Shown here piece by piece: positions 1 to 64,000 of a stretch of 64,000 nt of DNA; position 1 is the first letter of the stretch; each line of letters starts with the position of its first letter. This DNA is from Planctomycetota bacterium. GTDB taxonomy: Bacteria > Planctomycetota > Planctomycetia > Pirellulales > Lacipirellulaceae. Below the pieces are notes generated by a model. The model searched no databases, was not told the DNA's origin, and saw only the letters and a program-made list of their open reading frames with translations. Location: assembly GCA_024278955.1 (NCBI GenBank), contig JAJRSE010000106.1:1-64000 (forward strand), read 5' to 3'. The translations under genes were made by a program, and so were the position numbers.

Positions 1-2
1 GC

Positions 3-20
3 GAGGGTGAACTCACCCTC
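3..20. repeat. Perfect hairpin at window edge
   Basis: GAGGGTGA and TCACCCTC are separated by two bases, giving a perfect 8-bp stem. It lies on the 3' side of tRNA-Ala and could belong to a terminator on the minus strand, but the bases that would form a U-run lie outside the window. Role unknown. Confidence 0.4.
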
Positions 21-99
21 ACTGTACACCAGGTTCATGTCACGCCACCAAGCAGTTTGGCGGGATGCAAGTCATGCTACTGACACGATTTACGTAAAG

Positions 100-172
100 T
101 GGAGCCGGCGGGGCTCGAACCCGCGACCTCCGGCTTGCAAAGCCGGCGCTCTCCCAATTGAGCTACGGCCCC
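100..172 (-). tRNA. tRNA-Ala(TGC)
   Basis: Read on the minus strand this is a complete 73-nt cloverleaf. The acceptor stem GGGGCCG/CGGCTCC contains the G3-U70 wobble pair that marks tRNA-Ala. The anticodon stem-loop centres on TTTGCAA with anticodon TGC, and the T-loop GTTCGAGCC is intact. The discriminator base is A and CCA is not encoded, so it would be added by the nucleotidyltransferase. It lies about 170 bp downstream of the 914-aa gene on the same strand. No 16S or 23S sequence is visible next to it. Confidence 0.97.
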
Positions 173-342
173 AATCGAATACAGACTGGGGAATTTGGAT
201 TGCGGATGGACTTGCACCGCTTTCCTTCCTGGACCTCGCATTCTATCGGGACAGAAGAACATTGCAATCCAGTACCTGCCGCTAAAAGACGACTTGAGCC
301 TACCGAAACGAAAAAACTTATTGTGCAGCTTGGCGCGGCCGA

Positions 343-3087
343 TCAGTCCCAGCTCTCGGGCTCGCCTAAGCTTACGGCTGCCGGCGAGAGTAAGTGCTTC
401 GAGAGCTCGCTTAGCTTTTTTTGCCAGTTCGTAGCCGTTGGGGCGATTGGATACTGAAGTTCAAGCCTCCGGTCGCTGAGAAGCCAGTACCGAAGGCCTC
501 CCACTGCCGAAAGGCGGCATCGGACTTGCCGCTCGCCCTGCCCTTCATAGACCTCCTCGACAAGCTCAGGGGCGACAATCAGACCTAAGCCGATTTCTCC
601 GTTCACGCCTTCCTGCCAGCCCCAACTGCCGTAGTAGCCGGCTTGGGGATCGCTCGAGTCTTGTTCTCGCAATAGTTTTCCTATTCCTGGCGCGAGCGTC
701 AGACTTACCACCTCGGAATCGTCTTCCGCAAGGTCTTCTGCGAGAGCAATGCTCACTCGGATTTCCGTCTCCCGATGTCCCGAATAGCTGAGCAAAAGCA
801 TTTTGACCGAGAGTCCAGGACGGTCGGGAAGCAACTTACTTGCCTCAATTTCGACGACACTTCGAATAGGCCCCTGGGCGACCGTCCGTTTGGCTATCGC
901 GACATCGGCTCCCACCGCCTGGCCTCGGACGGGCCAGGGCTTGCCGTCTTGGTAGAGGGTCAGGCGGCCTGACGCCGGCGACTCTCCAGAAATCCGAGAA
1001 AGCCGATCCTCTGCCTCGCCGCTGTCCACGGCAAACTCTACGGATTCGTCCTGTGCGGGTGCATAGTAGAGGTAGTAGGTCGCCGAGCTGTCGGCTGGCA
1101 ATTCGGCAAAGAAACTAATTTCGGCCCCGGTCACCTCGTCGAGTTCGTCGAGCTGGTGGACCACTTGGCGCCAGTCGATCCAGCGCTGAGGTGCCACCAG
1201 GGCAAAGCGATTAGGGTCGAACTCCGGCGCGAGCTTTCGTAGCTCAGACACAGCAAGCGTAACGGGAAAAGCGTCCCGTTCGGGCAGCCCTCGGTTATCA
1301 AGAAGAATCGGAATTCGCTTGCGATACGTCCTAAAAGCGGCTGTTTTTATGCCCGTTGAGGCGACTCCTAGCCCCGCGAGGTTGGTTGCTGCTGCCCCGT
1401 ACTCGCCCGCCTGGTAGGCCCCCTCGACCTTGTTCCATTTCTCGTTTGTGGCAAACTTTTTCTTAAGCGTCCAAAACAGACGATCGCGAATCAAATCGAG
1501 ATAAAAGCGGGCGCCTGCGGGTGTTTTCCGCATTCGGGCACCTAGTTGGGTGGCCGGTTTCCATGAGGCGAGCTTCGAGACAAAAAAAGTTTCGACCGGA
1601 TCGCTTGACCAATCCTCCGGATCGAGCACCGACTTAGCGGCATCGATAAATGCCTGGCTATCGGCCAAGGTTTGCTGCAACATGCTTTGGTAGAACTTGT
1701 TGAGGGGCTCGAACTCAAGATCAAACTTCTGAACGTCTCGGCCTTGCATTTTCCACTGAAAATCGACTTTCCCATCAGCATCAAGGTCGGCGTCTCGGCG
1801 ATCGAAGACACCGTCGGCATTGCTATCGACATACGTATAGCGGGCATCCACGATGCCATCGAGGTCGGCATCGACGTCGATCCAGCCCGTGCTCGCACCG
1901 AGCAAATGGAGCCGCCTGTCGGTCGAGTCGTAGTACAGCCGAAGCGGCTTGGCAGGCTTTTGGGAGATTTCAGTACGTTTATTCAGCGGGCTACTGGGGG
2001 GGCCTCCGACCTGCTCAAAATTCTCTGAACCGTGATTGATCACACCTTCCCAGCGTTCATGCGGGTCACGATCCACCTCTAGCTCCGTATTGGCATTCAT
2101 CTCATCCCAGGTAAGGCAGGCCTTGCTCCAGGCCGCCTCTCGAGCAAACTGTCGCGTGTCCTGCCAGTCGAGAACCGGATGGACCGAGATGCCACGGAGT
2201 TCAAAGGACTTTGCCATCTCGATGCCTACCTGCAGCTTTCCCTTCTCTGCCAGCGCCGTGATCGAAAAGTCGTAATCGTGAAGGTGCCTACCGTGAGCAT
2301 CGTTGTCGATATCAATGCTATACCGCAAAGATTGCACCTCCTCACCAACGACACAAAGACGTACCGCGACTTCGCTGCAACCATCTTGGTCGGGGTCGTA
2401 GAACGCAAAGGGATCTTCAAATAGGTTGAGCCAGTGCGTCTTTTCTTTTTCTAAGGCAAACTGATAGAAAATTTCGTCGCCGCTGAAATGCGACCGATAC
2501 TGGCAGCTAGCTTGCTCATAGCTCCAGTCGACGTCGTACCAGAGCAGATTATCGTCGCCGAGGTCGCGGCTCCACCAAACCGTGACACGGTTTTTGTCGA
2601 GCCAGGGCTGCTGGTACTGGCCAAAAAATATGCCCATCGCGTCGAGGTCGCCGTCGTGGTCTTCGTCCTGGTAGTCGACCACGCTGTCGATCACGCCATC
2701 AGCTTGCCAATCGGCCAGGTAGAGGTCGCTATCCAGATCGGGCCCCGTGGCGTCGAGATCGCCATCTTCATCGATAACGCAGACCAAAATCGGACGCCGA
2801 GCGGCAGAGTGACGAGGGGAATTATCGATAAACCAAAGCTCGTCGTTTTTGCCATCCTGATTGCGATCGACAGCCAACCTCTCACCCATTGGCAACGCCT
2901 TTACTTTCTCCACCATCGCCGCGTCGAGCGTGCCGGAAATACCAAAAACCCGCTCGAAAGTGCTCGGTTTATCCTCCTTGACAGGGGAAGTCTCCTGAGA
3001 AAAACCTGGTGCCGCAAGTGCTAGCATAACTACAGGAGCGATCACCAAGGCTCGGCAGCAACTAATAACCGGGAGGTATCGGGGCAT
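343..3087 (-). CDS. Secreted 914-aa protein with aspartate-rich calcium loops, DUF4861-like C-terminus
   Basis: A signal peptide is clear at residues 1-30 (a basic start, then a hydrophobic run ending in APGFS-Q), so the protein is exported. Residues about 74-155 and 395-445 carry repeated acidic loops such as DRNQDGKND, DEDGDLDATG and DEDHDGDLDAMG. These resemble EF-hand or dockerin loops and probably bind calcium. The C-terminal 270 residues (about 630-900) resemble the DUF4861 type of beta-rich domain found with polysaccharide-degrading enzymes; this is a tentative family guess. No catalytic motif is recognised. ATG at 3087 is chosen because it directly precedes the signal peptide. The gene stands alone between two tRNA genes on the same strand. 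Function unknown, probably binding or processing extracellular polymer. Confidence 0.8.
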   Translation of the reverse strand: MPRYLPVISCCRALVIAPVVMLALAAPGFSQETSPVKEDKPSTFERVFGISGTLDAAMVEKVKALPMGERLAVDRNQDGKNDELWFIDNSPRHSAARRPILVCVIDEDGDLDATGPDLDSDLYLADWQADGVIDSVVDYQDEDHDGDLDAMGIFFGQYQQPWLDKNRVTVWWSRDLGDDNLLWYDVDWSYEQASCQYRSHFSGDEIFYQFALEKEKTHWLNLFEDPFAFYDPDQDGCSEVAVRLCVVGEEVQSLRYSIDIDNDAHGRHLHDYDFSITALAEKGKLQVGIEMAKSFELRGISVHPVLDWQDTRQFAREAAWSKACLTWDEMNANTELEVDRDPHERWEGVINHGSENFEQVGGPPSSPLNKRTEISQKPAKPLRLYYDSTDRRLHLLGASTGWIDVDADLDGIVDARYTYVDSNADGVFDRRDADLDADGKVDFQWKMQGRDVQKFDLEFEPLNKFYQSMLQQTLADSQAFIDAAKSVLDPEDWSSDPVETFFVSKLASWKPATQLGARMRKTPAGARFYLDLIRDRLFWTLKKKFATNEKWNKVEGAYQAGEYGAAATNLAGLGVASTGIKTAAFRTYRKRIPILLDNRGLPERDAFPVTLAVSELRKLAPEFDPNRFALVAPQRWIDWRQVVHQLDELDEVTGAEISFFAELPADSSATYYLYYAPAQDESVEFAVDSGEAEDRLSRISGESPASGRLTLYQDGKPWPVRGQAVGADVAIAKRTVAQGPIRSVVEIEASKLLPDRPGLSVKMLLLSYSGHRETEIRVSIALAEDLAEDDSEVVSLTLAPGIGKLLREQDSSDPQAGYYGSWGWQEGVNGEIGLGLIVAPELVEEVYEGQGERQVRCRLSAVGGLRYWLLSDRRLELQYPIAPTATNWQKKLSELSKHLLSPAAVSLGEPESWD

Positions 3088-3281
3088 TCCGTCGGCCTGC
3101 GAGATCGCTTAGAAATCTATGTGTAAACGCGGTTTCGAGTGCTTTCACTGTCTTTTCAAGGACAAAAGAGCGTCGGTGGGCAAGAAATCGTGCGATTTCA
3201 ACCGTGAAAGGCTTCTGCGAAACACGAAACTTTTCGAGCCCTACAGAAACCCGAATGACCCAGCGCGGCGTAGCCGCAACC

Positions 3282-3310
3282 AAAAGGCCCCCTCTCTTTT
3301 TAGGGAGGCC
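3282..3310 (-). terminator. Probable intrinsic terminator after tRNA-Ile
   Basis: On the minus strand GGCCTCC pairs with a following GGGGGCC (seven pairs, one G-U) and TTTT follows. It starts about 58 bp past the 3' end of tRNA-Ile, so it would end that transcript before the 914-aa gene. A direct repeat of CCATTTTCCTGAAAA lies beside it (about 3310-3340). Confidence 0.5.
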
Positions 3311-3367
3311 CATTTTCCTGAAAACCCATTTTCCTGAAAAACAGGAGGAGGGTTTTGAATCACCAAG

Positions 3368-3441
3368 TGGGCGCGCCAAGATTCGAACTTGGGACCTCAG
3401 CCTTATCAGGGCTGCGCTCTAACCAACTGAGCTACGCGCCC
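3368..3441 (-). tRNA. tRNA-Ile(GAT)
   Basis: A complete 74-nt cloverleaf on the minus strand. Acceptor stem GGGCGCG/CGCGCCC, D-arm GCTCAGTTGGTTAGAGC, anticodon stem CAGCC/GGCTG around loop CTGATAA with anticodon GAT, and T-loop GTTCGAATC. Discriminator A, no encoded CCA. In most bacteria this species sits with tRNA-Ala(TGC) in the 16S-23S spacer. Here both are free-standing, in the same order and orientation, with one protein gene between them. Confidence 0.97.
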
Positions 3442-3770
3442 CCGTTACCTTTTTTTCACGAGATATCTGGAATCTCATGAGAAAAGGCCGGGAAGAATCG
3501 TCGCTAAACGCTACGGCTGCAACTCACCCATCGGCTCGTGCAGGGTCGTTTCGCCAGCTTCGATCGAATCGCTCATTTTAGGCACCACAAGTTGGCTGTC
3601 AAACGCCAATTCGATTCATTTTCGACAGAACTTGCCCTGGGCCGACTGAGCCCTCTCCGGCTATAAAGCAGTTTGCTTGGCAGTTGATGTACTTCAACTG
3701 CGAGAATTGCCTGATGCCCAGTCGCCGGACAGGGGCGAAATTCCAAGAAAAAAATAGGGATGTGATCGAA
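3442..3770. other. Intergenic region, nothing recognised
   Basis: This 329-bp gap separates tRNA-Ile (minus) from the thioredoxin-fold gene (plus). It must hold promoters for both directions, but no convincing consensus pair, repeat or small gene was seen. Confidence 0.5.
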
Positions 3771-5729
3771 ATGATACCTAACTCGCTATGCCCACGAACC
3801 CTTCTCGGTCTTTGCTGCTTGGCCCTTTGTTGCTTGGCCTTGCCACCAAACGCCGATGCCGCCAGCCCGTCGGTAGCCGATGCCCTCAAGCTGAAACCTG
3901 TACAAAAAGGCGTTTTGCTAGAGAACCCTGCCGCCAGCGACCTTAAAAAATGCACGATCAAACCAGAAAAAAATAACGGCGCGACTGCCTGGGTTGTCCG
4001 ATCTCCAGAAGGAAACGTCCTCCGGAAATTCTCCGATGCCGATGGCGATAACGTCGTCGATACCTGGAGCTACTTCCGCGACGGCTTGGAGACCTATCGC
4101 GATATCGATGCCAACCACAACGGCAAAGCAGACCAACATCGTTGGTTCCACAACGCGGGTGCCCGCTGGGGAGTCGATCGCAACGAAGATGGCGTCATCG
4201 ACGCTTGGAAGCTGATTTCGCCAGAAGAAGTTGCTGAAGAGGTCGTCGAGGCCGTGCGAAATGGCGATTCGGCCCGTTTTGGGGCGTTGCTGCTTACGCC
4301 TCGAGAAATCGCCGCGATTGGTTTATCAAAGAGCCAAGCCGATCGCCTCGCCAAACGGGCCCAGGCGGCCAGCAAAACCTTTAAGCAGCTCGTCGCGGCA
4401 GGAACTTTGCAGAAAGACAGCGAATTCAGCGATTTCGGTGGGCTCAAGCCGGGTCTTGTCCCAGCAGGCACCCGAGGCTCGACCAAAGACCTCATGGTCT
4501 ACGAAAGCGTCTGGGCAATGGTCAAGAATGGCGAACAACACCAGCAAATGCAGCTTGGAACCATGGTTCAGCTTGGCGGCAGCTGGAAATTAATCGACGG
4601 ACCAAGCCTAGGCAACACACAAGAAGTTGCGAGCGGCTTCTTTTTTAATTCAGAAGGTGGCGTCGGAGGATCTTCGCTTGCAACCCTAGGAACTCCCCCC
4701 ACCGAAAAAATGCAGGGAGTGCTTGCCGATCTTGAAAAAATCGACCGCCAAATCACCTCCGCAGCGTCCGACAAGAAACCCGCTCTTAACCACCAACGTG
4801 CCGACCTGCTGTTGAAACTCGCAAACCTGATGGCGAAGCCGTCGGAACGCGACCAGTGGCTTCACCAGTTGGCCGACATGGTCAGTGCGGCCGTCCAGGA
4901 AGGCTCGTTTCCCAAGGGAGTCGAGTACCTCAAAGGACTCGAAGGCAAGCTTGCTAAGCAGGTAGAGGCCGGCACCATTCCAGAAAACGTGCTGATCTAT
5001 CTCAAATTCCATCGCATGCTCTCAGAATACTACGGCGTGACTTTGGCAGACCCCGAAGTCGACTACGCCAAAGCCCAGGCCAAGTGGATGAAAGACCTCG
5101 AAGCCTTTGTCGAGGAACATCCTCGCAGCGAAAATGGTGCCGAAGTCTTGCGCCAACTTGCGATGGGAAGCGAAATGTCTGGCGACTCCGAAACCGCCGT
5201 CAAATGGTATCGACGCATTCTGAAAGACCACCCCGACAACGTCTCCTCTGAAATGGCCCAAGGCGCAGTCATTCGCTTGACAAACAAAGGTAAAGCAATC
5301 GGCTTGCAGGGAACCGCAGTACGAGGCGGAAAATTCAATCTCAAGCAGCTCCGAGGTAAGGCGGTCGTAATCCAGTACTGGACCACCTCAAGCGAAATCT
5401 GTATCGCCGACCATGCGGTCCTGAAGGATCTCTACGCAAAACACCGAGGCCGCGGATTGGAAATCGTTGGCGTTAATCTCGACTACTCACGCCAAGACTT
5501 GCTGCTTTATCTCAAATCAAGCAAGCTCCCCTGGAAACAGCTGTACGAAAAAGGTGGCTTCGATAGCCGGCTGGCAACCGAGATGGGAATCGTCACGGTG
5601 CCGCTACTGGTGCTTGTCGACCCCGAAGGAAAAGTCGTAAGCAGCGACCTCCAAGCGGCCGAACTAGAAACCGAGCTAAAGAAGCTTTTTTCTGGATCCA
5701 AGGCACTAGCAAAACGAGCCCGCCGCTAA
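3771..5729 (+). CDS. Exported thioredoxin-fold (TlpA/redoxin-like) protein with EF-hand-like loops; CxxC lost
   Basis: The 652-aa protein starts at ATG 3771, which gives a compact signal peptide (two LCCLA runs, then PNADAA-S); an in-frame upstream start at 3684 would add 29 non-signal residues. After the signal come acidic loops (DADGDNVVD, DANHNGKAD, DRNEDGVID), a long helical region with TPR-like stretches (about 420-505), and a C-terminal thioredoxin-like domain (about 520-640) with VVIQYWTTSSEIC, GVNLD and VTVPLLVLVDPEG. In active TlpA-type proteins the segment after the Trp reads WATWCGPC. Here it is WTTSSEIC, so the attacking Cys is Ser and only Cys544 remains. The fold is likely kept but disulfide exchange by the usual mechanism is not expected. 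A weak AGGGA lies about 12 bp upstream. Confidence 0.8.
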   Translation: MIPNSLCPRTLLGLCCLALCCLALPPNADAASPSVADALKLKPVQKGVLLENPAASDLKKCTIKPEKNNGATAWVVRSPEGNVLRKFSDADGDNVVDTWSYFRDGLETYRDIDANHNGKADQHRWFHNAGARWGVDRNEDGVIDAWKLISPEEVAEEVVEAVRNGDSARFGALLLTPREIAAIGLSKSQADRLAKRAQAASKTFKQLVAAGTLQKDSEFSDFGGLKPGLVPAGTRGSTKDLMVYESVWAMVKNGEQHQQMQLGTMVQLGGSWKLIDGPSLGNTQEVASGFFFNSEGGVGGSSLATLGTPPTEKMQGVLADLEKIDRQITSAASDKKPALNHQRADLLLKLANLMAKPSERDQWLHQLADMVSAAVQEGSFPKGVEYLKGLEGKLAKQVEAGTIPENVLIYLKFHRMLSEYYGVTLADPEVDYAKAQAKWMKDLEAFVEEHPRSENGAEVLRQLAMGSEMSGDSETAVKWYRRILKDHPDNVSSEMAQGAVIRLTNKGKAIGLQGTAVRGGKFNLKQLRGKAVVIQYWTTSSEICIADHAVLKDLYAKHRGRGLEIVGVNLDYSRQDLLLYLKSSKLPWKQLYEKGGFDSRLATEMGIVTVPLLVLVDPEGKVVSSDLQAAELETELKKLFSGSKALAKRARR

Positions 5730-5917
5730 GGCTTTCCCTTTTCGAGGCGCAGTCACTGAATTGCAAAAAAAGATAGGTGCCAAGAAAGCCGGTTTGCGTT
5801 CCATGAGCCGAATTCCTGCGGTTCAAAACAATTTTTTGTAATAAACGGCAAGATCTACTAGCCTGTACCCAGAGGGAGAATGTTTCTGCAAGCATGACTC
5901 TGAGAGCGGAGGAACCG

Positions 5918-7237
5918 ATGAAGAATTTTTTCTTAGTGTTTTTTTTGATGATCGGTGCTGCTTCTGCGTGCGCCTCGGAGCCAGAAACCGCCGAAGTTGA
6001 AGGCACTAATGCGACCGTCGCCGATACCAAACCGATCATGATCCCTCTGGATCAAATTTGGGCCCTCGACATGCCAGGGACACGAGATATTGAAGGCATC
6101 GGCTCGCCTGACATGCCTCGGACGTCATTCCCGAGGAGTTTCGAGGAATTCAAGCAATCCAGACAGCGAGCCATTGAGGGACTTCGCCGCGATCTGTCGG
6201 ACAAGCCGCCTTCTGCCGACGCGTTTCCTGGGTTTGTTGTCTCGGTTCCCTCCGGAAGGACTTTGCTAACCATCCTCAATAGTACAATAGGTACCCTGAA
6301 AAGAAAATCTTCGCATGAGCGAAAGAATTTAATCCAGTCCGGCCGAGATGCCTATCTCATCTTCTATTCGCATCCCTCGAGCTACTACGTGCAGCTCAAG
6401 AGCGTAACGCGACATGGTACCAGCATCGATATTGAATATGCATTCGTGCCGCATTACACGGTGGAAAGCACTGCTCACTTTGCAATGATCCCTCTGGGCA
6501 AGCTAGAGGCCGGGGAGTATCAGGTTCGTATTTCACAGCAGCCGATGAAAAAAAAATACATGGCTGCGGGATTTGGTCCTGTTTCCGGTTGGGAGGCACG
6601 ACGATTCATCTGCCAGCCATTTTCGTTCACTGTGTTTGATCTTCCTGCACTTGGGACTGAGGAAGATCCTGTTGCTGAGAGAATTCCACTCGACCAAATC
6701 TGGGCACTCGACATGCCCGGCACGCGAGATGTACGAGAATTGGACCCTCGAAAAGACGTGAACGTGAAGAACTCGACAGCTGTCACCAAAATCCGCAGGT
6801 CGATATTTCTTCGCACATATCGCACCAAAGAACGGCCAAAAGCTGGTCCATGCTTCTTAGTGCCGGGCGAGGGAAAAGAAGCATTACAAAATGCGGCTAA
6901 GGTGCTTGTGGACAATGCACCGCACGCTAAGACGCTACCAGCAGGCGAAAAGGTTTCTCTTGTTTTTTACTCGCAGCCAGCACCAGGATACGTTGCCCTT
7001 CATTCAGTACGCCACTCGGATAACCACATAACGGTTCGATATCAGGTCATAACGCATCAAACAGCAAATGCGACGGTACATTTTGCACTGATTCCGCTCG
7101 GTAAGCTGCCGGCCGGCAAAGCCACGGTAGAGGTCGTTGAAGTTGCTTCCGAGACGCCGTATTCCAATCATGCCCTAACGGATCGTGCTGTTTGCGATTC
7201 ATGTACATTCACGATTAGCGAAGGAGTGCGGCCATGA
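5918..7237 (+). CDS. Exported 439-aa protein with an internally duplicated domain
   Basis: ATG 5918 has a good GGAGG (5908-5912) at 5-bp spacing and gives a hydrophobic signal peptide ending near SACAS. The mature protein contains two copies of a domain of about 210 residues. Each copy opens with IPLDQIWALDMPGTRD (residues about 42 and 256) and ends with a segment of the form HFA-IPLGKL-AG. The copies are diverged in between. No known catalytic motif is visible and the family is not recognised. Its stop overlaps the start of the subtilase gene by 4 bp (ATGA), so the two are probably translationally coupled. A partner role to the protease, such as inhibitor, chaperone or anchoring factor, is only an inference from this coupling. 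Confidence 0.8.
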   Translation: MKNFFLVFFLMIGAASACASEPETAEVEGTNATVADTKPIMIPLDQIWALDMPGTRDIEGIGSPDMPRTSFPRSFEEFKQSRQRAIEGLRRDLSDKPPSADAFPGFVVSVPSGRTLLTILNSTIGTLKRKSSHERKNLIQSGRDAYLIFYSHPSSYYVQLKSVTRHGTSIDIEYAFVPHYTVESTAHFAMIPLGKLEAGEYQVRISQQPMKKKYMAAGFGPVSGWEARRFICQPFSFTVFDLPALGTEEDPVAERIPLDQIWALDMPGTRDVRELDPRKDVNVKNSTAVTKIRRSIFLRTYRTKERPKAGPCFLVPGEGKEALQNAAKVLVDNAPHAKTLPAGEKVSLVFYSQPAPGYVALHSVRHSDNHITVRYQVITHQTANATVHFALIPLGKLPAGKATVEVVEVASETPYSNHALTDRAVCDSCTFTISEGVRP

Positions 7238-9116
7238 AATCTGCAGTAGCTCTGTCTTTCCTATTGCTTGCGTCGGTGCCAAGCTACGCCGATTCAGGAG
7301 TTGGCCCGAACGGCATTGATGCGACCGGTCTAATGCTTCCCAATGGCACCGTCTTGACTGGAGCCGGAATTGGAATTGGCCAAGTTGAAGGCCTTCGTCC
7401 AGGCAAGTCGACTATGGATGGCGGTCCAGATGACGCTACAAACTCCGCAAGTACTGTTGTCCCTGCTCAGGTTTATATGCGTACTGCCGTAGCGAACGCC
7501 AACGGCTTCAGGGTCAGAGACATCTTTGGCGTTGGCCATGCCCAACAGGTCGCCAGCGTGATGATTTCAACCGATAATATGGCCCCCGGTGTGGCCCCCG
7601 ATGCATTGCTTCATGCATCGGGATACGCAACAATTTCGACCAGCCAGCGCGACGCTGCCCTCACTGCGAACCACGTCGCGACAAGAAACAACGGCGATAT
7701 CTCCGCCATCAATATGAGCTTTCATATGGCGACAGAAGGATTCAACGAGCCAATTGACGGACGCTCTCATTTGAGCAGATTTGTCGATTGGTCCGCCGCC
7801 AAACACGATGTGCTCTATGTCGTTGCCGGCCGTGAAGAGTCGTTGCCGGCCGTGAAGACAATCAAGCCCCTGGCCCAGTTCCCACAGACAACTACAATGG
7901 CATCACTGTGGCAGGGTCGTCAAACGCAGGAGGCCAGGTATTCGATATTACCTGGGCTGGCAATGTCTACAATGAGGATGCCTTAGGCGACAGAGTGTCA
8001 ATCGATTTACTTGCACCTGCCACGTCAATCGATGTAGTGCAGCTTGGAGACGCTGTTGCTGAAGTAGGGGATGGCACGAGTTTTGCTGCACCGCATGTCA
8101 CTGGCGCAGTCGGGTTGTTACAGCAATACGCCAAGTTTCAGATCGACAACTCGGTTCCAAGATGGAACGCGCCAAATGCCCGGCGTCATGAAGTCATGAA
8201 AGCGATTCTTCTTAACTCCGCAGACAAGTTGAGTGGCGTTCACGGTTCCACGCGTACTATTTTGAACCAAAATGGGCTTCAATGGAATCAAACTTTAGCG
8301 CACGCTTCTTCGAATGTTCCACTCGATTTGGGAATGGGTGCCGGCCACTTGAATGTCAGCAATGCGTTGACCAATTTTGAACCCGGCGAATACGAGCCTG
8401 GTAACGTGCCGTTGATGGGATGGGACTACGGGTTTGTCGGTGGCGGCATTGCAGATTATGAATTCACCGAAACGTTGTCTGGTGATTCATGGGTCGCCAT
8501 TACACTGGCATGGGACCGAATCGTGGGAAAGACGGGCTCCAATAACACATATAATTTTGGAGACGAATTCTTTAACAACACGATCGACATGGAGCTAACG
8601 AATCTCGATTTGTATTTGATGCCTGCCAACTCAAATGATGTGAGCCAAGCGGTATTCAGGTCAACTGCCGACGCAGATAGCGTTGAACATATTTTTATGA
8701 AATTGGACGCGGGTCAAGGCGGAGACTATAAAATTCGCGTTGTAAACTCTGGAGGCGGAGAAGGCTTCGGACAAGAATTTGGCCTAGCGTGGTGGGCTGG
8801 AGAAATCACACCGGGCGACTTCGATGGTGATGGTGACTCAGACGGTGACGACCTGTCGCAATGGGAAGGCGACTTCGGACTCAACGGCAACAGCGACGCC
8901 GATAACGATGGCGATTCTGATGGAGCAGATTTCCTAGCTTGGCAAAGCGGCTTTACAGGCCCGGGAATGTTGACTGCTGGCTCGCAGGTCGTCCCCGAGC
9001 CAACGAGTTGGTTACTATGCCTGATGGCTTCCGCTTTACTTATGAACCGCCGAATGCGAGGATGCCGGGAAACAAAGGTTGTATTCACACTCTCAAATCG
9101 AGACGCCCAATTGTAG
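7234..9116 (+). pseudogene. Subtilisin-like (S8) protease with dockerin-like loops and PEP-CTERM, broken by a 20-bp duplication
   Basis: Frame 1 runs from ATG 7234 (signal peptide; putative catalytic His in GHAQQVAS, residue 102) to a stop at 7986. A second frame continues with GTSFAAPHVTG (catalytic Ser codon 8079-8081), acidic loops (GDFDGDGDSDGDD, DADNDGDSDGAD at about 8812-8935) and a C-terminal PEP-CTERM signal (VPEP at 8991-9002, then a hydrophobic stretch and Arg-rich tail). An exact 20-bp tandem duplication at 7819-7858 causes the shift. Removing one copy joins the frames into a continuous 620-aa protein with the normal subtilase order. The usual catalytic Asp position reads Glu (GQVEG) and the AAGN oxyanion segment reads VAGRED. 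If expressed as written, the first frame gives a 250-aa product without the Ser. It could be a pseudogene, a reversible off state or a sequence error. Confidence 0.85.
7819..7858 (+). repeat. Exact 20-bp tandem duplication causing the subtilase frameshift
   Basis: GTCGTTGCCGGCCGTGAAGA occurs twice back to back (7819-7838 and 7839-7858). Twenty is not a multiple of three, so the second copy shifts the frame by +2. With one copy the protein reads through VVAGREDNQAPG and GITVAGSS, as expected for a subtilase core. Confidence 0.95.
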
Positions 9117-9379
9117 ATTTTTCAATTGGTTTGACAATTTTCCGACTACACAGCAATGTTCGGATAGGTCGACTCTTACGAATTCCTGCAGGATTATTGC
9201 TAACTGCGAAATTTTTGGCGCAAGTCTCATTTTGGCACACGGATCGCGTTGTAGTTCAAATGACTTTTTCAGCAGGCGAGGATGCCGCTGATGCTTCTGC
9301 GTTGATTAACAACCAAGAGCAAGCACAACCTTGCGAATTCAATCGAAGGAACGGGAAGGACTCCCGACTACGTGACCCT

Positions 9380-9661
9380 ATGACTCACCCCACTGGTTTT
9401 GCTTCTGCTTGGATCGTGATGCACCTTGCTGCGATCGTCATTTCGCTAATGGTTCGCATGCATCTTGCTAGCCGCTTTGAAGGACTTATTCAGTGTGCCT
9501 TTCTCGTTAGCCTCACCATGATTGGCCTCTCGACTGTGATCGGCTACTACGAATGCCTAGAAATGTGGCCCGTTTCGGCCGTGACGCTCTCGCTTATGAT
9601 CGTGATGGCGATCGTCGATTTCGATTCCAATCGCTCGCTGTCGGCCAACTTCGAAGCCTAA
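9380..9661 (+). CDS. Small multi-spanning membrane protein (93 aa)
   Basis: ATG 9380 opens a short protein made almost entirely of hydrophobic helices: three likely membrane segments (about residues 10-27, 36-53 and 64-81) with short polar linkers and an acidic, polar tail. No family is recognised. An in-frame ATG at 9258 would add a polar 41-residue leader without a better ribosome site, so the shorter form is preferred. GGGAAGGA lies rather far (about 18 bp) upstream, so the start is uncertain. It follows the subtilase on the same strand but no functional link can be seen. Confidence 0.55.
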   Translation: MTHPTGFASAWIVMHLAAIVISLMVRMHLASRFEGLIQCAFLVSLTMIGLSTVIGYYECLEMWPVSAVTLSLMIVMAIVDFDSNRSLSANFEA

Positions 9662-9931
9662 GGCTGCTTACCGATAATTTCTTTCCGACGCTAGCAAACC
9701 TCCCCTGTTTGCAATGGGCTGGGTGATTACAGCCCGCAAAGTATGCGTGGCCTTCCCATTTTAACTCGAACCCTAATTATCACCGCTAAAATCGGAAAAA
9801 AGCTCCCTTTCGGTACTCGCGACTGCCGAAACTTCTTTGCAGACAAATCAACTTGGCTGTCTGTACGGTAAAGCGTGCCTTTCGGATACGCACTTGCCGG
9901 CTGAGCAAAAGATTTCATTAGGAGGGGGAAC

Positions 9932-10732
9932 ATGAGGAGTTTCATTTATTGCCTCGCTACGGTCGTTGCCGTTTCGGGATCGGCGGTTAATTCAGCCCAC
10001 GCTGAGAGCACAAACGAAAACAGGGCACAACAAATTGCTGGAAGCCTCAAAGAAAGCGGCCAGCTCAAGGACTATCGCGTCGGCGTCAAGTTTGAAGACG
10101 GCATCGCTTGGCTGACGGGCACCGTCACAAGTAGCCAGCAGCGTCAGGTTGCCGAGCAAGTCGCTCGCAGCAGCCCGGGCGTCAATCACGTCGTAAACAA
10201 GCTGGAAGTCGAGAACACCGAGGCGTTGGCGATCGAAGACCAAAACTTCGAAGTTGCTAGCAACTCGCCACAGCGGCAAGAAGCAAGCCGAGCGGGCAGA
10301 TCACGCTCTGGCACACCACGGCAACGTCGTGCGGCGCCCAAGCGTAGCAACAACATGCCCGTTCCTTATGCTCGGGCCGGTGGTGGTCGCAGAGCGCAGC
10401 CCGCGACTCAGAATCGTCAGGCTTCGTACCACCCCGGTGGAATGCCTAGCAGCGGACCAATGGGTGGCCCAATGCCTCAAGGCGGCGGAATGCCCGGTGC
10501 CACGGGACAGCCTGCAAGCTACGACAACCCACAAATGCCTGGCTATGCTTGGCCCACCTATGCGGCTCAGTCGAACTACGCAGCACTGACTTATCCTAAG
10601 CAGTACTCGCCCTCGGCTTGGCCCTACATTGGCCCCTTCTATCCTTATCCCCAAGTGCCACTCGGCTGGCGCAAGGTGACCTTAGAATGGGACGACGGCT
10701 GGTGGTTCCTCGACTTCAAAGACAACAAATAG
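9932..10732 (+). CDS. Exported BON-domain protein with Pro/Gly/Met-rich tail
   Basis: A strong AGGAGGGGG (9920-9928) precedes ATG 9932. The 266-aa product has a signal peptide (cleavage after NSAHA), then one BON domain (about residues 28-95) with the typical pattern of a buried IAWLTGTVTS strand and a GVNHVVNKLEV strand. BON domains are thought to bind phospholipid or other hydrophobic ligands in the periplasm or envelope. The second half is low complexity: an Arg/Ser/Gln-rich basic stretch (about 105-165), then GG, GM and PM-rich sequence and a Tyr/Pro-rich end. An intrinsic terminator-like hairpin follows. Likely a cell-envelope protein of its own transcript. Confidence 0.8.
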   Translation: MRSFIYCLATVVAVSGSAVNSAHAESTNENRAQQIAGSLKESGQLKDYRVGVKFEDGIAWLTGTVTSSQQRQVAEQVARSSPGVNHVVNKLEVENTEALAIEDQNFEVASNSPQRQEASRAGRSRSGTPRQRRAAPKRSNNMPVPYARAGGGRRAQPATQNRQASYHPGGMPSSGPMGGPMPQGGGMPGATGQPASYDNPQMPGYAWPTYAAQSNYAALTYPKQYSPSAWPYIGPFYPYPQVPLGWRKVTLEWDDGWWFLDFKDNK

Positions 10733-10750
10733 TCTTTGGATGAGAAGTGA

Positions 10751-10807
10751 CACAAAAAACAAAGCCCCCCTGTCTGCTATCAAAGCGGGCAAGGGGGTTT
10801 TTTGTGT
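10751..10807 (+). terminator. Intrinsic terminator after the BON gene
   Basis: A CCCCC run and a GGGGG run, about 26 bases apart, form the base of a hairpin. TTTTTTGTG follows and can extend the pairing with the upstream CACAAAAAAC. It lies about 20 bp after the BON stop. Confidence 0.6.
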
Positions 10808-10885
10808 CGCGAGTTGTGGGTTGCGAGTCGCAAGTATCAAGTTCTTCTCGCAACGAGCGACTCACAACCCAAACCTCCACTGCTA
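10808..10885. repeat. Intergenic word repeat, GAGTTGTG/GAGTTGCGAG family
   Basis: GAGTTGTGGGTTGCGAG is followed about 30 bp later by CTCGCAAC and GACTCACAACCC, giving an imperfect inverted repeat. The same words recur at 38995-39068, 51402-51461 and more weakly at 44965 and 55560. The rest of the 10733-11068 gap holds nothing recognised. Confidence 0.6.
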
Positions 10886-11068
10886 GCACTCTGGCTCCTT
10901 TTTTTCCTCACAATCAGAATTACCCGCAAGTTCTGCCTAGATTCACACGATAACTCTTACATCAGCTCCGTAACGGTGCGACGGCCGAAGAGATTGCCAT
11001 CGCACGAGGTCAAGTCGATCACGAAGCTGCTCATCTGACTACTCGAAGGCTGGACAAAGGTGGATTCG

Positions 11069-11656
11069 ATGTCACGACCGAACCAATTCACATCGTCGGC
11101 GATTGCTGTTGTACTGGCAATCTGCTCGATGTCGACAAGCGGCTGTTACTGGGGTCTTGCTACGGCGGGACCAAGCCTACTGCCCTTTTCGATCCCAATC
11201 CCGGTAAGCCCTCTTCAGCAGAAGAGAAAAGAAGACCAATTTTGGCAGAAAGAACGCTACGACCGCGTGCCGATCCTCGGTCCGATTACCTCGGAAGGCG
11301 AAATCATCGCTCTCGATCCTCCTAGCGACGACGAAGTGATGCGAGCCCTAGAAAAAGCTCGACCCGTCCAAGGTGGCGTACCTTTCCTCCACGAACACAA
11401 CCGCAACAACGTGCGAATCGTGAAGGAAAAAATCTCTGACTACATCGATCCGCCCCGGGTCTATCCGATGATCGGACCGGCCCAGCAGCACCATGCCCAC
11501 TACAAATGCACGATCTACTACGAAGACGTGCGTCGAATCGGCTGGCCGATTCCTCACACCTTGCGAGACGAAGATTCCCAAGAAGTGATCTACGTCGACC
11601 ACAACCATCTCCACATGGTCGGCAACGTCGACACGGGTGCGACGAGCCAGTTTTAA
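11069..11656 (+). CDS. Small lipoprotein, planctomycete type
   Basis: The 195-aa protein starts at ATG 11069, with AAAGGTGG (11056-11063) placed 5 bp upstream. A GTG at 11060 would add three residues. Residues 5-30 form a lipoprotein signal ending in a lipobox (STSGC), so the mature protein should be lipid-anchored in the cell envelope. The mature part is rich in Pro and charged residues, with no repeats or enzyme motif; a His-rich stretch (QQHHAHYKC) lies in the middle and HNHLHMV near the end. The family is not recognised. It ends just before a very strong terminator, so it forms a single-gene unit. Confidence 0.75.
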   Translation: MSRPNQFTSSAIAVVLAICSMSTSGCYWGLATAGPSLLPFSIPIPVSPLQQKRKEDQFWQKERYDRVPILGPITSEGEIIALDPPSDDEVMRALEKARPVQGGVPFLHEHNRNNVRIVKEKISDYIDPPRVYPMIGPAQQHHAHYKCTIYYEDVRRIGWPIPHTLRDEDSQEVIYVDHNHLHMVGNVDTGATSQF

Positions 11657-11689
11657 GCGTCGCACATAGTAGAAGCTGACAACTCACAA

Positions 11690-11735
11690 AGGCTTGCCAA
11701 AGATCCATCGACGGAAATTTGGCAAGCCTGTTTTT
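11690..11735 (+). terminator. Strong intrinsic terminator
   Basis: AGGCTTGCCAAA (11690-11701) pairs perfectly with TTTGGCAAGCCT (11718-11729) and TTTTTCTT follows. This 12-bp stem with U-run closes the lipoprotein gene and separates it from the TPR-ExbBD cluster. Confidence 0.9.
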
Positions 11736-11769
11736 CTTGTTGGGGGGACACAACCAGCGAGAGACGACG

Positions 11770-13527
11770 ATGCGAACCCGCATTGCGATTAGCTTGATCT
11801 CCAGCGCCACGATTGTACTAACAATCGCTGCCGCCCATGCCGCTGAGGTAGGCTTCGACCAGGCGGCCAAGCTCTACCATCAAGGCCAATGGCAGCGTGC
11901 TGCCACGGCATTCGCTGCATGTGCCGAAACGGCCCCCGACCAAAAAAAACGTATCGAGGCTCATTTCTATCTGGGCGAAAGCCTGTTGCAATTGGAGAAA
12001 TACTCCAAAGCACGCGAGCACTACCGCTTGGTTCTAAAGCATCCTGCTGGCAAGCCTTATTTGCTCCGCGCATTATTCCGGATAGGAGAAGCCTCGTGGC
12101 TTGCCGGCGACCTGAGCAGCGGCGAACAATTGCTAACGCAATTTGTCTACAACTTCCCGCACGAGCCCTTGGCCGCCCAGGCAACCGCGTACCTGCGAGA
12201 AATCGCACAACAGGAACCAAGCCAACTGCCGCTTGCCAGCAAAGAACCCCCAGCAGAAGCTTCCGAAGAAAAAATACTCGACGAAGCCGCAGGCCTACAA
12301 CGCGAGGGACAGCACGACGCTGCCCTAGCGGCCTACCGCGAGCTGTTCGCTCAGCATCGCCACGGTAAAATTCATGCGGAAGCACTTCGGCGAGCGGCCC
12401 GACTGCACGCTCAACTGTCTCAATTCTCCGAATCAAGCCAGCTCTACCTTGAATTTCGAGCCAAGTACCCCGATTCGGTCCATACGGCCGAGGTAATCGC
12501 AGCCCAAGCCTGGCTCGACGTCCAGACGGGCGATTTTGCATCTGCCGAAACAAAGTTCCAGATTCTGCACGAAAACTTTTCCCAGAGCGCCCAGGCTCTC
12601 GAAGCCACCTATTGGTTGGCCCTTGCAGCAGCCGATAAGAAAGATAGCACCCTGGCGTCAACCTACGTCGATTGGTTGCTCGACATCCTCTCTCAAGCCC
12701 CCTCGGCAGAGAGAACCGACAAGAAGGCAAAGAAACAAGCGAATAAGCTCTGGGAACAAACGCTGTTATTAAAATGCCAGCTGGATGCGACCGAGAACCG
12801 TTGGCAAGAGGTTTTAGAACGACTCACCCAAGTCGGCGAAAAATTTGAACAAGGACCAAGAAAAACGCGAGCTTACTTCTGGCTAGCAGAAGCAAGTTAT
12901 CGAAGCTGGCTAGTCGAGGACAAGACTCAGAGCAGACAATTCAAAGAAGCACTCAGCAACTTTGATCGACTGGCAGAGCAAACCGCAAAGCAAAACACTG
13001 AAATCGAAGAACCGTGGACGGCCATCATCCCGCTGCGTCGAGCCCAGCTACGGTCGAGACGACAACAATGGACTGAGGTCTTAAAACTACTGAAAAACGT
13101 GGAACATGACTTTCCTGATTTTCCCCAACAGCACGAGGTCGACTACCTACGTGGGAGAGCCTATGCCGGACGAGGTGAAATGCCTCGGGCTCGGATCGCC
13201 TACGGTCGAGTCCTAGACAACCCTCAGGCAAAAGAGACCGAAACCGCAGCCGTGGCGCAGTGGATGATCGGCGACACTTTTTTCCATCAAAACGATTTCC
13301 CCCGCGCAAGACAAGCCTATCAAAAAGTCATCGACCGCCACGACCAACCCCAGTGGCAAGCCCGAGCCGCCTTGCAGGCAGGCAAATGCTTGGAGCGAGA
13401 ACATAACTGGCCCGCGGCAAGGGCACATTACTCGAAAGCACTCGATAAATGGCAAGGATCGACCTCCGAGTCGCAACTTCAAACAAGATTGAATTGGGCA
13501 AATCGTCAGACAACTCGTCAGCGGTAG
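11770..13527 (+). CDS. Periplasmic TPR protein, YbgF/CpoB-like, upstream of exbB
   Basis: ATG 11770 gives a signal peptide (cleavage after AAAHA) and a mature protein of about 560 residues made of TPR-type helix pairs: an A-x-LY-x-GQW-AA-F unit at about residues 32-60, then HFYLGESLLQLEKYSKA and many similar units to the C-terminus. The early part resembles YbgF/CpoB, which works beside Tol-Pal in other bacteria. It ends 45 bp before exbB/tolQ on the same strand, so a shared transcript is likely. From this context it may connect the motor proteins downstream with envelope or peptidoglycan partners, which is an inference. No catalytic motif is seen. An upstream in-frame start at 11719 lies inside the preceding terminator and is rejected. 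Confidence 0.82.
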   Translation: MRTRIAISLISSATIVLTIAAAHAAEVGFDQAAKLYHQGQWQRAATAFAACAETAPDQKKRIEAHFYLGESLLQLEKYSKAREHYRLVLKHPAGKPYLLRALFRIGEASWLAGDLSSGEQLLTQFVYNFPHEPLAAQATAYLREIAQQEPSQLPLASKEPPAEASEEKILDEAAGLQREGQHDAALAAYRELFAQHRHGKIHAEALRRAARLHAQLSQFSESSQLYLEFRAKYPDSVHTAEVIAAQAWLDVQTGDFASAETKFQILHENFSQSAQALEATYWLALAAADKKDSTLASTYVDWLLDILSQAPSAERTDKKAKKQANKLWEQTLLLKCQLDATENRWQEVLERLTQVGEKFEQGPRKTRAYFWLAEASYRSWLVEDKTQSRQFKEALSNFDRLAEQTAKQNTEIEEPWTAIIPLRRAQLRSRRQQWTEVLKLLKNVEHDFPDFPQQHEVDYLRGRAYAGRGEMPRARIAYGRVLDNPQAKETETAAVAQWMIGDTFFHQNDFPRARQAYQKVIDRHDQPQWQARAALQAGKCLEREHNWPAARAHYSKALDKWQGSTSESQLQTRLNWANRQTTRQR

Positions 13528-13572
13528 CTTCCGCCTGACAACCAACGGCAACCAACAGTTCGAGGCGCACGG

Positions 13573-14376
13573 ATGCGAAATACTATTCCCTGGAATCGAG
13601 TCTGCTCGAAAACAAGCTTCTTCGGAACTTGGCTCGTGCTCGTTACCGGAGCCTCGACTTGTTTCGCTCAGCAATCGGAAGCAGGCGAGTTAATCCCGAC
13701 AAAAAGCCTCTGGGACATGCTCATCGCGGGTGGGCCTCTCTTGCTGCCAATCGTCGCCTGCTCGTTCGTGCTGTTGCTTGTGGTATTTGAACGCACATTA
13801 AGCCTGCGCCGCAGCCGGGTGGCACCCCGCCTGTTTGCCGAGCGGTTTTTGCTGCAAATCGGCGAAGGTGCTCTCAATCGAGACGAGGCACTCGACCGCT
13901 GCATCGAGAACGACAGCCTTGTAGCCAACGTCTTTGCTTCGGCAGTACGAAAGTGGGGCAAACCGGCTGTCGAGGTCGAGCAAGCCGTCCTCGACGAGGG
14001 CGAGCGGGCCGCCAACGACATGCGCCGATTCTTGCGTGTGATCAACGGCGTAGCCACCGTTTGCCCGCTGATGGGACTCTTAGGAACCGTCTGGGGAATG
14101 ATGGAGGCCTTTGAAGCAATCGCGGGCAGTAGCGCCATGGGTCGCCCCGAACTGCTAGCCGGAGGAATCGGCGGTGCCTTGCTTTCCACCGCCGCAGGGC
14201 TGTCGGTCGCCATACCGGCATTGATTCTCTACCTCTGGTTTACCGGCCGAGTTGACATGCTGGTCACGGAAATCGACCGCCACGGACAAAACCTAGTCCA
14301 CCGAATCTCAGCCGAAGCACTCGAAGAACGCCGCACCCGCCCCGCTCGCTCCACCAAAAACAAAAAGGCCGCGTAA
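13573..14376 (+). CDS. ExbB/TolQ-type proton channel subunit
   Basis: A 267-aa MotA/TolQ/ExbB family protein. It has an N-terminal signal-like segment (to about residue 33) before the first core membrane helix (about 50-70: LLLPIVACSFVLLLVVFE), then a cytoplasmic region and the conserved C-terminal helices with GLLGTVWGMMEAFEAIA and GGALLSTAAGLSVAIPALI. These form the pentameric channel around ExbD that turns the proton gradient into force on a TonB- or TolA-type protein. The extra N-terminal export-like segment is common in ExbB forms of other phyla. It lies between the TPR gene and exbD. Confidence 0.92.
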   Translation: MRNTIPWNRVCSKTSFFGTWLVLVTGASTCFAQQSEAGELIPTKSLWDMLIAGGPLLLPIVACSFVLLLVVFERTLSLRRSRVAPRLFAERFLLQIGEGALNRDEALDRCIENDSLVANVFASAVRKWGKPAVEVEQAVLDEGERAANDMRRFLRVINGVATVCPLMGLLGTVWGMMEAFEAIAGSSAMGRPELLAGGIGGALLSTAAGLSVAIPALILYLWFTGRVDMLVTEIDRHGQNLVHRISAEALEERRTRPARSTKNKKAA

Positions 14377-14408
14377 GGATAGCTACAAGTTCGGAATCAA
14401 CCACTCCG

Positions 14409-14442
14409 ACATCAAAAATCAAACATCCCACATCAAACATCC
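14409..14442. repeat. ATCAAACATC word repeat, copy upstream of exbD
   Basis: A run of ATCAAAAATCAAACATC and CATCAAACATCC words ends only five bases before the exbD ATG. The same words occur inverted at 14886-14914, after exbD, and again at 27146-27177 before the EamA gene. No Shine-Dalgarno is visible between the repeat and exbD. Confidence 0.7.
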
Positions 14443-14447
14443 TTCCC

Positions 14448-14879
14448 ATGCCTCTCAAAACCCACCAAGACGACCAACCCACGCTCAACATGACGCCGAT
14501 GATCGACGTCGTGTTTCTGCTGCTCATATTCTTTATGGTTGCCACACGGTTTGCCGAGATGGAACGCGACATCGAGCTCGAGCTACCCGAGGTGGCCACC
14601 GCCCAGTCGCTAACGACTGCCCCCAAACAACGCGTCGTCATGGTGCTTGACGACGGCAGCGTAACCCTCGATCGCAACGAAGTGACCCTACCAGAACTCA
14701 CCCGAAAACTTTCGGCTGCCAAACGCGAGTATCCAAAGCTAAGCGTTGTGATCCGAGGAGACGCATCCTGTGCCTTCCAGCACGTCGCAGCTACGCTCGC
14801 CGCTTGCAAAGAAGCCCGCGTCTCCGATCTAGGCATCACGGTACGAATCGCCCAGTCAACAAAAAATCCAACCCGTTAG
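14448..14879 (+). CDS. ExbD/TolR-type motor subunit
   Basis: A 143-aa protein with the ExbD/TolR layout: short cytoplasmic start, the signature NMTPMIDVVFLLLIFFMV (about residues 14-31) whose Asp is the proton-carrying residue in this family, and a periplasmic domain (about 45-140) with VVIRGD-like and AACKEARVSDLGI elements. Partner of the ExbB subunit 71 bp upstream. AGGAGG overlapping its end (14880-14885) points to the next gene. The gene is bracketed by inverted copies of an AT-rich word repeat. Confidence 0.92.
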   Translation: MPLKTHQDDQPTLNMTPMIDVVFLLLIFFMVATRFAEMERDIELELPEVATAQSLTTAPKQRVVMVLDDGSVTLDRNEVTLPELTRKLSAAKREYPKLSVVIRGDASCAFQHVAATLAACKEARVSDLGITVRIAQSTKNPTR

Positions 14880-14885
14880 AGGAGG

Positions 14886-14914
14886 TGGGATGTTTGATGT
14901 TTGATTGTTGATGG
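14886..14914. repeat. ATCAAACATC word repeat, inverted copy at the start of the TonB-like gene
   Basis: GGGATGTTTGATGTTTGATT is the reverse complement of the repeat before exbD. The likely TTG start of the TonB-like gene (14901) lies inside it, and two out-of-frame ATG codons within it (14890, 14897) are quickly followed by stops. Confidence 0.7.
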
Positions 14915-16811
14915 AAACAAATCAGACGCCAAACATCGGCAATTACCCATCAGCAATCACCCCTCCATCTTAGCCTTCTGGGGACTTACGTCTTCCACTT
15001 GGATTGTGCTTTGGGCGGTACTCGGCGCAATCACGGTGCTGTTGGTTGTTTTGCTGCGCACTCGCTGGTCGGGGGCTCGGCCATTGCGCAAGTGTGCAAT
15101 TCTCTCGCTTTGGGTCCACGTGCTCCTAGCTTTCGCTGCAACCACGGTGCGAATTATGAGCGGTGCTCCCGAATTGGGCTCCGACCAACCCATCCGTGTC
15201 ACGGTAAGAACCTTTGTAGAAGAGGCGTCGCCAGAAGAACCCAAAGAAAAAATCTCGCCCGTCCAAAAGCAGCCAACCGAAGCCGCGATGGTCGTCTCTA
15301 AACCAGAGCCGCAAGCCCCTCGGGAACCCGAACCACCCGAAACCGCCCCCGAAGTTGCCGCCCCTGAGAAGCCAGAGGAGATCCTAGAGCAAGTTGTCGA
15401 AGCTGAAACCAAGCCCAAACCGACAGAACCTGCTCCGCCGCTAGAAGCCCCTTCGCTACTAGCTACCCCTCTCCCCAAGCAAGTAGCTGAAACCCAACCT
15501 CCCTCAGAAACCACGGCCGAAACGCTCCCCAACGATCTGGATTCTGTGGCCAAAGATTCCGAGGCCGAAGACTCAGCAGCCAAGGAAATCGAAAAGGCCA
15601 AAGAAGAACGACAAACCCAAATCGCCGAAACAGAATCCGCAACCAAGCCGCCCTCCCCCGCCGAACCTACACCGCCCACGATCTACAACGACCGCTTCGC
15701 CAAAAATCGCGATCAGCTTGCCGAGCGTCGTGGCGGCAGCCCACAAACCGAACGCGCCGTCCGTGCTGCCCTAGGCTGGCTCGCCTCGGCACAATCAAGA
15801 AACGGTGGCTGGGATGCCTCAAAGTTCGGTGCCGGCAAAGAAGAAATCGTCTTAAAGCAAAACCGCAACGGCGCCGGAGCGAACGCCGATACCGGCATCA
15901 CCGGCCTGGCGATACTCGCATTTCTTGGTTCGGGGAACACGCAACTCGCAGGACCCTATGCGCGCGAGGTGGCCAACGGCTTGGAATACCTACGCCAACA
16001 TCAACGTGCCGACGGCGCCCTCTATGGCAAGGCTCAGCTCTTCGCACAAATGTACTGCCATTCGATGGCGACCTTTGCCGTCTGCGAAGCCTACGCCATC
16101 ACCGGAGACGTCCGCCTGGAACCGATGGCTCGCGCCGCGGTTCGCTATGGCCTCTCAATGCAGCATCCGACCGACGGCGGATGGCGTTATCGACGCGGAC
16201 ACACCGGCGACACCAGCCAACTCGGCTGGCAGCTCATGGCACTCAAAAGTGCCCAACTCGCAGGCATCGAAATCCCGCAGGTCACCTGGACTCGAATCGA
16301 CCGATTTCTCCGCCGAGTCCGCCGCGGCTCAGCCGGAGGACTCGCTTCGTATCGCCCCGATGGTCCGCCCAGCCGAACGATGACCGCCGAGGCCCTATTC
16401 TGCCGCCACCTTTTACGGTCGAGCGAAGCAAACCCGTTTGGACAGACTTTGACAGACCAAGCTTCGATATTTGAGGCCCTCGATTCGATTTCGGAAAAAC
16501 TGCCCAGCACTTCGCGTCGCAACTTGTACTATTGGTACTATGCCAACCTGGCGCTGCATTATGGCCAAAACCAGTCCGACGAAGCCGAAGCCGCCTGGCA
16601 AGACTGGAACCATGCCCTAACCACCACGCTGCTTGCCACCCAAACCGACAATGGAAGCTGGAGCGAGACAACCGTCTGGGGCGGATATGGCGGCCGAGTC
16701 TACACCACGGCCCTCTCGGCCATGTGCCTAGAAGTCTACTACCGCTATAGCCCAGCCGAGGGCCCCAGCGAGGTCGCCGGACGCAAGGGCTGGCACGCCG
16801 TACATCGATAG
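14901..16811 (+). CDS. TonB-like transducer fused to a prenyltransferase/squalene-cyclase-type toroid
   Basis: This 636-aa protein has two N-terminal membrane helices (about 32-52 and 64-82). The second contains SLWVH (S69, H73), matching the S-x3-H pattern of the TonB membrane helix, whose His is needed for coupling to ExbBD. A Pro/Glu/Ala-rich linker follows (about 105-265), as in TonB. Instead of a TonB C-terminal domain, residues about 280-625 form alpha/alpha-toroid repeats (LGWLASAQSRNGGWD, GLEYLRQHQRADGALYG, TDGGWRYRRG, QTDNGSWSETTVWGG) like prenyltransferase/squalene-oxidase repeats. The DxDD and DCTAE motifs of true cyclases are not seen, so binding rather than catalysis is likelier. 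The start is uncertain: no ATG is in frame; TTG 14901 is 15 bp after AGGAGG and GTG 15006 is an alternative. Its placement after exbB-exbD suggests it is driven by them. Confidence 0.85.
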   Translation: MIVDGNKSDAKHRQLPISNHPSILAFWGLTSSTWIVLWAVLGAITVLLVVLLRTRWSGARPLRKCAILSLWVHVLLAFAATTVRIMSGAPELGSDQPIRVTVRTFVEEASPEEPKEKISPVQKQPTEAAMVVSKPEPQAPREPEPPETAPEVAAPEKPEEILEQVVEAETKPKPTEPAPPLEAPSLLATPLPKQVAETQPPSETTAETLPNDLDSVAKDSEAEDSAAKEIEKAKEERQTQIAETESATKPPSPAEPTPPTIYNDRFAKNRDQLAERRGGSPQTERAVRAALGWLASAQSRNGGWDASKFGAGKEEIVLKQNRNGAGANADTGITGLAILAFLGSGNTQLAGPYAREVANGLEYLRQHQRADGALYGKAQLFAQMYCHSMATFAVCEAYAITGDVRLEPMARAAVRYGLSMQHPTDGGWRYRRGHTGDTSQLGWQLMALKSAQLAGIEIPQVTWTRIDRFLRRVRRGSAGGLASYRPDGPPSRTMTAEALFCRHLLRSSEANPFGQTLTDQASIFEALDSISEKLPSTSRRNLYYWYYANLALHYGQNQSDEAEAAWQDWNHALTTTLLATQTDNGSWSETTVWGGYGGRVYTTALSAMCLEVYYRYSPAEGPSEVAGRKGWHAVHR

Positions 16812-17069
16812 CAAGGCCTTCAGGCTGTAGGGATTAGGCTAGAGAAAAGGGCTGAACCTTCTTTCGGCCCTTCCAAGTCAACAACTTCTATCGCCTTCCA
16901 AGCCAAAAGTCCTCCCTACCCTGGTTTGACTTGCCACTTGAAGCCAGTAGAATTGAAAGGTGTCGCTAATCGCCGAAAGTGCCAATTGCTGAAGTGTTAG
17001 CGCTGACAAGCTTTATCTGAGCCGCGACGGCGATTGCTCGCAGCTCACGGTTTTACAACAGAATTCATC

Positions 17070-17333
17070 ATGCCCACAATTCTTGCTATTGGTTTTCCTG
17101 GCCTTCCCGAAATGATGATCATAGGCCTCGTGGTTCTTCTCCTTTTTGGTAGCCGCCTGCCTTCGGTGATGCGGTCGCTAGGCGTTGGGATCACCGAATT
17201 CAAAAAGGGCATCAACGGCGAAATCGACGCCGACGGACAGCCTTCCTCCGACTCTGACGATGCCGCGATCGAAGAGCAGGGAAAATCGGATTCTAAAGAG
17301 TCGCAAACTTCAAGCCATTCGACTTCGGTCTAG
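17070..17333 (+). CDS. Twin-arginine translocase subunit TatA
   Basis: An 87-aa TatA/E protein: short periplasmic end, one membrane helix (about residues 13-29, EMMIIGLVVLLLFGSRLP), the conserved FG hinge followed by SRLPSVMRSLGVGITEFKKG as amphipathic helix, and a polar acidic tail. TatA oligomers form the export path for folded proteins with twin-Arg signals. Start at ATG 17070 gives the family length; an in-frame upstream codon at 17034 is not needed. A second TatA/B-like gene begins 17 bp after its stop. No tatC lies in the window. Tat-type signals occur nearby on the FAD oxidoreductase and the Gfo/Idh/MocA protein. Confidence 0.9.
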   Translation: MPTILAIGFPGLPEMMIIGLVVLLLFGSRLPSVMRSLGVGITEFKKGINGEIDADGQPSSDSDDAAIEEQGKSDSKESQTSSHSTSV

Positions 17334-17350
17334 CATTGGGTGGCAATGCG

Positions 17351-17779
17351 ATGTCTTATCTAATGTACGACAGGGCTTTGCTGGCCTTTGGCTTCAGCCC
17401 CGGCCCTCCCGAGATGCTTTTGCTGCTGGTCATTGCCCTGCTGCTCTATGGCGGCAAGCTACCCGAGATGGCACGCACCTGGGGAAAAACGCTCGCCGAA
17501 TTTCGCCGTAGCCTCTCTGGCATCCAGCGAGAATTCAACGATGCCATGTACACTTCTACCGAGCAGCTAACTTACGAGCCTGAGAACGATCCGTACACAA
17601 GCGAGTCGACTGACGAAACCAAGGGTTACGAAGAAGCATTGCAAAACGATCCCCCGCAAGACAACCTCGACCAAGACGACTCTTCAACAAACACCTCGCC
17701 CGAAGACCCGCCCTCGACCGACTCAGAAGCAGACGAGGAACTTTCCTCCGAAAAGCCTTCACTTACCGACTCCGACTAG
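17351..17779 (+). CDS. Second TatA/TatB-like protein
   Basis: ATG 17351 opens a 142-aa protein with one membrane helix (about residues 20-35, PEMLLLLVIALLLYGGKLP), an amphipathic helix (LPEMARTWGKTLAEFRRSLSGIQREFNDA) and a long acidic, Ser/Asp/Glu-rich tail. The hinge residue before the Gly is Tyr instead of the usual Phe. Its longer amphipathic helix and tail are more TatB-like, so this may be the TatB partner of the upstream TatA, but the assignment to A or B cannot be settled by eye. An in-frame TTG at 17336 is less likely than the ATG. Cotranscription with tatA is likely. Confidence 0.8.
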   Translation: MSYLMYDRALLAFGFSPGPPEMLLLLVIALLLYGGKLPEMARTWGKTLAEFRRSLSGIQREFNDAMYTSTEQLTYEPENDPYTSESTDETKGYEEALQNDPPQDNLDQDDSSTNTSPEDPPSTDSEADEELSSEKPSLTDSD

Positions 17780-17834
17780 CCAACCGCACGGCGCTGCATT
17801 AAACTACAAATTCAAGTCGGGATCCCCCCAAGTC

Positions 17835-17908
17835 GGGCGGCTAGCTCAGTTGGTTAGAGCGCCGTGCTCACACCGCGGAGGTCACTGGTTCGAATCCAGT
17901 GTCGCCCA
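17835..17908 (+). tRNA. tRNA-Val(CAC)
   Basis: A complete 74-nt cloverleaf: acceptor GGGCGGC/GTCGCCC (one G-U pair), D-arm GCTCAGTTGGTTAGAGC, anticodon stem CCGTG/CGCGG around loop CTCACAC with anticodon CAC, and T-arm CACTGGTTCGAATCCAGTG. Discriminator A; CCA is not encoded. No integrase or attachment-site duplication was seen beside it. Confidence 0.95.
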
Positions 17909-17914
17909 TCAGTT

Positions 17915-17957
17915 GGAGTTGCTGGGGAGTGTGCAAAGTCGCATCCCCCTGCAACTC
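17915..17957 (+). terminator. Hairpin after tRNA-Val
   Basis: GAGTTGC-T-GGGGA pairs with TCCCC-CT-GCAACTC around a loop of about 15 bases. It lies immediately 3' of tRNA-Val and may help end the transcript, although no U-run follows. It shares the GAGTTGC word with other intergenic repeats. Confidence 0.4.
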
Positions 17958-18151
17958 TAGCGTTTCCTCCACTCGGCGTTTCCTCCACTTAGCGATTTTC
18001 CCCGTGCAACGCCAAACGACCCCTTGCGAGCACAGACTGCGCCGCATTTTGCGCCGCTTCGGCAATCGTGGTTTCGGTTCTTGCTTCGTCGGTGGTCGTT
18101 CCTCTGCCGGAACGTAGCTTCGGAAATCGGAGATGATAATGCCTCCGCCTT

Positions 18152-18262
18152 ACTAGTGCTTTGACAACTCTTAGAATTGGGGTGCTGGCTGACAGAAGTT
18201 GTTATCCAGTAGGTTGTTCTGACAGCCAGCACCCCAATTTTTAGCTATGACAAAGCACTAGT
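18152..18262. mobile_element. MITE-like palindromic element, copy 1
   Basis: A 111-bp imperfect palindrome. It starts ACTAGTGCTTTG and ends with the inverse CAAAGCACTAGT; inside, AATTGGGGTGCTGGCTG is matched by CAGCCAGCACCCCAATT. A nearly identical copy lies inverted at 55797-55905. CTAG at both ends could be a 4-bp target duplication of the IS5 type (YTAR), with TGCTTTG-CA as the true terminal repeat; this is inference. No transposase is encoded. It sits in the 525-bp gap after tRNA-Val, which otherwise holds a 16-bp tandem repeat (CGTTTCCTCCACT units near 17961-17992) and a word repeat at 18266-18291. Confidence 0.8.
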
Positions 18263-18265
18263 GCA

Positions 18266-18291
18266 GTTCTTTTAATTGTGTAGCCACAGAG
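18266..18291. repeat. Dispersed 26-bp repeat (inverse of 56168-56193)
   Basis: The segment beginning GTTCTTTTAATTG and ending GCCACAGAG is the reverse complement of 56168-56193 with one mismatch. Both loci also carry the MITE-like element, here only 3 bp away. Confidence 0.75.
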
Positions 18292-18433
18292 GGGCAATCG
18301 GATGAGCCTTTTTTTGGGCTCGATAAATCGAAGCCCTTGACACCTTTGGTTCTTCCATCGATCGTGTGACTATCTCGAAATCGCGTTTACTTTGCAGGAC
18401 AGCAGATTGAAAAAGCAACTTTCTCTCCTTCAT

Positions 18434-19723
18434 ATGACGATGATGCCCATCATCATGCTTCTGATTGCCTCGGTGACCGCTGCGATGGCTGGAGATGTCG
18501 TCATGATCACCCACGGCCCACCTGATGTGTCCCTGCCGCGAGAGACCACAGACAACCTGCCAGCCCGCTACGGCATTGGTCTCTCCCTGCAGGTGTCAGC
18601 CACCGAAGCGGCCCTCTTTTGCAATCTGCGCGTCATCGCCCCGGGGATGTTCGATTACGAAGACGGTACGGACGTAATCATCTTCGACAGCTTAAGAACC
18701 TTGAGCACGGCCAAGCCAGTCGCGATCTCGCGCAACCGGAAGCAGGCCGCTGACGAGAATGGCAAGGCGCGTCTTCTCGTCAAGTTCCCCATGGCTGCCG
18801 GGTTCTGGCCCCTGGAGGCCAAAGCGGTTGACGGCTCACGCCATCCCGGCGAAGGCCAGGGGTTTGGGTTCTGCCAAGCCCTGTCGCTCGAAACGGACAA
18901 GAGGGGCTTGTTCACATGGACGAAGCCGTTCGTGCGGTATGTGGAGATGTTGCAGTTCAGCTATTCCGGGACGCGATTCCAGGTAACCGAACGCGAGATC
19001 GCTGGACCGACCCGGTTGCCACCAGCTGGCTCAGACGGGTGGCAGTTGATCAGCCCGGGCCTCTCGAACGCGATTCCCGAGGGAAACAATTTGCTACTGC
19101 CAGTGCTCGCACAGCGCGACGGTCAGGGTCGGTGCGGAGTGTGCCGTTGGCAATGGAAGGAAGGCCAGTGGGCCGCTGCGGAGTTTGTGCCCGTGGGCCC
19201 TGGTTCGGAGCCCAGCCTGGTGCGCGTGGCCGACGGTTCACTCATGTTCGCCACTCGTCTGGGAGGTGATGAGCAGAGTACGGTAGTCGTCTGGCGATCG
19301 GCCGACGCTGGCAAGACATGGCAAGAGATCGTGCGCCAGACCGAGGTGCGAAGCTCGTCACCTGTCAGTATCCACCGCACAGCCTGTGGCACTCCCTTCA
19401 TTGCTACGAGTCCGAACGGCGGAAAGCGGCCCAGGCTCTGCTTCTGGCCGATCGAAGCCACGCATCTGGCCGACTCGCGTCTCATCCGCGACTGCACTCA
19501 GGAATTCGGTGTGCGGCCGAAGGAGGCGTTTTGGTGCGTCGACCACCCGTCGTCCGCGGTCGTACGTCTGGCCGACACCCAATGGCATGCGTTGCTGGCG
19601 TACCGAATAAAGACTTACTTCCTGCCTACTAGAGGACGCGAAGAGCCCGTTCTGCCTCAGACCGGCTGCTACGTGGAGGAGATCATCTCGACAGGCCCGG
19701 CAGTCCCCGAGTGGCAGTTCTGA
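18434..19723 (+). CDS. Exported Asp-box (sialidase/BNR-like) propeller protein
   Basis: ATG 18434 gives a 429-aa product with a signal peptide (MTMMPIIMLLIASVTAAMA). In the second half VWRSADAGKTWQEI matches the Asp-box (S-x-D-x-G-x-T-W) found at propeller corners in sialidases and related proteins; ATSPNGGKRP is a possible degenerate one. The Arg triad and FRIP motif of true sialidases could not be identified, so enzymatic activity is uncertain. An in-frame TTG at 18392 would extend the start by 14 residues and neither start has a clear ribosome site. The next gene in the same direction is a Tat-exported FAD oxidoreductase 229 bp downstream, which may belong to the same process. Confidence 0.65.
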   Translation: MTMMPIIMLLIASVTAAMAGDVVMITHGPPDVSLPRETTDNLPARYGIGLSLQVSATEAALFCNLRVIAPGMFDYEDGTDVIIFDSLRTLSTAKPVAISRNRKQAADENGKARLLVKFPMAAGFWPLEAKAVDGSRHPGEGQGFGFCQALSLETDKRGLFTWTKPFVRYVEMLQFSYSGTRFQVTEREIAGPTRLPPAGSDGWQLISPGLSNAIPEGNNLLLPVLAQRDGQGRCGVCRWQWKEGQWAAAEFVPVGPGSEPSLVRVADGSLMFATRLGGDEQSTVVVWRSADAGKTWQEIVRQTEVRSSSPVSIHRTACGTPFIATSPNGGKRPRLCFWPIEATHLADSRLIRDCTQEFGVRPKEAFWCVDHPSSAVVRLADTQWHALLAYRIKTYFLPTRGREEPVLPQTGCYVEEIISTGPAVPEWQF

Positions 19724-19952
19724 GACCGTGAGCGAGTAGCCCAGACAACTTTGTCGTTTGGGTGCTGTAAGCACAAGAGGCTTGCAAACGAGGTTGCAGT
19801 TGGTGAAAATATTGCCATGCCACGACAGCGAATTTACGAAGCCCCCATATTTCTTATAGGTCCCCGTATCCGACCACACTCACAACGATTCGCGATACGA
19901 ATCACTCCATCATTTTCCGACTGTCTGTTGGAAAGAAACGACGAGGACGACT

Positions 19953-21668
19953 ATGGAACTTGATCGTCGAAATTTCTGCGCAGCCGCCGTCGCCGGTCTA
20001 TTCGTGACCGGTGAAGTGTCGGCGGTGAGTGCTCAATCGTCACCACGAAATTCCACCGAGCGATTTGCTCGGGAAATTTCAGCAGATGTCGTGATTCTTG
20101 GCGGAGGGCTGGGAGGTATTGCCGCAGCTGTCGCGGCTTTGCGAAACGGGCTGCGTGTTGTTCTGACCGAAGAGACGGACTGGATCGGCGGGCAACTGAC
20201 TTCTCAGGGAGTTCCACCAGACGAGCATTCTCAGATAGAGAAATTTGGGGCGAACAGTTCTTACCGCGAATTTCGAAACGGAGTTCGAGACTATTATCGA
20301 CGGAATTATCTGTTGCTCGATTCCGCCAGGGCGAAGCCAAATCTGAATCCTGGTAACGGAAACGTGTCTCGGCTGTGTCACGAACCTCGCGTGGCAGTGG
20401 CCGTGCTGGAGGCGATGCTGGCTCCCTATCGCAGTTCCGGACAACTGATCCTCCTGACAGAGCATCAAGTTGTTTCGGCGGACGTCGAACACGATCGGGT
20501 AAATGCGGTGCAGGTGAAGTCTGTTCGATCGGGACGGCAGCGAGTACTGGTCGGAAAGCACTTTATCGACGCCACAGAGCTGGGTGATCTGCTGCCATTG
20601 ACGAAAACGGAATTCGTGACGGGTTCGGAAGCGCAGTCCGAAACGCACGAACTACACGCTTCGGAAAAGGCGGAGCCAGACAATCACCAGGCATTCACGA
20701 TGTGCTTTGCCGTCGACCATTTGGCGGGAGAAGATCACACGATCGATCGACCGGACGATTACGCATTCTGGCGAGACTTCGTGCCGGAAATGACACCGGC
20801 GTGGCCTGGTCGGTTGCTCGACTTTACCTACACGCATCCGAGTTCCAAACAGCCGAAGCAGCTTGGTTTCAACCCGACCGGTGGTCGAAGTCAAAACGGC
20901 GCTCTGAACCTGTGGACGTATCGCCGGATGATCGACGCGGCTCAGTTCAAACCAAAAACTTATCCGGGTGACATCAGCCTCATCAACTGGCCTCAGAACG
21001 ATTACGTGCTCGGCAACCTGTTTGGAGTTACCAAAGACGAATCCGACAAACACATCAAACAGGCAAAACAGCTCAGTCTGTCGCTGCTCTACTGGTTACA
21101 GACCGAAGCTCCGAGACCGGATGGCGGCACGGGTTTTCCTGGTTTGCGACTTCGGCAGGATATTCTAGGCACGGAAGACGGGCTCGCGAAAACTCCCTAC
21201 GTCCGCGAGTCACGCAGAATTCGAGCGGAGTTCACGATTCTCGAAGAACACGTCGGGCGAGAGAATCGCGCGATGGCCACCGGACAGGATGCCGCGAAGG
21301 TGCAGGCTGCTGTGTTTAAGGATTCCGTTGGCGTCGGCAGTTACCACATCGATTTGCACCCGAGCAGTGGCGGAGACAACTACATCGACTTCGCATCACT
21401 TCGATTTCAGATTCCATTGGGCGCGTTGCTACCGGTCCGTGTTAAGAACCTGATTCCGGCCTGCAAGAACATCGGCACAACGCACATCACCAACGGCTGC
21501 TACCGCCTGCACCCGGTTGAGTGGGGAATCGGAGAAGCCGCCGGCTGTCTCGCGAGCTTTGCTCTGAACGAAAACCTGACCCCGCACGCGATCCGAAATT
21601 CCACCAAACATTTGGAGAGTTTCCAGACGTTCATCCGAAATCAGGGCGTGGAGACCGAGTGGGCATGA
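19953..21668 (+). CDS. Tat-exported FAD-dependent oxidoreductase
   Basis: A 571-aa protein with a twin-arginine signal (DRRNFC followed by a short hydrophobic stretch ending near SAQS) and an FAD-binding Rossmann motif ADVVILGGGLGGIAAAVAAL (about residues 44-63), followed by TEETDWIGGQLTSQG, typical of the FAD_oxidored family. Later segments (HFIDATELGDLLPL; NIGTTHITNGCYRLHPVEWG near 505-525) are also characteristic; the last contains a conserved motif in which FAD contacts end. The family acts on unknown substrates, often beside sugar or sulfatase genes. The protein is folded in the cytoplasm with FAD before export, which fits the Tat signal; tatA/B-like genes lie 2-3 kb upstream. ATG 19953 begins right at the Tat signal. 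Confidence 0.85.
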   Translation: MELDRRNFCAAAVAGLFVTGEVSAVSAQSSPRNSTERFAREISADVVILGGGLGGIAAAVAALRNGLRVVLTEETDWIGGQLTSQGVPPDEHSQIEKFGANSSYREFRNGVRDYYRRNYLLLDSARAKPNLNPGNGNVSRLCHEPRVAVAVLEAMLAPYRSSGQLILLTEHQVVSADVEHDRVNAVQVKSVRSGRQRVLVGKHFIDATELGDLLPLTKTEFVTGSEAQSETHELHASEKAEPDNHQAFTMCFAVDHLAGEDHTIDRPDDYAFWRDFVPEMTPAWPGRLLDFTYTHPSSKQPKQLGFNPTGGRSQNGALNLWTYRRMIDAAQFKPKTYPGDISLINWPQNDYVLGNLFGVTKDESDKHIKQAKQLSLSLLYWLQTEAPRPDGGTGFPGLRLRQDILGTEDGLAKTPYVRESRRIRAEFTILEEHVGRENRAMATGQDAAKVQAAVFKDSVGVGSYHIDLHPSSGGDNYIDFASLRFQIPLGALLPVRVKNLIPACKNIGTTHITNGCYRLHPVEWGIGEAAGCLASFALNENLTPHAIRNSTKHLESFQTFIRNQGVETEWA

Positions 21669-21826
21669 AGGGGCGCTTCGCCAGAGCAACCGCCACGCTA
21701 AGTCGTTGGCCTAGCAATGTTTGCAAGTGCTTGATTGTTCCAGGCGGCCCGTTTTCGCTTTTTCCTGATGCTTCCTGGCGAGGTATCCTACTTGATGAAG
21801 AGAATGGCAAAGCGTCTCGTGGCTTC

Positions 21827-22810
21827 TCAGCGATTTCCAGAGAATTCGTGGTCTTGTCTTTTTGAAACTTGCTCTTTCTTCTCAGTAAGCAAGCTTTGCT
21901 GCTGACGCAATCGCTCGACCACAAGCGACGTTTCATCGGTCCACTGAACATCGCCCGGCTTGTATTGAAACATGCCTGGGTCCAACGCAAGGGCAAACTG
22001 CACCTCGAATAACTCGTAGCGAACCAGCGGGTCTCGCGTGGGTCGCAAGCCGGCTACCGTGCTCAGAAGGTGGGCATCGCTAAACCGGCGATGTTCGATC
22101 ACGTACGGAAACAAATTGCCTTTGCCCAAAAGCACCAAAACATGATGGGGCAGCTGCTTGGGCCAAGAGGCCTCCTCCCCATCCTCTTGTTGACCTCGTT
22201 TAATACCCAAAGCGACGAGTTCTTCGCTACGCCAATGCCCAATCAAAGCATGGACGCCCAGGCCGTTGAGCTGGACTTGCCGCGGGGGTTCAAATTCATA
22301 CCGTTGTAGGAGATCGGCAATCATCTCGGCCAAGCCGCCTCGGCCCAAGACATCATCAAGCCTGTGGCCAAACTCCCCTGCCCTTCTTGAGATACTGGCG
22401 CTACGGTTAGCCATTCCAGTGCGCAGCCGCGACTTCAGTAGACCGACCTCCAGTCGCCGCACTTCTCGACCGCTCGGAAGTCCCCGGTCGGTCCACAAGT
22501 AATTGCCATCAAATACCTGAACGTAACTGGCCGTCTTGCCAGCAACCTGGGTTTGCATTTCCCAACGAGAAACTCGCTGCTCTGCCGTTCCTCGTTGCAG
22601 ATAAGTGCCCGACCCCATCAAAGTATGATCGCCAAGACGCGAGTGATGGCGAATTCTCGCGGAGATACTCACCCGCCTCTGAATCGCATCGAGGGCACTG
22701 AAAAGAGTCTGCTCGCCGCTAGCAACGGGAGCCGCCGACTGGCCCACAACGATAGCAGCTAGCGCAATCCACACACCAAAACCGTAGGCAGCTTGTGTTA
22801 AACGACGCAA
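21827..22810 (-). CDS. Exported protein, possibly LolA-like
   Basis: A 327-aa protein starting at TTG 22810, 8 bp after GAGGAA. Residues 1-32 form a signal peptide. The mature part has beta-strand patterns with Trp and aromatic residues (GTYLQRGTAEQRVSRWEMQT, YVQVFDGNYLWTDRG), an Arg-rich middle and a late strand pair (FQYKPGDVQWTDET). This spacing is reminiscent of LolA/LppX outer-membrane lipoprotein-sorting folds, with a VFDGNYLW element where such proteins have a D-G-x-x-x-W strand. That assignment is tentative. It is convergent with the FAD oxidoreductase and divergent from the lipoprotein cluster at 23162. Confidence 0.65.
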   Translation of the reverse strand: MRRLTQAAYGFGVWIALAAIVVGQSAAPVASGEQTLFSALDAIQRRVSISARIRHHSRLGDHTLMGSGTYLQRGTAEQRVSRWEMQTQVAGKTASYVQVFDGNYLWTDRGLPSGREVRRLEVGLLKSRLRTGMANRSASISRRAGEFGHRLDDVLGRGGLAEMIADLLQRYEFEPPRQVQLNGLGVHALIGHWRSEELVALGIKRGQQEDGEEASWPKQLPHHVLVLLGKGNLFPYVIEHRRFSDAHLLSTVAGLRPTRDPLVRYELFEVQFALALDPGMFQYKPGDVQWTDETSLVVERLRQQQSLLTEKKEQVSKRQDHEFSGNR

Positions 22811-23161
22811 TTTTTAATTCCTCTGCCGGTTTTGACGGTTTTGTCAAAGAAACCGGTTGGTCTAGGCCGAACTTGTACTTCCAGGGGAGTTCCCATCTTG
22901 AGCTGGCGAACTATCCGATTCGGGATAACAGCCAGTTCAGAATAACAACCGGTTCAAGATACCGGCCCCCTACTCGAATCAGTGAGGATTCTAGTAAGAG
23001 TCCTTGGGTGCTTTGTCAAATCCTACACTCACAATACTGACAAAGCACTAGGCTGGTCCACGGCAACTCGTCGGTCACCGACGACAGCAGTGCTAGCAGT
23101 TCGAGAAAGCCAGTCGATTCTATCTCGCATCCAATTGCGAACACGAGGGGGAAAGCAAACC
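22811..23161. other. Divergent intergenic region with a small palindromic element
   Basis: The region holds promoters for divergent genes but none was convincing. TGCTTTGTCA (23009-23018) and TGACAAAGCA (23038-23047) are perfect inverted repeats 19 bp apart. They carry the same ends as the MITE-like element and CTAG follows on the right. Confidence 0.6.
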
Positions 23162-24496
23162 ATGAAAAAACACTCATTCACACTCGCTCTTTGTACCATA
23201 GCCGTGTTGGTTTCGACCTCATGCATGGGCCAAGGACTCTTTGGAAGCCGTGGCCGCAAGGCTTACAACCTTCCGCCAGCTCAACGACTTATGGAGCCAG
23301 GCCCCGGTGTTGGCGGCCCTGGACCAGGCGTTTTGAGCCCGATGGCCACTGGCCGTGTTAGGCCCGCCATGGGAATGAATCCCATGATGGGCGGAATGAC
23401 GGGCGGAGCCATGGGTGCCGCTTGTCCTCCCGGAGCGGGTGGCGGCCCTGGTGCCACCTCCCAAATTGCTTTTCTTGGTCCCGAAGGGGGCGAAGTTGCC
23501 TGGGACATCAGCGGGCAAGGAATGTTCGATTCCACACCGCTCGTGGTGCCGGGTCGACAAAATTTTCCTCAAGGGGCCATCTTCCGCCTGAAGCTTACCA
23601 ACTTGCCCGATCGTGCTGGCGTCGAACTTTATCCCACGCTTGAAATCGCGCCCGTGACTCCTCGGACCGATGCCTACTTGGCTCACGCACCAATTCCCGT
23701 CCAGTTTACCGACGAAGACCTCGATCAGGTTCTGAGCGGAAACTTTGTGACGAAAGTAATTTACCTACCCGATCCGAAGTTCCAAGAGCTGGCACTCGCA
23801 GGTGTCGAAACTCTGGTCAGCACACGACTCGGCCCTGGCGTCGATCCGATTGCCGAAGCAGACCGTCGAGGTTCGATCATGGCGATCCTGCGAATCGGCA
23901 ACCTCGACCTTCAACTTCCCGGAGTAGGCCTTGCTATGCAAGGAAGCGTTTCGCGGGCACAACACCAAGAAAACTCGGGCGAAGGCGACTTTGCACCAGA
24001 GGCCGAGGGAACCGAATTCCCTTACCAAGATTCGTCCGTCGAACCGGCTCAAGGCGAAATCTACTACGGTGGCGGTGCAATGGCACCTCCTCAAGGTATG
24101 CCCACCGCAGGCTTTGCTCCACAAGCAATGCCACCGCACATGGTCTCCGGCCTGACGGCTCCGCAGTGGGGAATGCCTAGCGTGGGGACGCCAATCGGTC
24201 TCCCTGGTCCACCCCACATTCCGCTGGGACACCAAGCGGGGCTGACAAGTCACACCATCAAAAATCGCACTCGTGTGCGGATGCCACCTCCGGTTCATAA
24301 AATGAAAGTCACGGTAAAGCAACGTCCTGGAATGAATTACCCTCGACCTGTGAACCACGTCAACATCTCAGAAAACAATCGCGCAGGCTTTCGTGCCCGG
24401 GGCGGGACCGTCGAACCGGCATCTCGAAGTGTTTTGCACCGGATGACTGCCTGGATGAAAAAACCGGACTGCAACGATGACTCTGCCCGTCGATGA
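23162..24496 (+). CDS. Proline/glycine/methionine-rich lipoprotein, paralogue of the next gene
   Basis: ATG 23162 follows GAGGGGG (23146-23152) by 9 bp. The 444-aa protein has a lipoprotein signal with lipobox STSC. A low-complexity GPGP/GGM-rich part (about 35-95) leads into a conserved domain (about 100-255) with VELYPTLEIAP, PIPVQFTDEDLDQVLSGNF, VTKVIYLPDP and ADRRGSIMAILRIGN. The following gene has the same motifs. The remainder is Pro/Met-rich and ends in a basic tail. The family is not recognised; no enzyme motif is visible. It heads a likely operon with two more exported proteins. Probably a surface or periplasmic structural lipoprotein; this is inference. Confidence 0.75.
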   Translation: MKKHSFTLALCTIAVLVSTSCMGQGLFGSRGRKAYNLPPAQRLMEPGPGVGGPGPGVLSPMATGRVRPAMGMNPMMGGMTGGAMGAACPPGAGGGPGATSQIAFLGPEGGEVAWDISGQGMFDSTPLVVPGRQNFPQGAIFRLKLTNLPDRAGVELYPTLEIAPVTPRTDAYLAHAPIPVQFTDEDLDQVLSGNFVTKVIYLPDPKFQELALAGVETLVSTRLGPGVDPIAEADRRGSIMAILRIGNLDLQLPGVGLAMQGSVSRAQHQENSGEGDFAPEAEGTEFPYQDSSVEPAQGEIYYGGGAMAPPQGMPTAGFAPQAMPPHMVSGLTAPQWGMPSVGTPIGLPGPPHIPLGHQAGLTSHTIKNRTRVRMPPPVHKMKVTVKQRPGMNYPRPVNHVNISENNRAGFRARGGTVEPASRSVLHRMTAWMKKPDCNDDSARR

Positions 24497-24525
24497 TCTG
24501 ACACCGACTTTGCTTGGGATACTTC

Positions 24526-25299
24526 ATGACAACGGAACGTAACTTTCAGGCTTTCGATTTACCTCGAAAGCTAGTCGATGGCAAGATGCTAAGGGCAACT
24601 CTGGTAGGACTACTGTTCTGCGCTTCGGCGCACGCACAGGCTCCGCCAGTACACTGGCTTCACGCCGGCGTAATGCCTCCGGGAGCGATTGGACGCCAAC
24701 GACTTATGAGAGGCGGACCGTTGGCAGGATTCTGCCAGCCGGTTGCGATTCGTGCCCCTCAAGGAGCAAGAATCGCAGCCGCGGCGGGTTCCTCTTTTCT
24801 TCCCGGTCAGAAAAACGAATTGCGAGTCGGCCTTTCGCTGGGCCCCATCTACCGCTTTCGCGTGACCGAAATCCCTGAGCACCCAGGCCTCGAAGTTTTT
24901 CCGAGCGTCGAGCTAGTCGACCGACTCCATCCACCGAGAGGACAGGAACTTCGCTTCCCGATTCCTATCGAGCTGACTCAAGAAGAGCTACTTGCAGCAT
25001 CCGAAGGGCGATTCATTACTCGGGTGATCTACTTAGAAGATCCTGCCCTTGCCCCCGCGATTGCTCGCCGACAAGAGGAGCAACCCTGGATCGAAGCTCG
25101 ACCAGGTGAAGATCCTCTTGCCGTGGCCGACCACCTTGGTCGCCCCATGGCAATTCTCCGGCTAGGTGGCCGCGTGCCCGTGAACAACCAACCCGACAAC
25201 GCATTCCTCTACGGCGCACCGCCCGTCCAGGTTTACGATCAACCTCAAGTAGAAGTAGCCCAAGCCAAGTCCGCAAACCACATCGACAGTAGGCCATAA
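24526..25299 (+). CDS. Exported paralogue of the upstream lipoprotein
   Basis: The 257-aa product from ATG 24526 carries a late signal peptide (LRATLVGLLFCASAHAQA); ATG 24583 would put the signal at the very N-terminus and is a good alternative. The conserved domain follows: FRVTEIPEHPGLEVFPSVEL, FPIPIELTQEELLAASEGRF, ITRVIYLEDP and ADHLGRPMAILRLGG. These match in order those of the upstream protein, so the two arose by duplication. It begins 29 bp after the previous stop. Unknown function. Confidence 0.72.
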   Translation: MTTERNFQAFDLPRKLVDGKMLRATLVGLLFCASAHAQAPPVHWLHAGVMPPGAIGRQRLMRGGPLAGFCQPVAIRAPQGARIAAAAGSSFLPGQKNELRVGLSLGPIYRFRVTEIPEHPGLEVFPSVELVDRLHPPRGQELRFPIPIELTQEELLAASEGRFITRVIYLEDPALAPAIARRQEEQPWIEARPGEDPLAVADHLGRPMAILRLGGRVPVNNQPDNAFLYGAPPVQVYDQPQVEVAQAKSANHIDSRP

Positions 25300-25359
25300 A
25301 CCTAGTCCTCCATTACCGGAACGGACTCCCCTAGTTTTTGTGGTTTGTAGAGTTAAACA

Positions 25360-25450
25360 CTTTTCGTCCCAGAGGGACTTTTGATAATAGCCCAACGATT
25401 CATCGTTGGGTTACGCGATTGGATTTTCCTTTGGTCCTGTAGGGACGGCT
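25360..25450. repeat. Palindromic intergenic repeat block
   Basis: Three hairpins lie in a row: GTCCC-AGA-GGGAC (25366-25378), CCCAACGAT-TC-ATCGTTGGG (25391-25410), and GTCCTGTAGGGAC (25434-25446). There is no U-run of terminator type. It separates the second and third genes of the exported cluster. Confidence 0.6.
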
Positions 25451-25551
25451 GAATCCTCACTACAAGCTAAACATAGAATCGCTAAAACCCAAACGTAGAT
25501 CACGTAGTTTTGCGCCACGGCGAGAAGACTCTTAGTAAGAACCAAAGACTT

Positions 25552-26886
25552 ATGTCGACAACAAATCAGCAAACAGCAAACACCGAATTGCTTCCAACAC
25601 ACGCTCCCATGCCAGCAGGTCGAGCCCCGGCTTGGTTCCGCTATGGCGTGATGGCCGCTGCAACACTTATCCTGTGTTCCTGCCAGTCCATCGGACCAAT
25701 AAGCGACGGCTCTGTTGTCGTCGAAGTTCAGCCCTCGCCTGCGCAGGGCAACGATTCGGCAATAGCTTCCGATCTCGTCAGCACTGCTAGCCACCAAGTC
25801 ACAGACAAGCAAGACGCGCCACCCATCGTTCGAGCAATTTACATCGAAGATTCCCATCAGCCACCGCCAGAGGCTCGCCAAAAAGAATACCAAAATCGAC
25901 TCCAAACAGTCGGCTACGAGCTTGACGCTAGTTGCCAAGCATGTGCTTGTGGCGCCGTTCATGGTCGACCTGCTCCGCAGTCCGATGAATATCTTTGCGA
26001 CGGGGGAGACGACGGATTCCAAGCCACCGTACAACAAGATTGGCAAATCAACGGTCTAGGACAAGAAGACACGGTCGCCCACTACGACACGGTCGATGGC
26101 CGCACCGTAGTCACGCCAAGCAATCGGGTTTGTGTTTACGCCCCTCGTTTCGGAGTGGTCCGGCGCGAGGTCGATCTGCGTGCCTACGCGCGTTACGACC
26201 AAACCGTTGGATTCAACGATACCCTCTCGCTCGCCAAAATCGACGAGAATGAAAGGGCCGCTTCGTCGCAAGCAGACCTCGAACCAACCATCCATCGAGC
26301 CGAAAACCCACCGAGCTTGCTCCGCGAACGTCAGCAGCTAGGCGAACTCGATCGCGATCAGCGAGTCGCCGAAATGATTGGTTCGCTTGCCCCTTATGCC
26401 GACCTACAAGTCGTCCGCCTCGGATTGATCGACAACGACGAAAAAGCACTCGTCGCCCGAGCCAGCTTAGCCGCAATCACATGGACCGGCGAACAAGCAC
26501 CGCAAATTTCGATCGACAGCAAACAAGCCCAAGCTGCCGTGGGCTTACGTCAGGCAGGAGTTGTTTATCACCAAAAAGACCCAACCAAACCACGCTTACG
26601 GCTCATCAAGCTGGCCTCAACCGGTGCAGCCCAGCCCGGCGACGAAATCGAGTTCACACTCCGTTTCGACAACATCGGCAGCCAAGTCATGGGCAACGTG
26701 ACCATTGTCGATCATCTCACGCCTCGACTTGAGTACGTGCCCGACAGCGCCAAATCGAGTGTCGAGGCCGACTTCACGCTCCAACCCAGTCCCACCGGCG
26801 GCTCCGCCATTCTACGCTGGGAAATCAAAGAGCCCCTCGAAGCCAGCCAAGGCGGAATCCTGCAATTCAAATGCAAGGTGCTGTAG
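25552..26886 (+). CDS. DUF11-domain lipoprotein
   Basis: ATG 25552 gives 444 aa. After a polar N-terminus of about 30 residues comes a lipoprotein signal with lipobox LCSC. A Cys-rich patch (ASCQACACG, then DEYLCDGGDD) lies near residues 125-150. The C-terminal 100 residues form one DUF11-type beta domain: PGDEIEFTLRFDNIGSQVMG, VTIVDHLTPRLEYVP and ILRWEIKEPLEASQGG. Such domains are usually repeated in surface proteins of many phyla. An in-frame TTG at 25510 is less likely. Same direction as the two preceding exported paralogues, with a 252-bp gap. A structural or adhesive envelope role is plausible. Confidence 0.75.
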   Translation: MSTTNQQTANTELLPTHAPMPAGRAPAWFRYGVMAAATLILCSCQSIGPISDGSVVVEVQPSPAQGNDSAIASDLVSTASHQVTDKQDAPPIVRAIYIEDSHQPPPEARQKEYQNRLQTVGYELDASCQACACGAVHGRPAPQSDEYLCDGGDDGFQATVQQDWQINGLGQEDTVAHYDTVDGRTVVTPSNRVCVYAPRFGVVRREVDLRAYARYDQTVGFNDTLSLAKIDENERAASSQADLEPTIHRAENPPSLLRERQQLGELDRDQRVAEMIGSLAPYADLQVVRLGLIDNDEKALVARASLAAITWTGEQAPQISIDSKQAQAAVGLRQAGVVYHQKDPTKPRLRLIKLASTGAAQPGDEIEFTLRFDNIGSQVMGNVTIVDHLTPRLEYVPDSAKSSVEADFTLQPSPTGGSAILRWEIKEPLEASQGGILQFKCKVL

Positions 26887-26977
26887 CTGAAGGGATTCGG
26901 GGACTGGGGGCTGGGGTAGCTCGGAATCTTACTTCCAAGTGAACCGCTACCTGCTCAGGGAGTCACTACATTGAGCG

Positions 26978-27110
26978 TTAGTGCTTTGTTGCAGCTAAGA
27001 ATTCGGGGAGATAAGTGAGCCGACGGCGCTAGCCGCGGGTGAATTTCCGAGTAAACCCGATGCTATCGCGTTCGGCTCAACCCGAAAACCAAGCTGAAAC
27101 GCTGCACTAG
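26978..27110. repeat. Diverged palindromic element with CTAGTGC-type ends
   Basis: It begins TTAGTGCTTTGTT and ends GCACTAG. Left and right arms can be aligned as an imperfect inverted repeat (CAGCTAAGAATTCGGG against CAGCTTGGTTTTCGGG). The centre holds GCCGACGGCGCTAGCCGCGG. The ends resemble the MITE-like element, so it may be a distant relative. Confidence 0.5.
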
Positions 27111-27145
27111 GGACCGCTCTCCATTCGGAGTAAACTGTCCCTACC

Positions 27146-27177
27146 CATCAAAAATCAAACATCCCACCTCAAACATA
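27146..27177. repeat. ATCAAACATC word repeat before the EamA gene
   Basis: The same ATCAAAAATCAAACATCCC words as before exbD, ending 4 bp upstream of the ATG at 27182. No Shine-Dalgarno is visible. Confidence 0.65.
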
Positions 27178-27181
27178 AAAA

Positions 27182-28096
27182 ATGCCCTACCTCGCCTTCC
27201 TCTTCATTTGCCTCGTCTGGGGCGCAAGCTTTATCTTGATGGACCGTGCTTCTCATGCGTTTGGCCCGGTCGCGATTGCCGTCTGCCGTTTGCTAGGCGG
27301 CGCGTTTGTACTCTTTCTTTACTGGAGGTCTTCGCCGCAGCGGATAAAACTATCAGCCGGCTCATGGGGACACATCTTTGTTGTCGCCCTGTTGTCCAAC
27401 GCCCTGCCCTTCGTTATTCAACCCTATGTCATGGCCCAAGCTGGCGAACATGCTTACTTCGGCATGATGGTTGCGCTCGTTCCCTTGGCGACGATCATGG
27501 CTTCGATACCGATGCTCCGAATATGGCCCACGCGCCGCCAACTCTTGGGCGTCGTGGGGGGAATGCTTTGCCTCACGGCTGCTGTTTACGATGGCTCGAC
27601 TCGTGGCATCTCGCCGGGGCTCCTCGCCTTAGCACTCTCGGTCCCCTTTACCTACGCCCTCGGCAACACCTACATCAAGTGGAAGCTCGACCACATGCCG
27701 CCACTGGTTCTCACAATCAATTTCCTCGCAGCCGGAGGCCTGCTCCTTCTGCCGCTCCTCTTTTCGCCCACAACACTCGCCGCGATGCACCTCCAAGGCC
27801 CCGCTCAACCGCGCGACTGGCCTCTCGCAATTGCCTCGGTCGCCTTTCTCAGTATCCTCGGCACCGGAATTACGATTCTCCTATTCATCCAATTGGTGAA
27901 GGAACAAGGCCCATTGTTCGCCGGCATGGTCACCTACGTCGTGCCAGTACTCGCACTCGTCTGGGGCCAATTCGATGGCGAACTTCTCACCCCTACGCAG
28001 CTCGCTGCGATCGTGGGCGTGCTCGCAACCGTAGCGATTGTCCAATGGGGAGCAGCCAGCCCAGTTCCCGCCATCCTAGAACCGGCCGCCGACTAA
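27182..28096 (+). CDS. EamA-type (DMT superfamily) transporter
   Basis: A 304-aa membrane protein with about ten helices in two EamA halves. The first begins FLFICLVWGASFILMDRA (residues 5-22) and the second begins near residue 155 (LALALSVPFTYALGNTYIKW). Motifs such as LFIQLVKEQGPLFAGMVTYVVPVLALVWG near residue 240-265 are typical of the drug/metabolite exporters, which export amino acids or other small molecules by proton or cation exchange. The substrate cannot be told. It is followed 71 bp later by an aminotransferase on the same strand, which suggests but does not prove a link to amino acids. Confidence 0.9.
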   Translation: MPYLAFLFICLVWGASFILMDRASHAFGPVAIAVCRLLGGAFVLFLYWRSSPQRIKLSAGSWGHIFVVALLSNALPFVIQPYVMAQAGEHAYFGMMVALVPLATIMASIPMLRIWPTRRQLLGVVGGMLCLTAAVYDGSTRGISPGLLALALSVPFTYALGNTYIKWKLDHMPPLVLTINFLAAGGLLLLPLLFSPTTLAAMHLQGPAQPRDWPLAIASVAFLSILGTGITILLFIQLVKEQGPLFAGMVTYVVPVLALVWGQFDGELLTPTQLAAIVGVLATVAIVQWGAASPVPAILEPAAD

Positions 28097-28127
28097 CCCC
28101 CAAAAAAATCTCCGCTAAAATACCCCA

Positions 28128-28155
28128 CTCATTCGTCATTCCTCATTCCTCATTC
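28128..28155. repeat. CATTCGTCATTC word repeat before the aminotransferase
   Basis: ACTCATTCGTCATTCCTC and further CATTC words end 12 bp before the ATG at 28168. The same words recur at 49862-49892, touching the gnd stop codon. Confidence 0.65.
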
Positions 28156-28167
28156 CCACTTCCAACC

Positions 28168-29286
28168 ATGCCCCACTCCTGGCTCGCCCAACGCACGTCT
28201 GAATTCGATAGCTCCGGCATTCGCAAGGTCTTCGATCTGGCGGCAAAGATGACCGACCCAATCAATCTCTCGATCGGGCAACCCGACTTCGCAGTCCCCG
28301 ACGCCATTAAAGCTGCCGCAATCGACGCCATCCAAAACGACAAAAACGGCTACAGCGTCACGCAAGGAATCCCCGAGCTGCAACAAGCCCTTCAGGCACG
28401 CGTCGACGCCCAATATGGACACGCCGACCGCCGCGTCTTAGTCACCTCAGGCACAAGCGGCGCGCTAGTCCTTGCGATGCTCACCCTAGTCGACCCGGGA
28501 GACGAAGTCATTTGCTTCGACCCCTACTTTGTCATGTACCCTGCTCTAGTCGGCATGGTGGGCGGTCGCTGTGTCATGGTCGACACGTACCCCGACTTCC
28601 GAATCGATATCGAAAAAGTCGCTGCTGCGATTACCCCTCGCACCAAAATGATCCTTCTCAACAGTCCCGCCAACCCGACCGGCACGGTAGCCACACCCGA
28701 AGAAGTCGAGGCACTCGCTCTCCTAGCCAAAGAACATAACATCGCGCTGCTGAGCGACGAAATCTACCGCGACTTCACCTACGACACCCCTCCCGCAAGC
28801 CCTGCTACTCACAACGAGCAAACTATCGTCGTCGATGGTTTCAGCAAAAGCTACGGCGTCACCGGCTGGCGACTCGGCTGGGTTCATGGCCCGTCGGCCA
28901 TCATCGACAAGCTCACCATGCTCCAACAATACACCTTCGTTTGTGCGCCTCACCCGCTACAGCACGCCGCGATTGCCGCCCTAGAAACCGACATAAGCCC
29001 CCATGTGGCCGAGTACCGACAGCGTCGCGACTTGATCACAACCGGACTCCGCAACGCCGGCTACGAAGTCGCCTCGACCGGCGGTGCTTTTTACGTTTTC
29101 CCCAAAGTCCCCGACGGCGCCGGCACAGGCACCGAGTTCGTCACCCAAGCAATCGAAAACCAGTTGCTCATCATCCCCGGCAACATCTTCAGCCGCCGCG
29201 ACACCCACTTCCGTATCTCCTACGCCGCCAAAATCGAAACCCTCAAACGTGGTCTCGAAGTGCTCAAAAAAATCGGCCCACAATAG
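28168..29286 (+). CDS. PLP-dependent class I/II aminotransferase
   Basis: A 372-aa fold-type I aminotransferase: INLSIGQPDF near residue 32, the PLP-phosphate contact region VTSGTSGALVLAM, NSPANPTGT (about 169-177), the SDEIYRDF Asp/Tyr, the catalytic lysine in DGFSKSYGVTGWRLGW (about 224-239), and a C-terminal FRISYAA with the Arg that binds the substrate carboxylate. It resembles aspartate/aromatic aminotransferases of the AspC/MalY group; the precise amino acid is unknown. ATG 28168 gives the usual family length. A longer frame reaching back to 27208 overlaps the EamA gene in another frame and is rejected. Confidence 0.92.
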   Translation: MPHSWLAQRTSEFDSSGIRKVFDLAAKMTDPINLSIGQPDFAVPDAIKAAAIDAIQNDKNGYSVTQGIPELQQALQARVDAQYGHADRRVLVTSGTSGALVLAMLTLVDPGDEVICFDPYFVMYPALVGMVGGRCVMVDTYPDFRIDIEKVAAAITPRTKMILLNSPANPTGTVATPEEVEALALLAKEHNIALLSDEIYRDFTYDTPPASPATHNEQTIVVDGFSKSYGVTGWRLGWVHGPSAIIDKLTMLQQYTFVCAPHPLQHAAIAALETDISPHVAEYRQRRDLITTGLRNAGYEVASTGGAFYVFPKVPDGAGTGTEFVTQAIENQLLIIPGNIFSRRDTHFRISYAAKIETLKRGLEVLKKIGPQ

Positions 29287-29739
29287 CCGTACGCGCGTTG
29301 TAGAGAATTCGATAGCAAACCATCCCAAGGCACACTCTTCTTTTCCGTGCCTTCCAGGCTTCTCTTCTGTCCCCCATGGATCAAGCTTTTTTCAAAGCTT
29401 GCGATCTACTCTCGAACCCTGCATAATAGGCTAGTAGTCTACCGCAGCTCAACTTTCGAGTTGGGTGCCACTGCTGGCTTGCCCAGCAGTGGACGCCGGG
29501 TACCCGCTTCGCACTGCTGGACGAGCCAGCAGTGGCACCCGAAAGCAAGCCGCGATGGAATACTAGTGTTATGCAAATGCTAATTTTCGGGTTGGCCTCA
29601 GCAATCATAACCCGACGCGCAAACGAGGAAGAAGCTCCTACCCGCAGCATCCCTCGTTTACCCCAAATTCTTAGCCAGGAACTGGCTCTACAACAAATCT
29701 TGCCAGCAGTCTTGAATTCTTCATTGAAAGCAACCCACT
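29287..29739. other. Intergenic region with palindromic element
   Basis: This 453-bp gap contains a 78-bp element (29463-29540) and nothing else that could be recognised as a gene or clear promoter. Confidence 0.6.
29463..29540. repeat. 78-bp palindromic element, GGGTGCCACTGCTGGCT ends
   Basis: GGGTGCCACTGCTGGCT at 29463-29479 is exactly inverted at 29524-29540. The centre has a second complementary pair, CCCAGCAGTG and CACTGCTGG. A related, decayed copy is at 43478-43558. Confidence 0.75.
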
Positions 29740-32700
29740 ATGACCCGATTTGCTCGGTTTCTTTACCGTAAGTCCTTTCTCTCCGCCTTGGCATTATCCG
29801 CAATACTATTTGCTTCGACTGAGATCAAAGCGGCCAATGCAAGCCGCGGCGACACGCTTGTGTTCGAGGCGACCAACGGCCCAAGCAACAGTCGCCGGCT
29901 TGTCTTCTTAGCTGGCGACGAAGAGTACCGCTCGGAAGAGGGGCTTGTTCAGTTGGCAAAAATCCTTTCGGTTCGGCACGGTTTTCATTGCACCGTACTT
30001 TTTGCAATCGACGAAACTTCGGGCACTATCGATCCGAATGCGAGCAATAGCCTGGTGGGAGCCGAAGCGATCGACTCAGCCGACGCAATCGTAATGGGCC
30101 TTCGATTTCGAGAATATCCTGACGAAACCATGAAACATTTTGTCGACGCTTACTTGGCGGGCAAGCCAATTCTTGCTCTGCGAACCAGCACCCACGCCTT
30201 TAAGTATTCCGACGACTCGAAATCTCCCTACCGCGACTACTCTTACAACAGCAAGAAATGGCCGGGAGGCTTTGGCCGCCAAGTGCTTGGCGAAACATGG
30301 GTCACTCACCTGGGAAAAAACCACGTCGAAGCAACACGCGGTCTGATCGAACCCTCGTCCGCAGATCACCCGGTTCTACGCGGAGTCGGAAAAATCCTAG
30401 CCGACTCGGGCGCCTATACCGCCAATCCTTCTTCGGATTGTACGATCTTAATTCGCGGGGAGGTCCTCGCCGGAATGTCTGCTACGTCTCCAGCGCTAAA
30501 GGGAAAGAAAAACAATCCCCTGCAACCGGTCGCATGGACTCGTCTACATAAAAACGCCGCGGGAAAAACCAACCGAATACTTTGCACCACGATGGGTGCC
30601 GCTACCGATCTCTTGAACGAAAATTTCCGGCGATTTCTCGTCAACGGCGTCTACTGGGCACTAGGCGATCAAGTACCAGCCCAAGCAGACGTTTCGCTTG
30701 TCGGCAACTATCAACCTTCCGACTACGGTTTTGGCACTTTCCGCAAAGGAGTGCGCCCGGCAGATCTACACCATCCCTCCGCTAGCTCTTCCACAACTTC
30801 AGCTTCCTTACCGCTCGAACTGGAAGCAGGCGAACGAATCGCATTGGTCGGAGGCGTTTTGCCCCCACGAATGGCCCTCTATGGCCACTTCGAGACGATG
30901 CTCCATACGCGATTCCCTGAAAAAGAGTTGCTCGTACGCAATTTTGGTTGGCCAACCGACCGAGCTGGCGATCAACAGCGTCCCAACGATTACACCGCTC
31001 TCGACGACCCGATGAAGGTGTTTGGCCCGTCGGTTCTGATTTGCTTTTTCGGCGCTAACGAGTCGTTCGATGGGCCTGAAGGAATCGAAAACTTCAAGCA
31101 AGGCCTCGAATCATACGTCAAATCGAAGGGCTCCTATTTCGAGAACCATGGCCGACGCCCTCGCTTCGTTTTTGTTTCGCCAACCGCGTTTGAAACCCCA
31201 GCCAGTCGCTCGCTTCCAGAGGGAGTTACCGAAAATGCCAATCTTCTCCTCTACCGCGACGCAATGCGCAAGACCGCCAAAGAACTAGGCGTGCCGTTTG
31301 TCGATCTCTACACTCCAACAGCCACGCGGTTTGCCGAGTCCGACGGAACCCAGTTCACCTCCAACGGTCTCCATGTCAACGAAAGAGGGGCAAACCAAGT
31401 TGCTCAGCTACTCGATAGTTCGTTATTTCTTTCCCAACAATCCGCCCCAACCGAGGGGCCTGCCTATGAAAGACTACGAGCCGCAGTCGTCGACAAAATG
31501 TGGCATCATCAAAACGACTACCGCATGCTCAACGGCTGGTACGTCTACGGAGGACGCAACACCCCGTTTGGCGTCGTGAACTTCCCTGCGGAGTTCGTCA
31601 AACTTCGCAAAATGGTTGCCGTCCGCGACCGCTACCTTTGGGACATTGCCCAAGGCAAAGCCGTCTCGCTTCAAGTCAACGATAGCCCCACAGGCGACCT
31701 CGCAAAAATAAAGACCACCTTTGGCACCAAAGAATATTCCGAACCCGACGACCTGCGCGTGCTAACCCCCGCTGAAGCCGAGCAGGCCATGGAAGTCGCC
31801 CCCGGCTATCGCCTCCAGACATTTGCCTCGGAAGAAACTTTCCCCGAACTGGCCAACCCGGTCCAATTGAATTTCGACAACCAAGGCCGGCTCTGGGCTG
31901 CTTGCATGCCGACCTATCCGCAATGGCGCCCCGGCGACCCCAAACCAAACGACCGTCTTCTGATTTTTGAAGATACCGACCGCGATGGAATCGCCGACGA
32001 GGTCAAGGTTTTTGCAGACGATTTGCATTGCCCTGTCGGCTTCGAGTTCTACAACGGCGGCGTCCTGGTCGTGAGTCAGCCTCAGATTCTTTTTCTCAAG
32101 GACACCAACGGCGACGGGCGAGCCGATCTGCGCGAAGTTTTGTTCGACGGCTTTGCTTCCGACGACACGCACCACGCCATCTGCGCCTTTGAATGGACTC
32201 CAGGCGGCGAGCTAATCATGCTCGAAGGCATTTCGATGCTTACCTCGATCGAGACGCCCTGGGGACCGTTTCGCAATCGCAACCAATCCTCCGCCTATCG
32301 GCTTGATCCGCGAACTTGGCAAATCGCCCGCCATATGGCTCCCTGCTACGCCAATCCCTGGTGTTACACCCAAAACAACTGGGGCCAAGAATTCGTCGGC
32401 GACGGCACCGGTGCCAACCAACACTGGGCCACACCTCTTACCGGAAAAAACTTTACCGGGCGAGGCGGAACCAAACAATTCATCTCCTACGAAGGCGACC
32501 GGATGCGACCTGCTGGCGGCAACGAATTCGTCTCAAGCCGACAGTTTCCCGATGAAGCCCAAGGCAATTTTCTCTACACCTGCGTCATCAACACGAACGC
32601 AATTCTACAATTTACGGTCACGGAAGAGGGCTCCGGCTATGCCGGCGTGCGGACAACCGATTTTGTAAAATCGACCGACGCCAATTTCAGACCCATGGCT

Positions 32701-33975
32701 CCAAGGTTTGGCCCTGACGGCGCTTTGTATTTTGCCGATTGGCACAATCCTCTGATTGGCCATATGCAGTATTCCCAACGAGACCCCAACCGCGACCATC
32801 GCCATGGCCGAATCTACCGACTCACCGCCAAGGGACGACCACCGGTCGAGCCCATCCTGCAAGCCGGCAAAACAATTGCTGAATTGCTCGAACAACTAGG
32901 CGAACCCGAATTGCGAACTCGCTATCGAACTCGCCGCGAACTCCGCGACCGCGACACCGACGAGGTTTTGAAGGCAATCGAAACCTGGTCGGCAAACATC
33001 AAAGTCTCCAATCCGTTGCACGATCGCTTGTTGACCGAAGCCCTATGGGTCGAGCAAGGACACCATGCCGTTAGCCCTCGCCTTTTACAACGCGTCATAA
33101 AAAGCAAAACGCCCAACGCAAGAGCGGCAGCCGCACACGTCATTTCCGCCGAGTTGATCGAACACCCCGACGTCCTTATTTGGCTCAAACAATTGCTTCA
33201 CGATCCCCACCCTCGCGTGCGGCTCGAAGCAGTACGGGCTCTAAGTTTCATCGACTCGACAGAAGCCCTGGACCTTGCACTTGAGGTAGTCGACCACGAA
33301 ATGGATTACTACCTTAACTACACACTAGAAAGTACGCTGGGAGCGCTAAAACCAGTGATCGATCGAGAGATGGCCAAGGGACGATCGCTCGCAGAAGGGC
33401 GACCGGCTGCCAAGGCCTTCTTGCAAAAACTGATTCATGGCTCAGTTTACGGAGCGATGGCCCATAAACTACTCAAAACCTTAGAAAGCAACTCGACGAA
33501 CGACAAAGTCGATCCGCTACCAATCTATGCTAAAATTGCCAACTTGCAGGGCAACGCCCAAACTGGGGCAACCGTGTTTCAACGAACTTGTGTTGCATGC
33601 CACAAAGTGGGCGACACAGGTGCCAAGTTTGGTCCCAACCTTTCCGACGTGGGCCTGCGGCTCAAGCCTGCGGAAATCGCCCAGTCGATCATCGAACCCA
33701 ATGCCAAGCTTGATCCCAAATACCAAACGATTGTCGTCGTAACAGACGAAGGAAAAGCCTACAGCGGCCTGATCGCAGAAGAAACCGACGACACCTTAAC
33801 CATGCTCATCGGCGCAGGCAAGCTGCAAGAAATTCCAAAAGACATCATCGAAGAACGCGACAATGTCAGCGTCTCAAGCATGCCCGAGCGACTACACGAA
33901 TCGATGTCGGCCAAGGAATTTGTCGATCTCCTCAAATACCTAGCCCAACAGAAAAAAGCATCCGACAAGCCGTAA
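29740..33975 (+). CDS. Giant fusion: ThuA-like, SGNH hydrolase, PVC-type dehydrogenase, HEAT repeats, cytochrome c
   Basis: A 1411-aa exported protein with signal peptide to about residue 32. In order: a ThuA-like domain (about 48-315; LVFLAGDEEYRSEEGL, GVYWALGDQ); an SGNH/GDSL-like domain (about 360-570; IALVGGVLPPRMALYGHFE where the usual GDS reads GGV, FFGANES, and C-terminal SNGLHVNERG carrying the His); a PVC-type dehydrogenase propeller (about 675-1050; PGYRLQTFASEETFPELANP, WAACMPTYPQW, FGPDGALYFADWHNPLIGH); helical HEAT-like repeats (about 1050-1240); and a class I cytochrome c (about 1265-1400) with CVACHK for covalent heme and a Met-containing end. This family is typical of planctomycetes and verrucomicrobia and is thought to oxidise sugars or related substrates in the periplasm. 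Substrate unknown. It is convergent with a Gfo/Idh/MocA gene. Confidence 0.9.
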   Translation: MTRFARFLYRKSFLSALALSAILFASTEIKAANASRGDTLVFEATNGPSNSRRLVFLAGDEEYRSEEGLVQLAKILSVRHGFHCTVLFAIDETSGTIDPNASNSLVGAEAIDSADAIVMGLRFREYPDETMKHFVDAYLAGKPILALRTSTHAFKYSDDSKSPYRDYSYNSKKWPGGFGRQVLGETWVTHLGKNHVEATRGLIEPSSADHPVLRGVGKILADSGAYTANPSSDCTILIRGEVLAGMSATSPALKGKKNNPLQPVAWTRLHKNAAGKTNRILCTTMGAATDLLNENFRRFLVNGVYWALGDQVPAQADVSLVGNYQPSDYGFGTFRKGVRPADLHHPSASSSTTSASLPLELEAGERIALVGGVLPPRMALYGHFETMLHTRFPEKELLVRNFGWPTDRAGDQQRPNDYTALDDPMKVFGPSVLICFFGANESFDGPEGIENFKQGLESYVKSKGSYFENHGRRPRFVFVSPTAFETPASRSLPEGVTENANLLLYRDAMRKTAKELGVPFVDLYTPTATRFAESDGTQFTSNGLHVNERGANQVAQLLDSSLFLSQQSAPTEGPAYERLRAAVVDKMWHHQNDYRMLNGWYVYGGRNTPFGVVNFPAEFVKLRKMVAVRDRYLWDIAQGKAVSLQVNDSPTGDLAKIKTTFGTKEYSEPDDLRVLTPAEAEQAMEVAPGYRLQTFASEETFPELANPVQLNFDNQGRLWAACMPTYPQWRPGDPKPNDRLLIFEDTDRDGIADEVKVFADDLHCPVGFEFYNGGVLVVSQPQILFLKDTNGDGRADLREVLFDGFASDDTHHAICAFEWTPGGELIMLEGISMLTSIETPWGPFRNRNQSSAYRLDPRTWQIARHMAPCYANPWCYTQNNWGQEFVGDGTGANQHWATPLTGKNFTGRGGTKQFISYEGDRMRPAGGNEFVSSRQFPDEAQGNFLYTCVINTNAILQFTVTEEGSGYAGVRTTDFVKSTDANFRPMAPRFGPDGALYFADWHNPLIGHMQYSQRDPNRDHRHGRIYRLTAKGRPPVEPILQAGKTIAELLEQLGEPELRTRYRTRRELRDRDTDEVLKAIETWSANIKVSNPLHDRLLTEALWVEQGHHAVSPRLLQRVIKSKTPNARAAAAHVISAELIEHPDVLIWLKQLLHDPHPRVRLEAVRALSFIDSTEALDLALEVVDHEMDYYLNYTLESTLGALKPVIDREMAKGRSLAEGRPAAKAFLQKLIHGSVYGAMAHKLLKTLESNSTNDKVDPLPIYAKIANLQGNAQTGATVFQRTCVACHKVGDTGAKFGPNLSDVGLRLKPAEIAQSIIEPNAKLDPKYQTIVVVTDEGKAYSGLIAEETDDTLTMLIGAGKLQEIPKDIIEERDNVSVSSMPERLHESMSAKEFVDLLKYLAQQKKASDKP

Positions 33976-33978
33976 AAT

Positions 33979-33999
33979 CCCAAGGGTTGCAATCCCTGG
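33979..33999. terminator. Hairpin between convergent genes
   Basis: CCAAGGG-TTGCAA-TCCCTGG lies between the stops of the 1411-aa gene and the Gfo/Idh/MocA gene. A similar hairpin with the same TTGCAATCCC core lies between the other convergent pair at 41941-41962. No U-run, so a terminator role is inferred from position. Confidence 0.45.
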
Positions 34000-34018
34000 A
34001 CCCTGCCACGGCCCAACA

Positions 34019-35362
34019 CTAAACACCAACGGGCAGCTCCCAGCCCTCGCGATATTCACGGCGGACAAATCGCGTTGCGCCTTCGTGATCAAACTCCAGT
34101 TTGGCACTATCCCAGACAAGCTCTTGATCTTTGAACCGAGTCGCAACCGTCCCGACAAGTACCGACTCGGTAACCGGGCAACCATAGGAAAATGGGGTCG
34201 TCGATTGCCCTTCGCCAAGACAAACATCGGCCCACTCGTGGTAGTGGTTCTTGCCCGCTACTTCTTTGATCGCAATGTCCATCGGCTTGCCTTCACTGTA
34301 AAACTGCGGCATCGCGATGTGCGGCAAAACCATCACCCCTTTTTCGCCAACGTAAAAAGATCCGCCACCGGGTAGTTCAACCCCTTCAGGCAACTGAGCA
34401 TGCTCAACATCCGGCAGGCTACCCGCCCTGCCATCGGTCCAGCGGCAAGTGATATCGCCATCCGTATATTTGGTGCCTGCGAAGTGGAAGAGAACATCCG
34501 AATCGGGAGAAAAAGTCTCCTGATGGCAAGCAGGCCCACGCGAAATAACCTTCGTCGGTGGCGATAGCTCAAGCGCAGAGAACATCGGATCGAAAATATG
34601 GCAGCCCATATCGCCAAGCGTGCCACTGCCGTAATCGGTCCACCGACGCCACTCATGTGGATGGTAGCTTTTCTCGGCAAATGGTCGTTCAACGGCAACA
34701 CCTTGCCAAAGGTTCCAATCGAAATGCTCGGGAATCGCATCAATTCGATCAGGACGACCCGCAGCCGGGCCATGCCAGGTCCTGCTTACCCACATGTGAA
34801 CTTCACGAACTTTGCCGATCGCACCGCCTTGTAACATCGCGACTGCCGTACGGTAGCCCGCGTGACTGTGGGCTTGAGTTCCCATCTGTGTAACAAGGTG
34901 CTCTTTCTGAGCCGACATATCTCGCATCGCACGACATTCACCCAGATTGTGCGACAACGGCGCCTGGCAATAAACATGCTTGTCGAGCCTCATAGCAGTA
35001 AGTGCGATCGAGGCGTGCATATGATCTGGCGTAGAAATAATCACGGCATCAATGTCGGCAGCCATCTCGTCGAACATGCGACGATAGTCTCTAAAAGTTT
35101 TGGCCTCACGATAGACACCGGAAGCTTCGCCAAGAAATTTCGCGTCAACATCACAGAGTGCTACGATCTGTACTCGGGGCGAACCTGTGAGGTTAGTCAA
35201 ATCGTGACGACCGATCATGCCGCCTACACCAACCGAGGCAACTTGCAGCAAATCGTTACTTGCCGCTGCACGCGTCCAAGAAGATCCAACAAGCGGAACC
35301 GCCACAACAGCACCGGCAGCAGTACGCAAAAAATGACGACGAGTTTGAGTCCGAGCGTTCAT
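34019..35362 (-). CDS. Tat-exported Gfo/Idh/MocA family oxidoreductase
   Basis: A 447-aa protein with a twin-arginine signal (TRRHFLRTAAGAVVAVPLVG). The NAD(P)-binding part follows (VGVGGMIGRHDLTNL, about residues 44-58; VALCDVDAKFLGEA; STPDHMHASIALTAM). The C-terminal substrate domain has EWRRWTDYGSGTLGDMGCHIFDPMF near residue 240, where the GxxxDxxxH-like pattern holds the catalytic Asp/His pair of the family. Such exported members are very abundant in planctomycetes and probably act on sugars or glycosides with a tightly bound cofactor. It faces the ThuA/PVC-dehydrogenase gene tail to tail, which suggests a common catabolic theme. Substrate unknown. Confidence 0.9.
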   Translation of the reverse strand: MNARTQTRRHFLRTAAGAVVAVPLVGSSWTRAAASNDLLQVASVGVGGMIGRHDLTNLTGSPRVQIVALCDVDAKFLGEASGVYREAKTFRDYRRMFDEMAADIDAVIISTPDHMHASIALTAMRLDKHVYCQAPLSHNLGECRAMRDMSAQKEHLVTQMGTQAHSHAGYRTAVAMLQGGAIGKVREVHMWVSRTWHGPAAGRPDRIDAIPEHFDWNLWQGVAVERPFAEKSYHPHEWRRWTDYGSGTLGDMGCHIFDPMFSALELSPPTKVISRGPACHQETFSPDSDVLFHFAGTKYTDGDITCRWTDGRAGSLPDVEHAQLPEGVELPGGGSFYVGEKGVMVLPHIAMPQFYSEGKPMDIAIKEVAGKNHYHEWADVCLGEGQSTTPFSYGCPVTESVLVGTVATRFKDQELVWDSAKLEFDHEGATRFVRREYREGWELPVGV

Positions 35363-35478
35363 AGCGAGTTTCTCTTTGCAGGCAACCTGGATTATGGAAA
35401 TCGAACCCCAATTTTAACAAAGTCACCCATAGCATGCAAAGAACCACTGCGGACTCAAACAGGACGATTGCAAAACCG

Positions 35479-35964
35479 CTATAGCGTTTTCGCCAAAAAA
35501 AGTGCGTTCCCAGCAGCCTCGATAGGACGAGTTCCAGAAAATCCCGCAGCCGCATAGACCTGCCTCGCACGCTGGTTTTTCTCGTCGACCTCAAGAGTCA
35601 CTTTACAGCAGCCAAGCTCTCGGGCTTTACCTACGACCGACTCCAAAAGCTGCCGGCCAACGCCTTGCCCCTGAGACTTAACACTCACAGCCAGATCATG
35701 AATATTGATTAGCGGTCGCGCCGCAAAAGTCGAAAAACCCAGAAAACAAACCGCAACGCCCACGGCAGTTTCCTGGTCAAAAGCTAGAAAAACAATCGTT
35801 GTCGGATGCCGCCGCAAACCAGCAATCAGTTCCTGCCGCACCTCCTCCGAAAGAGGCTCACCATGGATCATCGGAATCTGAGCGTAACGATCGACCAACT
35901 CGACAATCGCTTGCTGATGCCCCAGTTTGCTCAGGTCAGCCTCAAGAACACGAAATTTCGCCAC
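35479..35964 (-). CDS. GNAT family N-acetyltransferase
   Basis: GTG 35964 is chosen because GGAGGAA lies about 7 bp upstream; longer frames to 36036 run into queD. The 161-aa protein has the GNAT core: substrate strand IVFLAFDQETAVGVAVCFLG, then INIHDLAVSVKSQGQGVG (acetyl-CoA binding Q-x-x-G-x-G, about residues 90-105) and the NQRARQVYAAAGF motif near the C-terminus. It would move an acetyl group from acetyl-CoA to an amine; the acceptor is unknown. It lies 32 bp downstream of queD on the same strand, probably cotranscribed. Confidence 0.88.
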   Translation of the reverse strand: MAKFRVLEADLSKLGHQQAIVELVDRYAQIPMIHGEPLSEEVRQELIAGLRRHPTTIVFLAFDQETAVGVAVCFLGFSTFAARPLINIHDLAVSVKSQGQGVGRQLLESVVGKARELGCCKVTLEVDEKNQRARQVYAAAGFSGTRPIEAAGNALFLAKTL

Positions 35965-35996
35965 AAAAAATTCCTCCGCTGGCTCAAGCGACCATT

Positions 35997-36398
35997 TCAA
36001 GGGGTGTAAGTCGCAAAACACCGTGGAGTTTCCCAAAGTCGTACCTCGACAATCGGTACCTTCTCCGACTGGGTTCCTTCATAAATCAGCTTCGCAATAT
36101 TCTCTGCCGTCGGGTTGTCATCGATCAGATAAAGAGGTTCGCCCATGTCCTGAAGAATCGGCACCACGGGATCGGCCCGGTTGAGAATCATACGGTGATC
36201 CAAATTCTCGTCGATCCAGGTACTGACCGCCTGTTTAATGTCCGAAAAATCGAGCACCATACCACGGTCGTCAAGCTCGGGACCTTCGATTGATATCACC
36301 GCCCGACCGTTGTGCCCGTGCAGGTGGCGGCACTTTCCTTCGTAGTTCAGCAGCCGATGGCCATAACAAAAATCGATTTCGCGTGTAACTCGAAACAT
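35997..36398 (-). CDS. 6-carboxy-tetrahydropterin synthase QueD
   Basis: A 133-aa member of the 6-pyruvoyl-tetrahydropterin synthase family. The zinc ligands are visible: the His in DFCYGHRL and the two in CRHLHGHNGR; the active-site Cys is in GKCRHLHGH. LDHRMILN and a conserved late Glu (VRLWETPRCFATY) complete the site. QueD makes 6-carboxy-5,6,7,8-tetrahydropterin from 7,8-dihydroneopterin triphosphate in the pathway to preQ0 and queuosine. queC is directly upstream on the same strand. QueE and GTP cyclohydrolase are not in the window. Confidence 0.92.
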   Translation of the reverse strand: MFRVTREIDFCYGHRLLNYEGKCRHLHGHNGRAVISIEGPELDDRGMVLDFSDIKQAVSTWIDENLDHRMILNRADPVVPILQDMGEPLYLIDDNPTAENIAKLIYEGTQSEKVPIVEVRLWETPRCFATYTP

Positions 36399-36460
36399 AA
36401 GTGGTTGGCCTCTTGGTAACTTGGTATTGAGAAAATATTGTATTGAGAATTTATTCCAAC

Positions 36461-37159
36461 TTAAAAAAACTGACCGGCAAGTCGTAGCTCGTTCGCATAT
36501 TTTGTCGGATCGCCACCCGGCAGCGAGCGTAATCCATGGGCCCGTTCAGCGCACTTATTGCACGCCCCGCAATGCTGGCCCCTTTGGGGAGCAAGGCAAG
36601 AAAATGTTTCTTGCAATGGCATTCCGGTGCCAAGCTCAAGGACTTCCGCCTTGCTCATTTTGGAAAAAGGCCTAAGAACCCGAACCTCCGTACCCGTTGC
36701 CGTGAAAAGCGATTGCTCAAATTGCTCAAAAAACTTTGCCGACGCGTCCGCGAACGGATTACTCTCGAGCATTCCCAGTGCCAGTCGCGAAATGCCACGC
36801 CCCGAGCACCAAAGCATGGCCTTGAGCAAAAGCAGCGGATTCCGCCCCCAAAGAAAAACGGCTTCGTCCGGCGTCGACTCGTCGGGAACCTTCTCGCCAG
36901 TCATGCTCCAATGATCGCCATAGAGGTCTGCCAGCGGCATTTCCAGCTCGACCACCGGCTCGACTTCGCAAGAGTCAAGCTGCCCCAGAAACCGCTCGAT
37001 CGCCTGCTGCTCAGCTTCCTGCCACATGCACCCGGTAGCAATATAGATAGGCTGAATCTGCACCCCCTGCCGAAGCAGATGCCCTAGCAAAATCGCGCTA
37101 TCAAGCCCGCCACTCATCAGCAGCGCTATTGTTTCAGAATCTCGCACGCCGCTTTTCAT
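36461..37159 (-). CDS. 7-cyano-7-deazaguanine synthase QueC
   Basis: The ATP-pyrophosphatase loop ALLMSGGLDSAILLGHLLRQ appears near residue 13 when the start is ATG 37159 (232 aa), the usual position. Near the C-terminus SCLAPQRGQHCGACNKC holds the four Cys that bind zinc. QueC converts 7-carboxy-7-deazaguanine to preQ0 with ATP and ammonia. A 21-residue in-frame extension to 37222 has no family counterpart. The gene pairs with queD 62 bp downstream. Confidence 0.93.
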   Translation of the reverse strand: MKSGVRDSETIALLMSGGLDSAILLGHLLRQGVQIQPIYIATGCMWQEAEQQAIERFLGQLDSCEVEPVVELEMPLADLYGDHWSMTGEKVPDESTPDEAVFLWGRNPLLLLKAMLWCSGRGISRLALGMLESNPFADASAKFFEQFEQSLFTATGTEVRVLRPFSKMSKAEVLELGTGMPLQETFSCLAPQRGQHCGACNKCAERAHGLRSLPGGDPTKYANELRLAGQFF

Positions 37160-37323
37160 GCCCTGAAGCCTATCAGATTGAGCACCAAGAACGCAAAGGG
37201 CAGCAAAAAAACGCAAAAGCAAAATTTTCCTCTTTTAGGTTCCTCTTGCAGGCGACCCGGCCCCACCCGATATTGGTGGCTCGCTCGACTCTCACCCAAC
37301 GCCTTCAGCTAGAAAATCCAACC

Positions 37324-38415
37324 ATGAGCCGCTTTGCCCAACGCCGAGACAAAATCCGCCGCATGCTTGCCAAACAGGGCGTCGAGGCGCTGCTGGTCAC
37401 CAATTTCACCAATGTCTCTTACCTCACGGGTTTCACCGGAGACGACAGCTACTTGCTGGTCGCCGCCGATCAAGACTATCTCATCAGCGACCAACGCTAC
37501 ACCACTCAGCTCGGCGAAGAATGCCCCGACCTAGAGCTGAGCATCCGCGGCCCAAGCCAGCAAATGCTTCCCTTCGTCTCGAAATTGCTTTCGCAGGTAA
37601 AGATTAGCACCCTAGGGGTCGAAGCTCGATCCATGACGATCGCCTTCTATGTCGATCTGAGAGAAGCCCTGAAAAACTGCGAACTGGTCCCTGCACGCGG
37701 CCTAGTCGAAAAGCTTCGGATGATTAAAGACAAGGACGAAATCGCCCGAACCCGGGTGGCCTGCGACCAAGCAAGGCGAGCTTTCGAGGTAGTTCGAGCC
37801 AGCCTGACCCCCGAAATGACCGAATTGCAGGTAGCAGCCGACCTCGAGTATCAGGCACGCCGTTTCGGGGGGATCGGCATGAGCTTCCCGCCGATCGTCG
37901 CCGTGGGTGCCCGAGCCGCCCTACCCCACGCAAGCCCGACTACCCAGCAAATCGGGGCAGCCGACTTCACGCTCATCGATTGGGGGGTGAACGAGGGACT
38001 CTATGTGAGTGACTTGACTCGCATTTTGGTGACAGGTAAAATTTCGCCCAAACTCCGCAAGGTATATGGAGTTGTGTTAAAAGCGCAGTTAGCCGCGATC
38101 AAGGCGATCCGGCCCGGCGTGATATGCGAAGCGGTCGACCGCGTTGCTCGAGGAATCATTAGCAAGGCGGGCTACGGCAAACGATTTGGCCACGGCCTGG
38201 GACATGGCACAGGGTTGGATATCCACGAAGCGCCACGGCTTAGCCAGGGCCAAACCACGGTGCTTGCACCTGGAATGATCGTAACCGTGGAACCGGGGAT
38301 TTATCTCCCAGGTTGGGGCGGGGTGCGAATTGAAGACGATATATTGGTCACACGCAATGGCCACGAAGTACTCACCTCAGTACCAAAACAACTGGAAGAG
38401 TGCCTCGTCGGTTAA
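37324..38415 (+). CDS. M24 family Xaa-Pro aminopeptidase-like protein
   Basis: ATG 37324 gives 363 aa, the family length; the frame stays open upstream to 37129 but overlaps queC on the other strand. The N-terminal creatinase-like domain ([20 protein letters not shown]) is followed by the pita-bread metallopeptidase domain. The metal ligands are visible in order: FTLIDWGV (Asp), YVSDLTRI (Asp), [14 protein letters not shown] (His), [11 protein letters not shown] (Glu) and [11 protein letters not shown] (Glu). These five residues bind two Mn or Co ions and the enzyme removes N-terminal residues before Pro. Next in the same direction come accB and accC. Confidence 0.92.
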
Positions 38416-38487
38416 GCGTCTGAATAAAAAATAAATGCGATCGACGATGCCTGCAAAATCGTCGATTGCTACAGCGGGAGAAACTCG

Positions 38488-38976
38488 ATGGCTAACAATG
38501 GTGGATCAGGTTCGAGCGATGTCTTCGACGTACGCAAGGTACGTCGGCTCGTCGAACTGATGAATGAACATGACTTGGGCGAGATCGACCTGCGTCAAGG
38601 CGAGCAGCGGATTCGCTTGCGGCGAGGCCAAGAACCCGTCGTCGCCATGGCTGCCCCCCCGGTTGCGGCACCCGTCCCAGCAACTGCCACACCACCCGCT
38701 GCCGAGGCTCCTACCGCAAGCGAAGACGACGCCAATACCGCGTACGTCACAAGCCCGATGGTCGGCACCTTCTACAGTGCTTCGACCCCCGAAACACCTG
38801 CGTTTGTCAAAGTTGGCGACCAAGTGGGCCCCGACTCGGTCGTCTGTATCCTTGAAGCAATGAAAGTATTCAACGAAATTCCCGCCGAATGCTCGGGCAG
38901 CGTCACAGCCGTCCTTGTACAAGATGGCGACGCAATCGAATACGGCCAAAAGCTGTTTAAGCTGCAAACCAATTAA
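38488..38976 (+). CDS. Biotin carboxyl carrier protein of acetyl-CoA carboxylase
   Basis: A 162-aa protein with the AccB layout: N-terminal helical segment with VRRLVELMNEHDLGEIDL, an Ala/Pro-rich flexible linker (about 52-85), and a C-terminal biotinyl domain with the target lysine in CILEAMKVFNEI (near residue 134) and preceding SPMVGTFY with the protective thumb. Biotin here carries CO2 from AccC to AccA/AccD for malonyl-CoA formation in fatty acid synthesis. GGGAGAA lies close upstream of ATG 38488. accC follows 92 bp later. Confidence 0.95.
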   Translation: MANNGGSGSSDVFDVRKVRRLVELMNEHDLGEIDLRQGEQRIRLRRGQEPVVAMAAPPVAAPVPATATPPAAEAPTASEDDANTAYVTSPMVGTFYSASTPETPAFVKVGDQVGPDSVVCILEAMKVFNEIPAECSGSVTAVLVQDGDAIEYGQKLFKLQTN

Positions 38977-38994
38977 TTTCAATTTGAGCAAGTT

Positions 38995-39068
38995 ATGAGT
39001 TGCGAGCAATTCGCATCCGCTTCGTCCTCAGAATCTCGCAACTCGCCTCTCATAACCCACAACTCACC
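38995..39068. repeat. GAGTTGCGAG inverted word repeat before accC
   Basis: ATGAGTTGCGAG is inverted as CTCGCAACTC some 25 bp later, then CTCATAACCCACAACTCAC runs to the base before the accC ATG. The repeat fills the whole accB-accC gap and leaves no Shine-Dalgarno. Confidence 0.7.
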
Positions 39069-40415
39069 ATGTATCAAAGAATTCTCGTTGCCAACCGTGG
39101 TGAAATTGCCCTACGAATCTTTCGCGCCTGCCGCGAGCTGGGCATTGAATCGGTGGCGATCTTTAGCGAAGCCGATCGAGGCGCCCAGTACCTGGAACTT
39201 GCCGACGAAGCCTATTGCGTAGGACCCGCCAAACCGGCCGATAGTTACCTGCGAATCGCCAATGTGATCAGCGCCGCAGAAGTCGGCAACGTCCAAGCGA
39301 TTCACCCCGGCTACGGATTCCTCGCTGAAAATGCCCATTTCAACGAAGTTTGCCGAAGCTGCAAAATCGACTTCATCGGACCAAAACCCGAGGCCATGGC
39401 CCGCCTGGGAGACAAAAATGTTGCTCGCGAAATGGCAAAAAAAGCCAAAGTCCCGATCGTCCCTGGAAGCGACGGCTTAGTCGAAACCGTAGACGAGGCC
39501 TTGCGATTCGCACACGAAGTAGGGTTCCCCGTCCTCATCAAGGCGGTTGCCGGAGGGGGCGGAAAGGGAATGAGGGTTGCTGCCAACGATCTCGTCCTGA
39601 AAACCGCTTTCCAGCAGGCAAGAGCCGAGGCCGAAGCCGCCTTTGGCAATGGCGACGTCTATCTCGAAAAATATATCGAACAACCCCGGCACGTCGAAGT
39701 GCAAGTCCTGGCCGACAATCATGGCAACGTGATCCACCTCTGGGAACGAGATTGTAGCGTTCAACGACGCCATCAAAAACTGATCGAAGAAAGCCCCAGC
39801 ACCAACATCAACCAAAAAACTCGCGATGCCATGTGCGAGGCGGCTAAGCGGATGATTCAACAGGCCGAGTACTCCAACGCCGCTACCGTCGAGTTTATCG
39901 TCGATAAGGACGGCAAGTTCTATTTCATCGAGGTCAACGCTCGTATCCAGGTAGAACACCCCGTCACCGAGATGGTAACCGGCATCGACCTTATCAAACA
40001 GCAAATCCTGATCTCCAGTGGCGAAAAACTCACCATCCGGCAAAAAGACGTCAAACAGTCCGGTGCGTCGATCGAATGCCGTATCAACGCCGAGAACCCG
40101 GCAAAGAACTTCCAGCCTTCACCGGGAAAAATCGAGCGACTGGTCACCCCAGGTGGGTTTGGAGTACGGTTCGACTCCCATGTCCACAGCGGCTATGTCG
40201 TGCCTCCCTACTACGATTCGATGATCGGCAAGCTAATCGTCCACCAGCCCACACGGGCAGGTGCTATTAGCACAATGCTGCGAGCCCTTTCCGAACTTCG
40301 TGTGGACGGCATCCACACAACGACTCCTTTGCATCAGGAAATCCTAAGCCATAGTGCGTTTGTCGAAGGCGGCATCGATACAACTTTCGTCGAACGAAAT
40401 CTCACCAACGACTAA
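39069..40415 (+). CDS. Biotin carboxylase subunit of acetyl-CoA carboxylase
   Basis: A 448-aa Acc[21 protein letters not shown] starts the biotin carboxylase N-domain. The ATP-grasp domain follows with the glycine loop [12 protein letters not shown] (near residue 158), [15 protein letters not shown], the Glu pair in [18 protein letters not shown], and the QVEHPVTE bicarbonate/biotin site with its catalytic Arg shortly after. It carboxylates biotin on AccB using ATP and bicarbonate. Start ATG 39069 matches the family; the open frame further upstream is repeat sequence. Confidence 0.95.
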
Positions 40416-40488
40416 GGTCTTCCAAGGACAAGACTTAAGCAAACGGCGGACAAGAAAATCCCGGCGGCTAGGTTTCTCAATCGCCCCA

Positions 40489-40510
40489 GAACCTCTATAC
40501 TGAGAGGTTC
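40489..40510. terminator. Hairpin between accC and PFK
   Basis: GAACCTCT-ATACTG-AGAGGTTC forms a perfect 8-bp stem 74 bp after accC. It lacks a U-run, so it may act as a weak terminator or mRNA-stabilising structure. Confidence 0.35.
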
Positions 40511-40586
40511 GACGATTTGCTGATTCTCCAGCGGGGGCGCCCCTCGCTGTGTCCATACGTTTACCCTCTCCGACGGACCTTCCCAG

Positions 40587-41900
40587 ATGCCTGACAATAC
40601 GCTCTCTCGCCCAGCCAAGATGCCTCATAATTTCCGCCGTGCAGCAATTCTGTTTGCAGGCGGCCCTGCCCCGGCTGCCAATGCGGTGATCTCGGCGGCT
40701 GCGACTTCCTTCCTTCGCAACGATATCGAAGTGGTAGGCATCAAACACGGCTATTCAAAGCTGCTTGAGTTTGCTCCCGGCAATGAATTGGTCGAGGGTC
40801 GCGATTACATCACGATGGACCACAAAATGCTCCGTCGAACGCGAAATTCCCAAGGCATCATGATTGGCACCGCCAGAGCAAATCCTGGAAAACACATTTC
40901 TCATCCTTCCCACCTGGCCGACGAAGAACGCAGCGCACCCCTAAAAACAGTTTACGAAGCCTTGCGGTCAATCGGCGTCGACCTCCTCGTTTCAATCGGC
41001 GGAGACGATACGCTCAAAACTGCAAACAAGTTCAAAATGTACCAAGAACGCTTGCCCCTTGATGCCCATCGGATTCCGGTTGTCCATCTTCCGAAAACCA
41101 TCGACAACGATTATCGAGGCATCGACTTCACCTTTGGTTATTTCACCGCAGTCGACTTCTTGGCCAATGAAGTGCGAAACCTCCTCGCCGATGCCGAAGC
41201 GAATCGTAGCTACTTTCTTGCCGAATCCATGGGCCGCAGTGCGGGCTGGCTAGCTTACGGCGTTGCAATCGCTGGCGAGGCCAGCCTCGTTATCAGCGTC
41301 GAAGATATTATCGGCAAGTATCGCTCGATGGAAGAAACCGTCGACCCAGAAACCGGCGAGAAGAAGACTCGGCCGGTCATGAATATGAAGGAAGTCATTC
41401 CACGAATCGTCGCCACACTTACCACCCGCGAACGCGAAGGCAAAGAATACGGCGTCATCGTCATTGCCGAGGGACTCGCCGAGTTTCTTCCTAGCAGTTA
41501 TCTCGAAGGGGTCGACCGCGACGAACATGGACACATCAACATTAGTGCCATCAACTTGCACAGCGTTTTCTCCGACTTGGTTGCGAAAGAATATCACCGC
41601 CAAACGGGACGAGAGCGGAAGGTCAATGCCTTACAGCTCGGCTACGAAGCGCGATGTGCAAAACCACATGCATTCGACGTCATGCTTGGCAGCCAGCTTG
41701 GCGTCGGAGCCTATCGAGCGCTGGTCGAAGAGCGGCTCGACGGCGTCATGGTCTCGGTCTCGGGGCAGCTCCAACTCGAATACGTCCCATTCGGCGACCT
41801 GGTCGATCCCGAAACGCTGGTCACGGTCGTACGATACATCGAACCAGAAAGCGATTTCCAGCAACTCACCCGATTCCTAGAAACCTACGTCGACAGTTAA
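40587..41900 (+). CDS. 6-phosphofructokinase, probably pyrophosphate-dependent
   Basis: A 437-aa PfkA-superfamily enzyme. LFAGGPAPAANAVI is the phosphate-binding start; SIGGDDTLKTA carries Asp where ATP-type enzymes have Gly (GGDGS), and LPKTIDNDY has Lys at the position typical of pyrophosphate users. ESMGRSAGWLAYGVAIA and a late Arg-containing ALQLGYEARC help bind fructose 6-phosphate. The enzyme would phosphorylate fructose 6-phosphate reversibly with PPi, saving ATP in glycolysis. Start ATG 40587 leaves about 15 extra N-terminal residues; ATG 40620 is an alternative. Convergent with hisB. PPi-type assignment is from motifs only. Confidence 0.9.
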   Translation: MPDNTLSRPAKMPHNFRRAAILFAGGPAPAANAVISAAATSFLRNDIEVVGIKHGYSKLLEFAPGNELVEGRDYITMDHKMLRRTRNSQGIMIGTARANPGKHISHPSHLADEERSAPLKTVYEALRSIGVDLLVSIGGDDTLKTANKFKMYQERLPLDAHRIPVVHLPKTIDNDYRGIDFTFGYFTAVDFLANEVRNLLADAEANRSYFLAESMGRSAGWLAYGVAIAGEASLVISVEDIIGKYRSMEETVDPETGEKKTRPVMNMKEVIPRIVATLTTREREGKEYGVIVIAEGLAEFLPSSYLEGVDRDEHGHINISAINLHSVFSDLVAKEYHRQTGRERKVNALQLGYEARCAKPHAFDVMLGSQLGVGAYRALVEERLDGVMVSVSGQLQLEYVPFGDLVDPETLVTVVRYIEPESDFQQLTRFLETYVDS

Positions 41901-41940
41901 GCCACAATTTCAGAAAAAACAACCTTCAACAGCGTCAAAG

Positions 41941-41962
41941 CCTCGGAATTGCAATCCCGAGG
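41941..41962. terminator. Hairpin between convergent PFK and hisB
   Basis: CCTCGG-AATTGCAATC-CCGAGG lies between the PFK and hisB stops. It shares a TTGCAATCCC core with the hairpin at 33979-33999. Probably a two-way transcript end, by position. Confidence 0.45.
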
Positions 41963-41990
41963 TCCGCTGCTGATTCAAAGCCAACGCACC

Positions 41991-42584
41991 CTAACCGTCA
42001 AGCGTCCCCTTGGTGCTCGGCACGCCCGGCATTCGAGGATCTGACTCGACCGCCATCCGCACCGCGCGGGCAGCGCCCTTAAAAACCGCTTCGGCAATAT
42101 GATGGCTATTACGTCCATAGTGAAGCATCACGTGAAGATTGCACAGCGCGTTGGCAGCCACTGACTGCCAAAAATCTTCAAGCAACTCGCTGTCAAAGTC
42201 ACCAATCTTCGCAGCAGGAACCGGCGCTTGATAGGCAAGCATCGTCCGACCGCTAAAGTCGACCGCAACCGTCACCAAGGTTTCTTCCATCGGAAGCGTA
42301 AAATGCCCGTAGCGTCGAATACCACGTTTGTCGCCAAGCGCTTCGCGTAACGCCAAACCCAGGCAAATTCCGGTATCTTCAACCGTATGATGTTGGTCGA
42401 CGTGCAAATCGCCATTCGCGCGGACCTTCAAATCGATCACCGCATGCTTAGCAAACAAGTCGAGCATATGGTCAAGAAAACCAACCCCCGTCTCGACGTC
42501 CGATTTCCCCGACCCATCAAGATCCAACTCCAACACAATTTGAGTCTCGGCCGTCTTGCGATTTATCGTTGCTTTACGTGTCAT
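41991..42584 (-). CDS. Imidazoleglycerol-phosphate dehydratase HisB
   Basis: Starting at ATG 42584 ([16 protein letters not shown]) the protein is 197 aa, the size of the monofunctional enzyme. It has the repeated metal-binding halves: [16 protein letters not shown] and [11 protein letters not shown] in the first, [21 protein letters not shown] in the second. The His and Glu residues bind two Mn ions. It dehydrates imidazole glycerol phosphate to imidazole acetol phosphate in histidine synthesis. The frame remains open for 14 more codons upstream without family support. No other his gene is in the window. Confidence 0.95.
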
Positions 42585-42707
42585 ACTTTTTCGGCTCTCC
42601 GCATTCCGCTTTTCGACTTCAGTCACACAATCCCTCTATCCTATCACGGACAACCCCCACCGACGACAGGTTCAATCGCCCTCGCCCCGCAGGCTCAAAG
42701 CAACCCT

Positions 42708-42737
42708 TTGCCACCCAATCGGTCTGTTTGCTATAAT
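42708..42737 (+). promoter_or_regulatory. Sigma-70 type promoter for the HTH gene
   Basis: TTGCCA (42708-42713) and TATAAT (42732-42737) are separated by 18 bp, close to the housekeeping consensus. The expected start lies about 65 bp upstream of the HTH gene ATG at 42810. Confidence 0.55.
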
Positions 42738-42809
42738 CGGTACGTTGGGTACGCATTCTATTTTTGCCGTCACCGCCCCAACTTCGGCACCAACCAGGAG
42801 GACTTCGCC

Positions 42810-43034
42810 ATGGCCCCGATGAAATCTCCCCCCAACCACGAGCCGCCCGAAGAACTCGAACAGAGCATCACACTCACTCATTTGGCTCGGCGATGGAAAG
42901 TCTCGCGCCGCAAAGTCCGCCGGATGCTGCAAAGAGGAAAGCTACCCTTCGTGCAAGTAGCCGGGCAAATACGCGTTCCCGTCGAAGCCGTCGAGGCGTT
43001 CGAGACCTCCAAAAACCCCCTCCAGAACAAATGA
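42810..43034 (+). CDS. Excisionase-like (HTH_17) small DNA-binding protein
   Basis: AGGAGGA (42796-42802) precedes ATG 42810 by 7 bp. The 74-aa product has a disordered acidic start (to about residue 18) and a winged-helix domain of the excisionase/MerR-like kind: ITLTHLARRWKVSRRKVRRM (helix-turn-helix, about 20-39), LQRGKLPFVQVAGQIRVP (wing) and a final helix VEAVEAFETS. Such proteins bend DNA or regulate genes. No integrase lies near, so a regulator is more likely than a phage excisionase. A well-formed promoter precedes it and a long repeat-rich gap follows. Confidence 0.8.
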   Translation: MAPMKSPPNHEPPEELEQSITLTHLARRWKVSRRKVRRMLQRGKLPFVQVAGQIRVPVEAVEAFETSKNPLQNK

Positions 43035-43721
<687 letters not shown>

Positions 43722-43722
43722 A

Positions 43723-43896
43723 CCCCAATAATATTGTCCCAACAAGAGGCACCAAAAGTCCTAAATTCACCCCATTTTGTCCCCTCGCCCATGCAGCAAA
43801 CCCTACGATTCTCGACCCAATCGAAAACCAGAAGGGACAAAACTACCGAATTTTGTCCCAAAACATGGGACCCCTACCCATGGGACAAAACCCCAA
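43723..43896. repeat. GGGACAAAA repeat element, copy 1
   Basis: This element of about 174 bp holds alternating TTTTGTCCC and GGGACAAAA words, including a perfect hairpin GGGACAAAA-CTACCGAA-TTTTGTCCC (43834-43859) and another GGGACAAAA at 43882-43890. A similar element lies inverted at 55599-55771. It abuts the 3' end of rsmA. Confidence 0.8.
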
Positions 43897-43913
43897 TCGA
43901 GGGGGACTCGGCC

Positions 43914-44882
43914 TCAGAGTTCCCAGCCAGGAACTCGCGCCCGTACCAACTCTGTCAGCCGCAAAAGCGTAGGCACATCAAGCTGCTCGGTCCGCGCGTC
44001 GGGTGCGAAATCCATCTCGGCGAGTATCTCGTCGACTTCTTCCTTCGACTGGTATCCCTTGAGGGCAGCCACGACGTTGGCTCGCAAAAATTTTCGCCGG
44101 TGGATGAATATCGTCTTCACAAACTGGTGAAAAAATCGAAGGTCGGGAACCGCGGCACGTCGCTCCTCGTTGACCACAATCCGAACGATCGCCGAATGAA
44201 CTTTAGGAGGAGGCCAAAAAACGCTAGGGGCCATGACTCGCACAATCTCCGGGTCCGCCTGACATTGCATCCACGCGCTGAGTGCTCCGTAATCCTTCGA
44301 GCGAGGCGAGGCAACAATCCGGTCGCCAAGCTCTTTTTGGATCGTAGCAACCATCGTATGCGGTGTGTACTGGCAGGAAAGCAAATTCGAGAGAATCGGC
44401 GTCGCTATGTTGTAAGGCAAGTTGGCCACCAGCTTCAACCGCCGCCCCGGCGCCTCGGCCAGTTTTTCGCCGAGCGTTTCGAGTACATGCGGATGGAAAT
44501 TATTCTTATTCTTCAACGCATCCTGCTTGAGCATCGTGACGTTGTCGTAGTCGAACAGCAGCTCGCTAGCCAACTCGAAAAGGTGGCCGTCGATTTCAAC
44601 CGTCACGACCGCACCCGCCTTTTGTGCCATCAACGAAGTCAATGCTCCCGTCCCGGTACCAACCTCCAACACGACATCGTCTTGAGTCAAGTCAGCCGCA
44701 TCAACAATCACCTGTTGAAGATTCAAATCAATCAAAAAGTTCTGCCCATGGCGCGTCGCCGGCTGGATGCCGATCTCGCGAAACCGCTGCATCAGAAAAG
44801 TTTTGGTCTGTCGCAACGCGTTCGGCAAAAGCCCGGGCGAAGGTTTCTGTGGTCTTTTATCTTGGGGCATTCGGAGAGGCAT
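43914..44882 (-). CDS. 16S rRNA dimethyladenosine transferase RsmA (KsgA)
   Basis: A 322-aa SAM-dependent methyltransferase. Motifs in order: HGQNFLIDLNLQQVIVD (about 45-61), LEVGTGTGALTSLMAQ (SAM site), VEIDGHLFELA, and the adenine-methylating NLPYN in KLVANLPYNIATPI. The C-terminal helical domain follows. RsmA dimethylates two adjacent adenosines near the 3' end of 16S rRNA in late ribosome assembly. About 40 residues precede the usual start; ATG 44870 would shorten this slightly. Last gene of a long minus-strand series, with ribE 92 bp upstream. Confidence 0.94.
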   Translation of the reverse strand: MPLRMPQDKRPQKPSPGLLPNALRQTKTFLMQRFREIGIQPATRHGQNFLIDLNLQQVIVDAADLTQDDVVLEVGTGTGALTSLMAQKAGAVVTVEIDGHLFELASELLFDYDNVTMLKQDALKNKNNFHPHVLETLGEKLAEAPGRRLKLVANLPYNIATPILSNLLSCQYTPHTMVATIQKELGDRIVASPRSKDYGALSAWMQCQADPEIVRVMAPSVFWPPPKVHSAIVRIVVNEERRAAVPDLRFFHQFVKTIFIHRRKFLRANVVAALKGYQSKEEVDEILAEMDFAPDARTEQLDVPTLLRLTELVRARVPGWEL

Positions 44883-44974
44883 TGGTTGTTAGGCGCTAGG
44901 CGCTGGTTCTATCTGATAAAAAAGAGAATCGAATTCGTGATCGTTCAAACGCTAACCTGCTTGCGGCTAGCGAC

Positions 44975-45577
44975 TCAAAGCTCGCGACTCTCCCACCTCA
45001 TTTGGCGCTCGACATACTTCGCCAAGACGTCGGTTTCTAAATTCACCCGATCGCCAACCTGTTTGGAGCCCAACGTCGTGACGTTCAGCGTATGCGGAAT
45101 CAGCGCGACGCTAAACCGCTCGTCCTCGACGTCGACAAGCGTGAGGCTCACTCCCTCGATTGTAATCGACCCTTTGCTGGCAAGCTGCCGGGAAAGTTCA
45201 CGGGGAATTCCGATCCAAAATGTCGACCACTCCGCTTCGTCAACTCGCTGCTCAACCGCACCAACCGCATCAACATGGCCAGTAACAAGGTGTCCGCCCA
45301 GGGCGTCGCCTACTCGCAAAGAAGTTTCGAGGTTCACATGATCGCCAGCTTGAAGCAAACCAAAGGTCGTCCTTTGCATCGTCTCGGGGCCCGCCTCAAA
45401 AGCGAGGCAGTCTTCCTCGACCGCAACGACCGTCAGGCAACAACCATTGATCGCAATACTATCGCCTACCGCACTGCTACTAGCAACAAGCGAGTCTTCG
45501 ATTTCCAATCGTACACCTGGTACTTGAGGAACAATACGGTGAACCGTCGCCAAGTTTTGAACCAATCCAGTAAACAT
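44975..45577 (-). CDS. Riboflavin synthase alpha chain
   Basis: A 200-aa protein with two similar barrel halves. It begins with the family signature MFTGLVQNLATV; the first half has GDSIAINGCCLTVV and the second LASKGSITIEGVSLTLV, each beginning a lumazine-binding repeat. GGHLVTGHVDAVG sits between. The enzyme dismutates two 6,7-dimethyl-8-ribityllumazine molecules to riboflavin. Other rib genes are not in the window and no FMN riboswitch was seen upstream. Only 9 bp separate it from pssA on the same strand. Confidence 0.94.
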   Translation of the reverse strand: MFTGLVQNLATVHRIVPQVPGVRLEIEDSLVASSSAVGDSIAINGCCLTVVAVEEDCLAFEAGPETMQRTTFGLLQAGDHVNLETSLRVGDALGGHLVTGHVDAVGAVEQRVDEAEWSTFWIGIPRELSRQLASKGSITIEGVSLTLVDVEDERFSVALIPHTLNVTTLGSKQVGDRVNLETDVLAKYVERQMRWESREL

Positions 45578-45586
45578 AAAACGTAC

Positions 45587-46429
45587 CTAGCTGAGCTGTT
45601 TTTTTCGAGAGTGTGCCAAGGCCCAGGCATAACGGAATGCTGGAATGGCCGTGTAGAGGCAACACAAAATGGGGATCGCATACCACCGCACAGTGAGAAG
45701 CACCATCATGGCAACAACAATCGCCACCACCTGAGAGAAACTTTTCTTCCCCCGAAGGATCTGCGTAAATGCGTGAGGATACGGAACCCGCGAAACCATC
45801 AGCAACGCAACCGCGATGGCAAACAGCGGCAAAAGACGTTGCAGCCAATAGTCGTAGCCAGCGAAGCTCTCGTAATTGATTTCTTTGCGCAAAGTGTAAG
45901 AGAGCATCGCCGTGCTCGCAATAACTGCCGCAGCCGCCGGAGAGGGCAAACCTGCGAAAACCCCATGGTCCGATTCGTCGGTTTCAACATTGAATCGGGC
46001 CAAACGCAACACCGCACAACAGGTAAACAAGGCAGCAATCGCCCAGATCGCTTCGCTATGCAAACTAGCAAATTGGGGACACATTTTGACGAGCAATATG
46101 GCCGGCGCAACACCAAAAGAAACAACATCGCAAAGACTGTCGAGCTGCCCTCCAAAATCGCTAGTCGTCCGAGTAATCCTTGCAACATGACCATCAAAGG
46201 TATCGAACAACATGGCCAAAAAAATCAGTGCACCACAAAGCATCAAATTATGGGTAGGATCGATACTAGCAATCAGTTCTCGCGGCGAACCAAGCAGCGG
46301 CGAAGGACCCATCTCAACCATGCCTGGCTTGGCAATCCGAGATGCCACCACAATGGCAAAAAATCCACACACAAGATTGCCCAACGTAAAAAGCGTTGGC
46401 AAAACAGCAATAGCGCGAACTGGTTTCAC
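45587..46429 (-). CDS. CDP-diacylglycerol-serine O-phosphatidyltransferase
   Basis: A 280-aa membrane protein starting at GTG 46429. The CDP-alcohol phosphotransferase motif DG-x2-AR-x8-G-x3-D-x3-D is seen as DTFDGHVARITRTTSDFGGQ then LDSLCD (about residues 76-101), placed after two helices. About eight membrane segments follow. It makes phosphatidylserine from CDP-diacylglycerol and serine in the inner membrane. The phosphatidylserine decarboxylase gene lies immediately upstream, so the pair makes phosphatidylethanolamine. Confidence 0.93.
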   Translation of the reverse strand: MKPVRAIAVLPTLFTLGNLVCGFFAIVVASRIAKPGMVEMGPSPLLGSPRELIASIDPTHNLMLCGALIFLAMLFDTFDGHVARITRTTSDFGGQLDSLCDVVSFGVAPAILLVKMCPQFASLHSEAIWAIAALFTCCAVLRLARFNVETDESDHGVFAGLPSPAAAAVIASTAMLSYTLRKEINYESFAGYDYWLQRLLPLFAIAVALLMVSRVPYPHAFTQILRGKKSFSQVVAIVVAMMVLLTVRWYAIPILCCLYTAIPAFRYAWALAHSRKKQLS

Positions 46430-46452
46430 AGGGCAGGAACTGGAGCTAGAGT

Positions 46453-47382
46453 TTAGGAATTTTTATACCGAGCCATAATCGTGCTGCCCGCCTTAATCTT
46501 CTGGCCGACAACGACTTCAACTTCAACGCTATCGCGAGGCAGGATCAACTCCGTTCGCGACCCTAGCTTAATCATACCAAATTTCTCCCCTCGTTGGACC
46601 TCCTGCCCAGGCTTCAAAATGCAAACAATTCGTCGAGCAATCAGCCCCGAGATCGCCCGAACGGCAAATCGGCGAGAAGAATCTCCAATCTCCTCAAGCC
46701 CGATCCACATGAACTCGTTCCGCAAGGCACTCTCTGGATTCAAGGCATTAAGGAACTCACCCGGCTTGTAGTGCATCGCCACGACCCGCGCATCGCGAGG
46801 CGAGCGGTTGATGTGGACATTGAAAATTGAAAGGAAAATACCGATTCGGATGGCTGGGCCTTCTAGGAAATCATAATGCTCAACTTCCGTAATCTCGGCA
46901 ATCGTACCATCGGCTGGAGCAACGATTGCCTCGTCGTCGCCAGGAATCTGCCGACATGGATCGCGAAAGAAATAGACAACCAACCCCAACATGACCCCAG
47001 GCACAAGAGCCAGCCAAGCCCACGGACTACAAAAGCTAAGCAGAAAAAGCGTAACGACCAGCAAGGGCCAGCCCATGAGTTGCAGCTCAGCCAGTCCCCA
47101 ACGAGCAAAGGGCAGCTTCTCCCGCCAACGAAAAGGATCGTCCTCAAGTGCCCAATGAGCCGTGCAAAGGTTGCAACAGAACTTAAGATCGCGAGGGTCA
47201 AGAATCTCGTGTGGCGCGCCGGTCGTCTCGCCACGGCGAAGCTCGGCCATCCGTCGAACATAACTTCTGTGGAACTTCTTGAGATACCAACGCCTCCAAC
47301 GCCCCCAAAGGAGTTCAATTTGATAGCAGTTCCCGCCGCCAGGCTGCACGCTGCGAATATTTTCTGGGAGTGGGGAGGGCAT
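46453..47382 (-). CDS. Phosphatidylserine decarboxylase proenzyme
   Basis: A 309-aa protein, longer than the short archaeal-type Psd because of a polar N-terminal part (1-105) with a CCNLC segment. Two membrane helices (about 105-140) and the catalytic domain follow: FFRDPCRQIP, IVAPADGTIAEITEV, FLSIFNVHINRSPRDARV and, near the C-terminus, IKLGSRTELILP, where self-cleavage at Gly-Ser would create the pyruvoyl group. It decarboxylates phosphatidylserine to phosphatidylethanolamine. pssA starts 24 bp downstream, a natural two-gene unit. Confidence 0.92.
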   Translation of the reverse strand: MPSPLPENIRSVQPGGGNCYQIELLWGRWRRWYLKKFHRSYVRRMAELRRGETTGAPHEILDPRDLKFCCNLCTAHWALEDDPFRWREKLPFARWGLAELQLMGWPLLVVTLFLLSFCSPWAWLALVPGVMLGLVVYFFRDPCRQIPGDDEAIVAPADGTIAEITEVEHYDFLEGPAIRIGIFLSIFNVHINRSPRDARVVAMHYKPGEFLNALNPESALRNEFMWIGLEEIGDSSRRFAVRAISGLIARRIVCILKPGQEVQRGEKFGMIKLGSRTELILPRDSVEVEVVVGQKIKAGSTIMARYKNS

Positions 47383-47470
47383 CGTGGCTCTATTGTCTCG
47401 ATGAAGAAAAGGTAAAAGGAAATAATGTAAAAAACGCCATTATTTTTCGTGAAGGAACGAGAAGATGTTT

Positions 47471-48925
47471 TTACCCCAGAACCGGGCAAGTATCAAACCA
47501 TTCTCGTCCCTGCTCAAGCATCCACTCACGGCATTCGTCGGGACCCCAAAAACCGGGGTCGTACATCATCAGTGTAGGGCGGTCTTTTTCTTTCCAAGCT
47601 TCAAGAACCGGATCGCAGATGCGCCAGGCGGCTTCGACTTCGTCTGCTCGGGCAAACAGACTTGCGTCGCCTTCCAGTGCATCGAGCAGCAACCGCTCGT
47701 AAGCCTCAGGCATGACGCCACGAAATTCCTTTTGATAGCTAAAGTTCAGATCGGTCTGCCGCATGTGCATTCCCGCGTCAGGCACCTTGGTTTGAAAATG
47801 TATCTGAATTCCCTCGGCAGGCTGAACTTGAATAACCAATCGGTTTGCTTCGCCCAAATCGCTCGGCGTATCGGCAAAGAGCTTATGAGGCGGCGCGTGA
47901 AACTGGATTACAATCTGCGTCGTCCGGCACGACATCGCCTTACCACTACGCAAGTAAAATGGCACCCCCTGCCATCGCCAGTTATCAATCGAAAGCTTGA
48001 CCGCAGCAAAAGTAGCTGTGCGGCTCGTGGACTCCACCCCTTCCGAAGCAGTGTATCCTCGATACTGCCCTCGGAACGTGTCGGTGCTAACCTTTCCAGC
48101 CTCAAGCGGCTGAATTGCGTGCAAAACTTTGACTTTCTCATTGCGAATTGCGTCGGCTTCATATCGCACAGGCGCTTCCATGGCCGTGACCATCAGCAAT
48201 TGAAGCAAGTGGTTCTGAACCATATCGCGAAGCACGCCCGCCTGATCGTAGTAGCCTGCCCTGCTTCCTACGTCGACCGCCTCAGCCACGGTAATCTGAA
48301 CATGGTCAATGTAGTTGCGGTTCCATATGGGCTCAAAAATCGTGTTGCCAAAACGAAGGACCATCAGGTTTTGAACCGTTTCCTTGCCCAGATAGTGGTC
48401 GATACGATAGATCTGGCTTTCGGAAAAAACTTGGTGCGTCGAATGATTGAGTTCCTGGGCACTCGCCAGGTCGGTGCCAAACGGCTTCTCGACGATCACT
48501 CGTCGTGGGCCGTTGGTTTCGTCGGCAAGACCAGACCGACCAAGCTGCTCAATGGCTGGCTCGTAAAAGCGAGGAGCAGTCGCCAAGTAAAAAAGGCGCA
48601 GAGCCGATTCGCCTGCTTCGAGTCCTTCGAGAAATGTGCGCAGCGCCACGAAATCTTCGGTTTTGCCGATGTCGCCCTGGTGGTAGTAGATTTGTTTTGC
48701 AAACTGTTTCCACTTCTCGGCGTCAAAACTCTCGCCAACAAAATCGGCCGTCGACTTGGCCAATTTATTTCTCCACTCCTCGTGCGAAAATTCCGATCGC
48801 GAAAAACCAACCACGCGAATTGGCTCCTCCAATCGTCCCTTGCGAAACAATTGGTACAGAGCCGGAACCAACTTGCGGCTCGTCAAGTCGCCGGAGGCGC
48901 CAAAGATTACTATCGTGTCGGGCAT
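47471..48925 (-). CDS. Glucose-6-phosphate 1-dehydrogenase
   Basis: A 484-aa enzyme. The dinucleotide fold begins at once (TIVIFGASGDLTSRKLVPAL), the conserved VIVEKPFGTDL follows, and the active-site motif RIDHYLGKETVQNL holds the catalytic His and Lys (about residues 172-185). It oxidises glucose 6-phosphate to 6-phosphogluconolactone with NADP. gnd is two genes upstream on the same strand, and an SDR lies between. No separate lactonase gene was recognised. Confidence 0.96.
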   Translation of the reverse strand: MPDTIVIFGASGDLTSRKLVPALYQLFRKGRLEEPIRVVGFSRSEFSHEEWRNKLAKSTADFVGESFDAEKWKQFAKQIYYHQGDIGKTEDFVALRTFLEGLEAGESALRLFYLATAPRFYEPAIEQLGRSGLADETNGPRRVIVEKPFGTDLASAQELNHSTHQVFSESQIYRIDHYLGKETVQNLMVLRFGNTIFEPIWNRNYIDHVQITVAEAVDVGSRAGYYDQAGVLRDMVQNHLLQLLMVTAMEAPVRYEADAIRNEKVKVLHAIQPLEAGKVSTDTFRGQYRGYTASEGVESTSRTATFAAVKLSIDNWRWQGVPFYLRSGKAMSCRTTQIVIQFHAPPHKLFADTPSDLGEANRLVIQVQPAEGIQIHFQTKVPDAGMHMRQTDLNFSYQKEFRGVMPEAYERLLLDALEGDASLFARADEVEAAWRICDPVLEAWKEKDRPTLMMYDPGFWGPDECREWMLEQGREWFDTCPVLG

Positions 48926-49009
48926 GCAAAACCAAAGCGGAAGGGGGAAAGCGGAAAGTCGAGAGCAATTTGCTTAGCGAAAATCTGTTTTTCGCTTTCG
49001 GCTTTTTTT

Positions 49010-49792
49010 CTAAATGGTCATACAGGTATAGCCGCCGTCCACGTAGACTTCAGCTCCCGTAATAAAACTCCCTGCTGAAGGAGAAAGCAAGAGCAATGTG
49101 GCGCCGACAAGCTCCTCAGGCGATCCAAACCGATCCATCGGCGTATGTCGCATGATGTCGGTCACACGTTCGGGGCTGAGAATCTTACGGTTTTGCTCGG
49201 CTGGAAAAAAACCGGGACAGAGGCAATTTACTCGCACTTTATTGGGTGCAAATTCGCGAGCCAAGTTTTTCGTCAGATTCAAAACCGCGGCCTTCGATGC
49301 GGCATAGGTAAAAACTCTCGACAAAGGCAAGAAGCTGGTCACGCTGCCGATGTTAAGAATCGATCCTCCGCCATTCTCGATCATATGCGGCACAAAAACT
49401 TGGCAGGCAATCTGGGTGCTGCCTAGGTTGGTCTTAATGATGTGGTCAAATTCGTCGTCAGAAATCTCCAAGAACGGAGTCGCCGAATTAACGCCCGAGC
49501 CATTGATGAGCACGTCAACTTTTCCTTGCTGCTGAATAACCGTATCGCGAAGCTGCTCGACCGACTCTCGCGAAGTGGCATCAACGGCAACAAACGAGGC
49601 CTTGCCTCCAAGTTTTTCGATTGCCGAAACTCGCTCTTGTCCACGCTCCTCATTGCGACCAGCAACCACCACGTGCGCACCCGCCTGAGCAAGGCCTTCG
49701 CACAACGCGCCACCCAATACGCCAGTACCACCAACCACAACGGCCACTTGACCCTCGAAACCAAAAAGTTGTTTGAGATAATTAGTCGTCAT
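49010..49792 (-). CDS. Short-chain dehydrogenase/reductase
   Basis: From ATG 49792 (260 aa). The cofactor motif VAVVVGGTGVLGGALCEGLA (about 16-35) is a GxxxGxG variant; VLINGSGVNSATP corresponds to NNAG; catalytic Ser in SILNIGSVTS, and Tyr/Lys in FTYAASKAA (Y-x3-K). The C-terminal end has GFFPAEQNRKIL and GAEVYVDGGYTCMTI. The overall style resembles D-mannonate oxidoreductase/fructuronate-reductase-like SDRs, so a sugar acid may be the substrate; this is tentative. It lies between gnd and zwf. Confidence 0.9.
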   Translation of the reverse strand: MTTNYLKQLFGFEGQVAVVVGGTGVLGGALCEGLAQAGAHVVVAGRNEERGQERVSAIEKLGGKASFVAVDATSRESVEQLRDTVIQQQGKVDVLINGSGVNSATPFLEISDDEFDHIIKTNLGSTQIACQVFVPHMIENGGGSILNIGSVTSFLPLSRVFTYAASKAAVLNLTKNLAREFAPNKVRVNCLCPGFFPAEQNRKILSPERVTDIMRHTPMDRFGSPEELVGATLLLLSPSAGSFITGAEVYVDGGYTCMTI

Positions 49793-49861
49793 CAATCACT
49801 CATTTCCACAGGTTACTTCAAAGAAAAATGGCCAACGTTTGACCAACGTCTCAAAAAGGTT

Positions 49862-49892
49862 TGTCATTCGTCATTCAAAGTTCGTCATTCCT
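49862..49892. repeat. CATTCGTCATTC word repeat at the gnd stop
   Basis: TTGTCATTCGTCATTC and GTTCGTCATTCCTCC match the words found before the aminotransferase at 28128-28155. The repeat ends 5 bp from the gnd stop codon. Confidence 0.65.
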
Positions 49893-49896
49893 CCAG

Positions 49897-51342
49897 TCAC
49901 TTCCCGACGGGCTCTTTTCGCAGCTTAATCCACTCGGCATGGAACCATCCGTCTTTGTCGATCCGCTCAAACGTGTGTGCGCCAAAATAATCTCGCTGCG
50001 CCTGAAGCAGATTGGCAGGCAGTCGCTCGCGACGGAGACCGTCGTAGTAAGCCAAAGCGGCTGAGAAAGCGGGCGTTGGGATGCCCAGCTTAGCGGCAGT
50101 CGCAACCACATGCCGCCAGCTGTCCTGGGCATTGTGAATCGCTTCGGTAAAGTAGGGTGCAAACAGCAGGTTTTCGAGTTTCGGATTGACGTCGAACGCT
50201 TCTTTGATCGAGTCGAGGAATACGGCCCGGATAATGCATCCGCCTCGCCAAAGCATCGCACAGTCGCCGAAGTTCAGCGGCCAATCGTGTTCCTGAGCCG
50301 CTTCCTGCAACTGCACAAACCCTTGGGCGTAGCTGCATATTTTGGAAGCAAACAATGCTTGGCGAATTTGCTCGATAAACTCTTTGCGGTCTCCATCGTA
50401 GGTCGACGAGGGACCTTGCAAAGATTTGCTAGCAAGAACACGCGAGTCTTTCATGGCCGACAAACAACGTGCGTAAACGGCCTCGGTCACCAGCGTGCTG
50501 GGGACTCCCAAGTCGAGGGCAAGCTGGCTCATCCATTTGCCTGTGCCTTTGGCGCCGGCACGATCCATGATTTTATCAACCAGAAAGTCATCGGAGTCGC
50601 CGTCTTTGACGCTAAAGATGTCTCGGGTGATTTCGATCAGATAGCTGTCCAGTTCGCCACGATTCCACTCTTCAAAAACGTCGTACAACTCGTCGTTGCT
50701 CAGTCCAAGGGCTTCCTTCATTAGAAAATAGGCTTCGCAGATAAGCTGCATGTCGCCGTACTCGATGCCGTTATGCACCATTTTTACGTAGTGCCCTGCC
50801 CCGCGTGGGCCTACCCATTCACAGCAGGGAATGTCATTGTTCGGACCGACTTTGGCAGCAATCGCTTGGAAGATCGGTTTGACGTGGGGCCAGGCATCGG
50901 GGCTGCCGCCGGGCATCATACTGGGGCCCAGCAAAGCGCCCTCCTCGCCTCCCGAAACTCCAGTGCCGCAATAGAGCAAGCCCTTCTCTTCGACCGACTT
51001 GGTGCGTCGCTCGGTATCGGCGTAGTAGGTGTTGCCCCCATCGACGATAATATCGCCAGGAGAAAGTAGCGGCACAAGCGTGTCGATCAGGCTATCGACT
51101 GCGGGACCCGCCTTGACCATCATCATCACGATCCGAGGCGTTTTGAGCGAGGAAACTAGTTCTTCGACCGTATGGCAACCAACGAACTGCTTTCCTTTGG
51201 CCCGCCCATTGATCAGGTCGTCGACTTTCGAGGTCGTACGATTATGCACGGCTACGCGATAGCCACGGCTTTCGACATTCAGCGCAAGATTTTCCCCCAT
51301 CACGGCGAGGCCAATCAAGCCAAAATCACAGGAATCGGACAT
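49897..51342 (-). CDS. 6-phosphogluconate dehydrogenase, decarboxylating
   Basis: Starting at ATG 51342 the protein is 481 aa, the long-form family length. FGLIGLAVMGENLALNVESR is the NADP fold, VDGGNTYYADTERR and GTGVSGGEEGALLGPSMMPGG are conserved, and the catalytic Lys and Glu are in GAGHYVKMVHNGIEYGDMQL (about 180-199). The all-helical C-domain ends with the substrate-binding tail RRDYFG-like QRDYFGAHTFERID. It makes ribulose 5-phosphate, CO2 and NADPH. With zwf it forms the oxidative pentose phosphate branch. Confidence 0.96.
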   Translation of the reverse strand: MSDSCDFGLIGLAVMGENLALNVESRGYRVAVHNRTTSKVDDLINGRAKGKQFVGCHTVEELVSSLKTPRIVMMMVKAGPAVDSLIDTLVPLLSPGDIIVDGGNTYYADTERRTKSVEEKGLLYCGTGVSGGEEGALLGPSMMPGGSPDAWPHVKPIFQAIAAKVGPNNDIPCCEWVGPRGAGHYVKMVHNGIEYGDMQLICEAYFLMKEALGLSNDELYDVFEEWNRGELDSYLIEITRDIFSVKDGDSDDFLVDKIMDRAGAKGTGKWMSQLALDLGVPSTLVTEAVYARCLSAMKDSRVLASKSLQGPSSTYDGDRKEFIEQIRQALFASKICSYAQGFVQLQEAAQEHDWPLNFGDCAMLWRGGCIIRAVFLDSIKEAFDVNPKLENLLFAPYFTEAIHNAQDSWRHVVATAAKLGIPTPAFSAALAYYDGLRRERLPANLLQAQRDYFGAHTFERIDKDGWFHAEWIKLRKEPVGK

Positions 51343-51401
51343 AGGTTGGTGGTCTTTCGTTTTCAAAGTTCTAAAAAATGAATTGGTGTTGAGGGAGTCT
51401 T

Positions 51402-51461
51402 GGGTTGTGAGTTATGAGTTGCGAGAAAAACGGTCGCGTAGCACCCCGTGACTCGCAACTC
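51402..51461. repeat. GAGTTGCGAG inverted word repeat upstream of gnd
   Basis: GGGTTGTGAGTTATGAGTTG then CGAG, and GACTCGCAACTC 25 bp later, form an inverted repeat ending at the HAD gene stop (51462). Same family as at 38995 and 10808. Confidence 0.65.
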
Positions 51462-52331
51462 TTACCCATCCACTGGCCACGGCGGAGCAGCTGGCAAACA
51501 CTTATTGAATTCCTCTAAAAGCTCTTGCTGATACTCGCCAGCAAAAGTCCCGGCAAAGAAACGGTCGATGCCTTCGTCGAGCAGTCGCTGCCAGCTGGCT
51601 TCTTCGTTGCCAGGGTTGATCGGGAAGAAGAGGCAATCATTTGCCATCGCTGCCTTATGATCGCCCGGCGCATCGCCAAGCATAAGAGACTTGTCTTTCT
51701 CGTACTGCGAGGCAACCGCTAGGGTTTCTTTCTTGTTGCCTGCTTCTTGCCCACAGATTTCGCGAACGAACTTCGCGATTCCATGCTCTTCCCACTCGGC
51801 TTCAAGGGCCGCATTCGGGGTCGCAGAGACAACGAGCATATCGGCAGAATCTGCGAATCGCTCTAGGCAGCTTTTTACATTGGGAAAAGGCGGCACGCCT
51901 CGTACCATCGCCTCGATTGCCTTGTTCACATCGTGCGACCACTCTAACGCTTTGGTAAGATCGGGATCGCCTGTGGCTTCGACCGCCGATGCCAAAGTAG
52001 GATTTCCTGGACGGCTTTCTTGTGCAAGCCAGTTGATCACCCCAGTCAGTTGTGGCACCTGCACGTTGCGTGCCTTCACCTCGGGGCGGCGGCTTAACCA
52101 ATCAAGTTGTTCCACCAAAGCGAGAAAACGGTTACAGCCTCGGCTCTTGGAATACAGATTGACGTACTCCGAAGCCTCGCGGGCATACTTGCTAATGCCC
52201 TGTAGGTCGTAGGTATTAATAAACACAGGAACAAAACACTCTTTGTGTTTTAGTTCCATCGAATCAAAAACACATCCATCGGAATCGATTCCGACAAAAA
52301 ATTCACGCTCAGGAGAGTAGTTTTCAGGCAC
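51462..52331 (-). CDS. HAD-superfamily hydrolase
   Basis: A 289-aa protein starting at GTG 52331. VGIDSDGCVFDSM (near residue 14) is HAD motif I, with the DxD nucleophile pair. LVVSATPNAALE is motif II, and SLMLGDAPGDHKAAMAND is motif III/IV with the Asp pair for magnesium. A large helical cap (about 30-150) lies after motif I. It is probably a phosphatase; the substrate is unknown. It precedes gnd with 119 bp between, so a sugar phosphate is a reasonable but unproven guess. Confidence 0.88.
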   Translation of the reverse strand: MPENYSPEREFFVGIDSDGCVFDSMELKHKECFVPVFINTYDLQGISKYAREASEYVNLYSKSRGCNRFLALVEQLDWLSRRPEVKARNVQVPQLTGVINWLAQESRPGNPTLASAVEATGDPDLTKALEWSHDVNKAIEAMVRGVPPFPNVKSCLERFADSADMLVVSATPNAALEAEWEEHGIAKFVREICGQEAGNKKETLAVASQYEKDKSLMLGDAPGDHKAAMANDCLFFPINPGNEEASWQRLLDEGIDRFFAGTFAGEYQQELLEEFNKCLPAAPPWPVDG

Positions 52332-52474
52332 TGTTATTTCTTGGTTGAGTGTTAGTTAGGGGAACGTACCCCGGGGGTTCCGTTGCTCGTTTTGCAAAAA
52401 TGGAATCTCGTATTTTAGCGAACTTCGCCCTTAACCACAATTGCCTGAAAAGCTTTGGGGTTCTGTAGGCGATC

Positions 52475-54334
52475 CTAATGGTTGTAGACAGGCAGCTCTC
52501 GTATTCGGCGTTCGATTCGAGTTAGTTCCGCCTCCAAAGCGGCATTTCCTTCGTCGCCATACTTCTCATGGAGCTCGTCGGCACTCAACCCCTCAATCAA
52601 GTCGGCGATCGGCGGGAGATAGGCTTCGGTGGAAAAACTTTGTGCAATTTCGTCCAGCGAAATTTTGCCTTTTAACAGCTGCTCGGCGAAAACGACTCCC
52701 GCTCGATTGGCCGCCATATCGGCAAAGCTAAAGCCTGTGCCGTGCTGGGCATCTAGCAGTTCTTTTGCAAACCCGACCCCCCTCGCAGGTTTGCTCCCCA
52801 AGACCACGGTCGTATGGGCTGAGACAAAAAAGTGCTTTGCCAAATCGCTTCGGCTACGCATCGTCGGTTGGCCTCTGTAACGAATTCGCTCGCTGCGCAG
52901 CGGTCCCGACTCGACCGCGTTGACGATCCCCCGAGTTGCTGGAAACGTGCGCAGTATCTCGGTATCGTCCATAAAGATACCGAGCGCAAGCAACAAAGCT
53001 TTGCGGCCATGTTTATGATCAACTTTCCTGGCTTGGCTCGCTGCCGCGTGAACGTAACGGTTGGTGAGATCGTCTCCGTCTAATTCTTGGGGTGTTTCAG
53101 CATCGCGATCCTCTGCTTTGGGGTGACGAGTCTTTGCAAATGTCACCATCGCCTCAAGTACCTTTTGCGTGTCTACTACGAGCGAAGAAGAGGAGGCGGA
53201 GGAAGAGGCCCTCCGGCGAAGCAGTTGCTGGTACTGAGCAGCTGCCGGGTCGCCGGGAAGCGCAGCACCAAGAACACCATAGATTTGCATCATCCGTCTC
53301 TTCGTCGCGTTAGAAACATCGCGCAAGCTCCGAACCCGAGAACGACGCAACTCTTCGCCCATCATGGCAATTAGCAGTGTGTTGACTGGGTCGAATTGAA
53401 TACGGGCACCCGCAGCCCGTTGCAAGCCTCCCTTCAGAACCGGCCGCATAACGCTCTGAGGCTCAGGGCTATGAGCAGCACCTAGAAAGTGCCCCAGCTC
53501 ATGGACCAACAATTCAAGCCGCTCGGTTTCTCGTATATTGGGCGAGCGCTCTTTGAGTAAAATATACGGGTGCAAAGTTCCCCGTGTTCCCCCCATATGG
53601 ATACGTCCTTGGGCGATTTTGTACTGACTACTGAACCCAATCGCAAGCTGTGCCGACTCGAGAGGAACTTCACGTTCAAACTCGCGCAACGTCAGTGAAA
53701 ATTTATTGTGTGAGTCGTCAGAGTCCCAGGTCGAAACCTGAACGACTTTTAGCCGCACACCACAATGCCGCATCAAAACTTCAGAAGCGGCACCAACTCG
53801 TCTCCGAAGGCGAGATTCCCAAACTCGACGATGAGTTGGTTCATCGTCGTCGACTAAAATCTTAACTGAAATCGTTGGCACCTGTCCGGGTTGCAAGCTC
53901 CTTGGCGTATCGGAGTTTGGGCTGTGGGCCCCCTCGCCAAGACCAATTCGTTCAAAGTGAAGTGCTTTATCTCCCATCGCCCGAGCAAAGAAGTAGGCAT
54001 TTGCCGCATTGAGGTCATACTCGTGCTGCTTAAAATCGTCTTGGTAGCGAAGTTGTAGCTCACCTGAATAGAAGAGGGGGCGTGAGTCGCCTGAGGCGAT
54101 GAAAATAGTTCTCGTGGTCTTGCCGGTCTCGACCAGTGAACAGCTCACCGGAGCATCGGTTCGATTGGAGAGAACAACCACCGCGGCTGCTGCGGTATGT
54201 ACCCAGACGCAACTCGCTAGCAATAGCCAGGATGCGAAAGTTAATCTTCTAAAACGGCTTCGTCTCGTTGGTAACAAACTGATCAACTTTCGTAAGAGGT
54301 AATGCGATGGTAAAAACCGTAGGCAACTTTTCAA
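52475..54334 (-). CDS. Exported metzincin-type zinc metalloprotease
   Basis: A 619-aa protein whose only fitting start is TTG 54334 or a nearby codon, since no ATG precedes the signal-like helix (about residues 33-52). The zinc site HELGHFLGAAH (H-E-x2-H-x2-G-x2-H, near residue 275) and a following Met-turn (SVMRP) define a metzincin such as a matrixin-like enzyme. The 150 residues before it form the N-terminal half of the catalytic domain. The long C-terminal part, with a Ser-rich stretch (about 385-395) and a helical end, has no recognised family. Role in protein degradation outside the cytoplasm is likely. Confidence 0.85.
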   Translation of the reverse strand: MKSCLRFLPSHYLLRKLISLLPTRRSRFRRLTFASWLLLASCVWVHTAAAAVVVLSNRTDAPVSCSLVETGKTTRTIFIASGDSRPLFYSGELQLRYQDDFKQHEYDLNAANAYFFARAMGDKALHFERIGLGEGAHSPNSDTPRSLQPGQVPTISVKILVDDDEPTHRRVWESRLRRRVGAASEVLMRHCGVRLKVVQVSTWDSDDSHNKFSLTLREFEREVPLESAQLAIGFSSQYKIAQGRIHMGGTRGTLHPYILLKERSPNIRETERLELLVHELGHFLGAAHSPEPQSVMRPVLKGGLQRAAGARIQFDPVNTLLIAMMGEELRRSRVRSLRDVSNATKRRMMQIYGVLGAALPGDPAAAQYQQLLRRRASSSASSSSLVVDTQKVLEAMVTFAKTRHPKAEDRDAETPQELDGDDLTNRYVHAAASQARKVDHKHGRKALLLALGIFMDDTEILRTFPATRGIVNAVESGPLRSERIRYRGQPTMRSRSDLAKHFFVSAHTTVVLGSKPARGVGFAKELLDAQHGTGFSFADMAANRAGVVFAEQLLKGKISLDEIAQSFSTEAYLPPIADLIEGLSADELHEKYGDEGNAALEAELTRIERRIRELPVYNH

Positions 54335-54376
54335 TTTTATCCCGCCTCTCCTTTAAGTAATGACTTCCCGATCCAG

Positions 54377-55063
54377 CTAGGACAAAAGCTCCTGAAATTC
54401 TTGCATCGCACAAACCTCGCGTTCGTGGCCCTTGGTTGCAAAAGCGGCCAGCAAATTATTCAACATGCGCAGGAGCCACTGGCGATGGGTCGCCCTGGAC
54501 AGTTGAGGGCGACTTAGCCCCAAAGGACGCCCTGTGGCCTGCTCAATTCGCTCGACAACTTCGCTCTCGTTGAGTATCACGCCCCCGAAATAAGGGTCGA
54601 TAAACATGGGGGGCTCTTCCTCTTGCGAGCTAGGCTCAACTTCCGCTAAAAAGTGCCCAGGAGCATTGACCCCATGCACTACGATCCCGAGCGGCTCGGC
54701 AACTCGCTTGTAAACCAACACGAGGGAGATCGGAATTCCCATGCGAGTACGCAGTACGTCGGGTAGATAGCTGTTCGACGGATTGTAGTAATCCTCGGCG
54801 TTCCCACGCAAACCAAAAACCTCGAACAGCACATCATGTAAATGAGCCAGCACGGCCTGGCGAGAGCGAGACTGCACACGGCGGAGTACGGTCTCGGCTA
54901 GGTTTTCGATTAAGGCCTCTGATTCTGCCAGTTGTGCTTCGGGCCGCTCATGCAAAGAAATCGCGAAGGCCGCTCGGAAGAGCCCCTCGCTCGATTCGAG
55001 GTCTGGCAATTGTTGCCGAAACAATTCGAAAGCGGCAGGTCGGCAGTAGGCAGGACTTGGCAT
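54377..55063 (-). CDS. SirB1/transglutaminase-like protein
   Basis: A 228-aa protein. The centre reads YYNPSNSYLPDVLRTRMGIP followed by ISLVLVYKRVAEPLGIVVHG and NAPGHFLAEVE, the hallmark of the SirB1 N-terminal, transglutaminase-like family, where Asn/Ser-Leu and GHF mark the degenerate papain-like core; the usual Cys is not obvious. The last 50 residues are helical and TPR-like. Function is not known precisely in any bacterium. It lies between the metzincin and the DUF971 genes on the same strand. Confidence 0.85.
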   Translation of the reverse strand: MPSPAYCRPAAFELFRQQLPDLESSEGLFRAAFAISLHERPEAQLAESEALIENLAETVLRRVQSRSRQAVLAHLHDVLFEVFGLRGNAEDYYNPSNSYLPDVLRTRMGIPISLVLVYKRVAEPLGIVVHGVNAPGHFLAEVEPSSQEEEPPMFIDPYFGGVILNESEVVERIEQATGRPLGLSRPQLSRATHRQWLLRMLNNLLAAFATKGHEREVCAMQEFQELLS

Positions 55064-55230
55064 GTTTTTAATCGTTACTTTGCTCGGGTAGTGTTTACAG
55101 GCGGATTGTTGAGTATCTTACACCTTGTCTCGTTGTGGCCCAACTCCTTTGCAACTCGAAGCAAGAGCAACAAACATGGAACCCTCTCGAAACTGAAATT
55201 GCCATCCTCTTCTGCTTGCTTCTGCACTCG

Positions 55231-55548
55231 TTATCGATCTCCTTCTTGTTTTTTCGACATGCACAATTCCCGTAGACGCTCCCAGGTGTAGAGACCCGAG
55301 TTGTGGCCGTCGGACCAACGGACTCGGACGGCATAGCTGCCGACGAGCTCCATTTTTTCGATTGCGATGTCATCCGGGACTGTAGCGGGATCGAGGATCT
55401 GCTCGCCAGTCCACTCGTTGACACACTGAGCACAAGCACACTTTCCGCGTAAGAAGACAAAGGGCAAATCGAATTGGCCATCGCTCCAGGCGATATTCAA
55501 AACGGCTTGGTCGCGAATTGCTTTTATATCTGAGGGGACTTGGAGCAT
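55231..55548 (-). CDS. DUF971 (GBBH-like N-terminal) protein
   Basis: From ATG 55548 a 105-aa protein: VLNIAWSDGQFDLPFVFLRG, then CACAQCVNEWTGEQIL with the Cys cluster (C-x-C-x2-C) that probably binds a metal, and VGSYAVRVRWSDGHNSGLYTW. This matches the small DUF971 domain, also found at the N-terminus of gamma-butyrobetaine hydroxylase. Bacterial members are often linked to iron-sulfur cluster proteins. The open frame upstream to 55716 runs into the GGGACAAAA repeat and is not counted. Confidence 0.88.
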   Translation of the reverse strand: MLQVPSDIKAIRDQAVLNIAWSDGQFDLPFVFLRGKCACAQCVNEWTGEQILDPATVPDDIAIEKMELVGSYAVRVRWSDGHNSGLYTWERLRELCMSKKQEGDR

Positions 55549-55598
55549 TCTTGGGTCTTTTGTTGTGGGTTGTGGTTGCGGGCTGCTTCCCCCTCTGT

Positions 55599-55771
55599 TG
55601 GGGTTTTGTCCCATTGGTAGGGGTCCCATGTTTTGGGACTTAATTCGGGTGTTTTGTCCCTCGGGATTTTCGATTGGATCGGAAATTGCAGGGTTTGCTG
55701 CATGCGACGGGGACAAAACAGCTTGAATTTAGGACTTTTGAGGTTTCCTTATTGGGACAAAATTATTGGGG
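55599..55771. repeat. GGGACAAAA repeat element, copy 2 (inverted)
   Basis: About 173 bp, the reverse complement of 43723-43896 along its whole length with scattered differences. It again carries TTTTGTCCC and GGGACAAAA words, and CATGTTTTGGGAC matches GTCCCAAAACATG in copy 1. It lies upstream of the DUF971 gene. Confidence 0.8.
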
Positions 55772-55796
55772 AATGCGGATTGTAGAAATCAGAATC

Positions 55797-55905
55797 CTAG
55801 TGCTTTGTCATAGCTAAAAATGGGGGTGCTGGCTGTCAGAACAACCTAATGGATAACAACTTCTGTCAGCCAGCACCCCAATTCTAAGAGTTGTCAAAGC
55901 ACTAG
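55797..55905. mobile_element. MITE-like palindromic element, copy 2
   Basis: CTAGTGCTTTGTCA to the inverse GTCAAAGCACTAG, 109 bp. Read in reverse it differs from 18152-18262 at only a couple of positions within the shared part. Flanked by CTAG on both sides. No coding capacity. Confidence 0.8.
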
Positions 55906-56526
55906 CCTACTTCTGTGGAATTTGTGCTTCGTGGATTATCGCATTTTTTGGATTGGAATGCGAAGGCTATTTTTGGCCGAGGCTAGCGGGTCGCCTGAGG
56001 AGACGAAAGGTTCTAACCGCTAGTGGGGGCTGAATGGCCGTCACCAAGTAGGATTGAAACCGTTTACGGAACCTAGAACACTTCCTTAAAAAACATAGCC
56101 ACCGAGCACACAGAGGTCTCAGAGAAAACACTGAAGTGAAGCACCTTCTCTCGGTATTCTCTGTGAACTCTGTGGCTACACAATTAAAGGAACTACGCTA
56201 AGGAAGGAAGAACCACGAATTGCACGAACAACACGAATCAGAGAGAAAAGAGTACACGAGATTCTTTGTGACCTTGCGCCCCAAGTGGCTACAATACACC
56301 AACGAGCCGGCACCGAAGCGGGGCTTGAAGCTATTCGTCAAAGCTGCCGATGAAGAACTCCCTCTAGGAGCACGGATTGGGCTGAGGAAACAGCAAAAAG
56401 TCAGACTTACAAGCAACGAGGCAACGACAGGGAAGGCCGAAGAAGGCTCAAGCTAGATCTGCTTCTCTTTCCTGTTTAGAAAAGGGGTCGTCTCTTTGTT
56501 TTGGGAGTTTGGAAATCGAACTGGTT
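55906..56526. other. Repeat-rich intergenic remainder
   Basis: The rest of the gap before the malic enzyme stop holds the dispersed words CTCTGTGAACTC and TGTGGCTACACAATT (56161-56193) and GAACCACGAATTGCACGAAC (from 56210), which recurs imperfectly at 60800-60828. A 78-aa open frame at 56220-56456 starts inside this repeat and is not supported as a gene. Confidence 0.55.
56168..56193. repeat. Dispersed 26-bp repeat (inverse of 18266-18291)
   Basis: CTCTGTGGCTACACAATT and the following AAAGGAAC match the reverse complement of 18266-18291 with one mismatch. Confidence 0.75.
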
Positions 56527-57942
56527 TCAATCCGTTTCTTTGCAGCGTGCTACACCCGTCTCAAAAGCGGTCGCCACAACTGCTTCGGCCACCACCTTGG
56601 CCACTCTGCGATCAAAGACACTTGGGATAATGTAATCAGCATGGATCTCATTCTCGTTAATGACGCTGGCAATCGCATCTGCCACAGCAAGTTTCATTTC
56701 TTGGTTTACTTCTCGTGCGCGCACGTCCAGAAGACCTCGGAATAGCCCCGGGAAGCACAGCACATTGTTGATTTGGTTTGGGTAATCCGAACGCCCGGTT
56801 GCCATGACGCGCACATTGGGCGAGATATCCTCAGGTCGTATTTCGGGGTCCGGATTTGCCAATGCAAAAACGATTGCGTCGGGGGACATCTGTTCGGTGT
56901 CGCTCTTCGAGAGAAGGCCTGCTGCCGAAACGCCGATGAACACATCTGCTCCGAGAAGAGTCTCAGAAAGCGATCCTTTTTTTTGCTCCGGATTGCTATT
57001 CTCCGCGAGCCATGCTTTTTCTGGATTCATGTTTTTTTCACGCCCCGCGTAGATTGCACCCGCCCGATCGCACACGACGACATCCTGTCCTCCAGCGGCA
57101 AGCAACAACTTCGTGATGGCGATACCAGCTGCACCTGCGCCGCTAATGACAATACGTACTTCGCCCAATTGTTTCTGAACCACCTTCAATGAATTCTTCA
57201 AGCCCGCCAAAACAACAATCGCGGTGCCGTGTTGGTCGTCGTGAAAGACAGGGATGTCGAGTTTCTTTTTCAAGCGTCTTTCGATTTCGATACAGCGGGG
57301 TGCAGAGATATCTTCGAGGTTGATTCCTCCAAACGTTGGGGCGAGATAAAGTACGGTGTTGACGATTTCATCGACGTTTTGTGTGTCTAGGCAAATCGGA
57401 AATGCGTCGACGTTGCCGAACTCTTTGAAGAGCATCGCCTTGCCTTCCATGACAGGCAAAGCAGCCCGAGGGCCAATGTTTCCCAGCCCAAGTACGGCAG
57501 TGCCATCCGTAACCACGGCTACCGTATTCTTGCGTATCGTCAAATCGAACGAAGCATCCGCATTCTTGGCAATCGACTCGCAAACCCTTGCAACGCCTGG
57601 AGTGTAGACCATCGAAAGATCATCACGAGTCTTTAAGGGGGTCTTTGCTGTGACCTCAATCTTGCCACCGAGATGCAACAAGAAAACACGATCGGAAACA
57701 TTGATAACTTGGACGCCTTCAACCTTCTTGACCTGATCTGTGATTAGCTGCCTTTGCTCCACGTCAATCGCGTTGATGGTAAGATCACGAGTGATTCTCC
57801 CCTCATGGACACTCACGATATCGATTGCGCCAATGAACCCCTCTGATTTTCCGATCGTTGTCGTAATCTGTCCCAGCTTTCCAGGTTCATCTGGGTAATT
57901 CAGTCGGATCGTAAACGAATAGGTAGGGCTGTGCAGGCTCAT
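56527..57942 (-). CDS. NAD(P)-dependent malic enzyme with N-terminal ACT domain
   Basis: From ATG 57942 (GAGGAA about 8 bp upstream) the protein is 471 aa. Residues about 7-85 form an ACT-like regulatory domain (RLNYPDEPGKLGQITTTIG). The malic enzyme catalytic part follows: MVYTPGVARVCESIA, DGTAVLGLGNIGPRAALPVM, GKAMLFKEFG, VFHDDQHGTAIVVLAGLKN and the NAD fold VISGAGAAGIAITKLLLAAG. It converts malate to pyruvate and CO2. The ACT domain suggests control by an amino acid or other small ligand. A 62-codon open frame upstream is unsupported. The gene is flanked by repeats on the downstream side. Confidence 0.94.
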   Translation of the reverse strand: MSLHSPTYSFTIRLNYPDEPGKLGQITTTIGKSEGFIGAIDIVSVHEGRITRDLTINAIDVEQRQLITDQVKKVEGVQVINVSDRVFLLHLGGKIEVTAKTPLKTRDDLSMVYTPGVARVCESIAKNADASFDLTIRKNTVAVVTDGTAVLGLGNIGPRAALPVMEGKAMLFKEFGNVDAFPICLDTQNVDEIVNTVLYLAPTFGGINLEDISAPRCIEIERRLKKKLDIPVFHDDQHGTAIVVLAGLKNSLKVVQKQLGEVRIVISGAGAAGIAITKLLLAAGGQDVVVCDRAGAIYAGREKNMNPEKAWLAENSNPEQKKGSLSETLLGADVFIGVSAAGLLSKSDTEQMSPDAIVFALANPDPEIRPEDISPNVRVMATGRSDYPNQINNVLCFPGLFRGLLDVRAREVNQEMKLAVADAIASVINENEIHADYIIPSVFDRRVAKVVAEAVVATAFETGVARCKETD

Positions 57943-58420
57943 TGATTTTTTCCTCGGAATGTGCAACGTGGCTGTCCACTGGGATTCTTGCAAAGCAAGG
58001 TCGCTATGGGAAGCACTCGGCGGCACTTTCGACGAGCGAATAAGTTCGATGGCAGCGTGATAGCGTAAAGTGACGCCCGGCTGTGGAATCAGAGCACCTC
58101 CAAAAATCAGGGCGGTGAGTAACTGCATGGCGGATTTCCCTGGCCCACGTGCCTCTAGAGATCAGCGTTGTGTGCTAGTGTACGGAAGAATACTGATTTC
58201 GCAGCTGTACAAACACCAATCGAGTGCTGGGATGCGGAATCCACCGGTCTGCCCGTTTGTTAAATTGGTTCTTCTCTTCGCCGATTTCAGTGGCGAACCA
58301 GCCACACTAAACCTTTCAGTCTCACGAGGTCTTCTAAGCATTACGGTTGCCGATCAGGTATCATAAGTAACTTCAACAAGTTGATTCAACTTCGATATTG
58401 CCACTGAAAGGTGCCCCGTG
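57943..58420. other. Divergent intergenic region, nothing recognised
   Basis: This 478-bp gap lies between the divergent malic enzyme and propeller/six-hairpin genes and must hold their promoters. No consensus pair, hairpin or supported small gene was seen; the open frames in it look like shadows. Confidence 0.5.
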
Positions 58421-60766
58421 ATGCGATTTTTTCTCTTAGGCCTTGCCTGTTCAATTTTCTCTCTGACTTTTTCTTCGCTCGCAAATGCTGAGCAAACAAC
58501 AGGGCCCCAAGAAAACCGACTCTACGAAGCTATCGCCGACGAAGTCTATCTCCAAGAGATTGGCGAAAAAATTCCAACCGACAAACCGGTGACCTCGCTC
58601 GCCGTTTACGAAGGAACGGTCTACGTGGTAAGCGATGGCGGCTTGTCCACTCTCGTCGACGGAAAGCTCGTAAGCACTCGCGATGCCGCTGAGGGAGTCA
58701 AGCGAATTATGTCGCTTGGCGGGGCGCTCTGGGGTATCACCGCCAATGGCGTTTATCGTTTCCACACGGGCGATCTTGAAAAAGTGTTTGATCAGCCCAT
58801 GGTCGATCTTTGCCTTCACCAAGGAGCGGTCCATGGGGCGACCAAGTCGGCTATTTATCGCTTTACGGACGGGGCTTTTGTAAACATCAAGCCCAAGTCG
58901 GGTTGGCTAACCACCAATACAACCATGATCATGGAAGATGGCTCTCAAATACTGGCCGACCCGGTCCGCCTGCGGCAGATCACCCACCTCGCTTCTTATG
59001 GCGAAACACTTCATCTACTCGCCCGTGGCAGGCTCAGCTTGCTCGAAGGGGCCGTTTACAATCAAAAGTTTATTGAGTGGGGACAATTTCCTTCCCCCGT
59101 AACTCGTGACATGCTACCCCTTGGTAGCCGATTGTTTATCACCACCGACCGGGGCGTTGCGGTTTTAAGTGGCACCGCGTTGACAACACTCGACCGCAAC
59201 AATCGCTTGCCCTACGAAGACACGACTTGCCTTGCGCAGGGCTTCGACCGCGACCTATGGATCGGCACCACAACCGGCGTAATTCGCAAGGTCCGAGATC
59301 AGTACCACTATTTTGGCGCCGACCATTGGTTGCCCGGCAACCATGTTCACGACATCGCCGTCGACGGCCAGACCGTCTACATAGCAACCGACGCCGGCAT
59401 CGGCATTCTTCGTTACGAACCCTACACGCTGCGTAAGAAAGCTGCTTACTTTGAGCAAAAGCTAGAGAAATGGGGCCACAAACGGCTCGGCTTTGTCCAT
59501 GAACTTTCCTGGAACGGTCACCAGCAAACATGGCATCGTGAGGTCAGCGACAACGATGGAGGCTGCACAGCCCACTATCTGGCTGCGATGTGTTTTAAGT
59601 ACGCCGTCACCGGCGACGAGTCGGCCCGACTCGAAGCTACCAACGCTTTCGAGGCAATGCGCTGGTTGCAAACTATCACCGGCACCGAAGGTTTCTTTGG
59701 GCGGGCGATCTGGGCTGTTGGCGTCGATCAAGGGAGTATTTCAACACGTGGCAGCGGCGGACTCCCTGCCAAGTGGTACGCGACCGACGATGGTCTTTGG
59801 CAGTGGAAAGGCGATACTTCGAGCGACGAAGTCAACTCTCACTACTATGCCGTCTCGTTGTTTCACGACCTGGTCGCCAACAAGTCACAAAAAAACAACG
59901 CTAGCGACCATCTGGCTCGTATTGCCAAGCATATCATCGACAACGGGTGGGTGTTACGAGACATGGACGGAAAACCCACACGCTGGGGACGTTGGGATCC
60001 CGAGTATCTGCTGCAACCCTACGGTTACGAATCGCGCGGGCTCAACGGCATGGAGGCTCAAAGCTATATTTGGACCGCCTATGCGCTTTCACCCGAGCCG
60101 GACGCAAAGCAATACTTCAAACAAGGGCTTGATCAATTGTTCAAGCTAAATTACCACCGATACACGGCAAGAGAAAAAGTTACCTTCCCGCCCGAGAATG
60201 TCGTGACCTGGGACGACGAACTCGCCTTTCGTTCCCTTCATCCACTCATCACCTACTGCGACGACCCCTACCTGCGATCGATTTACCTCCGAGCATTGCA
60301 GCGGCATTGGGAGATTTTACGAATGCAAAAAATTCCGTTCTTCAATTTCATGTACGGGGGCCTGACCGGCAACGATTGCGAAGCCGCCGAAGCTACCCAG
60401 CACTTACGCGAGTGGTCGCTCGACACGGTCAGCCATAACTTTCGTAATTCTCACCGCAGCGACTTGGCTACCGAGCCCGGCTACACGCCGTATATAGGCG
60501 GCACACGGGGCATTTCTCCTCGCAACCTTGCTTGCACCTGGGGCAGTCGCACTGCTATTCGCTACGACGGCGGTGGGAACAGCCAGCAAGTGACCCCGCC
60601 GGTTGGTTGGCTCGAAGACTACTGGATGGGTCGCTACTACGGCATGATCAAAAAACCAACCACCGGAGACCCTGTGCTCACCACAATTCTTGACAACAGC
60701 CTCCCAGAAGACGGCGCCAAACCCTACGACGGCCCCCCGCGTCCTCGTGGGCAAACAACGAAGTAG
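58421..60766 (+). CDS. Secreted propeller plus six-hairpin (alpha/alpha barrel) protein
   Basis: ATG 58421 (or the adjacent GTG 58418) gives 781 aa with a signal peptide ending at ANAEQ. Residues about 55-345 are repeated beta-strand units (SLAVYEGTVYVVSDGGLSTL, ALWGITANGVYRF, RDLWIGTTTGVIRKV, TVYIATDAGIGILRY) like the two-component regulator propeller. Residues about 365-750 are alpha-helical with Trp/Tyr-rich loops (GCTAHYLAAMCFKYAVTGDE, SHYYAVSLFHDLVAN, GMEAQSYIWTAYAL, DDELAFRSLHPLITY), suggesting a six-hairpin glycosidase-type barrel. No catalytic acids can be assigned. Probably binds or cleaves polysaccharide outside the cytoplasm. Confidence 0.78.
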   Translation: MRFFLLGLACSIFSLTFSSLANAEQTTGPQENRLYEAIADEVYLQEIGEKIPTDKPVTSLAVYEGTVYVVSDGGLSTLVDGKLVSTRDAAEGVKRIMSLGGALWGITANGVYRFHTGDLEKVFDQPMVDLCLHQGAVHGATKSAIYRFTDGAFVNIKPKSGWLTTNTTMIMEDGSQILADPVRLRQITHLASYGETLHLLARGRLSLLEGAVYNQKFIEWGQFPSPVTRDMLPLGSRLFITTDRGVAVLSGTALTTLDRNNRLPYEDTTCLAQGFDRDLWIGTTTGVIRKVRDQYHYFGADHWLPGNHVHDIAVDGQTVYIATDAGIGILRYEPYTLRKKAAYFEQKLEKWGHKRLGFVHELSWNGHQQTWHREVSDNDGGCTAHYLAAMCFKYAVTGDESARLEATNAFEAMRWLQTITGTEGFFGRAIWAVGVDQGSISTRGSGGLPAKWYATDDGLWQWKGDTSSDEVNSHYYAVSLFHDLVANKSQKNNASDHLARIAKHIIDNGWVLRDMDGKPTRWGRWDPEYLLQPYGYESRGLNGMEAQSYIWTAYALSPEPDAKQYFKQGLDQLFKLNYHRYTAREKVTFPPENVVTWDDELAFRSLHPLITYCDDPYLRSIYLRALQRHWEILRMQKIPFFNFMYGGLTGNDCEAAEATQHLREWSLDTVSHNFRNSHRSDLATEPGYTPYIGGTRGISPRNLACTWGSRTAIRYDGGGNSQQVTPPVGWLEDYWMGRYYGMIKKPTTGDPVLTTILDNSLPEDGAKPYDGPPRPRGQTTK

Positions 60767-60933
60767 CCGCGATCTCACAAGTTGCTTTCCTGCTTGTTTA
60801 TTCGTGGTATTCGGCTAATTCGTGGTTCCCTCTTTTCAGTTTGAGTTACAATCTTTCAAAAATTCCACCCAATCTATGGGAAAAGGTTCGGTCGCAAGCG
60901 TCTTACTCCTAGAAACCGTGTTTGTAGGCACCT

Positions 60934-61440
60934 ATGGACGATGTTGACGCAAAATTTCTGTCACGATTGCTCGATCAGCACAGCGCTTCGCTCGTGTTGT
61001 ACGCGCAGCAGTGGTGTGGCAGTCCCGAAGACGTCGTCCAGGAGGCCATTCTGCGGCTCATGCGGCAGCAGCCTCAGCCCGAGAACGCGGTCGCGTGGCT
61101 TTACCGTGTGGTCCGAAACCAAGCAATCGACGCCTCCCGGGCAGCCGGACGACGAACCCACTACGAACAGTTAGCCAGTAGCAACCGCAGGTCCTGGTTC
61201 ACGTCGACAGTCGAAAATGCAATCGACGCGACCGCTGCGGTAGAAATGTTGGAGCTGCTACCAATCGAGCAGCGTGAAGCGATCGTCCTGCGTATGTGGA
61301 GTGGTCTTTCGTTTGAAGAAATTGCAGAACTTACCGGAAAATCAACAAGCACCGCCCACCGGCGCTACTTGGCTGGCCTCGCCGCACTACGAAAGCATTG
61401 GAGCACGGCATGTCCGAATCAAGAAAGCCAAACAGAATGA
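60934..61440 (+). CDS. ECF-type RNA polymerase sigma factor
   Basis: A 168-aa sigma-70 family protein with only regions 2 and 4. Region 2 includes PEDVVQEAILRLMRQ and WLYRVVRNQAIDASRAAGRR (core and -10 binding). Region 4 is LPIEQREAIVLRMWSGLSFE then EIAELTGKSTSTAHRRYLAG, the helix-turn-helix for -35 recognition. It would direct a small regulon on release from an anti-sigma factor. The next gene overlaps its end and encodes a membrane protein fitting that role. Confidence 0.9.
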   Translation: MDDVDAKFLSRLLDQHSASLVLYAQQWCGSPEDVVQEAILRLMRQQPQPENAVAWLYRVVRNQAIDASRAAGRRTHYEQLASSNRRSWFTSTVENAIDATAAVEMLELLPIEQREAIVLRMWSGLSFEEIAELTGKSTSTAHRRYLAGLAALRKHWSTACPNQESQTE

Positions 61441-61961
61441 ATCACGAACCCGACGAGCAACAACCCTGGCAGACGCCGGCCGAATTGCAAGCGATTGAGT
61501 TACAGCTCCGCTCGCTTGAGCCTCGCACAGATCGGCTTGATCGAGAGCGACTAATTTTTCTTGCCGGCAAAGCTTCGGTTGAAGTTGTCGAGCTACCAAC
61601 TGCGCGTTGGGCTTGGCCTGCGTCTCTCGCGGCGATGACCGCTTTAGCTGCCACGCTACTGGTCATGTTGATCAATGTTCCCGCTCCCGCTCCGACCAAC
61701 TTACCTTCGCCCGAAAAGTCCTTTGCCGAAATACGGCAAGACTTGGCTGAGCATCGCCCTTCGCACCAGAAGCCACGAGGGATCAGCACCGCAACAATCT
61801 TCCACGCGGAGGAGCTAGAAAGCTTACTCAACGGAAAGCACGCGGTAGTCGCTAGCAATGACATACAAGCTCTCAGCTCTGAAGGCAGTCCTCTCCGACA
61901 TGCGATCCTGACTTCCAGCTCCTGGGGAAAACTCATTGATGAATCGATACCCGCCAACTAA
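61410..61961 (+). CDS. Putative anti-sigma factor (single-pass membrane protein)
   Basis: ATG 61410 has GGAG 6 bp upstream and overlaps the sigma gene by 31 bp; ATG 61437 forms a classical ATGA overlap with the sigma stop and is an alternative. The 183-aa protein has a polar cytoplasmic part (1-68), one membrane helix (about 68-90, WPASLAAMTALAATLLVMLI) and a periplasmic tail with an RQDLAEHRPS segment. No zinc-binding anti-sigma (HxxxCxxC) motif is seen. The anti-sigma role is inferred from gene order and topology. Confidence 0.65.
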   Translation: MSESRKPNRMNHEPDEQQPWQTPAELQAIELQLRSLEPRTDRLDRERLIFLAGKASVEVVELPTARWAWPASLAAMTALAATLLVMLINVPAPAPTNLPSPEKSFAEIRQDLAEHRPSHQKPRGISTATIFHAEELESLLNGKHAVVASNDIQALSSEGSPLRHAILTSSSWGKLIDESIPAN

Positions 61962-61971
61962 GGAAAGAGAA

Positions 61972-63378
61972 ATGACGATCAAGTATTATATCGCCCCATC
62001 GCAACGAACTTTTCATATTTTGATACTCTTAGCCATCAGCATGGTTGGAAAGGTTTCAGGCACAGAACCGGCAGAGCCCACCCAAATAACCCTCTACCCG
62101 GCTGCCGAACCTACGCCTTCGCTCAAGTACCGCCTACTTCCCAAGTTCATTGACCGCAAACCCGGCAACGCGGCGGTTTTCTACGGGAAGGTTACCGCTG
62201 AGCAGTCTAGGTACTTTGGCAGTAGCGGAAAAAAAATACGAGATAAAGTAGATCGTTGGGGAGAAACGTCACTTCATGATTTGCTTGAAGAAGATGCGAG
62301 GGTCCCGTTCGACATCCATTTTCTTAGGCATGGAGCCTTATGTACTGCGTGTGATTGGCAAATGCTAATCCATGAAGGGGTTTTTTTTGAACTTCTCCTA
62401 CCCGAGGTGCAACAAACCCGCGATTTCACCAGAATTTTATCAGCAACGGCTCGCATTCAGGTTGCCCGTGGTGAATTCGAACAAGCAATCGAAACAATCC
62501 AAACCGGCTTAGCATTTGGCAAAAACATAGCGGTAGGTGAGACTTTAGTGAACGGGCTCGTCGGAGTTGCGACTTCTGGTGAGATGCTTAAGCAAGTCCT
62601 TGAATTAGTACAACAATCAGATGCGCCCAATCTTTATTGGGCGTTAAGCATGTTGCCACAGCCATTCATTGATATGCGAGGTGGTCTCGAAGCTGAAATG
62701 AGTGCGTTTGATCTTTCGTATCCTGAGTTGAGAAATTTAGAAACTAAGAATCGTAGTCCAGAAGATTGGCAAAAGGTGCTCCGCACGTTAAGCGAGTACT
62801 ACGCACTATTTAGCGACCATGAGAACAGTGAGCTTCGCGTCGCTGAAGTCTACTTGAAAACACTGGGGAGCTATCCAACTTCCAAGCAATCGCTTATCAA
62901 TCAAGGCCTCAATGAGGAGCTTGTTGAAACGATGCCCAAAGAACAAGTCGTCTCTTTGGCTGCATTACACTCCATCAAACATTGGCAACAGGAAATAGGT
63001 AAATATTACCACTTGCCCTACCTTGAAGCGATGGAAGGTATGTCGGCAACGATCGAGCGAGCCGAAAAGGAACAAAGCGAATTCGTAAGAGTACTCAAAA
63101 GTCTCAAACGTACGCGAGAGACAGTCACCCGCAACACCCGCCGTTTTGAAGTCCTAAGAATCCTCGAAGCCTTACGAATCCATGCCGCGGCCAACGGTGG
63201 AAAGCTCCCCGTAAAACTCGACGACATTACCGAAGTGCCCATCCCGATCGACCCTGTCACGGGAAAAGCGTTTGAGTACCAGCTCACCGGCGAAACCGCG
63301 ACTTTGAAGGGGCCTGCGATCCTTGATGCGCCGCTGAACTACGTGATCACGATGAAAGAAAAGATTGATGAACCATAA
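61972..63378 (+). CDS. Exported 468-aa protein of the sigma operon, unknown family
   Basis: AGGAAAGAG lies just upstream of ATG 61972. A signal peptide or anchor is at about residues 12-32. The mature protein is largely helical with a pattern of long amphipathic stretches (ARIQVARGEFEQAIETIQTG resembles a TPR unit). The last 60 residues read RRFEVLRILEALRIHAAANG, then GKLPVKLDDITEVPIPIDPV and TGKAFEYQLTGETATLKGP, a strand-rich end similar to the tails of pseudopilin-like planctomycete proteins. It begins 10 bp after the putative anti-sigma gene, so it likely is the third gene of the operon. Function unknown. Confidence 0.72.
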   Translation: MTIKYYIAPSQRTFHILILLAISMVGKVSGTEPAEPTQITLYPAAEPTPSLKYRLLPKFIDRKPGNAAVFYGKVTAEQSRYFGSSGKKIRDKVDRWGETSLHDLLEEDARVPFDIHFLRHGALCTACDWQMLIHEGVFFELLLPEVQQTRDFTRILSATARIQVARGEFEQAIETIQTGLAFGKNIAVGETLVNGLVGVATSGEMLKQVLELVQQSDAPNLYWALSMLPQPFIDMRGGLEAEMSAFDLSYPELRNLETKNRSPEDWQKVLRTLSEYYALFSDHENSELRVAEVYLKTLGSYPTSKQSLINQGLNEELVETMPKEQVVSLAALHSIKHWQQEIGKYYHLPYLEAMEGMSATIERAEKEQSEFVRVLKSLKRTRETVTRNTRRFEVLRILEALRIHAAANGGKLPVKLDDITEVPIPIDPVTGKAFEYQLTGETATLKGPAILDAPLNYVITMKEKIDEP

Positions 63379-63492
63379 ATATGCTTTTACGGTTTGGTAG
63401 TCCAATACCCAGCAAGGCAACGATTCGTAAACCTCCTAAACCCATGTATAAAAACGACGAGGGAAGCAGGGCGGGAAAAGGTGGGCAAACAA

Positions 63493-63526
63493 AAAGCCGA
63501 GTCAACCGTTTTCGTTGACTCGGCTT
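63493..63526 (-). terminator. Strong intrinsic terminator of the PEP-CTERM gene
   Basis: On the minus strand AAGCCGAGTCAAC and GTTGACTCGGCTT form a perfect 13-bp stem around a short loop, followed by TTTTTGTTT. It lies 26 bp past the stop of the PEP-CTERM gene. Confidence 0.9.
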
Positions 63527-63551
63527 GAGGTGAAACGATTGTTCCCGTGAA

Positions 63552-64000
63552 CTAGGCCGACTTGCGTCGTCGGAAACCAAGGGCACAAATGCCGAAGGCA
63601 ACCAGGGCAAGGGTCGTTGGCTCAGGAACTACTTGGACATCGATCGCAACGGTTTCGAGTGGGAAACCTCCGCTAGAAACCGTAATAGCAAAGTTGTATT
63701 CGCCCGTCGCATTCTCATCGAATACGCCTGCTGGTGGAGTAACAAAACCAGGAATAGCCGTGGCCAAGGATCCAAACTTCAAATTTTGAGAGTCTTCGAG
63801 GAGTGTCGTTGCGGGGGCGCTGACAAGCAGAGCATTAGTAACATTGATCTTACCAAGCGAGCCTAGTGGCGTGTCGAAACCCGTATTGAAGTCGTAATAC
63901 AGATCGAACTGATAATCGGCCAACACTGGCGTGGCACCGTTCGTTCCTTCAACCTTCATGTAATAGTTAAAGTTCCAAAGCGCGCCCTCGGTAGTGTTCG
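63552..64000 (-). CDS. PEP-CTERM protein, 5' end outside the window
   Basis: The frame is open to the right edge, so only the last 148 or so residues are present. The visible part is beta-rich (ADYQFDLYYDFNTGFDTPLG, GEYNFAITVSSGGFPLETVA) and ends with a PEP-CTERM signal: VPEPTTLALVAFGICALGFR and then RRKSA. Such proteins are exported by Sec and then sorted and cleaved by an exosortase at the cell envelope; no exosortase is in the window. Its own terminator follows. Function of the main domain is unknown. Confidence 0.85.
   Translation of the reverse strand, partial: NTTEGALWNFNYYMKVEGTNGATPVLADYQFDLYYDFNTGFDTPLGSLGKINVTNALLVSAPATTLLEDSQNLKFGSLATAIPGFVTPPAGVFDENATGEYNFAITVSSGGFPLETVAIDVQVVPEPTTLALVAFGICALGFRRRKSA

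Follow-up and report, generated by a model that had tools for sequence, protein, structure and literature searches.

How energy from the proton gradient is delivered to the outer membrane is known for two related transducer heads, those of TonB and TolA, to which a predicted von Willebrand A (vWA) head has been added since 2025. In the window analyzed here, a stretch of 64,000 nucleotides from a member of the Planctomycetota, one gene encodes a TonB-like membrane anchor and linker that lead into a toroid of the terpene-cyclase type, next to genes for ExbB and ExbD. The question is what such a toroid does on a motor-binding arm. We consider it likely that the protein is an envelope force transducer driven by the proton motive force, which is built like TonB or TolA and carries the toroid as its output head; docking, force and partner are inferred. 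The source genome comprises 4.6 Mb in 146 contigs, and its nearest named relatives belong to the Pirellulales, for example Bythopirellula and Adhaeretor; the culturable Bythopirellula polymerisocia and Adhaeretor mobilis also possess the toroid locus.

Architecture and coupling elements of the toroid protein

The full-length AlphaFold model of the protein contains two helices (residues 31-53 and 61-82), followed by disorder and by a toroid extending to residue ~615. The model agrees with the original prediction, which had proposed two N-terminal helices with S69-x3-H73 in the second, a Pro/Glu-rich linker (mostly disordered in the model) and a terpene-cyclase-type alpha/alpha toroid; the modelled toroid has squalene-hopene cyclase (SHC) as its best fold match. 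The two genes upstream, predicted to encode ExbB and ExbD, indeed match the Pfam families MotA/TolQ/ExbB and ExbD/TolR (Table 1). In the toroid protein itself, Pfam detects only SQHop_cyclase_C, at residues 280-451 (E 2.7e-9). The exact start of the gene is uncertain, since the reading frame has no ATG ahead of the second helix and an AGGAGG is located at 14880-14885; the start region (14885-14920) contains the repeats TGTTTGAT/TGTTTGATTGTTGATG and out-of-frame ATGs after the AGGAGG.

Table 1 Features of the toroid locus (positions in the window)
Feature	Position	Strand	Evidence or remark
Secreted BON-domain protein	9932..10732	+	PF04972, E 7.9e-14
Putative lipoprotein, lipobox STSGC, no Pfam family	11060..11656	+	Relatives upstream of TPR
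TPR protein, YbgF/CpoB-like, signal peptide	11719..13527	+	NCBIfam TIGR02795
ExbB/TolQ-type motor subunit	13573..14376	+	PF01618, E 7.7e-28
ExbD/TolR-type motor subunit	14448..14879	+	PF02472, E 5.9e-30
Likely toroid-headed force transducer, whole gene	14901..16811	+	636 aa, TTG start
Helix 1, residues 31-53	14991..15059	+	AlphaFold
Helix 2, residues 61-82, motor-binding membrane helix (binding inferred)	15081..15146	+	AlphaFold
S69-x3-H73, Ser-His half of SHLS motif	15105..15119	+	Orthologue conservation
Pro/Glu-rich, mostly disordered linker, residues 84-256	15150..15668	+	AlphaFold
Putative D-box (motor box), residues 97-104, PIRVTVRT	15189..15212	+	Alternating hydrophobic strand pattern, orthologues
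Alpha6/alpha6 toroid, residues 257-615, QW motifs, no DxDD	15669..16745	+	AlphaFold
TatA-family protein, downstream neighbour	17034..17333	+	PF02416
Second TatA-family protein	17336..17779	+	PF02416

Helix 1 is followed by a basic loop, RTRWSGARPLRK, which is conserved in the orthologues and presumably cytoplasmic. The positive charge of this loop between the helices fits a predicted topology with the N-terminus outside, the loop inside and the toroid in the periplasm. In helix 2, H73 is present in all 39 aligned orthologues and S69 in 92% of them, being replaced by Ala in one clade (L028, L031, L036), while K64 and C65 are each found in 97%. A lack of conservation of S69 and H73 had been named beforehand as an outcome that would refute the prediction, and the pair withstands this test. 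The mechanism of the SHLS motif and of the D-box has been described previously (PMC12215075, PMC10907165, PMC12204202). Ser16 and His20 of E. coli TonB touch Ser34 and Trp38 of ExbB, and Ser18 and His22 of TolA touch Ser28 and Trp32 of TolQ (PMC12215075). Judged from these E. coli cryo-EM structures, the Ser/His pair would touch ExbB and not, as in the original prediction, ExbD. The full motif continues as His-x6-Leu-x3-Ser, and A80 and R84 stand in the place of this Leu and Ser, which are less conserved in TonB (PMC12215075). A Pfam search with the anchor alone returned no TonB or TolA match, which is expected for a single helix and leaves homology unproven, and no useful match came from a PDB profile search with the anchor. 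Presence of the anchor in non-toroid proteins of the source genome was rejected, as the toroid protein itself is the sole match with a significant E-value.

In the full-length model, the pLDDT of the linker is below 50 at residues 84-100, 111-135 and 143-224, and 70 linkers of toroid proteins have a median content of 10% Pro and 18% Asp/Glu. The linker also harbors a putative D-box, found in addition to what the original prediction had observed. Its sequence QPIRVTV resembles QPISVTM of E. coli TonB, the strand (residues 43-49) that is captured by the ExbD dimer, with binding at about 19 uM (PMC10907165), and its Ile lies at +25 from His73, the same spacing as between His20 and Ile45 of TonB (PMC10907165, PMC12215075). 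The alternating hydrophobic strand pattern is found at this place in 36 of the 39 orthologues, 22 of which have the first hydrophobic residue exactly at +25 from the His; the controls give 27/274 (10%) for other linker windows and 23% for shuffles. The pattern is present in 11/27 proteins from other clades (shuffled 23%) and in 22/45 paralogues (shuffled 39%). This signal is only modestly above the shuffled expectation, so the D-box is well supported for the Pirellulales orthologue group alone. As far as sequence can tell, the requirements of a TonB-type D-box are met in the toroid protein, and there are no data on ExbD binding.

The motor and the conserved locus

The residues important in the motor are well preserved. 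S64, P165, T172, T206 and P215 of ExbB, which correspond to S28, P138, T145, T178 and P187 of TolQ, are found in 39/39 sequences, and the membrane Asp of ExbD (D20) in 40/40. ExbB S64 matches the TonB-contacting Ser, whereas the Trp position (Trp38; TolQ Trp32) is occupied by Leu/Val. With the Thr ring, both Pro residues, the ExbD Asp and the ExbB Ser invariant and the Trp not, the motor looks competent with one contact changed.

The conserved gene order reads BON protein, lipoprotein, TPR, ExbB, ExbD, toroid, TatA, TatA, and the locus is thus larger than initially described, with the BON and lipoprotein genes upstream and the TatA genes downstream also conserved. In all 33 loci for which 3 kb or more of upstream sequence is available, ExbB and ExbD lie upstream of the toroid gene in the same order and on the same strand; orthologues widely found away from exbBD would have spoken against the prediction. 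The TPR gene is located upstream of ExbB in 26/33 loci, and its product scores 120 bits against TIGR02795 (tol_pal_ybgF; cut-off 90). Relatives of the lipoprotein are found upstream of TPR in 16 of 20 testable loci, and BON relatives in 14/14 loci in which the lipoprotein is present and the sequence extends >900 bases further upstream. Gaps of 22-72 bases separate the genes from the lipoprotein through the toroid gene, and this tight spacing is consistent with an operon. The BON gene is possibly a transcription unit of its own, with a terminator-like hairpin at 10882.

The lipoprotein family shows strict synteny with the motor genes, and most of its members have (S/T)GC followed by a conserved P-x-P-(V/I)-(S/T)-P segment. 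The lipoprotein is a candidate envelope partner of the toroid protein. Downstream, 24/33 loci have a Tat homologue close to the 3' end. Most orthologous loci continue after the toroid gene with the two TatA-family genes, for a reason that remains unexplained. Upstream of the locus, 7908-9116 encodes what looks like the C-terminal half of a subtilisin, bearing dockerin-like Asp/Gly repeats and a tail similar to PEP-CTERM, and may belong to a larger or interrupted gene.

The TonB-type anchor and D-box would also be compatible with a TonB-like protein whose unusual head energizes TonB-dependent outer-membrane receptors, and receptors do exist in some genomes of the genus, including the source genome. 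The locus contains no receptor gene, however, and on contig C77 of the source genome a receptor gene lies next to a separate TonB gene, whose product carries a TonB_C domain. The anchor profile detects 150/198 genomes of the order and 12/13 of the same genus, yet profile searches of these 13 genomes, mostly drafts, gave no match for the TonB-receptor Plug in five and none for TonB_C in seven. Moreover, a genome assembled as one contig (G397, 96% complete) gave no TonB_C, Plug or TolB_N match in profile searches and keeps the complete lipoprotein-TPR-ExbB-ExbD-toroid-TatA-TatA locus (L182). We regard an energizer of receptors as highly improbable; the toroid system probably does not serve TonB receptors, with the caveat that absence rests on profile searches of mostly draft genomes. 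The same caveat applies to the TolB_N domain, which profile searches did not find in 20 relatives, again mostly drafts, so that its absence is unproven. Given the lack of TolB_N matches in these genomes, the proposed force transducer likely performs an energized envelope function comparable to that of Tol-Pal.

The toroid head and its relatives across the phylum

Modelled alone, the toroid reaches a pLDDT of 91.7 and a pTM of 0.91 and is composed of six helical hairpins. Squalene-hopene cyclases rank first in fold comparison (Z 25, rmsd 3.1-3.6 A, ~290 residues), with the sugar-acting toroids AprG, cellobiose 2-epimerase and GH76 closely behind, and an SHC is also at the top of the PDB sequence profile search (1gsz, E 2e-16). 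The likeness to SHC and class II terpene cyclases consists of the alpha/alpha toroid and the QW motifs, which are found in the head. In contrast to SHC, the protein has a single toroid without DxDD and with another set of conserved residues, and is predicted to lie in the periplasm, tethered by a helix that binds the motor. Two identities were rejected for the head: an alpha-2-macroglobulin thioester domain, with GCxEQ missing in 48/48 toroids, and an active terpene cyclase, with DxDD, the class II cyclase acid, missing in this protein and in 47/48 toroids.

Among 48 diverse toroids, the conserved residues (Y130, H132, E141, D182, W188, Y288, Y291, Y292, W314 and N315 in the numbering of the toroid analysis) gather where the inner helices begin, which in toroid enzymes is the site of the cavity. 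This clustering, together with the fold matches, would suit a membrane-tethered periplasmic enzyme acting on terpenoids or sugars, whose ExbBD neighborhood reflects shared regulation or delivery and not force. The lack of DxDD weighs against a cyclase, and an enzyme would account neither for the His that is invariant in the membrane helix, nor for a D-box spaced as in TonB, nor for the adjacency of ExbBD in every locus counted; we consider it unlikely. The conserved putative cavity could also belong to a sensor, in which ligand binding by the periplasmic toroid would control the gating of the ExbBD proton channel or send a signal inward without any pulling. The positive charge of the inner loop that joins the helices would be in line with such a role, as would the proposal that the motion of the TonB/TolA helix itself gates the motor (PMC12215075). 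However, the locus encodes no cytoplasmic output domain or regulator and the long Pro-rich linker suits a reach across the periplasm, which makes a sensor very unlikely.

Relatives detected with a toroid profile are present in 326/392 Planctomycetota genomes, commonly several in each. Among 80 toroid proteins of other clades and paralogues, taken from these relatives, 67 have an SxxxH membrane helix before the linker and toroid, and three more have AxxxH; the helix is kept while the remaining N-terminus varies. Of 702 other membrane segments predicted in the same sequences, 1.6% contain SxxxH, and this background still counts two genuine TonB proteins and one orthologue that is truncated. The 80 proteins are related and do not represent 80 independent events. 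Taken with the invariance of H73 in the orthologues, these frequencies exclude chance. The arrangement is not confined to the protein in the window: toroid paralogues throughout the phylum bear the same type of anchor, many without adjacent exbBD, which is absent from the fetched flank for 44 of the 67 SxxxH proteins. In a plasmid collection, the search for orthologues recovered nothing beyond distant SHC and a single gene on a planctomycete plasmid.

Other clades show variations of the locus. In Planctomycetales (L086-L097), exbD directly precedes the toroid gene and exbB was not found in the flank of nearly all loci; the motor partner of this ExbD is encoded elsewhere or has diverged. In distant planctomycete classes (L100, L104, L118), a TolB-type PD40 propeller precedes the anchor, and the gene follows TPR-ExbB-ExbD. 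Giant proteins are encoded after motor genes at L100:3656-7903, L104:1818-6380, L118:2984-7627, L120:1012-4821 and L124:580-5676. In these proteins, an N-terminal membrane helix is joined to a propeller-like region (PD40 by Pfam in three), a pair of membrane helices that carry SxxxH or AxxxH, a linker and the toroid, and they may represent a fused Tol-like system. Loci of a second type (L109 on G000:C94, and L183 in G397) contain a gene for a distant toroid-like protein (573 and 551 aa) that lacks the SxxxH anchor; genes for a membrane protein, ExbB and two ExbD come after it. In addition, L176 (G000:C132:22500-32000) and L180 (G397) contain TPR-ExbB-ExbD-ExbD, resembling the vWA-transducer locus of PVC bacteria; no vWA gene was identified within the stretch read.

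Proposed mode of action and comparison with known systems

In the force transducer that we favor, the Ser69/His73 helix would dock on ExbB, and the D-box strand just past the membrane would be captured by the periplasmic ExbD dimer. The Pro-rich linker would then transmit the pull to the toroid, which may use its conserved cavity or surface to grip a partner in the periplasm or outer membrane; the lipoprotein, TPR protein and BON protein of the same locus are candidate partners. According to the original prediction, the toroid may bind an isoprenoid, a peptide or a glycan. The original prediction of a force transducer with a toroid output is supported by H73/S69, the D-box, the constant ExbBD neighborhood and the motor residues. 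These, like the architecture and the locus, are read directly from the sequences; docking, force and partner are deduced from them, in the absence of ligand or phenotype data. A broader proposal, for and against which we see about even chances, is that toroid-headed proton-driven transducers exist phylum-wide in multiple copies, most with the Ser-His helix, rely partly on motors of their own and partly on motors shared in trans, and together do the envelope work that falls to Tol-Pal and TonB in other bacteria.

If true, a third, unrelated head would be added to those of the known transducers, and the motor plus arm would be a module that is fitted with different tools. Planctomycetota would own an energized envelope machine where TonB is patchy and TolB_N was not found in the relatives searched. 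Very abundant proteins, annotated merely as prenyltransferase/squalene oxidase repeat proteins, would gain a functional context, and S69, H73, the D-box and ExbD D20 are exact residues for tests.

The system shares with TonB/TolA and ExbBD/TolQR the Ser-x3-His inner-membrane anchor, the putative D-box at +25, the Pro-rich linker, the motor genes alongside and the conserved motor residues. It differs in its C-terminal domain, a toroid in place of the TonB_C/TolA beta-alpha domain, and in an extra helix before the anchor, which lacks the Leu-Ser half of SHLS. With Tol-Pal (TolQRA-TolB-Pal-CpoB), it has in common a motor, a transducer, a YbgF/CpoB-like TPR protein and a lipoprotein, as well as a TolB-type propeller, fused before the anchor in other planctomycete classes. 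Unlike Tol-Pal, it has a toroid head and no TolB_N was detected in the 20 relatives, and its lipoprotein is without a Pal/OmpA domain, as judged from the lack of a Pfam match.

The nearest described parallel is the class of vWA-headed transducers predicted in 2025 in PVC bacteria, with a TMH, a linker and a non-TonB head, whose genes sit after TPR, tolQ-like and tolR-like genes (PMC12204202). Both systems place a non-TonB head on a TMH and linker in the same kind of locus. The vWA transducers have a von Willebrand A fold and two tolR genes, whereas the toroid system has a toroid and one exbD, and its locus is flanked by lipoprotein, BON protein and Tat genes, unlike the vWA locus (PMC12204202). 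The toroid class is not mentioned in that study (PMC12204202), and, in agreement with the original statement that such an arrangement is not known to have been described, we found no paper describing one among the open-access literature. The toroid protein is proposed to work like TonB, TolA and the vWA transducers and stands outside all three classes because its head differs. The toroid-headed transducer looks like an undescribed class of envelope force-transmitting protein.
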